Shown piece after piece: positions 1 through 36,822 of a stretch of DNA of 36,822 nt; within the stretch, counting starts at the first letter, position 1; every line of letters starts with the position of its first letter. The stretch is taken from positions 1 through 36,822 of IMG/VR virus record IMGVR_UViG_3300044825_000901, one strand, 5' to 3'. Origin of the DNA: a virus. The notes beneath the pieces are model-generated. The model did no database searches and was not told where the DNA came from. It saw nothing but the letters and a program-made list of their open reading frames with translations. Made by a program: the position numbers and the translations under genes.

Positions 1-127
1 GCCGCCCACTGGCGGCATCTGTGGGCCCGCCGGCGGCAGGTTGGGCTGCGGCTGCAGCATCCCCATCTGCATCGCCTTCATGCGCGCGTCCATCTCGGTG
101 TTGACGGCCTTGGCCTGGCGCTCCTTG
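1..127. repeat. 127-bp direct terminal repeat, left copy (circle-closing overlap)
   Basis: The first 127 bases are identical to 36696-36822. The overlap lies inside the portal reading frame, which continues in frame from one copy to the other, so the contig closes into a circle of 36,695 bp. A length of exactly 127 matches a common maximum assembler k-mer, which points to an assembly overlap rather than a true terminal redundancy. The physical virion ends cannot be read from this. Confidence 0.95.
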
Positions 128-1920
128 GCGCCGGCCATCTTCTCGGCCACCTCAGCCTGCTGCAGCGGGCTGGGGCCCTGCTGCTGGGGCATGCCCTGCT
201 GCTTGAGCGCGCCGATCGCCTGGTCCAGCACACCCTCGATCTGCTGCGACACGCGGAACTTGCTCACGCTCCACTGCAGCAGCGACAGCAGCACCGGTGC
301 AGCCTGCGGCACCGACTGCGCCATCGGCGCGACCTGGGAGATGAACGCCCCCAGGCCTTGCATGAACTGCACCGCGGCGTCGCGCTCGGCGGCCCAGTCG
401 AGTGCTGCCATGCTGTCGGCCTCGACGTTCACCCGGTACTGGGCCATGTGCTCGTCCTTGAGCAGGGCGATCGCGTCCAGCGCCATGGCCGCGTCAGGCG
501 TGCGCTCGATGTTCGACCGCTTAACGATCGTCTCGGGCTGCCAGTGCTTGCAGATGATCTCGGCCTTGATCCGCAGCGCCTGCGAGATCCAGTCGGCGAT
601 GTAGAACTGCATCAGCTGGATTCGGGTCGATCCGAACTGCGCCTTGATCTGCTGCGCCGTGGCCGTCTCGCTCGCGCGGCTCGAGCCCCGCATCACGTCG
701 GAGATGCCCAACACCTCGTAAATCTGCATCACCTTGTCCTGCCGGTACTGGCGCAGGCGCTCGATGCAGTTGACCACCATGTCGATGGGAGCCCAGTCCA
801 CCTGGCCCTTGATGCCGCCCTTCTCAGCGAACAGGGCCCAGTTGTCGACCGGGATCATCTGGTTTTCGGCGCCCTGCTGGAACATGCGCTGCACGCCGTC
901 GGCCGTCTTGTCGTACACGCCGACGACCTTGGCCGCGCGGGTCAGCCAGGTGATGCGGGTGTTGATCTCGTCGAGCTCGTTGAACTGGTCCTGCGCGAAG
1001 ATGTAGTCGGCGCGCGGCATGAAGTTGGAGCTGGTGACGTTGGCCGCCAGGGGCTTGGGGCACGGGAAGAACCCGTCGAGCTGCAGAGGGTCGTCCTTGA
1101 CGTCCAGGATGACGTCGGCGCCCTTGGCGTACCAGTAGACCTTCTTGTTCTCCTTGCACCAGATCTCGAACACCTCAGCCTTCGACCACGGGTCGTGCTT
1201 GGGTGACTGGTCGTTGACGTCGGCCTTCTTGACCTGCACGCCCAGGGGCACGATCTTGGCGATCTCCTCGCCGAATCGGTCGACCAGCTGGTCCTTGGTC
1301 ATCCACACGCGCCGCGCGACCCAGCGCACCTCGGGCCAGGTCCGCGCCGGCGAGTAGAAGAAGTCCTCCCAGTAGATGTAGTCGACCGGGGCGTCCTCGT
1401 CGACGATGCGCTCGGCCTCGGCTTCAGGCTGCAGCTCCATGCCGAACTCGTCGAACACGGCCGGCACGATGTAGGGCTCAGTTTTGACCTCATATCGGAG
1501 CCAAATTTGGCCCATGCCGACGATCAGCCAGTCCTCGATGCCCTGCCGCACGGCCGCGTCCCACACCGAGACGTTCTCGTCGAAGCCGCGGTTCAGGATC
1601 CGCTGCAGCATCAGCCCGGCCACGCGGGCCTGGTCGTCCTCGAAGTCTTGGAAGGTTCTGCTCACGTCGGCCTTGGGTGGCCGCGCGTACAGCATCGACA
1701 GCAGCACCTTCATCGTCGACCAGAACAGGTTGACCTTGCTCTCGTCCTTCGCATACGCGTCGCGCCGGTCCAGGTAGCGCTGCGTGATGCGGTTGGCGTC
1801 CGTGTGGAACTTCATCAGCTCCTGCTGCGACGCCTGAATCTCAGTCGACCAACGCTGCGCCAGACCCGCCGGGGTGCTTTGGAAATCGCTTGCGCTGGTG
1901 ATCTTGGCGTTGGTTTCCAT
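1..1920 (-). CDS. Portal protein, N-terminal 640 codons (gene crosses the contig join)
   Basis: Large portal of a short-tailed phage, expected to form the dodecameric DNA channel at the head vertex and to dock the terminase. The frame opens with ATG at 1918-1920 and is open to base 1; through the circular join it ends at TGA 36684-36686, giving 643 aa. The start overlaps the terL stop (TGATG), consistent with coupled translation. The N-terminus (METNAKITSASDF) leads into an alpha/beta core with many aromatic residues. The last ~120 residues are Gln/Met/Pro-rich and helical, as in the C-terminal barrel and tail of long portals. Position directly after terL and upstream of scaffold and capsid genes supports the call, as does the length (P22-type portals are ~700 aa). 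Identification rests on context and composition; no single catalytic motif exists for this family. Confidence 0.85.
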   Translation of the reverse strand, partial: METNAKITSASDFQSTPAGLAQRWSTEIQASQQELMKFHTDANRITQRYLDRRDAYAKDESKVNLFWSTMKVLLSMLYARPPKADVSRTFQDFEDDQARVAGLMLQRILNRGFDENVSVWDAAVRQGIEDWLIVGMGQIWLRYEVKTEPYIVPAVFDEFGMELQPEAEAERIVDEDAPVDYIYWEDFFYSPARTWPEVRWVARRVWMTKDQLVDRFGEEIAKIVPLGVQVKKADVNDQSPKHDPWSKAEVFEIWCKENKKVYWYAKGADVILDVKDDPLQLDGFFPCPKPLAANVTSSNFMPRADYIFAQDQFNELDEINTRITWLTRAAKVVGVYDKTADGVQRMFQQGAENQMIPVDNWALFAEKGGIKGQVDWAPIDMVVNCIERLRQYRQDKVMQIYEVLGISDVMRGSSRASETATAQQIKAQFGSTRIQLMQFYIADWISQALRIKAEIICKHWQPETIVKRSNIERTPDAAMALDAIALLKDEHMAQYRVNVEADSMAALDWAAERDAAVQFMQGLGAFISQVAPMAQSVPQAAPVLLSLLQWSVSKFRVSQQIEGVLDQAIGALKQQGMPQQQGPSPLQQAEVAEKMAGAKERQAKAVNTEMDARMKAMQMGMLQPQPNLPPAGPQMPPVGG

Positions 1921-3263
1921 CACCCGATCCTTGTGCTCTGTTGGGGACCGCAGTCCCAGATGTCGTCAAGGGCGAACGCATAGTTCATGCTCTTGACCAC
2001 AGGTGTCGAGATTTTAGGACCGGGGTGCGATTTCGCCATCACCGGACGCGCAGCAAGCGCGAGATACCGGAAGCTGTCACTCGCGTGCGAGTGCTGGTCG
2101 TGCTTGGGCCGGTTGCGGTAGGTCTGGGTCTTCTCGTCCCACTCCCGCATGTAGGCGCGGAGGTGGTCAACGCCGTCGTAGGTGACCTCCTCGTCGAACC
2201 AGCACTTGGGCAGCACCAAGCGCGCGGCCTCGATCCCGTCCTGCAGCGACATCTCCGGCACCAGACGCGGCCGGATGCCGTTGGCCAGGAACTGCTCGAT
2301 GATGGATTTGCCCGTCTGCAACGACTTGGCGCGGGCATCGTGAGGCAAAAAGACGCCCTCCGCGTTGACCCGGTACGGGCGTGACTTTACCCAGTCGATG
2401 TAGTGCTGGATCGGCTGGTTGTCCGCTTCGTAGAAGTCGACGATGCGGTAACCGTCGCGCGTCTCCTGCCATCCCCACCAGCTGCAGCTGTCGGTGTAGC
2501 CCAGGTCGGCCACCAGGTTGACCGGAAACGCCGGGTCGACAGGGAACTTGCCGATGCGGCCCTGCTCGTAGGCGTCGCCGATCTGCTTGGCGTAGTACGC
2601 GCCCGGCACCGCAGCGTCGAATGAGCACTCGTACTCGACCTCAAACGCCTCGGGCGTCATCTGCGCCTTGGCGTCGCGCAGCTCGTCGGGGTGGATGATG
2701 TTGGTCTTGGACGCCGGCAGCTCCAGCAGCATGTGCGTGGCCGGGTTCAGCCGCGCCTCCTCGCGCAGATTCCAAAACAGGTTCTTGCCGCGGGGCGTGC
2801 CAGCGAAAATCGCCCACCCGCGCCGGTCTGACAGCGCCGGCCGGATCACCGTGTACCAGGCGCTGGGCCTCATGTCGCCCACCTCGTCCAGCACCGCCCC
2901 GTCGAAGTACATACCGCGCAGGGCGTCGTAGTTGTCAGCGCCCGCCACGTAGATCGTCGACTCACCCTTGTGGCCGTTGTTAATCGAAATTTTCAACTCA
3001 GATTCGTTGGGCGGCCGCGACCAGAATGGCCGCGTCAGATCCTTGAGGTAACCCCACGCCACCCGCTTGGCCTGGTCGCGCTGCGGCGCCAGGTACGCGA
3101 ACTGGGGCTTGGGCAGGGCCGTTTCGAGCGCCCCCAGGACCAGGTCGGCGCACATGGCCACCGTCTTGCCGCAGCGGCGGTGCGCCACCACCACCGTCCA
3201 TCTGCGGTCGCGGTTGTGCAGCGGCAGGAACACCTGGCGCGGTTGGTATTCCTGCAAATTCAT
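1920..3263 (-). CDS. terL: Terminase large subunit (packaging ATPase and nuclease)
   Basis: 447-aa motor that pumps DNA into the prohead and cuts concatemers. The ATPase half shows a Walker A (AHRRCGKT, about residues 27-34) and a Walker B followed by the catalytic Glu (AVLDEVGD, about 121-128), then the coupling-type segment FAGTPRGKN. The C-terminal RNase H-like nuclease shows its acidic positions in VADLGYTDS (about 249), LPHDARAKS (about 310) and SHASDSFRY (about 400). Length is normal for compact podovirus-type TerL. ATG 3261-3263 has no strong Shine-Dalgarno; the DUF3310 stop lies 16 nt upstream and the gene ends in a TGATG overlap with the portal, so translation is probably coupled. 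Whether packaging is cos- or pac-type cannot be told from the sequence alone. Confidence 0.95.
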   Translation of the reverse strand: MNLQEYQPRQVFLPLHNRDRRWTVVVAHRRCGKTVAMCADLVLGALETALPKPQFAYLAPQRDQAKRVAWGYLKDLTRPFWSRPPNESELKISINNGHKGESTIYVAGADNYDALRGMYFDGAVLDEVGDMRPSAWYTVIRPALSDRRGWAIFAGTPRGKNLFWNLREEARLNPATHMLLELPASKTNIIHPDELRDAKAQMTPEAFEVEYECSFDAAVPGAYYAKQIGDAYEQGRIGKFPVDPAFPVNLVADLGYTDSCSWWGWQETRDGYRIVDFYEADNQPIQHYIDWVKSRPYRVNAEGVFLPHDARAKSLQTGKSIIEQFLANGIRPRLVPEMSLQDGIEAARLVLPKCWFDEEVTYDGVDHLRAYMREWDEKTQTYRNRPKHDQHSHASDSFRYLALAARPVMAKSHPGPKISTPVVKSMNYAFALDDIWDCGPQQSTRIG

Positions 3264-3279
3264 GGCGCGGTGTTGATGT

Positions 3280-3678
3280 TCATCCGCGCGTCAAGCGCTG
3301 GATCTCGCGGTCGATGTACCAGCGCGCCTTGCGCAGGTCCTCCACCGGGCTGTTGCTTTTCAGGCCGGCGCGCCAGACGTACTTGATCGCGTTGCCCAGG
3401 CAGAAGTTCATGTGCTCGGTGATGTCGATGCACTCCACGCCGCTCGGGTGGCCGGTGTAGTGGGCCGGGTGGTTGACGGGGTCGTGTTGAGAATTGCTCA
3501 TAAGGTTGGTGGGGGGTAGAGGAAAAGGGGCGGGGGCCCCTGCTGCGGCTGCCACCCCCGCCACCGGCTCGAAGGGGGGTGGGGGGTCAGGAATCGCCCC
3601 GGCCCGGCAGTGCCCCGCGCACGGGCCCAGGAGCGCGCAGGAGACGCGATCGCAGAGCAGGTCAGGCCAGGGCCCCAC
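3280..3678 (-). CDS. DUF3310-family small phage protein with long Pro-rich N-terminal extension
   Basis: The last 73 residues (from MSNSQHDPVNHPAHYT) carry the DUF3310 signature: NHPAHY, a Gly/Glu turn leading to CIDITEHM, then FCLGNAIKYVWRAGLK and a helix ending DLRKARWYIDREI. This family is common in phages and its biochemical role is not established. Start choice is uncertain. GTG 3676-3678 sits directly after the terS stop with GGAGG five to six bases upstream, giving 132 aa; ATG 3499-3501 gives the 73-aa core but has no visible ribosome site. The extra 59 residues are rich in Pro, Ala and Cys and of low complexity. I give the longer form because of its ribosome site, but the DUF3310 core is the only part supported by family resemblance. 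Confidence 0.72.
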   Translation of the reverse strand: MGPWPDLLCDRVSCALLGPCAGHCRAGAIPDPPPPFEPVAGVAAAAGAPAPFPLPPTNLMSNSQHDPVNHPAHYTGHPSGVECIDITEHMNFCLGNAIKYVWRAGLKSNSPVEDLRKARWYIDREIQRLTRG

Positions 3679-4206
3679 CTAGCCCTCCGCGGGCCTTGTA
3701 GGCCGTTCTATCGCGTCGGCCTGGTCGCTGCCTGCAGGCGCCTGGCCGCCGGCCGGCACCCCCTCTGCACCTGTTCCCGGATCAATGATCCGGTACGTGC
3801 CGTCGTTTTCCCGTTGCAGATCAAGGACTTGCGCGGGCTGGTTCTCAATTTGTGCCGCAGGCGTGCCCACTTGCCGCGCCGACAACCAGCCCAGCTCGAG
3901 CCGGATGCCGCCGTCCACGTTGGTGTTCACCTGCAGCGGCATGGCCTTGTTGACCATCGCGGCGAAGATCTGGCGATCGCCCAGCGAGCCCTGCGCCCGC
4001 TCCACCAGCCAGCCGGCCAGGCCCTTTGGGTGACAGTCGCGCGCGGCCATCTCGACGGCCTCGCGGATGGTGCGCGTCAGCTTGTTGGGCACGCCCTTCT
4101 GCCGGCCGACCGGCAGCGGCGCCCCGCTCAGCGGGCTGCGCGGCCGCTCCTTCTCCGCTCCATGTTTCGGAGCCGCGACCTCAGCCTGATGTTGCGTTTC
4201 CATCAT
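3679..4206 (-). CDS. Probable terminase small subunit
   Basis: 175-aa protein immediately upstream of DUF3310 and terL. It has a basic segment GRQKGVPNKLTRTIREAV (about residues 34-51), the pattern seen in many phage proteins that precede TerL and are annotated as small terminases or DUF5681-like DNA binders. Two helices (AVEMAARDC and QIFAAMVNKAMPL) follow, then a Gln/Ala/Gly-rich acidic tail. Small terminases recognise the packaging site and regulate TerL. The assignment rests on position and the basic helix, not on a catalytic motif. Two adjacent ATGs (4204-4206 and 4201-4203) are possible starts; neither has a strong Shine-Dalgarno. The motif-rich DNA at 4371-4521 upstream is a candidate target site. 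Confidence 0.6.
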   Translation of the reverse strand: MMETQHQAEVAAPKHGAEKERPRSPLSGAPLPVGRQKGVPNKLTRTIREAVEMAARDCHPKGLAGWLVERAQGSLGDRQIFAAMVNKAMPLQVNTNVDGGIRLELGWLSARQVGTPAAQIENQPAQVLDLQRENDGTYRIIDPGTGAEGVPAGGQAPAGSDQADAIERPTRPAEG

Positions 4207-4221
4207 GTCTACATTTTCGCA

Positions 4222-4338
4222 TCACGCCGGCCACGCCAGCGCGACCACCACGGCCACCGCCAGCCCGATCCAGCCGCCGACCATGAACCCCAAGATCGCC
4301 GCCAGCAGCAGAACGATCAACGCGCCCTCAGCACTCAT
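4222..4338 (-). CDS. Small single-span hydrophobic membrane protein (38 aa)
   Basis: ATG 4336-4338 has an excellent ribosome site (GGAGGTGAGGC before the start). The product begins MSAEGALIVLLLAAI and is almost wholly hydrophobic, with Gly-Gly-Trp near the middle, so it should span the inner membrane once or form a hairpin of two short helices. It ends 15 bases before terS. No family is recognised. Its place in the early part of the lytic operon, far from the lysis cassette, argues against a main holin; a superinfection-exclusion or membrane-stress role is only a guess. It is missed by ORF length cut-offs, but the strong ribosome site and unbroken hydrophobic frame make translation likely. 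Confidence 0.65.
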   Translation of the reverse strand: MSAEGALIVLLLAAILGFMVGGWIGLAVAVVVALAWPA

Positions 4339-4370
4339 GCCTCACCTCCATCAAACCCCGATCCACGCCC

Positions 4371-4521
4371 GTGCACACGCTGCACGTGCACGCGCTCCCC
4401 ACACCCCTTACAGAGCGAGTGCGCGTGCAGGTGCAAAGCCCCCTTTTTGAGGGGCTTTTGCACCCACCTGCACGACCATGCACATGCACTGCACGTGCAC
4501 TGCGCGTGCATAGCGCGTGCA
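4371..4521. repeat. Cluster of 13 TGCAC/GTGCA motifs (iteron-like array)
   Basis: TGCAC or its complement GTGCA starts at 4371, 4381, 4386, 4425, 4431, 4459, 4469, 4479, 4485, 4490, 4495, 4506 and 4517. Several successive copies are 10-11 bp apart (4459/4469/4479/4490 and 4495/4506/4517), so one face of the helix is presented repeatedly. The array fills the non-coding gap between the primase-helicase stop and the small membrane protein and surrounds a long hairpin. Candidate roles are a replication origin for the adjacent helicase, a packaging site for TerS, or a multi-site operator. The clustering is seen directly; the role is inferred. Confidence 0.8.
4425..4473 (-). terminator. Extended stem-loop, probable (bidirectional) terminator inside the TGCAC array
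   Basis: An inner stem AAAGCCCC (4435-4442) pairs with GGGGCTTT (4451-4458). It is extended by GTGCA/TGCAC with one bulged T, and by an outer GTGCAG (4425-4430) pairing with CTGCAC (4468-4473). On the minus strand it follows the primase-helicase stop by about 50 nt. The U-run is short (three on the minus strand, four on the plus), so termination may be partial; genes downstream on the same strand still need to be transcribed. Confidence 0.55.
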
Positions 4522-4523
4522 GC

Positions 4524-6665
4524 TCATTCTCGAACCCCGTGCCACATTGCTGGGGCTCCAGAACCCTGAGCCGCCCGCAACCTTCCCGGCTCGGTCAGCA
4601 CCACGCGCTTGGCCTTGGTTCTGTTCTCGCGGACGTACTCAATCTCCTCGAGCAGCCCGTCGCGCTGCAGCTCAAACAGCATCGAGAAGAAGTCCCGCCG
4701 CTCGATCCGTGGGAACTCGGCCGCCCCACGTAGCGCCAGCCAGGCGTTGTTGTTGGCCTGCGCGCTCATGGACAGCCGCTGCCCGGCCTTCTCGGCGTCG
4801 GCCAGCAGTCGGAGAATCGCAGCGCGTTGCGTGTTGCGCATCAGCGCAGCCGCGGCAGCATGGCCGGGGATGGAGCCGAAGCGCTTGAAGGTCTTGCTGC
4901 CCTGATCGAACTCCACCCGCAGCTCGTCCTGCAGCGGGCCCAGGTTGCACTTCTCGTGGCGCACGGTGACGACCTGGCCATCGCGGACCATGGCCCAGCG
5001 CGAGCGGGCGCTGTTGTTCCAAGCGGTGGAGCCCGAGAAGGTCGAATTCGTATCTTGGCCGGCGCCCATGCGCACGCTGGCCTTGTCGACGTGGGCCAGC
5101 AGCAGGACCGCCGCCCGGGTGACGTGAGCGATCAGGTTCAGGGCCCGCATGAAGCCTCGCACGGCCGTCCGGTCGTTCTCGTTGTCAGCGAACACGTCGG
5201 AGGCGTTGTCGATCACGATCACCTCAGCGCGCGTGCGCACGGCGGTATCGGCCAGCCACTGCATGCGCTCGGTCGGGTGGCCATCGCGCCACAGGACGCA
5301 GTCGGCCTGGGTCAGGTCGTAGACGGCCATGCGGCCGGCCAGGTCACGCATGGCCACGCCCTGGTCCTGGCAGATGTTGGCCACGCGGAAGTGCACCGTG
5401 CGCGCCTCGTCCTCGCCCGACAGCACCAGCACCCGGCTCTGCTTGGTGTCGATGCCCATGAACTGCTGCCCGGTGGCCAGGGACACGCCGAGCTGCAGGC
5501 TGAGGTTGGACTTGCCCACGCCACCGTTGGCGGCCAGCAGGGTGACCGTGCCCTCGGGCAGCCAGCCCTCAAGGCGCCAGGCCGTCGGCTCGGGCTGGGT
5601 GCCGGCCAGGTTGCCCCAGTCCATCGGCACCAGGTCGCCGGCTGCCGGTGATGCAGGCGCGGTGATCTCGCCCGTCTCAGGGTCGACGTCGGCCGCCTTG
5701 CCCAGGTTGACAGTGATGCTGGGCGGCTTGCGGTTGTCAGGCGCGAACTTCTCGGCCGACCTGACGGCCCGCTCGATCTCGTCGTACCGCGACTGCCAGC
5801 GCCGGATCTCTTCCTCGGGCCCGGTGGGCTTGACCTGGTGCATCAGGTCGCGCAGGAACTCGACGGCCGCGCCAGGGAACATGCCGTTGGACACCAGGCT
5901 GGCGGCCAGGCGCGTGATCGACTCGTGGTACACCCGCTCGCCCACTGGCGCCGTCAGGCCCGCGATCATCTCGCCCGCGTGCACGCCCTGCCCAGACGGT
6001 GATGCAGATTTAGTTGTCTGCACCTGCGACGCGGCCCGCAGGTTGTCCAGGTCGATGCCGATTGCGTGGCAGGCGTCCTCGAGGGACCAGCGCACGCTCG
6101 GGCGCCAGGTGTCGAGCTGCACGTTCCACTCGCCGGCTGCGCGCGGCTTGGTGTTTTTCCCAACCGGCAGTCGGACATAACGCACCGCGTTATTACCTGA
6201 GCGGTCGGCCTTGATGAAGCCACGCGTGGCCAAAGCCTGCATAAGCAGATCTACGAGCTGCCTGTTTCGGGCATCGGGGTCGTCGAGATCAATCAAGATG
6301 CCGACCTGGAACTTGCCAGGGCTGGTCTGGATCGCGTAGCTGTAACCCTGCAGGTCCTGCAGCTGAACGTCGTCCAGCACCAGCACAGCAAGCCTGACAA
6401 ACGCATCCTTGCGCCGCACGCAGTCGCCGTCCTCATTGGCGGTGAGCACTGCGGTGCAGTAGTAGGTGTTGTCTTGATGGCTGCGATCAATCAGAGCCGC
6501 TTGTTGCGGCGTGCCCTTGTAGATGCGCCCGGTCCACACCTCCGGCGGTGCGTTGCTGGGGTCTGCTCTGAACGTGCACACCCAGCCGTGTGTGCCCTCC
6601 ATGAGCTCGCCGTAGATCTCGGCGAGGAAGTCGCTGTTGGTCATCTGTTGCTCCTCGATGACCAT
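4524..6665 (-). CDS. Primase-helicase fusion (RepB-like primase region plus RepA/AAA_25 helicase)
   Basis: 713-aa replication protein. The N-terminal ~200 residues resemble RepB-type primase-polymerase domains: a beta strand with acidic pair LVLDDV (95-100), YAIQTSPGKFQ (110-120), IDLDD (125-129), then NNAVRYVRLPVGKN. The C-terminal half is a RecA-fold hexameric helicase: Walker A AANGGVGKS (378-386), SGEDE (416-420), Walker B VIVIDNASD (482-490) and LLLAHVDK (521-528). The last ~100 residues look like a winged-helix tail. It probably initiates phage replication by unwinding and priming. ATG 6663-6665 lies two bases after the Cro-like gene's stop with GAGG upstream; ATG 6642-6644 has a stronger GAGGAG and would give 706 aa. 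It is the second gene of the lytic operon. Confidence 0.85.
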   Translation of the reverse strand: MVIEEQQMTNSDFLAEIYGELMEGTHGWVCTFRADPSNAPPEVWTGRIYKGTPQQAALIDRSHQDNTYYCTAVLTANEDGDCVRRKDAFVRLAVLVLDDVQLQDLQGYSYAIQTSPGKFQVGILIDLDDPDARNRQLVDLLMQALATRGFIKADRSGNNAVRYVRLPVGKNTKPRAAGEWNVQLDTWRPSVRWSLEDACHAIGIDLDNLRAASQVQTTKSASPSGQGVHAGEMIAGLTAPVGERVYHESITRLAASLVSNGMFPGAAVEFLRDLMHQVKPTGPEEEIRRWQSRYDEIERAVRSAEKFAPDNRKPPSITVNLGKAADVDPETGEITAPASPAAGDLVPMDWGNLAGTQPEPTAWRLEGWLPEGTVTLLAANGGVGKSNLSLQLGVSLATGQQFMGIDTKQSRVLVLSGEDEARTVHFRVANICQDQGVAMRDLAGRMAVYDLTQADCVLWRDGHPTERMQWLADTAVRTRAEVIVIDNASDVFADNENDRTAVRGFMRALNLIAHVTRAAVLLLAHVDKASVRMGAGQDTNSTFSGSTAWNNSARSRWAMVRDGQVVTVRHEKCNLGPLQDELRVEFDQGSKTFKRFGSIPGHAAAAALMRNTQRAAILRLLADAEKAGQRLSMSAQANNNAWLALRGAAEFPRIERRDFFSMLFELQRDGLLEEIEYVRENRTKAKRVVLTEPGRLRAAQGSGAPAMWHGVRE

Positions 6666-6667
6666 GG

Positions 6668-6910
6668 CTACACCTCAACGGCTACCAGCTCCTCGATCTT
6701 GATGCGCACTTTCTTGTCGCGCGCAATCTTCATCAGCTCCGGCCAGTGCCGCTGCGGGATCTGGCCCCCAGTGCCCTCGGGCCGCGGCTGGCACCAGCGG
6801 CTGAGGGTGCTCTTGTCCAGGTTCAGGCGCTCGGCGACCTCTGTCTTGCCGCCCAGGCGCTGGATGACGTCGTATGCAGGGGACAGGGTGTGGATGGTTG
6901 GTATTGGCAT
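6668..6910 (-). CDS. Cro-like helix-turn-helix protein, first gene of the lytic operon
   Basis: 80-aa DNA-binding protein. Helices and turn are clear: AYDVIQRLGGKTEVAERL, then DKSTLSRWCQ as recognition helix. It is followed by a Gly/Gln-rich loop and the IPQRHWPELMKIARDKK segment common in phage Cro-like proteins that pair with a CI-type repressor. The ATG at 6908-6910 has GGAG five bases upstream, so I prefer it to upstream starts that would cross the operator DNA. It faces away from the repressor gene across a 126-bp switch region with two TTGNCGCAAT sites. Expected role: shut off repressor transcription and favour lytic growth. Confidence 0.8.
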   Translation of the reverse strand: MPIPTIHTLSPAYDVIQRLGGKTEVAERLNLDKSTLSRWCQPRPEGTGGQIPQRHWPELMKIARDKKVRIKIEELVAVEV

Positions 6911-6928
6911 TTGCACTCCGTGTTGTTG

Positions 6929-6938
6929 TTGCCGCAAT
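6929..6938. promoter_or_regulatory. Candidate operator 1, TTGCCGCAAT
   Basis: The nine bases TTGCCGCAA form a near-perfect palindrome centred on one base. A close copy, TTGACGCAAT, lies 34 bp away in the same divergent intergenic region. Repeated short palindromes between a cro-like and a cI-like gene are the expected form of switch operators. Confidence 0.45.
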
Positions 6939-6951
6939 CTTGAGGCTGCTC

Positions 6952-6957
6952 ATTGTA
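6952..6957 (-). promoter_or_regulatory. Possible -10 box of the lytic promoter
   Basis: Read on the minus strand, TACAAT lies 42 bases before the Cro-like start, between the two candidate operators. The hexamer 17 bases upstream of it is a poor -35 match, so the promoter may need activation or be positioned slightly differently. Confidence 0.35.
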
Positions 6958-6962
6958 TGAGG

Positions 6963-6991
6963 TTGACGCAATATGGAGAGACTGCCACTAT
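6963..6991 (+). promoter_or_regulatory. Repressor promoter with overlapping candidate operator 2
   Basis: TTGACG (6963-6968), a 17-base spacer and CACTAT (6986-6991) resemble a weak sigma-70 promoter reading into the repressor gene 46 bases downstream. The second TTGACGCAAT operator copy (6963-6972) covers its -35 box, so bound regulator would directly affect this promoter. Confidence 0.45.
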
Positions 6992-7036
6992 CTAGTCCCT
7001 GTTGATTAAGAAGCGGTTGTTTCGCTTTCCGTAGCT

Positions 7037-7621
7037 ATGAACACACAATGGTTTCGTGATCGGCTTGCCGACAAGAGGTTGTCGCAGAGAAGGTTGGCGA
7101 AGATGTTGGAACTTGACCCGGCGGCGGTGTCCCTCATGTTCAGGGGCATGCGCCGCATCACGCCTCACGAGGCGCACCAGATCTCCACAATTCTCGGCGT
7201 GCCGCTGAACGAGGTGATGCGCAACGCCGGCATCGAAGTGACCGAGGACGTCAGGCGCTGCCCTGTGGCCGCGCACGTCGACGAGAACGGTGTGGTTACG
7301 TCAATGCCCCCGCGAACTCACGACGATGTCATCGGCCCGGCCGACTGCCCCTTTGGGACATTCGCAATTCAGGTGCGGTCGCACTCCAGCACCAAGGACG
7401 GCTGGCTGCTGTTTGTGACGCCGGCGCAGGTGAAGCCCGCGGAGAACATCGACCAGTTGTGCCTGGTGGCCACGGGCGACGGCCGCCAGGTTCTGGCCGT
7501 GGTGCGTCGCGGCTACCGCAAGGACACCCACAACCTGATCATCTGGCCCTCAAACGAGATGATCTCCGACGCCTCCATCGTCTGGACCTCCACGGTCCTC
7601 TGGATCAAGCCCCTGTATTGA
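7037..7621 (+). CDS. CI-like repressor (XRE HTH plus S24-like fold without visible protease dyad)
   Basis: 194-aa regulator. Residues about 13-58 form an XRE-type HTH (KRLSQRRLAKMLELDPAAVS, then an ITPHEAHQIST helix and LGVPLNEVM). After a linker, the C-terminal half (about 95-194) is beta-rich and resembles the LexA/CI dimerisation fold: FAIQVRS, WLLFVTP, LVATGDGRQVLAVVRRGY and WTSTVLWIKP. At the place where the self-cleaving Ser would be expected, the sequence reads RSHSSTKDGW with no SMEP-type motif, and no clear catalytic Lys is visible. It may therefore be a non-cleavable repressor. It is transcribed divergently from the Cro-like gene and leads the plus-strand lysogeny and recombination unit. 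Expected role: maintain lysogeny by binding the switch operators. Confidence 0.8.
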   Translation: MNTQWFRDRLADKRLSQRRLAKMLELDPAAVSLMFRGMRRITPHEAHQISTILGVPLNEVMRNAGIEVTEDVRRCPVAAHVDENGVVTSMPPRTHDDVIGPADCPFGTFAIQVRSHSSTKDGWLLFVTPAQVKPAENIDQLCLVATGDGRQVLAVVRRGYRKDTHNLIIWPSNEMISDASIVWTSTVLWIKPLY

Positions 7622-7632
7622 CCTGTCGGGCT

Positions 7633-7649
7633 GTAGGGTATATCCCTAC
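7633..7649. promoter_or_regulatory. Perfect inverted repeat GTAGGG-N5-CCCTAC
   Basis: Six-base arms flank an AT-only centre twelve bases after the repressor stop and twenty bases upstream of the next promoter's -35 box. There is no U-run after it, so it is more likely a protein-binding site than a terminator. Confidence 0.45.
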
Positions 7650-7668
7650 TAAATAGTCGGGTTAAGTG

Positions 7669-7697
7669 TTGAGATTTCTCAAACATGGAGATACATT
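7669..7697 (+). promoter_or_regulatory. Probable sigma-70 promoter of the recombination operon, with palindrome over the -35
   Basis: TTGAGA (7669-7674), a 17-base spacer and TACATT (7692-7697). The -35 box is one arm of the perfect palindrome TTGAGATTTCTCAA (7669-7682), a natural operator. Predicted transcription start is about 7704, which places the next gene's ATG 7730 downstream but an upstream in-frame start at 7685 before the transcript begins. Confidence 0.55.
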
Positions 7698-7729
7698 CAC
7701 TCCATCGCAACACGAACCGGAGCCCGAAC

Positions 7730-8044
7730 ATGGACAAACACAATTACGACAACTACACACTGGTGCGCGAGTTAGTCCGCGACTACAAGCTCACGATTGC
7801 AGAAATTGCGGAGCGCACTGGATATTCAAAAGGATATGTTGGTCAACTGCGTCAGCGATTCCCGTCAGAGGACGCACAGCGGCGCCGCTTGTATTACTCG
7901 AACTGGGCCGAGGAAATGCTCAGCATTCTTAAGCGCTCCAAAAGCGCTATCGAAGCGCTTGACGGCACTAGCAAAGAGAACGAGCGCCTAGTGGACGACT
8001 ACCGCATTCTGATGGCCCGCATCCGAAGTGGCATCCGCGGATAA
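7730..8044 (+). CDS. Small helix-turn-helix regulator (104 aa)
   Basis: The N-terminal half holds a clear HTH: LVRDYKLTIAEIAERTG, turn, YSKGYVGQLRQRF (about residues 13-44). The rest is helical and charged (WAEEMLSILKRSKSAIEAL), perhaps for oligomerisation. Start at ATG 7730 is chosen because GGAG lies eight bases upstream and the predicted promoter fires after the alternative start at 7685. First gene of the plus-strand early operon. Likely a transcriptional regulator, possibly acting on the palindromes just upstream; no named family is recognised. Confidence 0.7.
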   Translation: MDKHNYDNYTLVRELVRDYKLTIAEIAERTGYSKGYVGQLRQRFPSEDAQRRRLYYSNWAEEMLSILKRSKSAIEALDGTSKENERLVDDYRILMARIRSGIRG

Positions 8045-8150
8045 ACAGCCTCCAAACTGGCCCTTCCCCACCTACAAGGGCCAGCCCTACAAACAGCCCC
8101 GCCGGCCAAAGCAAGACCCCCTTAAGAAATACCCGCCAGCACCCTTCTGA
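8028..8150 (+). CDS. Possible 40-aa Pro/Lys-rich peptide, GTG start overlapping the HTH gene
   Basis: GTG 8028-8030 overlaps the end of the preceding gene and reads to TGA 8148-8150. The product is rich in Pro, Lys, Gln and Tyr (NWPFPTYKGQPYKQP) and ends in KKYPPAPF. There is no strong ribosome site, so translation would rely on coupling. It would explain an otherwise empty stretch, but evidence is thin. Confidence 0.3.
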   Translation: MASADKQPPNWPFPTYKGQPYKQPRRPKQDPLKKYPPAPF

Positions 8151-8170
8151 CCCACGACAGGACCCACACC

Positions 8171-8350
8171 ATGCTTCGACCCTCTCACTTCCGCACGCCG
8201 CGCACCATCCACGAGGCCTGCTTCACCGACTGCAGCTACATCTACCGCACGCCTGGCGAGCGCCGCATCGCCAAGGCCGCCGACATTGCGGTGGCCGTGG
8301 GCCTGGGCCTAGCGGGCGCGATCACGCTGTTTTACTGGCTCAGTCGTTGA
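8171..8350 (+). CDS. Small membrane-anchored protein (59 aa)
   Basis: ATG 8171 follows AGGA at eight bases. The first ~38 residues are polar and basic with Tyr/Cys (FTDCSYIYRTPGERR). The last ~20 form one hydrophobic helix (IAVAVGLGLAGAITLFYWL) ending in Ser-Arg. This is a C-terminal tail anchor with a cytoplasmic N-terminus by the positive-inside rule. No family is recognised. Codon use matches its neighbours and it fills the gap between two well-supported genes. Confidence 0.5.
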   Translation: MLRPSHFRTPRTIHEACFTDCSYIYRTPGERRIAKAADIAVAVGLGLAGAITLFYWLSR

Positions 8351-8394
8351 GCCACTGTGATGCGATTCTGGCAACTCATCAACAGGAGCGCAAC

Positions 8395-8652
8395 ATGAGC
8401 ATTGAATTCCAACCCCTTGAGGAGTACCGCAAGTCGCTGCAGAGCTTCGACTGGCTCTACGACTACAGCGACGACCACGCCTTCTGGGCCAAGTCCAAGC
8501 GCGAGTACGACCGGCTCTGGGAACAGGCGCGCATCAGCGACGACCACCGCCAGGTGTGGGACGAGGAGCAGCGCCGCCGCAAGGAGGAGATGGAGCAGCG
8601 CGACGCGCAGTACCGGGCTCGCCTGCGGGCCAACAACGAGATCAACGACTGA
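8395..8652 (+). CDS. Highly charged helical protein of unknown function (85 aa)
   Basis: ATG 8395 has GGAG seven bases upstream. The product begins MSIEFQPLEEYRKSLQSFDW, is rich in Trp, Tyr, Asp and Arg, and ends in a long charged helix with a run of Arg, Lys and Glu (about residues 55-78), suggesting a coiled coil or nucleic-acid contact. It is the third or fourth gene of the plus-strand early operon; early location and charge leave host takeover or anti-defence functions open, but nothing in the sequence specifies one. Confidence 0.65.
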   Translation: MSIEFQPLEEYRKSLQSFDWLYDYSDDHAFWAKSKREYDRLWEQARISDDHRQVWDEEQRRRKEEMEQRDAQYRARLRANNEIND

Positions 8653-8662
8653 GGGGCACGAC

Positions 8663-9118
8663 GTGGACATGCCCCAAGAGAAGCTGCAGGAGTATTGGGA
8701 TGCGTGCCTGATCAAGCGCTGGCGCAAGTTTGGGACGGTGCTCGACGCAATCCTTGAGTGGGAGCGGCTGACTGGCAAGAAGTTCTCCGACGTTGAGCTG
8801 CTGCGCGCGCCCCGCAAAAGCATGCCCTGGAAGCTCGGCACCCGCGCCTTCATGGCCGCGTTTCTTCCGAAGATCAACGATCGCTTGTGCGACCAACCAC
8901 CTGACAAAGACCTGGCGCTGCTCAAGAAGCTGCAGACGGTCAAGTACGACACGCTCAAGACGGCAATGCCCAGCCAAATGATCAGCGAGATCGCCAAAGA
9001 AAAGCGCGCGACTGACAAGTCCAAGGCCATCACGCTGCTGGGCATGACCAATTACTCCAACCGCAACCACGACACCGACTGGAACGTCACCAAGGGCTCA
9101 CGCCGCCACACACGATAG
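8663..9118 (+). CDS. Unknown early protein (151 aa)
   Basis: GTG 8663 is preceded by GAGGGG at six bases; ATG 8669, two codons later, is the alternative. The protein is mainly alpha-helical, with YWDACLIKRWRKFG near the start, FMAAFLPKINDRL in the middle and a basic C-terminus (NVTKGSRRHTR). A stretch KLQTVKYDTLKTAMPSQMISEIAKEKRATDKS suggests two adjacent helices. It sits eight bases before the Sak4-like ATPase and is probably cotranscribed with the recombination genes. I recognise no family. Confidence 0.65.
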   Translation: MDMPQEKLQEYWDACLIKRWRKFGTVLDAILEWERLTGKKFSDVELLRAPRKSMPWKLGTRAFMAAFLPKINDRLCDQPPDKDLALLKKLQTVKYDTLKTAMPSQMISEIAKEKRATDKSKAITLLGMTNYSNRNHDTDWNVTKGSRRHTR

Positions 9119-9126
9119 GAACCACC

Positions 9127-9876
9127 ATGGCATTCGACCTTTCATCCATTCGCCGCACCAAGAGGCTGCGCGCACCCAAGATCGTCATCGCCGGCCCCGG
9201 CAAGATCGGCAAGACGACGTTCGCCGCCAGCGCACCCAGCGCGATCGGCATCCTGACCGAGGACGGCGCTGACGCTGTCGACGCGGCCGCCTTCCCGCTG
9301 GCCACCAGCCTGGCCGACGTGTACCAGGCCATCAGCACGCTGCTGAACGAGGAGCACGACTACCAGACGGTGTTCCTGGATTCGCTCGACTGGCTCGAGC
9401 CCCTGGTGCATGTGCACGTCTGCGCGGCCAACAAGTGGGCCAGCATCGAGGCCGCCGGCTACGGCAAGGGCTACATCGCCGCGGCCGAGGAGTGGCGCAC
9501 GCTGCTGCAGGGTTTCGAGGAGCTGCGCGCTCAGCGAAACATGGCCGTGATCTTGATCGCGCACGACAAGATCAAGCGCTTTGAGTCACCGCTGCACGAC
9601 GGGTACGACCAGTACGTCCTGAAGCTCCACGACCGCGCCGGTGCCCTGGTGCAGGAGTGGGCCGACGTCATCGGCTGGGCCAACTACCAGATCGTCACCA
9701 CCGAGTCGGACGCCGGCTACGGGAACAAGGAAGTCAAGGCCCGCACGACGGGCAAACGAATCCTTCACGTCGAGCCGCACCCCGCTCACATGGGCGGCAA
9801 CCGATTCGGCCTAAAGAACATGCCCCTCGACTGGGAGGCATTCGCCGCGGCTCTGTCCGCATCTCAAAACGCCTGA
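9127..9876 (+). CDS. Sak4-like RecA-fold ATPase (AAA_24), ssDNA annealing/recombination
   Basis: 249-aa ATPase. Walker A is GPGKIGKTTF (23-32), the acidic residue of the second strand sits in ILTEDGAD, and Walker B is TVFLDSLDWLE (81-91). AVILIAHDK later in the protein resembles the sensor strand of RecA-like proteins. Phage proteins of this form next to an ssDNA-binding protein and an exonuclease are usually Sak4 single-strand annealing recombinases. The gene is followed at 18 bases by a DUF669 protein and then a PD-(D/E)XK nuclease, so the three likely act together in recombination-dependent replication or repair. ATG 9127 has AGGA upstream. Confidence 0.8.
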   Translation: MAFDLSSIRRTKRLRAPKIVIAGPGKIGKTTFAASAPSAIGILTEDGADAVDAAAFPLATSLADVYQAISTLLNEEHDYQTVFLDSLDWLEPLVHVHVCAANKWASIEAAGYGKGYIAAAEEWRTLLQGFEELRAQRNMAVILIAHDKIKRFESPLHDGYDQYVLKLHDRAGALVQEWADVIGWANYQIVTTESDAGYGNKEVKARTTGKRILHVEPHPAHMGGNRFGLKNMPLDWEAFAAALSASQNA

Positions 9877-9894
9877 ACCAAGGAAATCTGAATC

Positions 9895-10374
9895 ATGGCA
9901 ACCCTTAACTTTCAAGCCTCATCTGTCCAATTTGAAGAACGCGCACCGAGGTCCTACGGCCCGCTGCCACCCGGCGACTACGAAATGATGATCACCGCGT
10001 CGGCCAACAAGCCGACCAAGAGCGGCAACGGCGAGTACCTTGAGCTCGAGATGCAGGTGATCAGCGGCGAGCACTCTGGGCGCCGGTACTGGGAGCGGTT
10101 GAACCTGAACAACCCCTCGCAGCAGACCGTGAAGATCGCGCAGGAGCAGCTCGCGCGCCTATTGATCGCGATGCACCTAGATCGCATTGAGGACACACGC
10201 GAGATGCACGACATCCCGTTCATTGCGGAGGTGGGCCTCGACAAGAAGGACGACAGTAAGAACGTGATCTGGAACTACCGCGCGGCCGTCGACGCCCCCG
10301 CGGCCAAGGCGGCAGCACCGGCCAAGGCGGCACCAGCTGCAGCCCCCGCGAAGTCTGCACGTCCCTGGGGCTGA
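9895..10374 (+). CDS. DUF669-family protein, probable ssDNA-binding partner
   Basis: 159 aa. The N-terminal ~115 residues show the DUF669 pattern: LPPGDYEMMITAS, a strand GEYLELEMQVISGEHSG, RYWERLNL, then QQTVKIAQEQLARLL and a beta strand ending VGLDKK. The family usually lies beside Sak4 or Erf-type recombinases and is thought to have an OB-like ssDNA-binding role. The C-terminal 35 residues are an Ala/Lys/Pro-rich flexible tail ending RPWG, reminiscent of SSB tails that recruit partners. Two bases separate its stop from the nuclease gene. Confidence 0.75.
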   Translation: MATLNFQASSVQFEERAPRSYGPLPPGDYEMMITASANKPTKSGNGEYLELEMQVISGEHSGRRYWERLNLNNPSQQTVKIAQEQLARLLIAMHLDRIEDTREMHDIPFIAEVGLDKKDDSKNVIWNYRAAVDAPAAKAAAPAKAAPAAAPAKSARPWG

Positions 10375-10376
10375 AC

Positions 10377-11576
10377 ATGGCGGCGCTCCCTGAAGATCCT
10401 CACACCACCAGCGCCGCCATCGTGCGGTGGTATGAGAGCAAGCCGCAGGAGCACCGCCCCCACATGGGGGCCAGCCTGATCGGCCACGTGTGCGATCGCT
10501 ACATCTGGCTGACCTGGCGCTGGGCCATGAAGCCGGAGTTCAAGGGCCGCATCCTGCGCCTGTTCAACACCGGCGTGCGTGAGGAGTCGCGCCTGATTGA
10601 GGAGCTGCGCGGCATCGGCGCCGAGGTCTGGGACACCGACCCGGCAACCGGCGACCAGTGGCGCGTGAGCACATGCAACGGGCATTTCGGCGGCTCGCTG
10701 GACGGCGTGGCCAAGGGCCTGCCCGAGGGGCCCAAGACGCCCGCGGCGCTGGAGTTCAAGACCCACAGCAACAAGTCCTGGAACGACGTCGTGAGCAAGG
10801 GCGTGCAGGCCAGCAAGCCGCAGCACTACGACCAGATGACGGTCTACATGGGGCTGATGGATCTGGACCGCGCGCTGTACATGGCCGTCAACAAGGACAC
10901 CGACGACGTCTACACCGAGTGGGTCCACTTCAACCGCGAGCGGTTTGACCAGTTGATCGAGCGCGCCCAGCGCCTGCTCGACTCACCGCAGCCGCCCTAC
11001 CGCATCAGCACCGACCCCGAGCACTTCGAGTGCAAGTACTGCAGCATGTGGAAGGTGTGCCACGGTGGCCAGGCTGGCGAGCCCAACTGCCGCACCTGCT
11101 GCCACTCGACGCCGATCCACGACGCGCAGTGGCGCTGCGCGATGAAGGGCGAGCTGATCTCCGACGCGGAGCAGCGCGCCGGCTGCAATGTGCACCTGAT
11201 GATCCCGGGCCTGCTGCCCTACGCGGAACCGGTGGACGGTGGCGAGAACTTCGTCGTGTACCGGCACACCGAGACGGGCAAGCTGTTCACCAATGGCCCT
11301 GACGGCTGCAACGACCAGGGCCCGGTGTTCTCGAGCAAGGAGCTGCACCGCTGCCCGGGCTCGCTTATCGGCGAGATGTCCGAGTTCAAGGACCAGTTCC
11401 CTGGCGCCAAAATCACTAGCGGCGAGGTGTTCGCACCTAAGACCGTGGGCTCGATCATGGACATGGAGTCCGACGACCTGGACGCCGTTCCCGTCAAGCC
11501 AACGACCAAGGCGCAGAAGGAAGCGGCCGCCAAGCGCACGCGCACGGCCAAGGCAATCATGGAGGGCAAGGTATGA
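10377..11576 (+). CDS. PD-(D/E)XK exonuclease with probable Fe-S cluster (Cas4/AddB-like)
   Basis: 399-aa nuclease. Catalytic residues are visible as GGSLDG (D109) and LEFKTH (E126, K128), a D-X16-EXK spacing normal for the superfamily. C39 in the N-terminal helix together with C219-X2-C222-X5-C228 matches the four-Cys 4Fe-4S arrangement of Cas4/AddB-type nucleases. A second Cys group (NCRTCC plus two later Cys) suggests another metal site. The C-terminus is basic. It follows the Sak4-like and DUF669 genes and probably resects DNA ends to make the single strands they use. It overlaps the next gene by ATGA. Confidence 0.82.
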   Translation: MAALPEDPHTTSAAIVRWYESKPQEHRPHMGASLIGHVCDRYIWLTWRWAMKPEFKGRILRLFNTGVREESRLIEELRGIGAEVWDTDPATGDQWRVSTCNGHFGGSLDGVAKGLPEGPKTPAALEFKTHSNKSWNDVVSKGVQASKPQHYDQMTVYMGLMDLDRALYMAVNKDTDDVYTEWVHFNRERFDQLIERAQRLLDSPQPPYRISTDPEHFECKYCSMWKVCHGGQAGEPNCRTCCHSTPIHDAQWRCAMKGELISDAEQRAGCNVHLMIPGLLPYAEPVDGGENFVVYRHTETGKLFTNGPDGCNDQGPVFSSKELHRCPGSLIGEMSEFKDQFPGAKITSGEVFAPKTVGSIMDMESDDLDAVPVKPTTKAQKEAAAKRTRTAKAIMEGKV

Positions 11577-11953
11577 CCCGCGACGACATCAACCGCATGG
11601 CAGAAGCGGCGGAATTCCCTGCACGCAGAGCGTTCAGCGACTTGTCAGATTTGTACCCACGACTTGAACGCTTTGCCGCCCTTGTTGCCGCTGCCGAGCG
11701 CGAGAAAGTAGCCCGGTGGATGATGGAACGTGGTTACGCCACGGGCCACGGAGACTCCACGGAAGAGCTGCTGCAAGAACTTGATTGGCAGATTGCTGAA
11801 AACTGGAACAGGGCGCTGATCAATGGGATCACGACCGAGCGCGAGGCGTGTGCGAAGGTGTGTGAGGACCAAGACACCGGGCAGAGTCTGCCGCATGACG
11901 TTGCCGTCATCGAATGCGCAGCCGCCATCAGAGCAAGAGGGGAAGCCAAATGA
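11573..11953 (+). CDS. Unknown phage protein (126 aa)
   Basis: ATGA overlap with the nuclease gene. Mostly helical, with LERFAALVAAAEREKVARWM and TTEREACAKVC, two segments common to small accessory proteins of proteobacterial phages that have no assigned function. Cys residues near the end (ACAKVCED) could bind metal but are too few to judge. Cotranscribed with the recombination genes and overlapping the following gene by ATGA. Confidence 0.7.
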   Translation: MTRDDINRMAEAAEFPARRAFSDLSDLYPRLERFAALVAAAEREKVARWMMERGYATGHGDSTEELLQELDWQIAENWNRALINGITTEREACAKVCEDQDTGQSLPHDVAVIECAAAIRARGEAK

Positions 11954-12333
11954 CCGACAGAGAACTAATGCAGCAGGCGCTTGAAGCCCTGAATAGGAGC
12001 GACTACTTGGGGTGGCAACTCAACATCCCAATCATTAAAGCACTGCGCGAGAGGTTGGCGAAGGAAGACGACCCCATCGTCGGCACAAAGACGTGGTTCA
12101 ACGAGGAAGGCAAGATCGTGCAGCAGGAACTCAAGCGCAGCGAGGTTTACAAGGATGAGCCCCAAGATATCGGTGGCCATAGATTCAACGCTGCGCGTGT
12201 TGCAGCACAACGCGAGTGGCAGGGGCTGACGGGCGATGAGGTTAATGAATTTGCTTCCGGTTGCCACTTGGGCAAGTCTGTGCAGAGTGCTATTCGCTCT
12301 GCCGAAGCCAAACTCAAGGAGAAGAACACATGA
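11950..12333 (+). CDS. Unknown phage protein (127 aa)
   Basis: Starts in an ATGA overlap. The N-terminal segment MTDRELMQQALEALN is widespread in small phage proteins of this kind and is followed by IIKALRERLAKE. The middle holds VGTKTWFNEEGKIVQQEL and the end is a charged helix. No catalytic motif is visible and no function can be assigned. It overlaps the next gene by ATGA. Confidence 0.7.
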   Translation: MTDRELMQQALEALNRSDYLGWQLNIPIIKALRERLAKEDDPIVGTKTWFNEEGKIVQQELKRSEVYKDEPQDIGGHRFNAARVAAQREWQGLTGDEVNEFASGCHLGKSVQSAIRSAEAKLKEKNT

Positions 12334-12698
12334 GTATGTCAATGCACGAGTATGAAAAGTGGTCAGTTAGAGCAAAACAGGAGGCAGATATGAGCGAACA
12401 GCAGAAACAACGCGCAGCAAGCATGACCGCCAACCTTGCAAAGGAGGCGGTTCCTTGCCAGCCTGTGATGTTCGAGTTTGATTATTTGATGGCTGCGCTC
12501 GACAGCCTGAATGATCACATGCAAAAACTTGAAAACAAGATGTCTGTAATCCTTGCGGATTTGCCGCCTCCCCCCGAAGAAACCATGCGCTCACGGGAGG
12601 GGCACTCTCAGTTTTGCGGAATGCTATTCCATGCCAACCTAAAAGTGGAAGCATTGAACAAGCATGTATGTGCGCTGATTGACCGCTTGGAGATTTGA
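12330..12698 (+). CDS. Unknown helical protein (122 aa)
   Basis: ATG 12330 overlaps the previous stop and has AGGAG seven bases upstream. The product starts MSMSMHEYEKWSVRAKQ. It contains a likely coiled coil (FDYLMAALDSLNDHMQKLENKM), a Pro-rich break (LPPPPEET) and a C-terminal helix with two Cys. Composition is less GC-biased than its neighbours, which may reflect recent acquisition. No family recognised. Confidence 0.65.
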   Translation: MSMSMHEYEKWSVRAKQEADMSEQQKQRAASMTANLAKEAVPCQPVMFEFDYLMAALDSLNDHMQKLENKMSVILADLPPPPEETMRSREGHSQFCGMLFHANLKVEALNKHVCALIDRLEI

Positions 12699-12699
12699 G

Positions 12700-12729
12700 A
12701 TGGCAAAGATCAAGCAGGAGGAAACATGA
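12700..12729 (+). CDS. Possible 9-aa leader peptide coupled to the next gene
   Basis: ATG 12700 has its own GGAG at about seven bases and encodes MAKIKQEET. The stop overlaps the ATG of the 53-aa membrane protein (ATGA). The last codons of the leader form the AGGAGG ribosome site of that gene. It may only be a by-product of that site, so confidence is low. Confidence 0.25.
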   Translation: MAKIKQEET

Positions 12730-12887
12730 GCTGCACCGGACCATGCAACCAGGGGCGCAAGCAGTGCCCCACACCCGAGGCCTGCGAGAACGCGACTGTC
12801 GACGGCGGCATGGAGCTGCTGGGCATGCTCGTGATCTACCTGATGGGCGTGGCCACGGGCACCTTCTTCACCATTCTGCTGTTTTAA
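12726..12887 (+). CDS. Cys-rich small membrane protein (53 aa)
   Basis: ATG 12726 has AGGAGG at five bases, the strongest ribosome site in this operon. The N-terminal half carries four Cys (MSCTGPCNQGRKQCPTPEAC) that could bind metal or form disulphides. The C-terminal half is a single transmembrane helix (LLGMLVIYLMGVATGTFFTILLF). No family is recognised; the layout resembles other tiny phage membrane proteins placed among early genes. It is separated from the HNH gene by three bases. Confidence 0.65.
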   Translation: MSCTGPCNQGRKQCPTPEACENATVDGGMELLGMLVIYLMGVATGTFFTILLF

Positions 12888-12890
12888 GTG

Positions 12891-13388
12891 ATGAGCTATT
12901 CACAAGCCATTGAGTCGATCCGATCGCGGTGCGAGGAGATTGGTGATTGTTGGGAGTGGCAGATGGCCCTGCAGCTGCGCAGCCGCTCGCCGGTGATGCG
13001 CTACCAAGGCAAGCACATGTGCGTGCGCCGCGTCGTGGCGCTGGCCATGGGCCACAACATCGAGGGCAAGGTCGCCACCTACAAGTGCGGCAACAACCTC
13101 TGTGTGAACCCCGACCACATCGTCGTGATGACCAAGACCACGCTGCAGAAGCGGACCAACAAGGTCAACGTGCAGTACATGCACCCGACCAGGCGCCAGC
13201 GGGTGGCCGCGGCACGCAGGGCCAACGCCAAGCTGTCGCCAGAGATCGTTCAGAAGATCCGCGACGACACGCGACCGCAGCGAAAGATCGCCAGCGACTA
13301 CGGCATCACACAGACCACCGTCAGCCGCATCAAGCGCGGCGAGATGTGGCGTGATTACTCCAACTCATTCATTCAGCTGTTCAGATGA
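12891..13388 (+). CDS. Degenerate HNH-family DNA-binding protein with C-terminal HTH
   Basis: 165 aa. The scaffold of an HNH_3-type homing endonuclease is clear: CWEWQ (20-24), Cys66 and Cys71, CVNPDHI (71-77), then a basic linker and a C-terminal HTH (KLSPEIVQKIRDD, KIASDYGITQTTVSRIKRG). The first catalytic His-Arg pair reads RR at 46-47, and the usual His before the first zinc-type Cys is Tyr-Lys, so cleavage activity may be lost. GTG 12888 is an alternative start one codon earlier. It lies among recombination genes and overlaps the zinc-ribbon gene by ATGA. It may be a domesticated DNA-binding protein rather than a selfish nuclease. Confidence 0.75.
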   Translation: MSYSQAIESIRSRCEEIGDCWEWQMALQLRSRSPVMRYQGKHMCVRRVVALAMGHNIEGKVATYKCGNNLCVNPDHIVVMTKTTLQKRTNKVNVQYMHPTRRQRVAAARRANAKLSPEIVQKIRDDTRPQRKIASDYGITQTTVSRIKRGEMWRDYSNSFIQLFR

Positions 13389-13558
13389 AGTGCCCGCAGT
13401 GCGATGCCTGGACCGAGGTGCGCGAGACACGTCAGCGCACTGATGGCACCAAGCGCCGGCGCTACGAGTGCGCAAACCTGCACAGGTTCACCACCGTCGA
13501 GCGCATTGAAGAAGCAAAGCGCGGCCGCCAGCCGCGTCAGAAGGACCAAGCAACATGA
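13385..13558 (+). CDS. Small zinc-ribbon protein (57 aa)
   Basis: Starts in an ATGA overlap with the HNH gene and ends in an ATGA overlap with the RuvC-like gene. MKCPQCDAWTEVRETR gives one CXXC knuckle; after a basic hairpin (RTDGTKRRRYEC) the second half of the site would be Cys-Ala-Asn-Leu-His, an unusual C-X3-H instead of CXXC. The C-terminus is strongly basic. NrdR- or Ogr-like zinc ribbons have this size; it may bind DNA or RNA. Confidence 0.65.
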   Translation: MKCPQCDAWTEVRETRQRTDGTKRRRYECANLHRFTTVERIEEAKRGRQPRQKDQAT

Positions 13559-14037
13559 GCCAGTACATATTCGGCATCGACCCCGGCGCCAGCGGCGCGA
13601 TCGCCATCATCCAGGCCGACACCGGCAAGCTGATCGACGTCATCGACATGCCGGTCACCGAGCTCGAGGTCGGTGGCAAGACCAAACGGCGCGTGTCGCC
13701 CGTGTTCCTGCAGTCCGAGCTCGCGTTCTACGCCGACGACGCCCGCGCGGTGGTCGAGCTGGTGAACGCGATGCCCGGCCAGGGCGTCACGTCCATGTTT
13801 GCGTTTGGCGAGGCCCTGGGCATCGTCCGCGGCGTGCTGGCGGGCATGAAGGTGCCGACAGACCTGGTGCCGCCGGCCAAGTGGAAGCGCGACCTGAAGC
13901 TGAACCCGGGCAAGGACGGCGCCAGGGCCATGGCCGCCAACCTCTGGCCCGACAAGGCCGACCTTTTCAAGCGCGCCAAGGATGACGGCCGGGCTGAGGC
14001 GGCGCTGATTGCCCATTGGGGAAGGTCAACTTCTTAG
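13555..14037 (+). CDS. RuvC-like Holliday-junction resolvase
   Basis: 160 aa with an RNase H-like fold. It opens YIFGIDPGASGAIAII, with the first catalytic Asp at residue 9, and closes with KDDGRAEAALIAHW, the acidic pair expected from RuvC-type enzymes. The middle contains VPPAKWKRDL, a typical junction-binding segment, and FAFGEALGIVRGVLAGM. It likely resolves branched DNA made by the upstream recombination proteins before packaging. Last gene of the run of overlapping stop/start pairs; an integrase promoter follows. Confidence 0.8.
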   Translation: MSQYIFGIDPGASGAIAIIQADTGKLIDVIDMPVTELEVGGKTKRRVSPVFLQSELAFYADDARAVVELVNAMPGQGVTSMFAFGEALGIVRGVLAGMKVPTDLVPPAKWKRDLKLNPGKDGARAMAANLWPDKADLFKRAKDDGRAEAALIAHWGRSTS

Positions 14038-14056
14038 CTTGTGCCACGAAATACTG

Positions 14057-14085
14057 TTGACACACCCCTATGCTGTTGAGACAAT
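14057..14085 (+). promoter_or_regulatory. Integrase promoter
   Basis: TTGACA (14057-14062, consensus -35), a 17-base spacer and GACAAT (14080-14085). It lies 32 bases before the chosen integrase ATG, so the integrase can be expressed independently of the early operon. Confidence 0.6.
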
Positions 14086-14117
14086 CTCACCACAACAACA
14101 CAGCAAGGACCCACGAC

Positions 14118-15083
14118 ATGACCCTCAAACTCCGCAACGACACCTATTGGATCGACGTCCAGATCAACGGCCAGCGCATCCGCGAGTCGCTCAAGACGAC
14201 CGACAAGAAGCAGGCCCAGGCCCTGTACGACATCCGGCGCGCCGAGCTCTGGCAGGGCCGCATGCTCAAGGCCAAGCCCAAGAAAACCTTCCGTGAGGCC
14301 TGCGCCCGCTGGCTGGTTGAGCGCGCCCACAAGAAGTCGATCCAGGAGGACAAGGACAAGATCAACTTCTTCCTGCCGAAGCTGGGCGATCGCCAGCTGT
14401 CCACCATCACCCGCGACGACATCGAGGAGATGCTGCCGCAGGACGTTAAGCCGGCCACCCGCAACCGTTACCGCGCCTTCATCCGCGCCGTGCTGCGTGC
14501 GGCCGAGCGCGAGTGGGAGTGGATCGACCGCGCGCCGGTGTTGCGCACTGAGGCCGAGCCCAAGCGTCGCGTCGCGTTTCTGACACGCGAGCAGGCCGAG
14601 GTTTTGATCGACTCTCTACCAGAAAAGTACCGGACTCCCGTCCGTTTCGCTTTGCTCACCGGGTTGAGAAGATCTAATGTATTCAACCTGACCTGGGACA
14701 AGGTGAACCTGAACGCCGGGCGAAACGGCATGGTGATCATTGAGGCCGACGAGGCCAAGGCCGGCCAGCGCATCCTGGTGCCCCTGAACAGCCAGGCCAA
14801 GGCGATCCTGGCGGCCCTGCCGGAGCCGCACACCGGCCGCGTATGGGGCGATCTCACCCGCGTCTGGTGCAACACCTGGAAGGCCTCATGCAAGCGCGCC
14901 GGCGTGCCCTGGCTGCGGTTCCATGACCTGCGCCATACCTGGGCCAGCTGGCACGCGATGGCCGGGACCCCGCTGTCGGAGCTGCAGGAGCTGGGCGGCT
15001 GGCACTCGCCGCAGATGGTGCAGCGCTATGCGCACCTGTCGCCGGAGCACCTGGCCGCGGCGGCCGAGCGGGTCACGCTGTGA
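14118..15083 (+). CDS. int: Tyrosine integrase
   Basis: 321-aa site-specific recombinase. Catalytic residues are R184 (TGLRRSN), K214 in the beta hairpin, H269 and R272 (HDLRHTW), W295 (LGGWHS) and nucleophile Y304 (RYAHL). The N-terminal ~55 residues form a small arm-binding beta domain (YWIDVQINGQRIRESL), then a core-binding helical domain. ATG 14118 has AAGGA eight bases upstream and lies behind a consensus -35 promoter; an earlier in-frame start at 14070 would lie inside that promoter. The gene ends six bases before the CCA end of a tRNA-His gene on the other strand, the usual place for the attachment site. Confidence 0.93.
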   Translation: MTLKLRNDTYWIDVQINGQRIRESLKTTDKKQAQALYDIRRAELWQGRMLKAKPKKTFREACARWLVERAHKKSIQEDKDKINFFLPKLGDRQLSTITRDDIEEMLPQDVKPATRNRYRAFIRAVLRAAEREWEWIDRAPVLRTEAEPKRRVAFLTREQAEVLIDSLPEKYRTPVRFALLTGLRRSNVFNLTWDKVNLNAGRNGMVIIEADEAKAGQRILVPLNSQAKAILAALPEPHTGRVWGDLTRVWCNTWKASCKRAGVPWLRFHDLRHTWASWHAMAGTPLSELQELGGWHSPQMVQRYAHLSPEHLAAAAERVTL

Positions 15084-15089
15084 AGGGAA

Positions 15090-15165
15090 TGGGGTGGCTG
15101 ATGGGGCTCGAACCCACGACCACTGGAATCACAATCCAGGGCTCTACCAACTGAGCTACAGCCAC
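15090..15165 (-). tRNA. tRNA-His (GTG anticodon), complete, with encoded CCA
   Basis: Read on the minus strand, the acceptor GTGGCTG pairs with CAGCCAC, followed by discriminator C and encoded CCA. D-arm AGCTCAGTTGGTAGAGC, anticodon stem CTGGA/TCCAG around TTGTGAT (anticodon GTG), and TTCGAGC in the T-arm are all intact. A G at 15166 supplies the extra 5' G(-1) that pairs with C73 in bacterial tRNA-His. Carried whole rather than as a 3' fragment, it may work as a phage tRNA as well as forming the attachment core. Confidence 0.93.
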
Positions 15166-15182
15166 CTCTGACTGCTTGGAAT

Positions 15183-15201
15183 GGCACAAAAACGGCACAT
15201 T
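15183..15201. repeat. Paired GGCACA direct repeats, candidate integrase arm sites (first pair)
   Basis: GGCACAAAAA (15183) and GGCACATT (15194) start 11 bp apart, 18 bp beyond the tRNA 5' end. A second pair with the same 11-bp spacing lies 162 bp away. Paired direct repeats next to an int/tRNA junction resemble arm-type sites. Confidence 0.5.
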
Positions 15202-15240
15202 ACTGAATCTCTAACCCTGCGATGCCTTGTAAATCAACAG

Positions 15241-15254
15241 TTTAGCAAACTAAA
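15241..15254. repeat. Inverted repeat TTTAG-CAAA-CTAAA in the attP region
   Basis: Five-base perfect arms around CAAA between the two pairs of GGCACA repeats, in an AT-rich stretch of an otherwise GC-rich genome. Could bind an excisionase or bending protein. No gene is visible from 15166 to 15416. Confidence 0.35.
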
Positions 15255-15344
15255 GTACCAGAATCACAATCGGTATAGGCCATCCTAACCTATTGATTGA
15301 GCGTTTCTCAGCGTTGAGTGACGCATGCCGTGTCACGTTTGTGC

Positions 15345-15367
15345 GGCACAAAAGCGGCACAAAAAAA
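15345..15367. repeat. Paired GGCACA direct repeats, candidate integrase arm sites (second pair)
   Basis: GGCACAAAAG (15345) and GGCACAAAAA (15356), again 11 bp apart. The first copy is also half of the palindrome TTTGTGC-G-GCACAAA. The right end runs into the A-tract of the late terminator. Confidence 0.5.
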
Positions 15368-15390
15368 TGCCCCGGCTGAGCGGGGCAAAA
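15361..15390 (-). terminator. Rho-independent terminator of the late operon
   Basis: On the minus strand, GCCCCG pairs with CGGGGC around a six-base loop, followed by A and seven Ts. The stem runs from 15369 to 15386. It lies 27-48 bases past the last minus-strand gene and stops late transcription before the attachment region. Confidence 0.85.
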
Positions 15391-15416
15391 CCTCGTTGTG
15401 GCAACTGCGAGGTGAT

Positions 15417-15563
15417 CTATTTCGTGGCCATGACGTACAGGCCCACGTTGCCGATCGCGTAGCCGGTGTACACGACGCACATGGGCCAGTTGCCCTTGAA
15501 GCCCTGCTCAAGAGCGATGTAGGCGTAGATGCAGCCGGTGAACGCGATCAGCCAGGCGCTCAT
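15417..15563 (-). CDS. Small two-span membrane protein (48 aa), last gene of the late operon
   Basis: ATG 15561-15563, one base after the phosphoesterase stop. MSAWLIAFTGCIYAYIALEQ and a second hydrophobic stretch CVVYTGYAIGNVGLYVMA, separated by GFKGNWP, suggest two short membrane helices with a tight loop. No function can be assigned. Its place at the far end of the lysis region leaves a role in lysis timing possible, but another holin is already present. Confidence 0.6.
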   Translation of the reverse strand: MSAWLIAFTGCIYAYIALEQGFKGNWPMCVVYTGYAIGNVGLYVMATK

Positions 15564-15564
15564 G

Positions 15565-16551
15565 TCAGTCGGCGAACAGGCGCCCGCGGAAATAGGCCCG
15601 GCCGTCATCACGCACGGCGCAGAACTCAGGGTGCAGCAGCACACCGTCCTTCCACGTCAGCACCGCGAACCCTGACTGCCAGTTGAAACCCGGCTTCCCA
15701 ATTCGGTAGTCAAATTCCTTCTGGTCGTCGTCGGCCAGCATCCCCGTCTTGATGCCGTAGTGCGTGCCCTTGAAGCCCTTGTGGGCTTTGCAGCCTAGCT
15801 CATGGGTGTGGCCGGTCACCGTGTGGCAGCCGCCCTTCAGGACGTCGTTCCAGCCGCTGTGGATGCCCGCGTGCCAGTCGTGGATGATGACCATGTCGTC
15901 GTTGACGTCGATCCGGTCGGAGTCCATCCACTGCGGCAGATGGTCGCGCAGGGTGAAACCGGCGATGCCCTCGTACTGCGGCACCATCGACGACAGCCGC
16001 GACTCGAATCGCGCGCAGTGGTTGCCGTAGGTGCGGAACAGGTGCGTGCCCGGCACGATCGCCCGCTCGATGTCGCCGGTGCGCTCGAGGACGGCCTCGA
16101 GCTCCTGCTTGACCGTCGGCGCCTGCTTCCAGCGGATGCGCGGGTGCCGGCTGATGCTGCCGCCGTCCAGGATGTCGCCGTTGAGCACGACGGCCTTGAC
16201 CTCGCGGCCCATCTCGGTGATCAGGTTGCACAGGGCCTTGTGGGCCACCGGCACTACGCCTGGGGAGTAGTGAGCATCTGAGCCCACCAGCACCACGCCG
16301 TCGTGGATCTCCAGCCGGTTGACGTCCCGCCGCGAGGACATGATCGCGCGCAGTGCCGTTGGGTCGTGCTTCGTGGCCTTGGGGCTGTTGGCCACCAGGG
16401 CAATGCCGTGGCGCTGCTCGATCGCGTCACGCCGCAGGTAGACAGCACGAACGCTCATGCCGAGCTGCTCGCTCAGGCGGGCTGGTGACCCGCCGGCCGC
16501 GTGCCAGGCTGCTATGAACCGCTCATCCCTTTTCTTGCTGGGGTAACCCAT
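15565..16551 (-). CDS. Calcineurin-like metallophosphoesterase with N-terminal HTH-like region
   Basis: 328 aa. Metal-binding motifs appear in order: GSDAHYSPG (D92, H94), LNGDILD (D126), YGNH (175-178), HDWHAG (H224, H227) and TGHTHELG (H248, H250). The first ~50 residues (FIAAWHAAGGSPARLSEQLG, SVRAVYLRRDAIEQR) look like an HTH that may bind DNA. Proteins of this form occur in many phages as DNA- or nucleotide-acting phosphoesterases of unproven substrate. ATG 16549-16551 has GGAG upstream and overlaps the end of the HExxH gene by 29 bases. Confidence 0.8.
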   Translation of the reverse strand: MGYPSKKRDERFIAAWHAAGGSPARLSEQLGMSVRAVYLRRDAIEQRHGIALVANSPKATKHDPTALRAIMSSRRDVNRLEIHDGVVLVGSDAHYSPGVVPVAHKALCNLITEMGREVKAVVLNGDILDGGSISRHPRIRWKQAPTVKQELEAVLERTGDIERAIVPGTHLFRTYGNHCARFESRLSSMVPQYEGIAGFTLRDHLPQWMDSDRIDVNDDMVIIHDWHAGIHSGWNDVLKGGCHTVTGHTHELGCKAHKGFKGTHYGIKTGMLADDDQKEFDYRIGKPGFNWQSGFAVLTWKDGVLLHPEFCAVRDDGRAYFRGRLFAD

Positions 16552-16921
16552 CGACCGCTCCAAACAGGACCACCTCGAGCACGTTGATCACCCCGTGTTC
16601 AGCAGCTTCAATCTGCTCGGGGGTTGCGCCACGGTCCTGTGCAGTGGCGATCAACTCGTAGAGAAAGACATGCAGCACCTCGTGGAGCGCCGTCTGGGAA
16701 AGCGACTGTTCGTTGATGGGCGTCGCACCGAAGTCGCCGAGTCGGTACGTGGCCAGCTTGGCCTGGTCGTTCATGCACACTGAGGCCATGGCATCGGTTG
16801 CCGGCCGCTCGCCGCGCTCCAGGCGCCAGCGATGCAGCCCCAGCACTGCTTGCCAGTGCTTGATGTAGTGGTCGAACTGCTGGGCTTGTTCGCGGGTGGG
16901 GGCGTTTACTGCTTTTGACAC
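16523..16921 (-). CDS. HExxH-motif protein, putative zinc metallopeptidase (132 aa)
   Basis: ALHEVLHVFLYELI supplies H80, E81 and H84 in the classic zinc-metalloprotease motif. A downstream helix IEAAEHGVINVLEVVL could supply a third ligand (E108 or H109). The N-terminal part (FDHYIKHWQAVLGLHRWRL, then MNDQAKLATYRLG) forms helices and strands consistent with a minimal peptidase of the kind seen in phages. Substrate unknown; the position directly after Rz/Rz1 might suggest a cell-envelope role, but there is no signal peptide. It starts 16 bases inside the Rz gene's 3' end. Confidence 0.65.
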   Translation of the reverse strand: MSKAVNAPTREQAQQFDHYIKHWQAVLGLHRWRLERGERPATDAMASVCMNDQAKLATYRLGDFGATPINEQSLSQTALHEVLHVFLYELIATAQDRGATPEQIEAAEHGVINVLEVVLFGAVDGLPQQEKG

Positions 16922-17355
16922 ACGCCCCTCACGTAAGCCTGCAGTCCTATGACCTGCGCCGCCAGTCGGTCAGCATCTTCTGCCACTCCAACAAGAGCTG
17001 ATGCACACGCTCCGAGTAGTTGGGCCTCGGGGGATCCACCATCAGCTCGGATGGGGGTGGCGGGAGTTTGGGTGGGGGCACCACGGGCGGCGAGCTGGTC
17101 GCGCAGCCGGCCAAGCTCAGCGCGAGCACCAGCAGCGGCAGCCTCAGCCTTGCGTTTGTCCTGCACATATCTGTCCTCCAGCTTTTGCCGCTCGGCGATG
17201 AGCTCCTGCTCGCGTGCGCGGGCGGCTTTCTCCGCGGCCAGCTCCTTGGCCTGGTACTCGGCCCGCACGGCCTTCTGGCCGTTCGTGTAGGCCTTCCAGT
17301 GCGTGCCGGCCAGTACGACCAGCACCAGGGCGGTGATCACGAGCCTGACGTACAC
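16906..17355 (-). CDS. Rz-like inner-membrane spanin (149 aa)
   Basis: GTG start with AGGAG eight bases upstream, overlapping the endolysin stop. One N-terminal transmembrane helix (LVITALVLVVLAGTHW) is followed by a long periplasmic coiled coil rich in Ala, Glu and Arg (about 30-90), a Pro/Thr linker and a C-terminal helix with two Cys. This is the expected form of an i-spanin, and a lipoprotein gene is nested inside it in another frame. Together they would fuse inner and outer membranes in the final lysis step. Confidence 0.82.
   Translation of the reverse strand: MYVRLVITALVLVVLAGTHWKAYTNGQKAVRAEYQAKELAAEKAARAREQELIAERQKLEDRYVQDKRKAEAAAAGARAELGRLRDQLAARGAPTQTPATPIRADGGSPEAQLLGACASALVGVAEDADRLAAQVIGLQAYVRGVCQKQ
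16947..17168 (-). CDS. Rz1-like outer-membrane lipoprotein spanin, nested in the Rz gene
   Basis: 73 aa, wholly inside the Rz gene in another reading frame. MCRTNARLRLPLLVLALSLAGC is a lipoprotein signal with lipobox LAGC, and the mature part starts CATSSPPVVPPPKLPPPPS, the Pro-rich segment typical of Rz1. A C-terminal helix (LLLEWQKMLTDW) would meet the Rz coiled coil. The lipobox plus nested arrangement make this secure despite its overlap. Confidence 0.85.
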   Translation of the reverse strand: MCRTNARLRLPLLVLALSLAGCATSSPPVVPPPKLPPPPSELMVDPPRPNYSERVHQLLLEWQKMLTDWRRRS

Positions 17356-17795
17356 AGCTGGTACTCCTGCTGCCGCCTGATCGTCAGGCCCCGTAGGGGT
17401 TGCCCCTTGAACTTGTCCCAGCGCAGGATCTCCGCGCAGGCGCCGGCGTAATCCTCGGCGTTGAGCTTCTTGACCAGGGTGCTGCCGCAGAATGCGGTCG
17501 GGCCAATGTTGTAGGAAAGGCTGATGTAGGCGTCGTACTCAAACTGGTGCAGCGGAACCTTGACGCATCGTTTGAGGGCGCCCTCGAACTTCTGGACGTC
17601 CTGTAAAGCCCTCTGCAGGGCTTTTGGTGGGGTGATCGTGTCACCGGGCTTGACGCCCTCGGTGGTCCCAAATCCGATCGTCGGGACGTCACCCGGGACC
17701 GGGATGTAGGCCCGGTCGCTATAGCCCTCGTGAAGCGCGATGCCGACGAGTGCGATCGCACTCAGTGACAGGCCGGCAAGCTTCACGCGGTCCAT
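17337..17795 (-). CDS. Endolysin, GH24-type lysozyme with SAR-like N-terminus
   Basis: 152 aa. A weakly hydrophobic N-terminal segment (LAGLSLSAIALVGIAL, rich in Ala/Gly/Ser) directly precedes the catalytic region, the pattern of signal-anchor-release endolysins exported by the Sec system. HEGYSDRAY carries the presumed catalytic Glu (E23), and VPTIGFGTT the conserved Thr (T39). PGD at 34-36 probably fills the Asp position with a one-residue shift from the T4 pattern. LSYNIGP and KRCVKVPL match the muramidase fold. ATG 17793-17795 overlaps the holin stop as TGATG; a GTG one codon earlier is less likely. It would cleave the glycan strands of murein. Confidence 0.88.
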   Translation of the reverse strand: MDRVKLAGLSLSAIALVGIALHEGYSDRAYIPVPGDVPTIGFGTTEGVKPGDTITPPKALQRALQDVQKFEGALKRCVKVPLHQFEYDAYISLSYNIGPTAFCGSTLVKKLNAEDYAGACAEILRWDKFKGQPLRGLTIRRQQEYQLCTSGS

Positions 17796-18022
17796 CACTC
17801 ATCCCGCATTCGCTTGTCGTGCTCGGCCTGGCGTCGCTTGTCCTCTTTGTGCTTGTAGAACCAGTTGACGCCGAGGCCGGCGATACCGATGCCGATACCG
17901 GCCAGCATCCCGAATTCAGAGGACAGGAACCAGGCCACCACGCTGGCACTGGCGCCGGTGAAGGTCGCTTTGCTACCCGCGGCCGCCAACGTGGCGTCAA
18001 GTGTTGCGTGATCGGCTGACAC
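17795..18022 (-). CDS. Holin (75 aa)
   Basis: GTG 18020-18022 follows AAGGAG at six bases; an earlier ATG at 18055 lacks such a site and overlaps the preceding gene. After SADHATLDATLAAAGSKATFTG come two close hydrophobic stretches (ASVVAWFLSSEFGML and GIGIGIAGLGVNWFY) and a strongly charged tail KHKEDKRRQAEHDKRM. Two-span holins of proteobacterial phages have this layout. It lies directly before the endolysin and would time lysis by depolarising or perforating the inner membrane. Confidence 0.8.
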   Translation of the reverse strand: MSADHATLDATLAAAGSKATFTGASASVVAWFLSSEFGMLAGIGIGIAGLGVNWFYKHKEDKRRQAEHDKRMRDE

Positions 18023-18032
18023 TGCTCTCTCC

Positions 18033-18203
18033 TTACTCTTGCACAGGCGCAGCATCTTGTGGCGCCTCCTTGGGGATCTGCTGCTCAGCCTGTGCGCGGA
18101 TCTTGGCGGCCAGGGGCCACACGTTGGTGCTGGTGGGCAACTGGCCCATGACGTTCAGCACCGCGTTGACTTCCTGCAGGTCGAGCTTCAGAGTGATTTC
18201 CAT
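18033..18203 (-). CDS. Small conserved phage protein (56 aa)
   Basis: ATG 18201-18203 has GGAG six bases upstream. MEITLKLDLQEVNAVLNVMGQLPTS, then VWPLAAKIRAQAEQQI, matches a small protein commonly found between the tail fibre and lysis genes of podoviruses. Its function is unknown. A polar Gln/Pro/Ala tail follows. An in-frame longer form starting at 18374 would cross a hairpin and lacks a ribosome site. Confidence 0.7.
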   Translation of the reverse strand: MEITLKLDLQEVNAVLNVMGQLPTSTNVWPLAAKIRAQAEQQIPKEAPQDAAPVQE

Positions 18204-18238
18204 GTGGATCTCCAGTGGGTTGTCGTGGGATTCGCTGC

Positions 18239-18259
18239 GCGGTGCTGTTTTCGCACCGC
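18239..18259. other. Stem-loop GCGGTGC/GCACCGC between small genes
   Basis: A perfect seven-base stem around a seven-base loop in the 68-bp gap between the fibre-associated gene and the 56-aa gene. There is no T-run on the minus strand, so it may be an mRNA processing or stability element rather than a terminator. Confidence 0.4.
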
Positions 18260-18271
18260 TGCAGTCAGGAA

Positions 18272-18577
18272 TTATGCCGCCCAAGGCAGACCGGACAGTA
18301 CCGGAGGATTGGCGAGGCTTGCCAACTGAGCATCCAGAGCAGCCTCTTTCGCCGCCACGCCTTCCGGCCCCCAAGCGTCAGTCAGCCAACCTTGCACAGT
18401 GGCTTCGGTCAGTTGGTCAAAGGGGACAAAGCCGGGATCAGCAGGATCAGGCGTGAACGACTCGGTGCCGTACTGGGAAGCACTGTAGTCGCCATTGGTC
18501 TTGCTGACCGTCCAATGCACCGTGACGACAAAACCGTCAGCGGCCACGCGATCCATTTGGTTGATGGTGATGTTCAT
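18272..18577 (-). CDS. Tail-fibre-associated small protein (101 aa)
   Basis: Thirteen bases after the fibre gene. VVTVHWTVSKTNGDYSASQYG, a Pro/Asp turn, FVPFDQLTEATVQGWL and a final LSGLPWA form a pattern found downstream of fibre genes in many podoviruses and marine phages. It is usually left as hypothetical; a chaperone or fibre-tip role is inferred from position only. The Trp residues and short strands suggest a small beta domain followed by helices. Confidence 0.7.
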   Translation of the reverse strand: MNITINQMDRVAADGFVVTVHWTVSKTNGDYSASQYGTESFTPDPADPGFVPFDQLTEATVQGWLTDAWGPEGVAAKEAALDAQLASLANPPVLSGLPWAA

Positions 18578-18589
18578 GGGTTTCCTTTC

Positions 18590-21500
18590 TTACTTGGCTT
18601 CAAGTTGCGCCACACGGGCGCGGAGGGATTGCAGTTCAGCGATCAGCAGCGGCACCAGTGAAGACACATCTATTTGTTGGAACTTGGGCGTTCCGTCTTC
18701 GTTGACCTCATCCTTGACACCGCTGACAGCGTAGGGGGCGTGTTCTTGCGCCTCGTGCGCCACCAACATAGGGCGGCTCTGCGTTGCGCCCTTCATCCGG
18801 CCTTCGTAGACCTTCAATGCGTCGATGATCGCGCCGGAATTGGCAACCGGCCCAAGAATGTCTTTTGCGCGATAGTCAGAGGTCGTGTTGTACCGGGTCA
18901 AACCACCTGCGCGGTTGTAGTCGATGGAGCCGCGCGCCGTTGCAGTGCCTTCTGTGTAGAAGAAAACAAAACGGTTGTCGCCGGATGTGGCGGTGTTCCA
19001 AAACTCACATGGGTTAGAGGTTGCGCCTCCAGTTGTTTGGAAAATACCCGTGTCACCGGAACTAACCGCGATAAAACGCCGATTAAGGCCAATGCCAGTC
19101 GTCCCAACCAACAAATCCCCACCCGTCGTAATCCGTGCACGCTCCACAGCCTCCACATTGAAATTCAATGTATTGCCAGTAGCGGTGTCTAAAGTAAGGG
19201 ACGATGTGGTTCCGGTGATAAGCCCTTTTCTGCTCCCGTTGAAGTACAAGTCGAGCCAACCACCGGCGGTGCCATCAATAGAAAGCGTTGTCGCCCCAGC
19301 CCCGTAATTGGTTGCTGAAGTTCGGCCAAGGGCAAGGCGACCCGACGCATCCAGTGTCATCGCCTGCGTGAAACTGATGGCGTTACCTGCTGTGCCGGAA
19401 GGGGCGGTGTTCCAGACATGAGAGCCGTCGGATTGATAGTATTGAGATGCGGGTTGGCTTAACCCGTAAATCCAATTTGTGCCGTTGAAGAAACTGTTTG
19501 CACCGAGCCACACTTGACGAACACCGTCTGTCCGCCCTCCGACATATGCAAAACCATTCCCAAATTGCATTACTTTGAAGATGCTGCCCCAAGCACTCGG
19601 CGTCACCCCCAGACCGAGGTTGCCGCTCTTATCAAGATTCATGCGCTCGCTGATGCCCGACCCGCCATCAGGCGTCGTGCCAAACAGCAGATCGGTCGGC
19701 ATGTCGTTGGTGCCTGGCGTGGCGCTGATCCTGGCCCAGATCGCGGCGCCCTGCAGGAACTGCGTGCCGTCGTAGCCGCGGAACACAATGTTGCCCAGGA
19801 TGTCGTTGCTCTGGACGGCCGAGCTGCCGCGAATCTTCTCCAGGCCAAGGTAGGACGCGTTGGCGTCGTTGGCCGTGTTGCGCTGAATGAGCTGCGGATA
19901 GAACCCGGCGTTGGACACCAGCGCGATACCAGCCGACGTGATGTTGTCAGGCGTCGTCGTGCCGATGCCCATCACGCCGGTGGACGACACCACAAACGGC
20001 GTGGCGTCAGCCGCCACGTCCTCAATGTACAGCGCGTTGCCAGAGCCCGTCTGCGTGATGCGCAGCGCGTCGCTTGAAGTGTTCGCGGTAATCGTCTGGT
20101 TCGCGGTGAACACGTTGGCTGCGGCCAGCTGGGCATAGATTGCCGCCGGCACATAAGCCGCCACCCAGGCAGTGCCGTTGTAGACGCGCGTCTCGTTGGC
20201 CACCGTGTTGAAGTACAAATCGCCTGCCGTCACCGGGTTGCCGTTGCCGTCAACCGTCGGGTCAGACGCGAGCGGGCCCAGGTACTGAGCGCGGAAGTTG
20301 AACAGCGCCGTGGACGCGGTGCTGGCCGACGACGATGCGCTCGAGGCGCTGGCCGTCGCGCTGTTGGCGCTGTTGAGCGCCGAGCTCGCGCTGGAGGCCG
20401 CCGCAGCAGCAGACGCCGCCGCTGATGCAGTCGAGCCGAAGATCGTGTCAATGTAGTTTTTGGTGGCCGCGTCCTGCGCATTCACCGGGTCACCCATGCC
20501 GGTGATCCGGTTGGTGCCCATGGCGATCGCGCCCGACATCGTGCCGCCGGTCAGGTTCAGTTTCAGGGCGTCAGCCGTGTCGACGTAGCCCTTGGTCGCA
20601 GCGTCACCCGTGGCCGTGGGAGTCCCCAGGCCCGTGATCTTGTTCGACCCCATGGCGATCGCACCAGACATGGTGCCGCCCGACAGGTTGAGCTTGAGCG
20701 CAAGCGCCGAGTCGACCTGAGTCGTCGTGTAGGCGTCGGTGATGCCGTAGCCGGCCAGCGTCGTCGGGTTGGTGCCCGCCGTCGCGCGACCATAGGCGTC
20801 GATCGTCAGCGAGCGGTATGTACCCGCAGCGATACCCGTGGTGGCCAGGTCAATGTCGTCGGTGTTGACGACGATGCGCGAGGCCGAGGCGGTGCCGACG
20901 GCCAGCGTGTTGCCGTTCTTGGTCAGACCTGCGCCAGCCGTGATCTGGCCAGCACCCGAGAACTGCTCGAACGTCACCGCAGTCACGCCCAGCGTGCCAC
21001 CAGGCGTCACCGTGCAGACCCAGCCGCTGTTGTCGTTGACGGTGCCGTCTTCGACGAACACGAACGCGCCGACCAGCTCGTCCCAGGTGTTGGCGTCAGC
21101 CGCACGCGACCAAGAGCCAGAGGCGGCCACGTAGATGCCGTTGTTGGCGGCCGTCGACTGGTCCTTGACCAGCACCCGGTCGCCGGCGATCACGGCCACG
21201 CCGTCGATCGTCTGCGTGCCGCTCAGCGTGATGTTGCCGGTGGTGGCCGCGCGCACGCTGCCCTTCACATCCAGGCCCTGCGCGACGCTGTCGACGTAGG
21301 CCTTGGTGGCCGCGTCGGCATCGGCCGTCGGAGTGCCCAAGCCCGTGATCTTGTTGGTGCCCATCGCAATGGCACCAGACATCGTCCCGCCGGCCAGCGC
21401 CAGGCGCGTGGCGATCTGGCCATCGACGTAGGTCTTGTTGGTCGCGTCGCCACCGGACACCGGCGTGCCCAGACCCGTTACCAGGTTGTTGCCCATGGCG

Positions 21501-22144
21501 ATGTTGCCGCTCATGGTGCCGCCGGCGAGGTTGAGCTTCAGCGCGTCCTGGGTGTCGACGTAGTCCTTGTTGGCCGCGTCGCTGGCGTTGGTCGGATTCG
21601 ACAGGCCGGTGATGGTCGCCGAGCTGCCGGCCACCATGTCCAGCGACCCGTTGATCGTGACGTTGTTGAAAGTCGAGGTGCCGCTGTCCGCGGTGATGTT
21701 GCCAAGAACCCCACCCGTTGCTGTAAGAGCACCAGTCACGGCAAGAGTAGAGGCGAAGGTGGCCGCGCCCGTGACGCCCAGCGTGCCGCCCACCAGGGCA
21801 GCGCCTTGGGCATTCAGCGTGCGGGCGCTGGGAACCGTCACCGACGTCGTGTTCATCTGCAGCGTGTTCACGCCCAGCACCGAGAACGCGAACGAGCCGG
21901 CACCGACTCGGTACAGGCCGCTGTTCGTCTCGTTCAGCCAGGCCAAGCCTGGCGCGGTGATGTTGCCGTCGGCAACACGGAAGGGGGCCAGCATGCCGCC
22001 GGCGCCGGTGCGGCTCAGCGAGTTGGTGACCTCGTTGGCCAAGTCCTCCAGCGTCGAGTTGGCCCAGGCCGCGTCGATCGTGGTGCCAGGCACCACAGGG
22101 TTGCCGGCCGGAAGCGTGTAGACGCCTGAAAGGTTGCGGGGCAT
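18590..22144 (-). CDS. Tail fibre with repeated modules and C-terminal S74 intramolecular chaperone
   Basis: 1184-aa trimeric fibre, the host-recognition protein. The N-terminus (MPRNLSGVYTLPAGNPVVPG) is a common tail-attachment opening. Residues ~180-560 contain several copies of a module with GGTMSGAIAMG, ITGLGTP, DAATK and YVD, a fibre-shaft repeat found in many phages. An Ala/Ser-rich helical stretch follows (about 570-600). The middle and end are receptor-binding beta structure. The last ~96 residues start SDYRAKDILGPV (S1089) and include VAHEAQEHAPYAV and SSLVPLLIAELQSLRARV, a peptidase S74-type chaperone that folds the trimer and may cleave itself off. GGAGG precedes the ATG. Confidence 0.9.
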   Translation of the reverse strand: MPRNLSGVYTLPAGNPVVPGTTIDAAWANSTLEDLANEVTNSLSRTGAGGMLAPFRVADGNITAPGLAWLNETNSGLYRVGAGSFAFSVLGVNTLQMNTTSVTVPSARTLNAQGAALVGGTLGVTGAATFASTLAVTGALTATGGVLGNITADSGTSTFNNVTINGSLDMVAGSSATITGLSNPTNASDAANKDYVDTQDALKLNLAGGTMSGNIAMGNNLVTGLGTPVSGGDATNKTYVDGQIATRLALAGGTMSGAIAMGTNKITGLGTPTADADAATKAYVDSVAQGLDVKGSVRAATTGNITLSGTQTIDGVAVIAGDRVLVKDQSTAANNGIYVAASGSWSRAADANTWDELVGAFVFVEDGTVNDNSGWVCTVTPGGTLGVTAVTFEQFSGAGQITAGAGLTKNGNTLAVGTASASRIVVNTDDIDLATTGIAAGTYRSLTIDAYGRATAGTNPTTLAGYGITDAYTTTQVDSALALKLNLSGGTMSGAIAMGSNKITGLGTPTATGDAATKGYVDTADALKLNLTGGTMSGAIAMGTNRITGMGDPVNAQDAATKNYIDTIFGSTASAAASAAAAASSASSALNSANSATASASSASSSASTASTALFNFRAQYLGPLASDPTVDGNGNPVTAGDLYFNTVANETRVYNGTAWVAAYVPAAIYAQLAAANVFTANQTITANTSSDALRITQTGSGNALYIEDVAADATPFVVSSTGVMGIGTTTPDNITSAGIALVSNAGFYPQLIQRNTANDANASYLGLEKIRGSSAVQSNDILGNIVFRGYDGTQFLQGAAIWARISATPGTNDMPTDLLFGTTPDGGSGISERMNLDKSGNLGLGVTPSAWGSIFKVMQFGNGFAYVGGRTDGVRQVWLGANSFFNGTNWIYGLSQPASQYYQSDGSHVWNTAPSGTAGNAISFTQAMTLDASGRLALGRTSATNYGAGATTLSIDGTAGGWLDLYFNGSRKGLITGTTSSLTLDTATGNTLNFNVEAVERARITTGGDLLVGTTGIGLNRRFIAVSSGDTGIFQTTGGATSNPCEFWNTATSGDNRFVFFYTEGTATARGSIDYNRAGGLTRYNTTSDYRAKDILGPVANSGAIIDALKVYEGRMKGATQSRPMLVAHEAQEHAPYAVSGVKDEVNEDGTPKFQQIDVSSLVPLLIAELQSLRARVAQLEAK

Positions 22145-22156
22145 GTTCTAGTCCTC

Positions 22157-23950
22157 CTACGGGGTTCCCTTGAGGTAGCGCAGCAATCGCACGACCTCGC
22201 TTCGATCGAGCACGCTGCCTTCCTTGGCAGCCTGATTTTCCAACATGCGGATAAAGGCCTGCTCGTTCTGCAGCGCCTCGGCCAGCGCGCGATCCTTGCG
22301 CGCGTCGACCGCGCCGCGCACGCTGCCCAGGATGCTGCGACCGACCACCGCGCCAGGGCCGCCGACCGCGTCCAGAGCCACGTCGCCCAAGGCGCGCGCG
22401 GTGCCGGCCGCGAACTGGTCGCTGGTCGTGTTGCTGCCGCCGCCAGCGGTAGCCGAGCGCTTAACGCCTTGCACGATGTTCTGGCGGCGCAGGGCGTCCA
22501 GGATGGACTCCAAGCGCTGACGTGAGGGGTCGGACAGCAGCGTGGACTTGTCGGGCGCGCGTGCGGCGTCCAGGGCCCGGTTAAGGCCCGCCTCGGTAAT
22601 CTTGGGGATGTCGCCGGCTGGGTCGGCCGACACACCGCGCACCCGTCCCGTGGCCATGTCGTAGTAGGACTCGCGCACGCGGCCGGCAGCCTTGGCGGCA
22701 TCTACCGGCCGCTGGTCCTTTGCGTAGCCGGTAATGACGTCTTGCCACTTGTTGCCGGTGACGTTGTTCAGGATGCTGTCGGCCTCCCTCAGCACGTCAA
22801 TGGTGGCCGCGGAGTCGCGCGGGGCGGCTTGGTAGGCGTTGGGGCTCAGAGAGTTGCCGCGGCCGCTGAGGTTGTGCCGGATCGTTCCCAGGTGCTCAGG
22901 GCCGAATGCCGGCCCCAGTCGGTTCATCTCGCTTTCGATCGACTGCAGCATCGACAGCACGGCCGGATTGGACGCCTCTGGCGACTGCTTGGCCAGCTCA
23001 ATGTTGGCGCGGAACTGCGCCAGGTCGTTGCCGAACTGAGCACGGTCTGCGGCCTGGAATGCTGTCGCTTTGTTGGCCTTGATGTTGGCCTCACGCGCCG
23101 CACGTCGCGCCGCCAATTCACCCACCTCTGCGGTCGCTGCGTCGAACTCGCCGGCCACCGCACGCGCCTGGTTCTGGTCGAAGTCGTACCAGTTGGCGCC
23201 GCTGCGAGCGCGCGAGCCGGCCTCTAGGCGCGCCAGCTCGGGGTTGCTCAAGCGCGCGGACACCGACAGCGGGATGCTGCCGCCAGGCGCCTGCGGGGCC
23301 TGCTGACGCATAGCCTGCAGCGTCTGCTGCAGGACCGCCCTACGCTGCGGGCTGGTGGCGCCCTGCGGCACGATGGCCTCGGTCACTTCCTGCGCCGCGC
23401 GCGACTGACCGCGGAAGGGCATCGTGGCCGCGTTGAGCGCGGACATCGACAAGGGAAGCGCGCCGCCAATCGCGCCGCCGAGAATCATGTTGTTGGTGCG
23501 GGTTTCACCCTCGCCGCGCGGGACGATCGCACCGTACCCGGCGCCCGTCGCAGCACCCGCTGCAGCCGTTGCGAGACGGCCGGCACCAGCGGCCACCGGG
23601 ATGCCCGGGATCGCCAGCGTCGGCAGAATGCCTCCTGCCGCCTGCAGCAAGCCGCCGCCGGTGATAGTGCCGGCCAGCCGCTTGTCCATTTCCCGCTTGC
23701 GCGCCACCTCCTGCTCCATGGCGCGCTTCTCGTCCTCGCTGCCGAACATGTCGGTGTAGAGGCCGCGCACGCCGGTGCCCAGGTCGGCCATGCCGGCGCC
23801 GATGTTGGCCAGGATCTTGTCGCCGGTGGACATGCCAGCAGTCGGGTAAAACACCGGATCGGGCGCGACCGCCACAGGACCGTTCTGTGCGCGAAGTCGA
23901 GCCCTGGCAATCGCCAAGGCCTTCTGCTGCTCTAGCGTCATTTGTTCCAT
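22157..23950 (-). CDS. Probable internal virion / DNA ejection protein (597 aa)
   Basis: Large helical protein just upstream of the fibre. After a charged N-terminus it has a long Gly/Ala-rich, moderately hydrophobic region (about 90-140: GGGLLQAAGGILPTLAIPGIP and GRLATAAAGAATGAGYG) that could insert into or cross the host membrane. The rest is coiled, rich in Ala, Gln, Arg and Glu. Podovirus ejection proteins have this composition and gene position. ATG 23948-23950 has AGGAG eight bases upstream; ATG 23941 would give an exact ATGA overlap with the previous stop. A lytic transglycosylase motif is not visible. Confidence 0.65.
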   Translation of the reverse strand: MEQMTLEQQKALAIARARLRAQNGPVAVAPDPVFYPTAGMSTGDKILANIGAGMADLGTGVRGLYTDMFGSEDEKRAMEQEVARKREMDKRLAGTITGGGLLQAAGGILPTLAIPGIPVAAGAGRLATAAAGAATGAGYGAIVPRGEGETRTNNMILGGAIGGALPLSMSALNAATMPFRGQSRAAQEVTEAIVPQGATSPQRRAVLQQTLQAMRQQAPQAPGGSIPLSVSARLSNPELARLEAGSRARSGANWYDFDQNQARAVAGEFDAATAEVGELAARRAAREANIKANKATAFQAADRAQFGNDLAQFRANIELAKQSPEASNPAVLSMLQSIESEMNRLGPAFGPEHLGTIRHNLSGRGNSLSPNAYQAAPRDSAATIDVLREADSILNNVTGNKWQDVITGYAKDQRPVDAAKAAGRVRESYYDMATGRVRGVSADPAGDIPKITEAGLNRALDAARAPDKSTLLSDPSRQRLESILDALRRQNIVQGVKRSATAGGGSNTTSDQFAAGTARALGDVALDAVGGPGAVVGRSILGSVRGAVDARKDRALAEALQNEQAFIRMLENQAAKEGSVLDRSEVVRLLRYLKGTP

Positions 23951-25056
23951 AGCGCTCGCTCCTGCGGCGTCATGGCCGCCCAAACTGCAGGATCAACACC
24001 AGGCGGCGCTGAACCCGCTGATGCGCCGGCGCCAACACGCGGCATCATCGGCAGCACATCCTCAACGCGCAGTCCGTTGCGCTCGGCCATGCTGCGGTAG
24101 GCAGCCGCCAAGTCGTTGCGGCGCTGGTCGGCGCCCGCATAGAGCTGCCGCGCGATCTGCTGCATGCTCGACAGCTGTTCAGGCGTCAGCCGCGCGCCGG
24201 TCATAATCTGATCGGGCTTTTGCAGCAGGCCCTGGAACACGCCGCGGGCGTTGGCGATCAGCGCGTATTCGCTCTCGCGCACCACCGACTCCGGGTCCAG
24301 CATCTTGCCGAACGCGAACACCAGGGATACCTGCTTCGTCGGATCCTTCGCGATGGTGGGATCGCTCAGCAGCGTCATCACCGTCTCAGCGTGGCGCACG
24401 CCCTCGCCAATCTTGTCGGACTTCTTGCCGAACTCGTTGCGCAGCGTGGTCGCCTGGGTGAAGTTGCGGTTCTCGTTGGTGTTGCCGGCGATCACGCCCT
24501 GCAGGGCCAGGCCCTGGCGCCGGAAGTCGTTGTTCAGCTCCTGCTGGCGCAGCCGATCCTGACGATCGCGCTCCTCGCGCGCCTGCCGCTCGATTGCCGT
24601 CTCCATGGTCGTGGCCTGGCGCTCAAGTGATGCGCGTCGCGCATCACGCGACGCAAACGGGTCCTTGATGTACTGGCCATCGGGCGTGAGCATGCCGGCG
24701 CCGAGCTTCATGGGCTCTTGCGCGGCCGCCGCGCGCTTGAGGAACTGCGCCTGCACCGGCTGGAAGCTCTCGCCGGCGTATTGGGCCGCCAAGGCGTTGA
24801 GCATGGCCTGCTCGCCCGACTGGCCCTGCTGACGCGCGAAAGCCTGCAGCGCGGACGTGTCGACGTCCTTCGACTCCAGATCATCGAGCTCTTGGTACAC
24901 CTTGCCCAGCCGCTGGCGCATGCTCATGGGCAGCGCCTGGCCAGGCTGCACGCTGTTGGACAGCGTACCGCCAGGCGACACCAGCGAGCTCATGGCCATC
25001 GGCAGCATGGCCCGCTTGCGGCGCTCGACGTCGTCGGAAAAGGTCAGCGGATCCAT
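23938..25056 (-). CDS. Probable internal virion protein (372 aa)
   Basis: Helical and Gln/Arg/Ala-rich. The middle has a long charged coiled coil (ERQAREERDRQDRLRQQELN). The segment VFAFGKMLDPESVVRESEYAL recurs in internal or ejection proteins of several podovirus groups. The C-terminal end is Gly/Ala/Pro-rich and closes with VWAAMTPQERALWNK. It sits between a 117-aa protein and the 597-aa ejection candidate; the three are likely packaged together. No enzyme motif seen. Confidence 0.65.
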   Translation of the reverse strand: MDPLTFSDDVERRKRAMLPMAMSSLVSPGGTLSNSVQPGQALPMSMRQRLGKVYQELDDLESKDVDTSALQAFARQQGQSGEQAMLNALAAQYAGESFQPVQAQFLKRAAAAQEPMKLGAGMLTPDGQYIKDPFASRDARRASLERQATTMETAIERQAREERDRQDRLRQQELNNDFRRQGLALQGVIAGNTNENRNFTQATTLRNEFGKKSDKIGEGVRHAETVMTLLSDPTIAKDPTKQVSLVFAFGKMLDPESVVRESEYALIANARGVFQGLLQKPDQIMTGARLTPEQLSSMQQIARQLYAGADQRRNDLAAAYRSMAERNGLRVEDVLPMMPRVGAGASAGSAPPGVDPAVWAAMTPQERALWNK

Positions 25057-25058
25057 GA

Positions 25059-25412
25059 TCAGTACCCCGCCAGAGGATCGCGGTCACCGTAGTCCATGAC
25101 GCCGCTGCCGGTCAGGCCTTGGCGCCGGCGGCGCATGTCATCCAGCGCGCGGCGCTGGCGCTCGTTCATGCCGACCATGGCTGAGTCCACGCCCTTCTGC
25201 TGCTGCCCGGCCATGTAGGCCGTGCCCATCTGCGCGATCGCGTTGGCGATGCCGGGCGCGACGTAGTGCTTGCCCACCATTTGCCCCTGCATGGGCTCCA
25301 TAGCGCGGCCGCGCAACGCGTCAACCATGGCCTGCTTGCGGCGCAACTCGTCCTGCTCGGGGCGCATGGCGCCCATCTCCAGCAGGTAGTCGAACATCAG
25401 GTTGTCGTTCAT
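25059..25412 (-). CDS. Small Met/Gln-rich virion-associated protein (117 aa)
   Basis: ATG 25410-25412 has GGAGG six bases upstream and overlaps the preceding stop as TGATG. MNDNLMFDYLLEMGAMRPEQDELRRKQAM and a basic helix (NERQRRALDDMRRRRQG) suggest a helical protein; a central stretch GIANAIAQMGTAYMAGQQQ is similar to internal-protein segments of other short-tailed phages. Role unknown but likely linked to the neighbouring ejection proteins. Confidence 0.65.
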   Translation of the reverse strand: MNDNLMFDYLLEMGAMRPEQDELRRKQAMVDALRGRAMEPMQGQMVGKHYVAPGIANAIAQMGTAYMAGQQQKGVDSAMVGMNERQRRALDDMRRRRQGLTGSGVMDYGDRDPLAGY

Positions 25413-27382
25413 CACAGGCCTCCGTAGTTCACCATCAGGTAGCCGTTGGCGTGTCGCTTGACCAGGTCAGGGCGCACGCGCTCCACCTCTTGTGCAATCA
25501 CACCGCGTTGCGGCATTCCCATCATTGTGTAGTCGTAAATGCCGACACCGGTGCTATGTGTCCCCACCCGCTTGATGTTCGACTTCAAGCGCCGGTCGGA
25601 GAACATGAACGCGGCCGAGCCGATCTGTGCGCCAGCATTCAGCAGGTTGCCGAAGCCGGCCTGCTGCGCGTTGTAGGCGCCCAGCGCGGCGTCGTAGCCC
25701 ATCTGCGTGGCGCCCAGGATGTTGGGCGTCTCCGAGCGCTGCGCGGCCGCAAACGACGGCATGTTGGGCATGTTCACTTGCTGGCCCGACAACAGCGCGT
25801 TCATCTCGTTCAGAGACATACCGCGACGCTGCATCTGCTCGGCGATCGCCTGCTGGCGCAGACGGTTGCGGGCGTCGGCGAACTGCTGGTTGAGGCCGAA
25901 CTGCTGCGCCGCCGCTTGGTTCTGCGCCTGCATGCGGGCGATGTCGAGCGCGGACGCCTGGCCCAGGGCCTGGTTCTGGAACTGACGCGCCTGCAGGTCC
26001 TGATTGAACTGCTGGCCGGCGGCCTGGTTGGCCAGGTTGGCCTGCCCCATCAACTGCCCGTAGAGCTGCTGCTGCGCCTGGTTGCCGAAGTTGAACGCGC
26101 CCAGGGTCTGGTTGAAGGCCTGGTTGGCCGCCTGGTTCTGGAACTGGCCGGCGCCCATCGCCTGGTTGAACTGCTGCGCGGCCGCACGGTTGGCGGCCTC
26201 GGTGGCGCCCATCGCTTGCGCGTAGGCCTGCTGCACGGCGCTGTTGCCGAACTGGCCCGCAGCCAGGTTCTGGTTGAACTGCTGACCCAGCGCTTGGTTG
26301 CCGGCCTGCTGGGCCTGCATCGCTTGGTTGAACGCCTGCCCCGTGGCCTGGTTGGCGAACTGGTTGGCGGCCAGGCCTTGATTGAACGCCTGGTTCGCGG
26401 CCTGGTTGAAGAAGTTGCCGCCGGAGACGTCCTCGTTGAACGCCTGCTGGCGCGCACCCATCTGCATGCCAAACAACCGCTGCGCCTCCGCGCCCGACTG
26501 GTCCAGCGCGTTGAAGCGCTCAGCGGCTTGGCGCTGGTTCAGCTCGTCCAGCGCGCGCTTGTATCCCTCGCTGCCGATGTCGAAGCCCTGGTTTGCCAGG
26601 CGCGTCTCGAGCTGCTGGCGCTGGTAGTCGTGCACCGGCTGCATGCGCGTCATCAGCTGCGTGGCCACCTGGTCGCGGAAGCCGCCGTCGATCTGCGGCA
26701 GCGCCGGGTTGTCGCCGGTGGCCAGCGAGCGCTGCAGCGACTCGGTGCCCGTGCCGCGGCGCAGGTCGCCGGTCATGCCGCTGAAGTTGGCGTTGACGTT
26801 GGTATTCGGCACCGCCCGTTGCACGTCGCCGGTCATGCTGCTGAATCGGTTGTCGACGGGCGTCTGCGCCACGCTGTTGACCATGTTGCCGGTCATCGGT
26901 GACATCGACATCTGCGGGCCGCCGAAGTTGAAGCCGCTCACCACGTTGTTTGCGCGAGAGTCGACACCCGTCTGCAGGCCGCGTGTGTAGTCGGCCAGGC
27001 CCGTCTGCAGGTTGCCCACCGAGTTGGCCTCGGCCATCTGCGGCAGGTTGGCGTAGTCGAACGGGCGCTGGTACTCGCTGGCCACGCGGTCCATGAAGCC
27101 GCTGGCGAGCTGCGAGCGGTCGTTTTGCAGGCCGATCTGCGCGTTCAGCGCAGACTGCAGCGCCGGCGCCAGGGTGTTGTTCTGCGTCCACGACGTGACG
27201 TACTGACCCGTCGCCGGGTCCACCTGCGCGCTGGTCTGCCAGGACTGCGAACCGAACGGCGTGTTGATCGTCGGCCGGTTGGCAAAGTTCTGGATGTTGG
27301 TCAGCTCCTTAGAAGCTGCCGCTTGCGTGTTGGCCGCACCGATGTAATCAGGTGGTGGAGGTGCCGATCCCTTGCCGCCCAT
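25412..27382 (-). CDS. Probable ejection protein with eleven 18-residue repeats and a short C-terminal S74-type domain
   Basis: 656 aa. ATG 27380-27382 has AGGAG eight bases upstream and opens MGGKGSAPPPPDYIGAANTQ, a typical start for podovirus internal proteins. Residues 315-512 are eleven consecutive units of exactly 18 residues starting with Phe or Tyr in most copies, consensus FNQ-x-L/M-x-A-x-Q-F-x-NQA-x4. Eighteen residues equal five alpha-helical turns, so hydrophobics keep the same face. The last 62 residues start SDRRLKSNIKRVG and continue to RGVIAQEVERVRPDLV, the first half of a peptidase S74 domain without its C-terminal coiled coil. It overlaps the end of the GNAT-like gene by 35 bases. 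Confidence 0.7.
   Translation of the reverse strand: MGGKGSAPPPPDYIGAANTQAAASKELTNIQNFANRPTINTPFGSQSWQTSAQVDPATGQYVTSWTQNNTLAPALQSALNAQIGLQNDRSQLASGFMDRVASEYQRPFDYANLPQMAEANSVGNLQTGLADYTRGLQTGVDSRANNVVSGFNFGGPQMSMSPMTGNMVNSVAQTPVDNRFSSMTGDVQRAVPNTNVNANFSGMTGDLRRGTGTESLQRSLATGDNPALPQIDGGFRDQVATQLMTRMQPVHDYQRQQLETRLANQGFDIGSEGYKRALDELNQRQAAERFNALDQSGAEAQRLFGMQMGARQQAFNEDVSGGNFFNQAANQAFNQGLAANQFANQATGQAFNQAMQAQQAGNQALGQQFNQNLAAGQFGNSAVQQAYAQAMGATEAANRAAAQQFNQAMGAGQFQNQAANQAFNQTLGAFNFGNQAQQQLYGQLMGQANLANQAAGQQFNQDLQARQFQNQALGQASALDIARMQAQNQAAAQQFGLNQQFADARNRLRQQAIAEQMQRRGMSLNEMNALLSGQQVNMPNMPSFAAAQRSETPNILGATQMGYDAALGAYNAQQAGFGNLLNAGAQIGSAAFMFSDRRLKSNIKRVGTHSTGVGIYDYTMMGMPQRGVIAQEVERVRPDLVKRHANGYLMVNYGGL
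25847..26440 (-). repeat. 54-bp tandem coding repeats (eleven copies)
   Basis: Encodes residues 315-512 of the neighbouring ejection candidate. The repeat length is constant at 18 codons, with starts at residues 315, 333, 351, 369, 387, 405, 423, 441, 459, 477 and 495; the last two copies are the most diverged. Such DNA can gain or lose units by recombination. The long antisense open frame here is a by-product of the biased codons. Confidence 0.8.
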
Positions 27383-27788
27383 GAGCGTTCTCCTTGATCC
27401 AGCGGCACTCGTCATGCCGCATTTCAAACATTACGCAGTCAACCGTCTCAGCGATCCTGCGGAATCCCAACTTGTCATTCATCCGCAGCGCGTCGTCGAG
27501 GTTCTTGGGCGTCAAGCCGTAGATGGCCTCCATGCCGCATTTTACGAATGGATACTCAAACGCCGCGCGCCACAGGTGCCTGTTCAGGCCGTGCGGGCCG
27601 TCAAACGCGACGTGAATCCAGCACGCCGACATCGTCCAAGCGTTAAAGGCAACCGCGCTGGCGATCGTCCCGTCGTCACGCATGGCCGCGATCGTGCGCA
27701 GGTCGCTGCTCCACGGCAGCCGCGTGCGCCGGTTCATCCACTCCCAGATGACCGGGTATTCGCCGGGCTGATCGGTGACTAGCTTCAC
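27348..27788 (-). CDS. GNAT-like acetyltransferase-fold phage protein (146 aa)
   Basis: The layout follows the GNAT fold: IWEWMNRRTRLPWSSDLRTIAAM, strand IASAVAFNAW, CWIHVAFDGP, helix LNRHLWRAAFEYPFVKCGM, strand AIYGLTP, then DDALRMNDKLGFRRI. The ending VMFEMRHDECRWI is typical of a protein often found near internal virion genes in T7-like and related podoviruses. Acetyl-CoA binding is plausible but the usual Q/RxxGxG/A loop is weak (FDGPHGLNR). It starts at a GTG overlapping the previous stop. Confidence 0.7.
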   Translation of the reverse strand: MKLVTDQPGEYPVIWEWMNRRTRLPWSSDLRTIAAMRDDGTIASAVAFNAWTMSACWIHVAFDGPHGLNRHLWRAAFEYPFVKCGMEAIYGLTPKNLDDALRMNDKLGFRRIAETVDCVMFEMRHDECRWIKENAHGRQGIGTSTT

Positions 27789-28681
27789 CGCTCCATATCC
27801 TCAGGCGTATCGAACTTCTCGCGCAGCTTGCGCTCGGCCTCCCTGGCGAACGCGAACATGTCCCACTCATCAATCAGCTTGTTGATGTCGACGATCTCCT
27901 CGCGAACGGGGTCTTGGTCCGACATCAACACGCCGAAGGTGTACTGGTCGCTCTGCAGGTCGGATCCGTTGACGTCGTTCACGCTGCCGAGCGTGTCGTC
28001 GTCCATGTCCGACAGCAGCACGCCAAACGTATACCGATCGCTCTGAAGGTCAGCGCCATTGACATCGTTCACGCTGCCAAGCGTGTCGAGCGGGTCGACA
28101 AAGTTGTCGCTGTCCAAATCAGCGCCATTAACGTCGTCCACGCTGCCCAGGGTGTCGTCATCCATGTCGGACAGCAGCACTCCAAAAGTCCCCGTGGTGT
28201 CGTTGGCGCCCCAATGGCTGGCGTCAGTTTTGAGATTGGTTGTGGTGATGCCTGGGCTTGTGACATCAATAGTGGTGCCGCCTGGGGTGGTGCCGCCTGG
28301 GGTGGTGCTGGTATCAGAGACAGCGCCCGTGCCTGCGGTGCTGGCAGTGTTTGCTAGCCCGCTCTCAGTCGTCACCGCCGGCTTGATGATTCGAGACTTT
28401 GGCCCCGTGCTGACTTCGTTGGACACTGTGCCACCGCCACCACCACCAGAAACAACAGGCGCGACGGGCGCAGTGGGCGCAATGATCACGGGACGCGGCG
28501 CGGGGGCTGCCATCTGCGGCGGCACGTAGCCGGCAAACGACTTGCGCGAAAACGACGGCAGCGCCATGCCGTTCTGCGCGTTGTCGTAGAACCTGATGCC
28601 AGGATTCGGCAGACCAGGCGCTGACGCGCCACGCAGAGCCTCGATGAGTGCGCTCGTCGGCGCTGCCGGTGCTGTTGCCAT
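27785..28681 (-). CDS. Acidic repeat protein, Pro/Thr/Gly-rich N-terminus (298 aa)
   Basis: ATG 28679-28681 overlaps the preceding stop (TGATG). Residues 1-160 are low-complexity: Pro/Ala, a run of six Gly, then Thr/Gly/Pro-rich (TTPGGTTPGGTT). Residues 165-257 contain three and a third acidic repeats: TFGVLLSDMDDDTLGSV then DVNGADLQSD (165-194, 195-217 shortened, 218-247, 248-257 partial). DVNGADLDSD resembles Ca-binding loops of dockerin/EF-hand type but lacks the full pattern. The C-terminus is a charged helix (FAREAERKLREKF). No family is recognised; tail location suggests a virion component. Confidence 0.6.
   Translation of the reverse strand: MATAPAAPTSALIEALRGASAPGLPNPGIRFYDNAQNGMALPSFSRKSFAGYVPPQMAAPAPRPVIIAPTAPVAPVVSGGGGGGTVSNEVSTGPKSRIIKPAVTTESGLANTASTAGTGAVSDTSTTPGGTTPGGTTIDVTSPGITTTNLKTDASHWGANDTTGTFGVLLSDMDDDTLGSVDDVNGADLDSDNFVDPLDTLGSVNDVNGADLQSDRYTFGVLLSDMDDDTLGSVNDVNGSDLQSDQYTFGVLMSDQDPVREEIVDINKLIDEWDMFAFAREAERKLREKFDTPEDMER
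27911..28189 (-). repeat. In-frame tandem repeats of the acidic protein
   Basis: Near-identical 90-base units (30 codons) with one shortened to 69 bases, coding for TFGVLLSDMDDD and DVNGADLQSD. Third-position differences between copies show the duplication is not brand new and that protein sequence has been kept. Confidence 0.75.
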
Positions 28682-30297
28682 CACATCACTCCACCAATTT
28701 CAGTCATCACATGCGCGGACGTGAACACCGTCTGCGGCAGGCCGCGCACCTTCATGCACAGAGAGCCGTAGTAGCCTAGGCCCGTGGTGCCGGCCCAGCC
28801 CTGGTAGGTGTTCTGCCCGGCCCAGGTCGCCACGTTCCACACAGCCGTGTCCCACAGTCCTGTGTCGTCTCCGGTGTAGAACGGAGAACCGCCGATCGGC
28901 GTGAGCTGGAACTGCGTGTTCATCTGCACCTTGATCGAAGGCGCCGACAGCGCGATGAAGATGGGCCGCACCATGCCGAACTTCTTGTTCTGCGCAGGCG
29001 TGCCGAAGTGCGTGAACGCGCTCTGCATCTCGCCCTCGACGTAGTTGCCGCCGGCGCCAACCGAATCGACCGCGTCGCGATCGCCGTACAGGCCCTTGCA
29101 GGTCAGACCGTCCTCGGTGCCGAAGTACAGCTCGCCGTCGATGACGGTCGCGCAGCGCATCGGCATGCCCTCGAAGTCGCACCAGGCGCCGGTGGTGACG
29201 TTCATCGCAAATTGGCGATACGTGCCACCGTCATTGGGCAGCTTGATCACCAGCACCTCGGACGACGGCACCACGAACACGTTGAAGAACTTCTCGTTGC
29301 GCAGCTTGCGCACGAGCGGTGCAAACACCGACTGAATCTTCGACGCGGGGCCGCCGGCTTGGATGTCCTGCGAATACTGGCCAGTGATCAGGCGCGACAT
29401 CGGCACCAGGCCGAGCTCGCTGACGATCATCACGTCACCGCCGAACGGCGTGAAGTACGTTCCGTGCCGCGGAACAGGGCCAACGAACCACACGCCCTTG
29501 AGGTTGAACGTCGACGCATTGGTCGGGTCGGTGCCCTCCCAGACGCCGATGTCGCCCTCGGTGCCCACGGCCACCAGGAAGTCGTCGACACTGAAGCCGG
29601 CGTCGATCGTCCAGTTGAACAGCGCCGAGATGTAGCCGCCATTGCGCAGAAGCGAGCCCATAGGGAATGCGTCTGCGTGCCCTTGAATTTCGTTGACAGC
29701 CCGCATGTAGTACACGCGCGAGTCGCCCTCGACCGTGAACCAGATGCGCCGCTTCCACACGGCAACCGTGCGCACGTTGGTCGACAAGCCAACAGTCAAT
29801 GCAGTGCGATCGACCCAGCCGCCAGTGGCGTCGTAGGTCCAGTACCCGGCGCCAGGCGAGACGGCCAGCAGGAACGTGCCGGCGGCCGTGGAAAACTGCG
29901 TCGTCCACCACTCGTCGTTGGTGCTGCCGGTGCCGGATGGGGTCATGTCGACCGGAGCGCCGCCGGCGGTGACGTCGTAAATTTTCCCGTTGGTGGCCAT
30001 GAACACGCGGTTGTCATCCGGGTCCGGGGCCGTGTAGCTGAAGATCGACTCCACCGACTGCGCAACGTCGGCGACCTCCACGGCGTCGGCATAGGCCTGC
30101 CAGCCCTTGCGCAACTCCACCCCCTGCTGGCGCGGGATGAAGTTGGTCAGCACTAGCGCGTCGCTGGGCTGCATTGCGCTGATCGGGTCGCGGTAGTTCA
30201 GCCCGCCAGTAGGCGCGGGGATGACGGCAACCTGCGCTGTTTGCGCGGCGGCCGCCCTTCGCGGCGTCTTGAAGGGTTTGACCGGGATCAGCGGCAT
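28681..30297 (-). CDS. Tail nozzle / beta-propeller-like tail protein (P22 gp10-like)
   Basis: 538 aa. The start segment APTGGLNYRDPISAMQPSDALVLTNFIPRQQGVELRKGW is typical of podovirus tail proteins that follow the connector. The rest is beta-rich with repeated strand motifs such as VAVWKRRIWFTVEG, VGTEGDIGVWEG, VVPSSEVLVIKLPNDGG and VIDGELYFGTEDG, consistent with a propeller forming the tail tube end. It follows the connector gene after an inserted HNH gene and probably forms the tail nozzle to which fibres attach. Its start lies three bases after the HNH stop. Confidence 0.8.
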   Translation of the reverse strand: MPLIPVKPFKTPRRAAAAQTAQVAVIPAPTGGLNYRDPISAMQPSDALVLTNFIPRQQGVELRKGWQAYADAVEVADVAQSVESIFSYTAPDPDDNRVFMATNGKIYDVTAGGAPVDMTPSGTGSTNDEWWTTQFSTAAGTFLLAVSPGAGYWTYDATGGWVDRTALTVGLSTNVRTVAVWKRRIWFTVEGDSRVYYMRAVNEIQGHADAFPMGSLLRNGGYISALFNWTIDAGFSVDDFLVAVGTEGDIGVWEGTDPTNASTFNLKGVWFVGPVPRHGTYFTPFGGDVMIVSELGLVPMSRLITGQYSQDIQAGGPASKIQSVFAPLVRKLRNEKFFNVFVVPSSEVLVIKLPNDGGTYRQFAMNVTTGAWCDFEGMPMRCATVIDGELYFGTEDGLTCKGLYGDRDAVDSVGAGGNYVEGEMQSAFTHFGTPAQNKKFGMVRPIFIALSAPSIKVQMNTQFQLTPIGGSPFYTGDDTGLWDTAVWNVATWAGQNTYQGWAGTTGLGYYGSLCMKVRGLPQTVFTSAHVMTEIGGVM

Positions 30298-30300
30298 GGT

Positions 30301-30762
30301 TTACGCCCAAGCACGGCCTGATGCGATCAGGCCGATATGCGACGCCGAAACGCCGAACTCTCGACCCAAAGAAGATTGGGTCGCTCCTTCGCGCAGCAGC
30401 TTTTTGATGCAAGCCACTTCAATTTCCGTCAGCTTGGCTGAGGGGTTCTTGCTTCCCTTGTTGTTGTACCGACCCTTGCGCGCGCGATCGGCCATGTTGT
30501 CGCCATGAGTACCGAGAAAAAGGTGATCGATGTTGACGCACGCGGGCGTGTCGCACTTGTGGCAGACGCACATACCAGCAGGAATCTGACCGTTGTGCTT
30601 GACCCACACTTCCCTGTGGACGCGAACGTATCGACCGTCGCGCCCAATCCGGCCATAGCCACAATCGTCTTTTGTTCCGGTAAAGATGTGGCAACCGTTG
30701 TCGCCGACAACGGTGTGCGCAGAGACTCGATCCCAGAAGGGGGCGCGTTTAGAAACTTTCAT
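30301..30762 (-). CDS. Free-standing HNH homing endonuclease with HTH tail (153 aa)
   Basis: The catalytic core is intact: CHIFTGTKDDCGYGRI, then VHREVW (H49, R50), CHKCDTPACVNIDHL (H68, C70, C75, N77, H80) and GTHGDNMADR. A C-terminal HTH follows (KLTEIEVACIKKLLREG, SSLGREFGVSASHIGLIASGRAW). It lies between the connector and the tail-nozzle gene, overlapping the former by ATGA, so it interrupts the structural operon without breaking a gene. Free-standing HNH enzymes of this type spread by cutting related phage genomes lacking them; the target is probably a neighbouring gene. Confidence 0.88.
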   Translation of the reverse strand: MKVSKRAPFWDRVSAHTVVGDNGCHIFTGTKDDCGYGRIGRDGRYVRVHREVWVKHNGQIPAGMCVCHKCDTPACVNIDHLFLGTHGDNMADRARKGRYNNKGSKNPSAKLTEIEVACIKKLLREGATQSSLGREFGVSASHIGLIASGRAWA

Positions 30763-31508
30763 CCGCCGAGTCCGGTGTCTGGTGTGTTGATCAGAGGCTG
30801 GATGTACGGGAAGCGGAAGTCGCGCGCCATGGTCAGCACCGGCGCGCCCTTTTCGGAATTCTTGCGGTTCTCGAATGCGATGTTGAAGTCGCGCATCGCG
30901 GCGCTGCTGTCCAGGCCCTTCATCTCGAGCCACTTCACGCGTGTGTACAAGGTGATCACCGTGGCGTCGAGCAGCGACACGTCGCCGTTCTGCGTCATCC
31001 GGTTCTTGTACAGCGTAGCGTCGTCCTGATCACGCACCCAGCCGGCCGAGACGTAAAACACGTTCATCGTCTGCGGCGAGTTGGGCGGCGCCAGCACGTA
31101 GATCTTGTTGTCGCGGACCTGCCAGTAGAACGACAGCGTCGGCAGCGTCGTGCGGATCAGCAGCTGCTGCCACATCTGCGCCGACACCGGGCCCAGCGAG
31201 GGGAACTGCGTCGTCGCGTTCCAGTTGGTCTGGTCAATCCAGCGGTACAGGTCCTCCGGCAGCGGGAAGCCCTTTTCCTTCTGGCCGTTGCTGTCCGACT
31301 GGATGGGGATCTGGTAGTTCTTCACCAGTTCCTGCCACTCGAACATCGACAGCAGCTCATTGCCGGCCATGTTGGCCGCCTGAACCATCTGCTGGACCGC
31401 GGGGTCCTCCGAGCCGGCAGGATCTGCAGGGACGGGGTAGGCCACCATCGCGGCCACGTTTTGCACGATGGCCGAAAGGGTCGATTCGTTGACGATCTGG
31501 AAGGCCAT
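30759..31508 (-). CDS. Head-tail connector / adaptor protein (249 aa)
   Basis: GGAGG six bases before ATG 31506-31508. The protein has FPLPEDLYRWIDQTNWNA and FPSLGPVSAQMWQQLL, a motif set of podovirus adaptor proteins that lie between capsid and tail-tube genes, then FYWQVRDNKIYVLAPPNSPQ and VFYVSAGWV. C-terminal helices (LDATVITLYTRVKWLEMKGLD, MRDFNIAFENRKN) suit ring formation under the portal. The family call is by these motifs and gene order. Confidence 0.75.
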   Translation of the reverse strand: MAFQIVNESTLSAIVQNVAAMVAYPVPADPAGSEDPAVQQMVQAANMAGNELLSMFEWQELVKNYQIPIQSDSNGQKEKGFPLPEDLYRWIDQTNWNATTQFPSLGPVSAQMWQQLLIRTTLPTLSFYWQVRDNKIYVLAPPNSPQTMNVFYVSAGWVRDQDDATLYKNRMTQNGDVSLLDATVITLYTRVKWLEMKGLDSSAAMRDFNIAFENRKNSEKGAPVLTMARDFRFPYIQPLINTPDTGLGG

Positions 31509-31522
31509 CCCCGTCCTCCGGT

Positions 31523-32131
31523 TTACTCAGCGTCGGCCGTGGCTGCGACCTGTCGCTTGGGCTTGATCTGCGCCTTGAGCGCCTCGAGCTGGGCCTGCAT
31601 GTCCTCGATCATCTGATCGCGCTTCTGCAGCTCCTCGTTCATGCGCTCGATCGGGGCGTTGTTGGCCGCGACCTCCATGAACGCCTTGGCGCGATTCTTG
31701 TCCTGCTGGAAGGACATGAACTTCTGCCCGAGGTTGTCGGGCGCGTCGGCGAGCTGCTCGATGGTGACGATCTTGAAGAACTTGTATTCCTCAGCCTTCG
31801 CCGGCGTCATGCCAGGCAGCGCCGTCAACGGCGTGCCGACAACAGCCTCAGCCTGGCCCGCCTTCCACTTGTTGTACCGATCGGAAAAGCGCTGGATGTC
31901 CAGCGCGGTGACCGGCTTGTCGATGACGCTGCTCTTGTCACCAGGCGTGTGGATGCGGATGTAGTCAACCTCCTCGTAGATCGCGCGCCCTGCTTCCTTG
32001 CTCTTGGCGTGGTGCATCACGGGCTTGCGATAGAACTCGACGTACAGCTTCGAGTCCAGCGCGTAGCGGGACTCGTTGGGCTGCGGAAGTGGGATGTCGT
32101 CAAAAACAGTGGGGGTCGTGGGTTGCATCAT
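31523..32131 (-). CDS. Capsid-associated protein with C-terminal coiled coil (202 aa)
   Basis: Located two genes after the capsid gene. LYVEFYRKPVMHHAKSKEAGR, VDYIRIHTPGDKSSVIDKP and the helix-hairpin-helix-like LTALPGMTPAKAEEYKFFKI are visible. The end is a coiled coil (ERMNEELQKRDQMIEDMQAQ) and a basic tail. Proteins of this kind are seen next to podovirus capsid genes and are left unnamed; a head decoration or completion role is possible. Two adjacent ATGs (32131, 32128) are available. Confidence 0.65.
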   Translation of the reverse strand: MMQPTTPTVFDDIPLPQPNESRYALDSKLYVEFYRKPVMHHAKSKEAGRAIYEEVDYIRIHTPGDKSSVIDKPVTALDIQRFSDRYNKWKAGQAEAVVGTPLTALPGMTPAKAEEYKFFKIVTIEQLADAPDNLGQKFMSFQQDKNRAKAFMEVAANNAPIERMNEELQKRDQMIEDMQAQLEALKAQIKPKRQVAATADAE

Positions 32132-32157
32132 TTTTTCTTTCTAGTGGTGGTTGGTGA

Positions 32158-32358
32158 TCAGACGCCCGGGCCGTCGCCGGTGTCGATCTTGAGGTCGGTC
32201 GTCGTTGCAGACGCGCCGATGCGCCAGCCGCTGATAGACGCCTCGTCAGCGCCAGTCAGGCCGATGCCTTCACAGACAGCGCCCGTGTCCTGAGACGCGG
32301 CCGTGTCGACGATTGCGGGAGCGGCAGCGGAAACCGCTGCGCCGAAAGTTGCTGCCAT
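32158..32358 (-). CDS. Small acidic protein downstream of the capsid gene (66 aa)
   Basis: GGAG six bases before ATG 32356-32358. MAATFGAAVSAAAPAIVDTAAS, then GAVCEGIGLTGADEASISGW, ending in an acidic Gly/Asp-rich tail. Low complexity but with a proper ribosome site. It follows the attenuator-like structure after the capsid gene, so its level would respond to that element. No family recognised. Confidence 0.55.
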   Translation of the reverse strand: MAATFGAAVSAAAPAIVDTAASQDTGAVCEGIGLTGADEASISGWRIGASATTTDLKIDTGDGPGV

Positions 32359-32376
32359 GGTGATCTCCTAAGTGGC

Positions 32377-32428
32377 AAAAAACCCAAGGGGTGTGGGTCA
32401 CCCCAGCCCCTTGGGAAGGGTGACCCAC
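32377..32428 (-). terminator. Terminator with competing antiterminator stem after the capsid gene
   Basis: Two perfect inverted repeats interleave. CCCAAGGGG (32383-32391) pairs with CCCCTTGGG (32407-32415), and on the minus strand this stem is followed directly by six Us (32377-32382), an intrinsic terminator. GTGGGTCACCC (32393-32403) pairs with GGGTGACCCAC (32418-32428), an 11-bp stem using the terminator's loop. With joining loops of only 1-3 bases the two stems should exclude each other. In transcription order the 11-bp stem forms first. The capsid stop codon ends 14 bases upstream, close enough for a terminating ribosome to affect the first strand. Confidence 0.75.
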
Positions 32429-32442
32429 GACAGGCCCACCAA

Positions 32443-33417
32443 TTAGTTCTGCATGCGGCCCTGGAACTGGGCGCCGGAGGTGGTCAGGTTGCCGGCCCAG
32501 GCGAGGATTTGCACCTCGGCGTCCTGGTTGATGGCGTACCGACGATTCGGCGACAGCGGGACCATGTTGCGGTCCTTGTGGGGGCGCCACTTGATGAACT
32601 TGGTGTTCAGGAAGAACGCCGTGTTCGCCGGGCAGAAGCCACCGATACCGCCGTCCAGCACCACGTCAGCGTCCATGAACTTGATGGACGGGAAGCCGAG
32701 GTTGCCGGTTTCCGGCGACGTGAAACGCTGCTGAGCCTGCAGGCTGGCCATGTACAGAGCCCAGTAGTTCGTGTCCATGACGATCAGATCGACACGGTCA
32801 GAACCACGGGTGGTCTGGGCCCACAGGTTGTTCATGCCTGCCTGGATGTTGGCCGCCGTGGCGTTGCCGCCGGTGGCGGTGCTGAAGTCGTACAACTTCG
32901 AGCGCCAGAAGGTCCAGGTGGCACGATCGATACCGCCGTAGGTGCCGGTGGTGGGATCGCTGGGAACAGCTGCGTCGAGGCCGGTCACTTCCTTGCCACC
33001 AGAGCCGGTGCCGTTGGAGTAGATCGACTGCGACAGCTCGTTCATCATCGTGCTCTCGGCCACGTTCAGGCGGCCTTCCAGCAGGTCAATGAACTGTTCC
33101 TTGCCGCTGTTCTGCAGCATCTCGAGGCCAGACATCACCACAGGAACGGCGTACTGCTTGATCTGGAACTCAGCAGCGCTGATCACGTCCTGAGCGGCCA
33201 CGGGCAGCAGGTCGTAACCCGAGTAGAAGCCGCCGTTCGCGTTCTCAGCGAAAGACAGTTCTTCAAAGATCACGTTACCGCCAGAGATCGTCTTGACGTT
33301 GCCGCGCTGGTTCAGCTTGGCCAGGATGGCGTTGTTCTTGGTGACGTTGTCCGCGATCTGACGCGAACGGTTTTGAATCGTCGTTGCGACGATGTCTGAG
33401 ACATTTGGGAATGCCAT
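32443..33417 (-). CDS. Major capsid protein (324 aa)
   Basis: MAFPNVSDIVATTIQNRS, then ENANGGFYSGYDLLPVAAQD, AAEFQIKQYAVPVVMSGLEM and FIDLLEGRLNVAESTMMNEL are the hallmarks of a capsid family widespread in proteobacterial podoviruses, expected to have the HK97 fold. The C-terminal half has RVDLIVMDTNYWALYMASLQ, IKFMDADVVLDGGIGG and ending strands VQILAWAGNLTTS. GAGGAG precedes ATG 33415-33417. It follows the scaffold gene after a 187-bp hairpin-rich leader and is followed by a candidate attenuator, both suited to setting high capsid output. Confidence 0.92.
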   Translation of the reverse strand: MAFPNVSDIVATTIQNRSRQIADNVTKNNAILAKLNQRGNVKTISGGNVIFEELSFAENANGGFYSGYDLLPVAAQDVISAAEFQIKQYAVPVVMSGLEMLQNSGKEQFIDLLEGRLNVAESTMMNELSQSIYSNGTGSGGKEVTGLDAAVPSDPTTGTYGGIDRATWTFWRSKLYDFSTATGGNATAANIQAGMNNLWAQTTRGSDRVDLIVMDTNYWALYMASLQAQQRFTSPETGNLGFPSIKFMDADVVLDGGIGGFCPANTAFFLNTKFIKWRPHKDRNMVPLSPNRRYAINQDAEVQILAWAGNLTTSGAQFQGRMQN

Positions 33418-33604
33418 GATTAACTCCTCATCTGAGTTGGGTTGTTACGGGCTTTCGCCCACCATTTCAGATGCGCCGACGCGAACCGATCTCAGTCCGT
33501 CTATGTCGTGGGTGGGACGCTTGGCGTCTCCCAGGAGCTGCGGTGGCTGGGGTGCTTGGGCACACCAAGGGAAGGTTGCCCCTCCCTGTGGTGTGAATTA
33601 TCCA
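33418..33604 (-). other. Hairpin-rich leader between scaffold and capsid genes
   Basis: No gene is visible. On the minus-strand RNA there is a GNRA-type hairpin GGGC-GAAA-GCCC (33449-33460), a stem GACGC/GCGTC around CAA, and an imperfect GGGAGG/CCTTCCC stem. GATAAT just after the scaffold stop resembles a -10 box but has no good -35. GAGGAG near 33423 is the capsid ribosome site. Likely a 5' regulatory leader that stabilises or separately drives capsid mRNA. Confidence 0.45.
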
Positions 33605-34732
33605 TCACCGTGCGCTTTGCATAATGGCCGCCTCGATGGCCGACCGAACGTCAGTGCTGGGTTGCTGCAGGGCGCCCACCGGCGCCGAGCCGGAAACGCT
33701 CACCGCGGCCGACCTGGCCCGCTGCGCAGCCTGGGTCTGCGTCTGGGCGCTCTTGGCCTGCTTGCGCGCCCTGAGCACGCTCAGCACGCGGTCGTTCATC
33801 AGGCAGGCCTTCTTGTAGGCGTCGGACAGGCTGATGTTCTGACCGCGGCGGGCGGCCGTCTCCATGATGTCGGCCATGTCCTCGCGGACGTCGTTGCCGA
33901 ACTCGGCGCGGTCCAGGAACTGCTCGACCTCCGACTGAGCCGCCTGGGCGACACGCTCCTGCTGCATCTGCTGCGCCTGCTGGAACTGCGTCAGCATCTG
34001 CTGCACCGGCGCCAGGCGCTGGTTGAGCACCTGCTCCATCGCGGCCTGCTGCGGGTCAACCACCGGCGACTGCCCAGCCAGCGCGGCGTCCAGGGCCTGG
34101 ATGAAGCCGTTGCCGAAACGGCCGATGCCGAACTGGTTGACGATGCCGGCCACCATCGACGCCAGCTCAGGCGCGGTGCCCGTGCGCAGCTTGGCCGCCG
34201 TGGCCATCAGGTTGTCGATCGCCTGGATCGGGTTGGAGCCCTCGGCGCGGATGAACGCCTCGTAAGGCGCCACCGTGCGCATCACCGCGTCGTAGGCCTT
34301 GCGGGCCTCGGCCGACTCCTGCAGGGTGCGCTGCACCTCGACCTCGCGGCGCTGGATCTCCGAACGCACCGGCTCGGGCAGCTGGCCCCAGTGCTCCCTT
34401 ACATCAGGACGCCAGGACGCCGGTGCACGCTCCCCAGCATTCGGCCGGGGTCCTGACTTTGGGCCGGGCTGGATGCCCTCCTCCTTCGCCTTGAAACGGC
34501 CACTTTCGTCTCGCTCGCGTTGAGCAAGGTCTTGAGCATCAGCGGGCTTTTCGCCCTCTGCGATCGCGTCAAGGTTCTGCGCAGGTTCTGCAGATTCGGC
34601 AACAGGTTCTGCAGCCGGTGCTGCCTCAGCTGGTGCTGCAGGCTCAGGTGCCGGCGCCGCCGCTTGCGCAGGCGCCTCGGTTTCTTCAATCGCTGCTTCG
34701 ATCTCGTCGCGGAGTGTCGTGGGTCCGTTCAT
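33605..34732 (-). CDS. Head scaffolding protein (375 aa)
   Basis: Directly upstream of the capsid gene. The N-terminal ~90 residues are an Ala/Pro/Glu-rich flexible region, then ERDESGRFKAKEEG and WRPDVREHWGQLPEPVRSEIQRREVEVQ, a widespread start of scaffold cores. The rest is helical with Gln-rich coiled coil (QRLAPVQQMLTQFQQAQQM) and a basic Ala/Ser/Gln tail that would touch the capsid shell. It would direct prohead assembly and then leave. No protease domain is seen. Confidence 0.8.
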   Translation of the reverse strand: MNGPTTLRDEIEAAIEETEAPAQAAAPAPEPAAPAEAAPAAEPVAESAEPAQNLDAIAEGEKPADAQDLAQRERDESGRFKAKEEGIQPGPKSGPRPNAGERAPASWRPDVREHWGQLPEPVRSEIQRREVEVQRTLQESAEARKAYDAVMRTVAPYEAFIRAEGSNPIQAIDNLMATAAKLRTGTAPELASMVAGIVNQFGIGRFGNGFIQALDAALAGQSPVVDPQQAAMEQVLNQRLAPVQQMLTQFQQAQQMQQERVAQAAQSEVEQFLDRAEFGNDVREDMADIMETAARRGQNISLSDAYKKACLMNDRVLSVLRARKQAKSAQTQTQAAQRARSAAVSVSGSAPVGALQQPSTDVRSAIEAAIMQSAR

Positions 34733-34735
34733 GGG

Positions 34736-35062
34736 TTATCGCCTGTTTTGGAGTTGCTGAATTGCGCGCTCTACGTCGCGTCGTGAGAACGTGCCACCGT
34801 TTTGCCGGTAGTGGTCACGCTGTTGCTGGGACTTGGCCCAGGATTCCTTGAAGTCGTCGGCCGTGGCCAGGCCATTGGCCTTCATGTAGTCGCGGTGCTT
34901 GGTCCGCGAGCTGATGTCGGTGCCGTCAGTGGCGCGCAGGCCGTCATAGCTGCGATCGCCCCACAGCGCGCCGGAGTCGGTGCGCAGCTCGGGCTGGTAG
35001 TCGGGCGTGACCTCGATCAATTCGCCCGTGATGCGGTCCTGAATCCAACGACGTCTAGTCAT
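34736..35062 (-). CDS. Conserved small phage protein before the scaffold gene (108 aa)
   Basis: MTRRRWIQDRITGELIEVTPDYQPE, LWGDRSYDGLRATDGTDISSRTKHRDYMKANG and a C-terminal helical stretch SRRDVERAIQQLQNRR form a conserved pattern found between portal and scaffold genes of Burkholderiales-type podoviruses. The function is unknown. Start at ATG 35060-35062 lacks a clear ribosome site and lies next to the divergent plus-strand promoter at 35067. Confidence 0.7.
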   Translation of the reverse strand: MTRRRWIQDRITGELIEVTPDYQPELRTDSGALWGDRSYDGLRATDGTDISSRTKHRDYMKANGLATADDFKESWAKSQQQRDHYRQNGGTFSRRDVERAIQQLQNRR

Positions 35063-35066
35063 GTTG

Positions 35067-35075
35067 TGGTATTCT
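35067..35075 (+). promoter_or_regulatory. Extended -10 promoter for the plus-strand 67-aa gene
   Basis: TGGTATTCT fits TG-N-TATAAT at TG and four of six -10 bases. No -35 is visible at 17 bases, which extended -10 promoters can do without. The predicted start near 35082 leaves only ~9 bases before the AAGGAG ribosome site. Confidence 0.4.
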
Positions 35076-35102
35076 CAACGATGTGAAGAAAAGGAGATGG
35101 CC

Positions 35103-35306
35103 ATGGATGACGTCATCATCGTCGTAGGCACGCGCGTCGTGCGGGCGCCAAGGAAAACTTGGTCTGCCCTGCTCGAGGCTGCGTCGCTGATGATTGACAC
35201 GGGGGACATGTACCCGCACCTAGAGCGCAAGCTCGGCACCGAGCTGCTCGATGCCGCCAAACAGCTCAAGATTGACTTGGACGATCAAAACTCGTCCTCC
35301 TCTTGA
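35103..35306 (+). CDS. Plus-strand moron candidate (67 aa) inside the minus-strand head operon
   Basis: AAGGAG (35091-35096) lies six bases before ATG 35103; ATG 35097 is a weaker in-frame alternative. The protein starts MDDVIIVVGTRVVRAPRKTW, has a helix SALLEAASLMIDTG and ends with an acidic and Ser-rich tail (LDDQNSSSS). It is small and acidic overall, without membrane segment or known motif. It is the only plus-strand gene in the late half of the genome and it overlaps the 3' end of the 463-aa gene by 22 bases. Own promoter, opposite strand and small size are the marks of a moron expressed in the prophage. Confidence 0.6.
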   Translation: MDDVIIVVGTRVVRAPRKTWSALLEAASLMIDTGDMYPHLERKLGTELLDAAKQLKIDLDDQNSSSS

Positions 35307-36676
35307 TTGCGCAGCGCGGCCGCCAGAGCGGCGGTGCCGATGCCGGCAGCGCCCAGGCTATACAGCGGATGCGTGCCACGCACCAGGCTGTCGCGGACCA
35401 CGTCCTGCGGCTTTTTGCCCGTCACGCGCGCAGTGCGCTCGACCGCCTCGTTGACGTGCTGAATCATCGGCTTGCCGGGCACGCCCTTGAGGCCCTTCCA
35501 AGCCACATCCTGGAAGTTGGCCGGCTGCACTCCCTCTGCCTTGGCCAGGTCGTGCACCACCTTCTCGAACACACCGTAGGAATCACCCGGCGGCACTAGC
35601 AGTCCGGGCTTGAAACCGCCGCTCATCTGCTCGTCGATCGTCGCGCGATCGCGGTGCCCCATGAAGTTGGCTGAGAAGTCAAAGCGCTTTGGGGTTTTGG
35701 CTGCCTGCAGGCCAGCGCCTTGGTTGATGACCTTGTCGTACATGGCCATGTTTCCAGACGCAAAGCGGCCGCCGATCGGGTACGGGAACTCATACGCAGC
35801 GCTCGGCTGCGGCACGCCCTTCTGGCGCAGGAAGTTGCCGTAGGCTGACATCAGCAGGTTTGCAGTCGGGTCAGCGCCGCCAGTGGTCGCGGACATCGCA
35901 TCGGCGAACCGCTCCTTGAACATCTCGCGGCCCTTCTTGTCGCCGAACTCCTTGATGAACTCGGCCTCCAGCTGGCCCATCGCGTACCAGTCCTTCGCGT
36001 TGGGGTCCTTGCTGCCCTCGCGGAAGGCTGTCGTCAGGCGCTCGCGCGCCTCCGGCGTGTCGAACTCTGCGGTGTACTTGTCGATCGTGGCCTGCTTCTT
36101 GGGCAGCGCGTCAGTGACAGTGCGGCCCTGCAGCGGATACTTGCTGGCGTCAGCGTAGAAACGGTCCTCGACCTTGAAGTACGGGTCGTAGTTGCCCTTG
36201 TCGATGTCCTTCTGCGCGGCCTTGCGCGCCTTTTCGACGGCCAGCGCCTCGGCAGAGTTTTGCTTCTGCAGGAACTCCTTGCCCGTCTTGGGGTCTTTGG
36301 CCAGCACCGGGGGCGCGGTGTCGGGATAGTTGGCCGCGATCTTGGCGCGGTCGTATCCGACATCTTCGGCCTTCTTGCGCAGCGCCTTGACCGTCTCCTC
36401 GGTGGCTTTTCCACCCTTGCGCGCCTTGTTGGCCGCACCGGCAACACCACCGACCACCGGCACCATGCCGGCCGCCGACAGCACCATGCCCAGCTTATCG
36501 CCCTCGCGGCGAGCGCGCTCGAAGTCGCGGCCGCTGGTGGCCGTGCCGACCACCGGCACAAAGCCAGCGCCGATGTCGATGGCCAGGTCGCCCAGGTCGC
36601 CGTCCTCGGGGTTGTCCAGGGAAACGAACTTGCGCGCGCGGTCGCGCAGGGCGTTGATCAGGTCCTGTGGTTGCAT
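35285..36676 (-). CDS. Large virion-operon protein with pre-toxin-like N-terminal motif (463 aa)
   Basis: GAGG lies about six bases before ATG 36674-36676, right after the portal stop. Near the N-terminus AIDIGAGFVPVVGTATSGRDF and a second hydrophobic Gly/Val stretch AAGMVPVVGGVAG resemble the G-I-P-x-V-G-D segments of pre-toxin regions in polymorphic toxins. The middle is charged and helical (KEFLQKQNSAEALAVEKARK). Toward the end, FDFSANFMGHRDRATIDEQM, YGVFEKVVHDLAKAEG and FQDVAWKGLKG recall a domain of unknown function found in some podovirus proteins (DUF7178-like; my recollection). It may be a virion-carried effector or a head protein; no active site can be named. Confidence 0.6.
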   Translation of the reverse strand: MQPQDLINALRDRARKFVSLDNPEDGDLGDLAIDIGAGFVPVVGTATSGRDFERARREGDKLGMVLSAAGMVPVVGGVAGAANKARKGGKATEETVKALRKKAEDVGYDRAKIAANYPDTAPPVLAKDPKTGKEFLQKQNSAEALAVEKARKAAQKDIDKGNYDPYFKVEDRFYADASKYPLQGRTVTDALPKKQATIDKYTAEFDTPEARERLTTAFREGSKDPNAKDWYAMGQLEAEFIKEFGDKKGREMFKERFADAMSATTGGADPTANLLMSAYGNFLRQKGVPQPSAAYEFPYPIGGRFASGNMAMYDKVINQGAGLQAAKTPKRFDFSANFMGHRDRATIDEQMSGGFKPGLLVPPGDSYGVFEKVVHDLAKAEGVQPANFQDVAWKGLKGVPGKPMIQHVNEAVERTARVTGKKPQDVVRDSLVRGTHPLYSLGAAGIGTAALAAALRNQEEDEF

Positions 36677-36683
36677 GGCGTCC

Positions 36684-36822
36684 TCACTGCATCGGGCCGC
36701 CCACTGGCGGCATCTGTGGGCCCGCCGGCGGCAGGTTGGGCTGCGGCTGCAGCATCCCCATCTGCATCGCCTTCATGCGCGCGTCCATCTCGGTGTTGAC
36801 GGCCTTGGCCTGGCGCTCCTTG
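36684..36822 (-). CDS. Portal protein, C-terminal end (continues the gene at 1-1920)
   Basis: Holds the last four codons unique to this end (PMQ and TGA 36684-36686) plus the 127-base overlap already counted at 1-127. The Pro/Gly/Met/Gln-rich ending (GPQMPPVGGPMQ) is likely disordered. The stop lies seven bases before the next gene's ATG. Confidence 0.85.
   Translation of the reverse strand, partial: KERQAKAVNTEMDARMKAMQMGMLQPQPNLPPAGPQMPPVGGPMQ
36696..36822. repeat. 127-bp direct terminal repeat, right copy
   Basis: Identical to 1-127. Remove one copy to obtain the circular genome of 36,695 bp. Confidence 0.95.

Follow-up and report, generated by a model that had tools for sequence, protein, structure and literature searches.

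A motif array beside a primase-helicase gene as the probable iteron replication origin of a group of uncultivated podoviruses

In the RSF1010 system, RepC binds the iterons of the origin, RepA unwinds the DNA, and RepB′ primes at ssi stem-loops (PMC4234260, PMC4538821). In phage P4, a single protein, alpha, has primase and helicase parts and contacts the repeats of the origin through a winged helix at its C-terminus (PMC4234260, citing Ziegelin and Lanka 1995 and Yeo 2002). In the PLE satellite of Vibrio cholerae, the RepA_N domain with which the initiator binds DNA varies in step with the iterons of the origin, the modules have been swapped repeatedly, and cognate pairing has been demonstrated experimentally (PMC8263062). 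Origin-directed nucleases are a known driver of change in these satellites (PMC8263062).

The DNA analyzed here (the window) comprises an entire virus record of IMG/VR (36,822 bp). It begins inside a portal gene (positions 1–1920, minus strand, without a stop before position 1), and the genome may therefore be circular or permuted and arbitrarily cut. Judging from its repressor and integrase genes, the phage is probably temperate. The original prediction of 13 copies of a five-base motif within 151 bp was borne out: 16 strand-specific matches to GTGCA/TGCAC start between positions 4371 and 4517, and merging of the overlapping GTGCAC pairs at 4371/4372, 4386/4387, and 4495/4496 leaves 13 separate places. 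The predicted spacing of 10–11 bp between successive copies at 4459/4469/4479/4490 and 4495/4506/4517 was likewise correct. Over the genome, these matches average 0.38 per 151 bp, and outside the array their count in 151 bp never exceeds 4; the array is thus not scattered elsewhere at equal density. Markov simulations based on local intergenic sequence (n = 5000) gave a mean of 2.0 matches and a maximum of 9. Because TGCAC is rarer than expected over the whole genome (94 observed, 145 expected), the array is not a composition effect. No strand-symmetric 5-mer is clustered more densely anywhere in the record, and a 5-mer density scan of the whole record found no second array of this kind. The second densest cluster (CGCGC ×14, strand-symmetric in 151 bp) occupies positions 22281–22431, within a minus-strand reading frame (22157–23983).

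The primase-helicase gene (4524–6665, minus strand) ends on one side of the array, and on the other lies the next gene downstream, the presumed terS (3679–4206, minus strand), which is assigned by its place before terL, with no basis in homology, and matches phrog_11043, a family of unknown function. Along the direction of transcription, the array opens with an iteron cluster on the minus strand (4469–4522) of five direct units 10–11 bp apart, starting at 4469 (degenerate), 4479, 4490, 4501, and 4512. The last four stand in register as TGCACATGCAC, TGCACGTGCAC, TGCGCGTGCAT, and AGCGCGTGCAG, respectively, and the same position and phasing recur in relatives with other motifs. The iterons are followed by a GC-rich hairpin (4425–4473) with the stem AAAGCCCC...GGGGCTTTT; both of its arms contain the motif, as had been noted from the sequence beforehand. 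Next comes an inverted motif pair, with its first arm at 4421–4429 (minus strand; GCGCGTGCA on the plus strand) and its second at 4387–4395 (plus strand; TGCACGCGC), around a core at 4396–4414 that reads TCTGTAAGGGGTGTGGGGA on the minus strand. A similar core, CTTAGATAGGGTGTGGG, is present in many relatives, whatever their motif. The inverted pair might form a stem with the core as its loop or might provide paired binding sites, two arrangements that are indistinguishable from sequence. Further motif copies, GTGCAC and TGCACGTGCAC, lie distally at 4371–4390. Strong hairpins recur among the relatives, and a T-run of at least 4 was found in 6 of 42 array hairpins, a count that is approximate in that the automatic fold at times chose the inverted pair over the central hairpin; none was found at the hairpin of the window in a scan of the window. 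Given that so few hairpins carry a T-run, termination is not their shared role. Since the neighboring protein carries a primase, a natural guess is that the hairpin is a priming (ssi-like) site.

Viral-contig scans yielded 80 loci by TerL and 73 loci by helicase; a scan for TerL relatives in bacterial genomes found none. The same kind of element was present in the large majority of relatives with a complete helicase-terS interval, and its anatomy was kept, with direct iterons 10–11 bp apart, a GC hairpin, and an inverted motif pair around the core. The repeated word was not. The motif is TGCACGCGC in the window, L012, L014, L093, and L069; TGCGCTCGC in L007, L008, L010, L089, and L070; TGCACCGCA or TGCACCGAA in L041, L043, L101, and L038; TGCTTCCA in L031 and L124; and CGGGACA in L009 and L074. 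Close relatives, with helicases 89–91% identical to that of the window, have an array without TGCAC that is built from TGCGC instead, so it is the architecture that is conserved and not the word. The suggestion that relatives with the same helicase but no such array would count against the element was accordingly misleading, as these close relatives carry the same array in its TGCGC version. Where terS was identified, the array invariably lay 2–380 bp from it. The end of the helicase gene, by comparison, was up to 2.8 kb from the array, as many relatives have other genes inserted between the two. By reading of the sequence, some of these insertions resemble genes of the PAPS-reductase type (L002, L012) or glutaredoxin genes (L041, L125). 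Among GenBank phages, the same order of repA, array, and terminase was found with other motifs in Rhodoferax phage P26218 (KP792623; CTGCTAC/GTAGCAG) and ctfPj964 (GTACTCACAG), the helicases of which share only ∼29% identity with that of the window over the ATPase. Their arrays lie at 9460–9300 on the reverse complement of locus L145 (P26218) and at 7860–8310 of locus L146 (ctfPj964). The text of the P26218 genome paper was searched for a replication origin, and none is described there.

The protein proposed as initiator is the 713-residue product of the primase-helicase gene, which contains an AAA_25 helicase domain in its middle. The N-terminal part (modeled residues 1–339; 5649–6665, minus strand) was assigned as an AEP primase domain of the RepB′ type. 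Its AlphaFold2 model matched RSF1010 RepB′ with E values of 3.7e-8 (3h20) and 1.2e-5 (3h25, with initiator DNA), and the Pfam RepB_primase model matched 40 of 43 relatives at E ≤ 1, with the protein of the window, taken alone, under the curated cutoff. The helicase part matches IncQ-like RepA of plasmids at 28–29% identity; plasmid relatives cover either the helicase part or the primase part only. The C-terminal part (modeled residues 560–713; 4527–4988, minus strand) was modeled by AlphaFold2 as a winged helix, with a core pLDDT over 90. Fold matches to this domain in the PDB were weak (best E value of 9e-3), the best being to the winged-helix proteins BLM RQC, PadR, and RTP and to DnaD; the P4 origin-binding domain was absent among the matches listed. 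A sequence search of the PDB with the C- and N-terminal domains returned nothing significant, and fold comparison was needed for both.

Across 53 loci, a Mantel test related the similarity of the arrays in 6-mers to that of the proteins. The helicase C-terminus (residues 591–713) gave a rho of 0.53, which rose to a maximum of 0.55 for residues 651–690 (p = 0.001), compared with 0.43 for the helicase core and 0.06 for the helicase N-terminus; TerL gave 0.09. The N-terminus had been put forward beforehand as the candidate DNA-binding part, a place that now probably passes to the C-terminus. Linkage by itself does not explain this pattern and would favor TerS, since the array is always close to terS, whereas the helicase gene is often distant. 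Two natural swaps were also found. In L083 and L098, a linker like that of L007 and L008 is joined to the last ∼110 residues of the window's helicase, and the array is that of the window. In L009 and L074, a different ATPase and C-terminus follow the primase, together with the CGGGACA array. The replacement in these two loci begins after approximately residue 330, which marks a modular swap point, as the primase part, Cro, and the terminase genes remain close to those of the window. The C-terminal winged helix of the primase-helicase is thus the likely reader of the array, as judged from the covarying sequences. TerS, Cro, the repressor, AAA_24, and DUF3310 were also considered as readers and were rejected, the correlation of each being gone once the helicase C-terminus was known.

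The covariation could be followed to single residues in the wing (residues 676–692; 4590–4640, minus strand). Residue 681 (Asn in the window; codon at 4623–4625), which lies at the wing tip beside an invariant arginine in the AlphaFold2 model, was first chosen by eye from the wing alignment. As a subsequent check, every column of the helicase alignment was scanned against motif base 4 (TGCAC or TGCGC). Residue 681 was Asn in every one of the 28 loci with a TGCAC array and was His, Ser, or Asp in every one of the 23 with a TGCGC array (51/51). No other column kept the residues of the two array types completely apart; those that came nearest were 683, 679, and 685, which also belong to the wing, followed by 657. 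On a tree built without the C-terminus, all seven supported independent switches at base 4 agreed with residue 681 (sign test, p = 0.016), and 11 pairs were counted on all branches. A rule for residue 681 was written down before further loci were fetched, and all 18 scorable arrays among winged helices outside the fit obeyed it, which constitutes a held-out but not strictly blind test, since some arrays had been displayed earlier, a few contigs were shared, and two loci were near-duplicates. The array of L184, unscorable by the automatic window, also fitted the rule on inspection. A one-residue code was nevertheless broken by L237 and L241, two distant loci that are almost identical to each other and score under the threshold, in which Asn precedes the wing arginine but the arrays are of the TGCGC type. 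The wing of these two is shorter by one residue and has the sequence RKKY, as in other TGCGC types, and it therefore seems to be the wing as a whole, and not one residue, that sets the motif base. In an exploratory scan of the 713 residues that ignored kinship, residues 679, 638, and 639 came out best for motif positions 6, 8, and 9, respectively; the scan of helicase residues gave no clear reader residue for position 7.

The locus resembles RSF1010 and the IncQ group in its RepB′-like primase fold, its RepA-type helicase, and the combination of iterons with a stem-loop at the probable origin (PMC4234260, PMC4538821). It differs in that RepA, RepB′, and RepC are separate proteins there, whereas one protein would hold the three roles here. 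The iterons are read by the separate RepC there, in contrast to the winged helix fused to the helicase, the likely reader, here, and the RepC model in Pfam gave no match to this covarying domain. The iterons of RSF1010 are, moreover, 20-bp units, whereas those of the window are 10–11 bp apart. The P4 alpha/ori system is alike in pairing a primase-helicase that has a C-terminal winged helix with origin repeats, an arrangement predicted here from fold and covariation. The helicase of P4 alpha is, however, of the SF3 type, as opposed to AAA_25 here, and its primase is of the Toprim type, whereas the N-terminus here matches AEP primases such as RepB′. The repeats of the P4 origin also differ, and no second array accompanies the one found in this genome. 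The archaeal plasmid pRN1 is similar in that its AEP primase-helicase carries a winged helix at the C-terminus and that a stem-loop of the origin follows the gene downstream (PMC4234260), but it has an SF3 helicase. The PLE satellite shares the covariation of an initiator DNA-binding domain with iterons and the repeated swaps; its initiator architecture is unrelated, with specificity in an N-terminal RepA_N domain and iterons of ∼30 bp. The element would thus work like P4 alpha/ori and RSF1010 oriV while being a member of neither.

The covariation reveals the reader of the array, not a start of replication at the array. DnaA boxes bear on the latter. The 19 kb that surround arrays contained 5 copies of the perfect box TTATCCACA, against a single copy in 656 kb of other sequence, a 170-fold enrichment (Fisher p = 1.1e-7, kinship ignored). 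Among all loci scanned, such a box followed ten distinct arrays (L020, L024, L027, L028, L029, L031, L044, L059, L101, and L165), on the same strand and just past the last motif, in several motif classes; the few remaining boxes of this larger set lay elsewhere in the contigs. The window itself has no perfect DnaA box, and its GC skew, proposed earlier as a check, shows no turn at the array. Taken together, these observations make it highly probable that the array is the iteron replication origin of the phage, bound by the fused primase-helicase-winged-helix initiator. In such a mechanism, the C-terminal winged helix would bind the iterons and the inverted motif pair and would thereby bring the RepA-type helicase and the fused RepB′-type primase to the array. 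The DNA would then be opened at the array, with host DnaA in those relatives that have a DnaA box, and priming would start there, perhaps on the hairpin once it has become single-stranded.

The same winged helix could instead serve mainly to regulate transcription that continues from the helicase operon to terS and the late genes, making the array a regulatory site without origin function. This would give an identical covariation with the C-terminus and would suit both the place of the array between early and packaging genes and the fixed orientation of the inverted motif pair that flanks the conserved core. The scan of the window, however, found no sigma-70-like promoter at the array, the T-run of a terminator is rare at the hairpin, and the adjoining DnaA boxes and the fusion of primase to helicase indicate replication, so that a purely regulatory role appears unlikely. 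The array could possibly be both origin and regulator.

Origin, packaging site, and operator had all been left open by the original prediction; the origin has since gained from the covarying tail, the DnaA boxes of ten relatives, and the RepB′/RepA-type architecture, and the other two are disfavored. A pac or cos site read by TerS would account for the constant proximity of the array to terS. Covariation with the primase-helicase or with TerS had been proposed as a check, and it was found for the helicase C-terminus but not for TerS, the similarity of which gave a rho of 0.19 with the motif and a partial value of −0.08 given the helicase C-terminus. Moreover, L009 has a TerS 80% identical to that of the window (and a TerL 98% identical) with a wholly different motif, whereas L093 shares the motif of the window with a TerS only 51% identical. 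Because TerS does not covary with the array once the helicase C-terminus is given, and despite the array lying closer to terS, a packaging site is very improbable.

An operator of the Cro-like protein or of a CI-like repressor would be in keeping with a temperate phage, and repressor operators diversify too, but the Cro of L009 is 100% identical to that of the window beside the CGGGACA motif, which places this explanation among the least probable. Partial correlations given the helicase C-terminus were, in addition, −0.16 for Cro and −0.02 for the repressor, and the window contains no comparable array between cro and the repressor gene. An ordinary intrinsic terminator with chance or composition-driven repeats, for which the stem of the window's hairpin might speak, is just as implausible in view of a repeat density far beyond simulation, an anatomy that recurs in relatives with different words, and the scarcity of T-runs.

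Returning to the array as an origin, we lean towards a more specific reading, in which wing residues 679, 681, 683, and 685 and helix-region residues 638 and 639 of a three-in-one initiator (RepB′ primase, RepA helicase, and winged helix) determine the iteron bases. Initiator and origin would have switched together many times (∼7–11 at base 4 alone), and replicon specificity would thus never settle, perhaps as a way of avoiding incompatibility with relatives that infect the same cell or of evading parasites directed at the origin.

The analysis provides a candidate origin and its likely reader for the cultivated Rhodoferax phage P26218 as well as for podoviruses of a large uncultivated group. 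As the repeat sequence and the helicase tail change together in dozens of relatives, these loci amount to a collection, made by nature, of origins matched to their initiators, and some of these pairs differ mostly in the last 100 residues and offer a set for learning how the base specificity of a winged helix changes. The fusion indicates how the work of the three IncQ proteins can be united in a single chain. With repeated concerted switching of origin and initiator, replicon incompatibility and origin-directed parasitism would become directly testable in these phages.

Follow-up and report, generated by a model that had tools for sequence, protein, structure and literature searches.

The window, meaning the whole stretch of DNA analysed here, is an IMG/VR virus record of 36,822 bases. 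On its minus strand a reading frame opens with an ATG at position 27382, preceded by AAGGAG, and encodes a protein of 656 aa; an alternative TTG start lies 15 codons upstream of that ATG. The protein is a member of a known virion-protein family, with profile matches to phrog_6121, "virion structural protein" (E 1e-61, in two stretches), and, second, to phrog_4287, "DNA ejection protein" (4e-10). Its central array of 18-residue repeats is real, and the segments around it are listed with the neighbouring genes in Table 1.

Table 1. Features of the array gene and of its neighbours in the window
Feature	Position	Strand	Basis
Whole gene, 656 aa, phrog_6121 virion structural protein (stop 25412-25414)	25412..27382	-	ORF and profile match
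N-terminal domain, residues 1-114, predicted helix / beta hairpin / helix	27041..27382	-	AlphaFold2 pLDDT ~53-74 (residues 1-104); conserved anchor P114
Variable N-terminal segment (proposed strap), residues 115-229, N-span 115	26696..27040	-	Length tracks array; AlphaFold2 coil, pLDDT ~30
Three 20-residue repeats, residues 160-179, 180-199, 200-219 (M/F-S-x-M-T-G)	26726..26905	-	Lag-20 identity 0.30; 0/500 shuffles
Hairpin (first helix and turn), residues 230-271, anchor LANQGF..GSEG	26570..26695	-	P229-L262 distance 33 in 99/99; AlphaFold2
Start of long helix preceding array, residues 272-314	26441..26569	-	AlphaFold2 model
Eleven 18-residue units, residues 315-512; in family N12 invariant, Q17, A14, F/Y1 and Q3 conserved	25847..26440	-	Lag identity and relatives
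C-terminal end of long helix and conserved motif LNEMNALLSGQQV, residues 513-545	25748..25846	-	Anchors in relatives
G/A-rich segment, residues 546-594; approximate end of protein in 11 complete S74-less relatives	25601..25747	-	Relatives
S74 intramolecular chaperone domain, residues 595-656 (SDRRLK)	25415..25600	-	PF13884, 29.4 bits (cut-off 22)
Upstream neighbour, acyl-CoA N-acyltransferase family (P22 gp14 / IVPA position)	27348..27788	-	phrog_4470; phiGT1 order identical
Downstream neighbour, 118 aa, no family match	25059..25415	-	Size similar next to arrays of 2 to 17 units
Downstream neighbour, 372 aa, phrog_13634 (unknown), internal-virion-protein position	23938..25056	-	Profile match and position
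Downstream neighbour, 608 aa, no family match, internal-virion-protein position	22157..23983	-	Position

Gene order in the window runs from a head protein and a tail protein through a phrog_5107 protein, the acyltransferase and the array gene to the 118-, 372- and 608-aa proteins and a tail fibre of 1184 aa. The same order occurs in phage phiGT1. The annotation there gives tubular tail B for the phrog_5107-like gene, likeness to P22 gp14 and T7 IVPA for the acyltransferase, and "putative injection proteins" for the next two genes; the published description of phiGT1 names IVPA as the P22 gene-14 homologue (PMC10386132). In P22 the order is gp10, gp26, gp14, gp7, gp20, gp16, and the gp7-type arrangement of a gp10-like gene, a gp14-like gene, the array protein, two internal virion proteins and a tail fibre was found in the window. 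Since P22 and phiGT1 share this order, the array gene falls in the gene-7 or internal-virion-protein-B (IVPB) slot, and we infer that it is the IVPB of a phiGT1-type order. Gene order and family labels are likewise what suggest the name of putative ejection protein. A Pseudoalteromonas phage S74 protein in the same slot is also annotated "putative ejection protein", although only its own C-terminal part matched, and P22 gp7 itself gave no profile match (hhalign probability 0.3, single-sequence target).

Three further genes of this region deserve mention. The phrog_5107 gene (28681-30297, minus strand) bears the PHROG name "amidase", which may mislead given the P22 gp10-like tubular tail B annotation of its phiGT1 counterpart. 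Between it and the acyltransferase, where P22 has its tail needle, lies a gene for a 299-aa protein (27785-28684, minus strand) with Asp-rich repeats of ~30 aa (TFGVLLSDMDDDTLGSVNDVNGADLQSD), a 90-bp tandem repeat at 27917-28088 and no family match. An HNH endonuclease gene (30304-30933, minus strand) sits within the head-tail module, as it also does in phiGT1 and NYA-2014a.

The array had been described in the first-pass annotation as eleven exact 18-residue repeats. The spacing is exact, with eleven units and no indels, but the sequence is not: identity was 0.417 at lag 18, 0.451 at lag 36 and 0.458 at lag 54, compared with a maximum over all lags of 0.283 in 5,000 shuffles. Similarly, F or Y stands first in 10 of the 11 units, as had been noted, whereas the full FNQ start occurs in only six, and position 10, thought to be aromatic or hydrophobic, is F or L in seven units but Ala in four. 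In longer arrays this position alternates between F and A mid-array, making 36 residues the larger period. Across 274 distinct interior units from the family, N12 was invariant and Q17 (96%), A14 (94%), Q3 (88%) and F/Y at position 1 (98%) were highly conserved; Pro was absent and V, I and T together made up 3.4%.

Support for the earlier suggestion of a long alpha-helix repeating every five turns comes from length steps of whole units in relatives (99/100), from the lack of Pro and the low V+I+T content, and from a helix in both AlphaFold2 models, albeit at low pLDDT. That this helix would be singly amphipathic found no support, moments at 100 degrees being unremarkable (p 0.30 and 0.33). Conservation within units is instead strongest on two opposing faces (p 0.007, uncorrected for nine harmonics), leaving one variable sector. 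A heptad coiled coil was rejected, with identities of 0.136 at lag 7 and 0.261 at lag 14 against 0.417 at lag 18. A beta-solenoid with 18 residues per coil is very improbable: although an exact 18-residue period, the invariant Asn, a 9-residue half-repeat and a hydrophobic moment peaking at 80 degrees (4.5-residue spacing) would suit such a fold, the scarcity of V, I and T, the absence of Pro, the helical flanks and array in both AlphaFold2 models, and the repeats of 22 and 25 residues in other lineages, which are whole alpha turns, all point to a helix.

These AlphaFold2 monomers, of the window protein (20 sequences) and of a 3-copy relative (40 sequences), reached mean pLDDT of 50 and 54 and pTM of 0.22 and 0.20. 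Both placed the array inside one long helix of low pLDDT and left the segment ahead of it, the proposed strap, as unpacked coil, which counts against packing of the two. In VIA-align comparisons with the PDB, the 3-copy model gave middling helical matches (best Z 6.6), and its C-terminus a weak match to the MyRF ICA domain (Z 3.0). Searched alone, the array had no PHROG match up to E 1 and a single weak Pfam match (PatG_D, 0.58); the strap segment alone had no PHROG match up to E 1 and no Pfam match. Matches of the array to solved sequences (Crov588, 1.5e-5, no single stretch passing; MERS HR1, 0.073) were ascribed to composition.

Relatives were collected as 249 ORFs carrying three profile anchors, two of which could not be mapped; with duplicate proteins counted once, 100 distinct sequences were kept. 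The distance between the anchors flanking the array equalled 10 mod 18 in 99 of them, the sole exception (L272) being left out of the counts on 99 rows. Copy number, which the first-pass annotation had proposed to compare among related phages, ranges from 2 to 17 in whole-unit steps, with 2, 3, 4, 5, 6, 7, 9, 11, 13, 15 and 17 units in 2, 39, 12, 9, 5, 2, 14, 5, 7, 1 and 3 sequences, respectively; above seven, only odd numbers occur. Non-integer repeat lengths, regarded at first pass as telling against the helix, do not characterise this near family (whole units in 99 of 100) and did turn up in remote lineages, in the form of other spans and of units of 22 and 25 residues. Phage-collection searches returned array-less or partial relatives and no isolate bearing the array, and a genome-contig search returned no relative. 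Two IMG/VR records, IMGVR_UViG_3300047554_000338 (L038 and L067; 71 kb) and IMGVR_UViG_3300043444_000155 (L057 and L066; 43 kb), each hold two family genes of unequal copy number and may be two phages joined in assembly.

A separate N-terminal segment, outside the region first annotated and itself a 20-residue repeat, covaries with the array. It gains 10 residues for every 18-residue unit (r 0.9994, 99 distinct sequences), the N-span being mostly 33 at 3 units, 53 at 5, 73 at 7, 93-95 at 9, 113-115 at 11, 133-135 at 13, 153 at 15 and 173 at 17. Residuals from N-span = 10 x units + 3 lay within -1 to +3 in 98 of 99 sequences (0 in 61, 1 in 13, 2 in 16, 3 in 3, -1 in 5 and 10 in 1). The outlier, L244, has 2 units with an N-span typical of 3 and counts against strict coupling. 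Control segments hardly varied: the P229-to-L262 distance was always 33, and the stretch up to S74 was 70-79 in the 85 rows measured. The 20-residue period was detected in 13 of 16 arrays of at least 11 units (lag-20 identity matched by fewer than 5% of 500 shuffles) and fell below significance by the same test in L015, L110 and L101. Three further scans added 20 new distinct sequences, of which 19 had whole units and all 20 had residuals within -3.1 to +2.

On a quick tree of the conserved parts (99 rows), copy number changed at least 36 times, and both parts changed to match in 25 of 26 branch-disjoint pairs differing in copy number, L244 being again the exception. Closely related genes show the paired changes at DNA level. 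L102 and L112, 97.7% identical, differ by just two gaps, of 120 and 216 nt; the window gene and L001 differ by gaps of 11 + 49 (60 nt) and 108 nt; and L042 and L036 by 33 and 54 nt. Matching pairs of gaps, accompanied by others, separate L119 from L102 (24 + 96 and 216 nt, plus a C-terminal 117), L226 from L039 (33 and 54 nt, plus 75) and L010 from L018 (120 and 216 nt, plus short ones). The 10:18 proportion was held within one residue per unit in all six gene pairs compared. With the caveat that gap placement inside repeats is uncertain, the places of the paired gaps fitted an antiparallel layout of the two segments (r 0.79, 25 pairs; r 0.69, p 0.014, in the 12 pairs whose shorter array has at least 5 units) and not a parallel one (r 0.27 and -0.16, respectively). 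The sequences come from metagenome contigs, and repeats assemble badly; it is nevertheless scarcely credible that the coupling is an assembly artefact or a mutational by-product (repeat collapse, a shared recombination mechanism) instead of the outcome of selection. The two arrays are unrelated in sequence and lie apart within the gene, the 9-unit (L112/L130) and 13-unit (L102/L103) forms of a near-identical gene were each recovered from two differently numbered IMG/VR metagenomes, and four cultured isolates conform to the same line.

Those isolates belong to a wider set in which the coupling outlasts the 18-residue register. Among 26 remote rows, five lacked the U anchor; in the 21 measurable rows spans were mostly not 10 mod 18, yet 20 lay within -2.1 to +3.8 of the line. 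Lineages with non-integer spans thus keep to the length coupling, something a lone rod would leave unexplained. L386, whose N anchor scores only 15 bits, was 32 residues off and counts against the coupling. The array-less proteins of the cultured phages RHph_N2, NYA-2014a, Mwe-JY13 and phiGT1, in which anchor scores were weak (10 to 36 bits), have a span of 50 and N-lengths of 53, 52, 52 and 52, compared with 52.2 predicted. A joint fit gave N = 0.5583 (±0.0033) x h - 32.5 (n = 138; residual s.d. 1.29) after leaving out L272, L386, L323 and the four proteins of lineage A and moving L332 to the remote set; the slope of the remote set alone was 0.553 ± 0.017. Other periods appear in this set: L323 and L336, which differ from each other by 88 and 48 residues, have 22 in the helix and 12 (36) in the strap, and L326 has 25 and 14. 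Lineage A (L320, L331, L343 and L345) combines a helix period of 18 with a strap period of 11, the latter significant in L320 only. Its helix/strap lengths (316/216, 226/161, 172/128 and 129/103) are near-linear among themselves and lie 6.5 to 15 above the main line with their own ratio of 11 per 18, which counts against one line for all. In these sequences the helix units would correspond to whole alpha turns (5, 6 or 7), with the strap appearing to advance by 2 residues per turn, or 2.2 in lineage A.

Coupling by itself cannot separate direct packing from two measures of one outside length, and strap and helix might not touch, each instead following the length of some third structure, for example the tail tube or an ejected tunnel. 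We consider this unlikely. Beside members with 2 to 17 units, the first downstream ORF has 114-160 aa in nearly every row (217 in one) and the second mostly 314-433 aa; inspection by eye shows no dependence of downstream gene lengths on copy number; and the coupling persists in near-identical genes and down to array-less proteins.

The PF13884 match raises another alternative, because homotrimeric tail fibres are the best-known carriers of S74 domains. The same strap-and-helix rod could stand outside the capsid as an S74-trimerised fibre or needle-like appendage (collar fibre or tail needle), as might also be read from the length of the longest members (~55 nm, 370 helix residues) and from a remote S74 relative in phiM5 annotated as putative tailspike. 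This location is possible but not the one we favour: the gene lies between the IVPA-like acyltransferase and internal-virion genes, the window has a separate 1184-aa tail-fibre gene, and the P22 needle gp26 gave no profile match (hhalign probability 0.2, single-sequence target). Furthermore, the S74 motif is absent in 14 of 99 sequences, 11 of which are complete ORFs that end approximately where S74 would begin; hence the domain is not needed in the mature protein. Ten S74-less members (L015, L116, L109, L140, L120, L177, L180, L255, L250 and L169) have a short GLFGF/GLFRF-like C-terminus at the chaperone start. Length coupling is independent of S74 presence. The endings of the S74-less ORFs fit a chaperone that is removed from the mature protein; the window protein has the SDRRLK motif, and self-cleavage would be predicted before the conserved Ser.

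We return to a virion component of a P22/phiGT1-type podophage, probably built as an antiparallel extended strap lying along a straight alpha-helical rod of matched length. The central part would be a single long straight alpha-helix in units of whole turns (18 residues for five turns), and the chain ahead of it would run back in register along its full length, advancing by about two residues per helical turn (~2.7 Å per residue versus 1.5 Å). With a helix rise of 1.5 Å per residue the strap rise comes to 2.7 Å, so the strap would be extended and equal in length to the helix. With the strap antiparallel, one rod end would hold both the N-terminal domain and the C-terminus of the helix, and the opposite end the helical hairpin. 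Because rod length could change only by matching units in both, two unrelated arrays would come to have the same copy number. Since the AlphaFold2 monomers were of low confidence with a loose strap, it is from the coupling that we infer strap packing. The S74 domain may help assembly, probably of an oligomer, and then be cut off. If fully helical, the rod would measure ~39 nm in the window protein and ~7.5 to 55 nm across the family, and might set the reach of a part of the ejection apparatus from particle to cell envelope. Capsids for a genome of ~37 kb are of a size in which a 55-nm straight rod would hardly fit, which argues against packaging in straight-rod form. It also seems fairly probable that this is a new build of adjustable-length rod, with two tandem arrays in one chain, helix units of 18, 22 or 25 residues and strap units of 10 or 11, 12 or 14, zipped antiparallel.

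Two unrelated arrays thus keep matched copy numbers from 2 to 17 units through many independent changes, with a slope good to less than 1%, and their line correctly predicts the lengths of cultured-phage proteins. Drawn from sequence data, this is an unusually sharp constraint on a fold that structure prediction missed; it makes an unseen virion rod testable, in that length, direction and register are predicted. If the rod is part of the ejection apparatus, the question becomes which feature of the host envelope sets its range of 7.5 to 55 nm. Pairs of strap and helix with lengths dictated by copy number may also be of use in protein design.

The coupled pair of arrays appears to be undescribed: the literature searched yielded no 18-residue repeat in a bacteriophage, no molecular ruler linked with ejection and no relevant report of an S74 domain on ejection or internal virion proteins. 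The nearest known proteins are the S74 structural proteins phiGT1_17 and that of RHph_N2 (relatives of phrog_6121 and phrog_4287), the latter homologous end to end (hhalign 99.9). They share gene order and length line with the window protein but are only 326-342 aa long and lack the array, with a helix span of 50. P22 gp7 and T7 gp14-like outer-membrane ejection proteins share its gene-order slot; those listed in the available part of PMC8954989 are 196-240 aa, compared with 656 for the window protein, and that part describes no array comparable to the one found here. Like tail fibres with Peptidase_S74 intramolecular chaperones, the window protein has the domain at its C-terminus; unlike theirs, it sits on an ejection-module protein, and 11 complete ORFs lack it. 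Residue count is also tied to physical length in phage tail tape-measure proteins and nebulin, as it is in the window protein. In those rulers, however, the protein measures another structure, whereas in the window protein two parts of one chain match each other.
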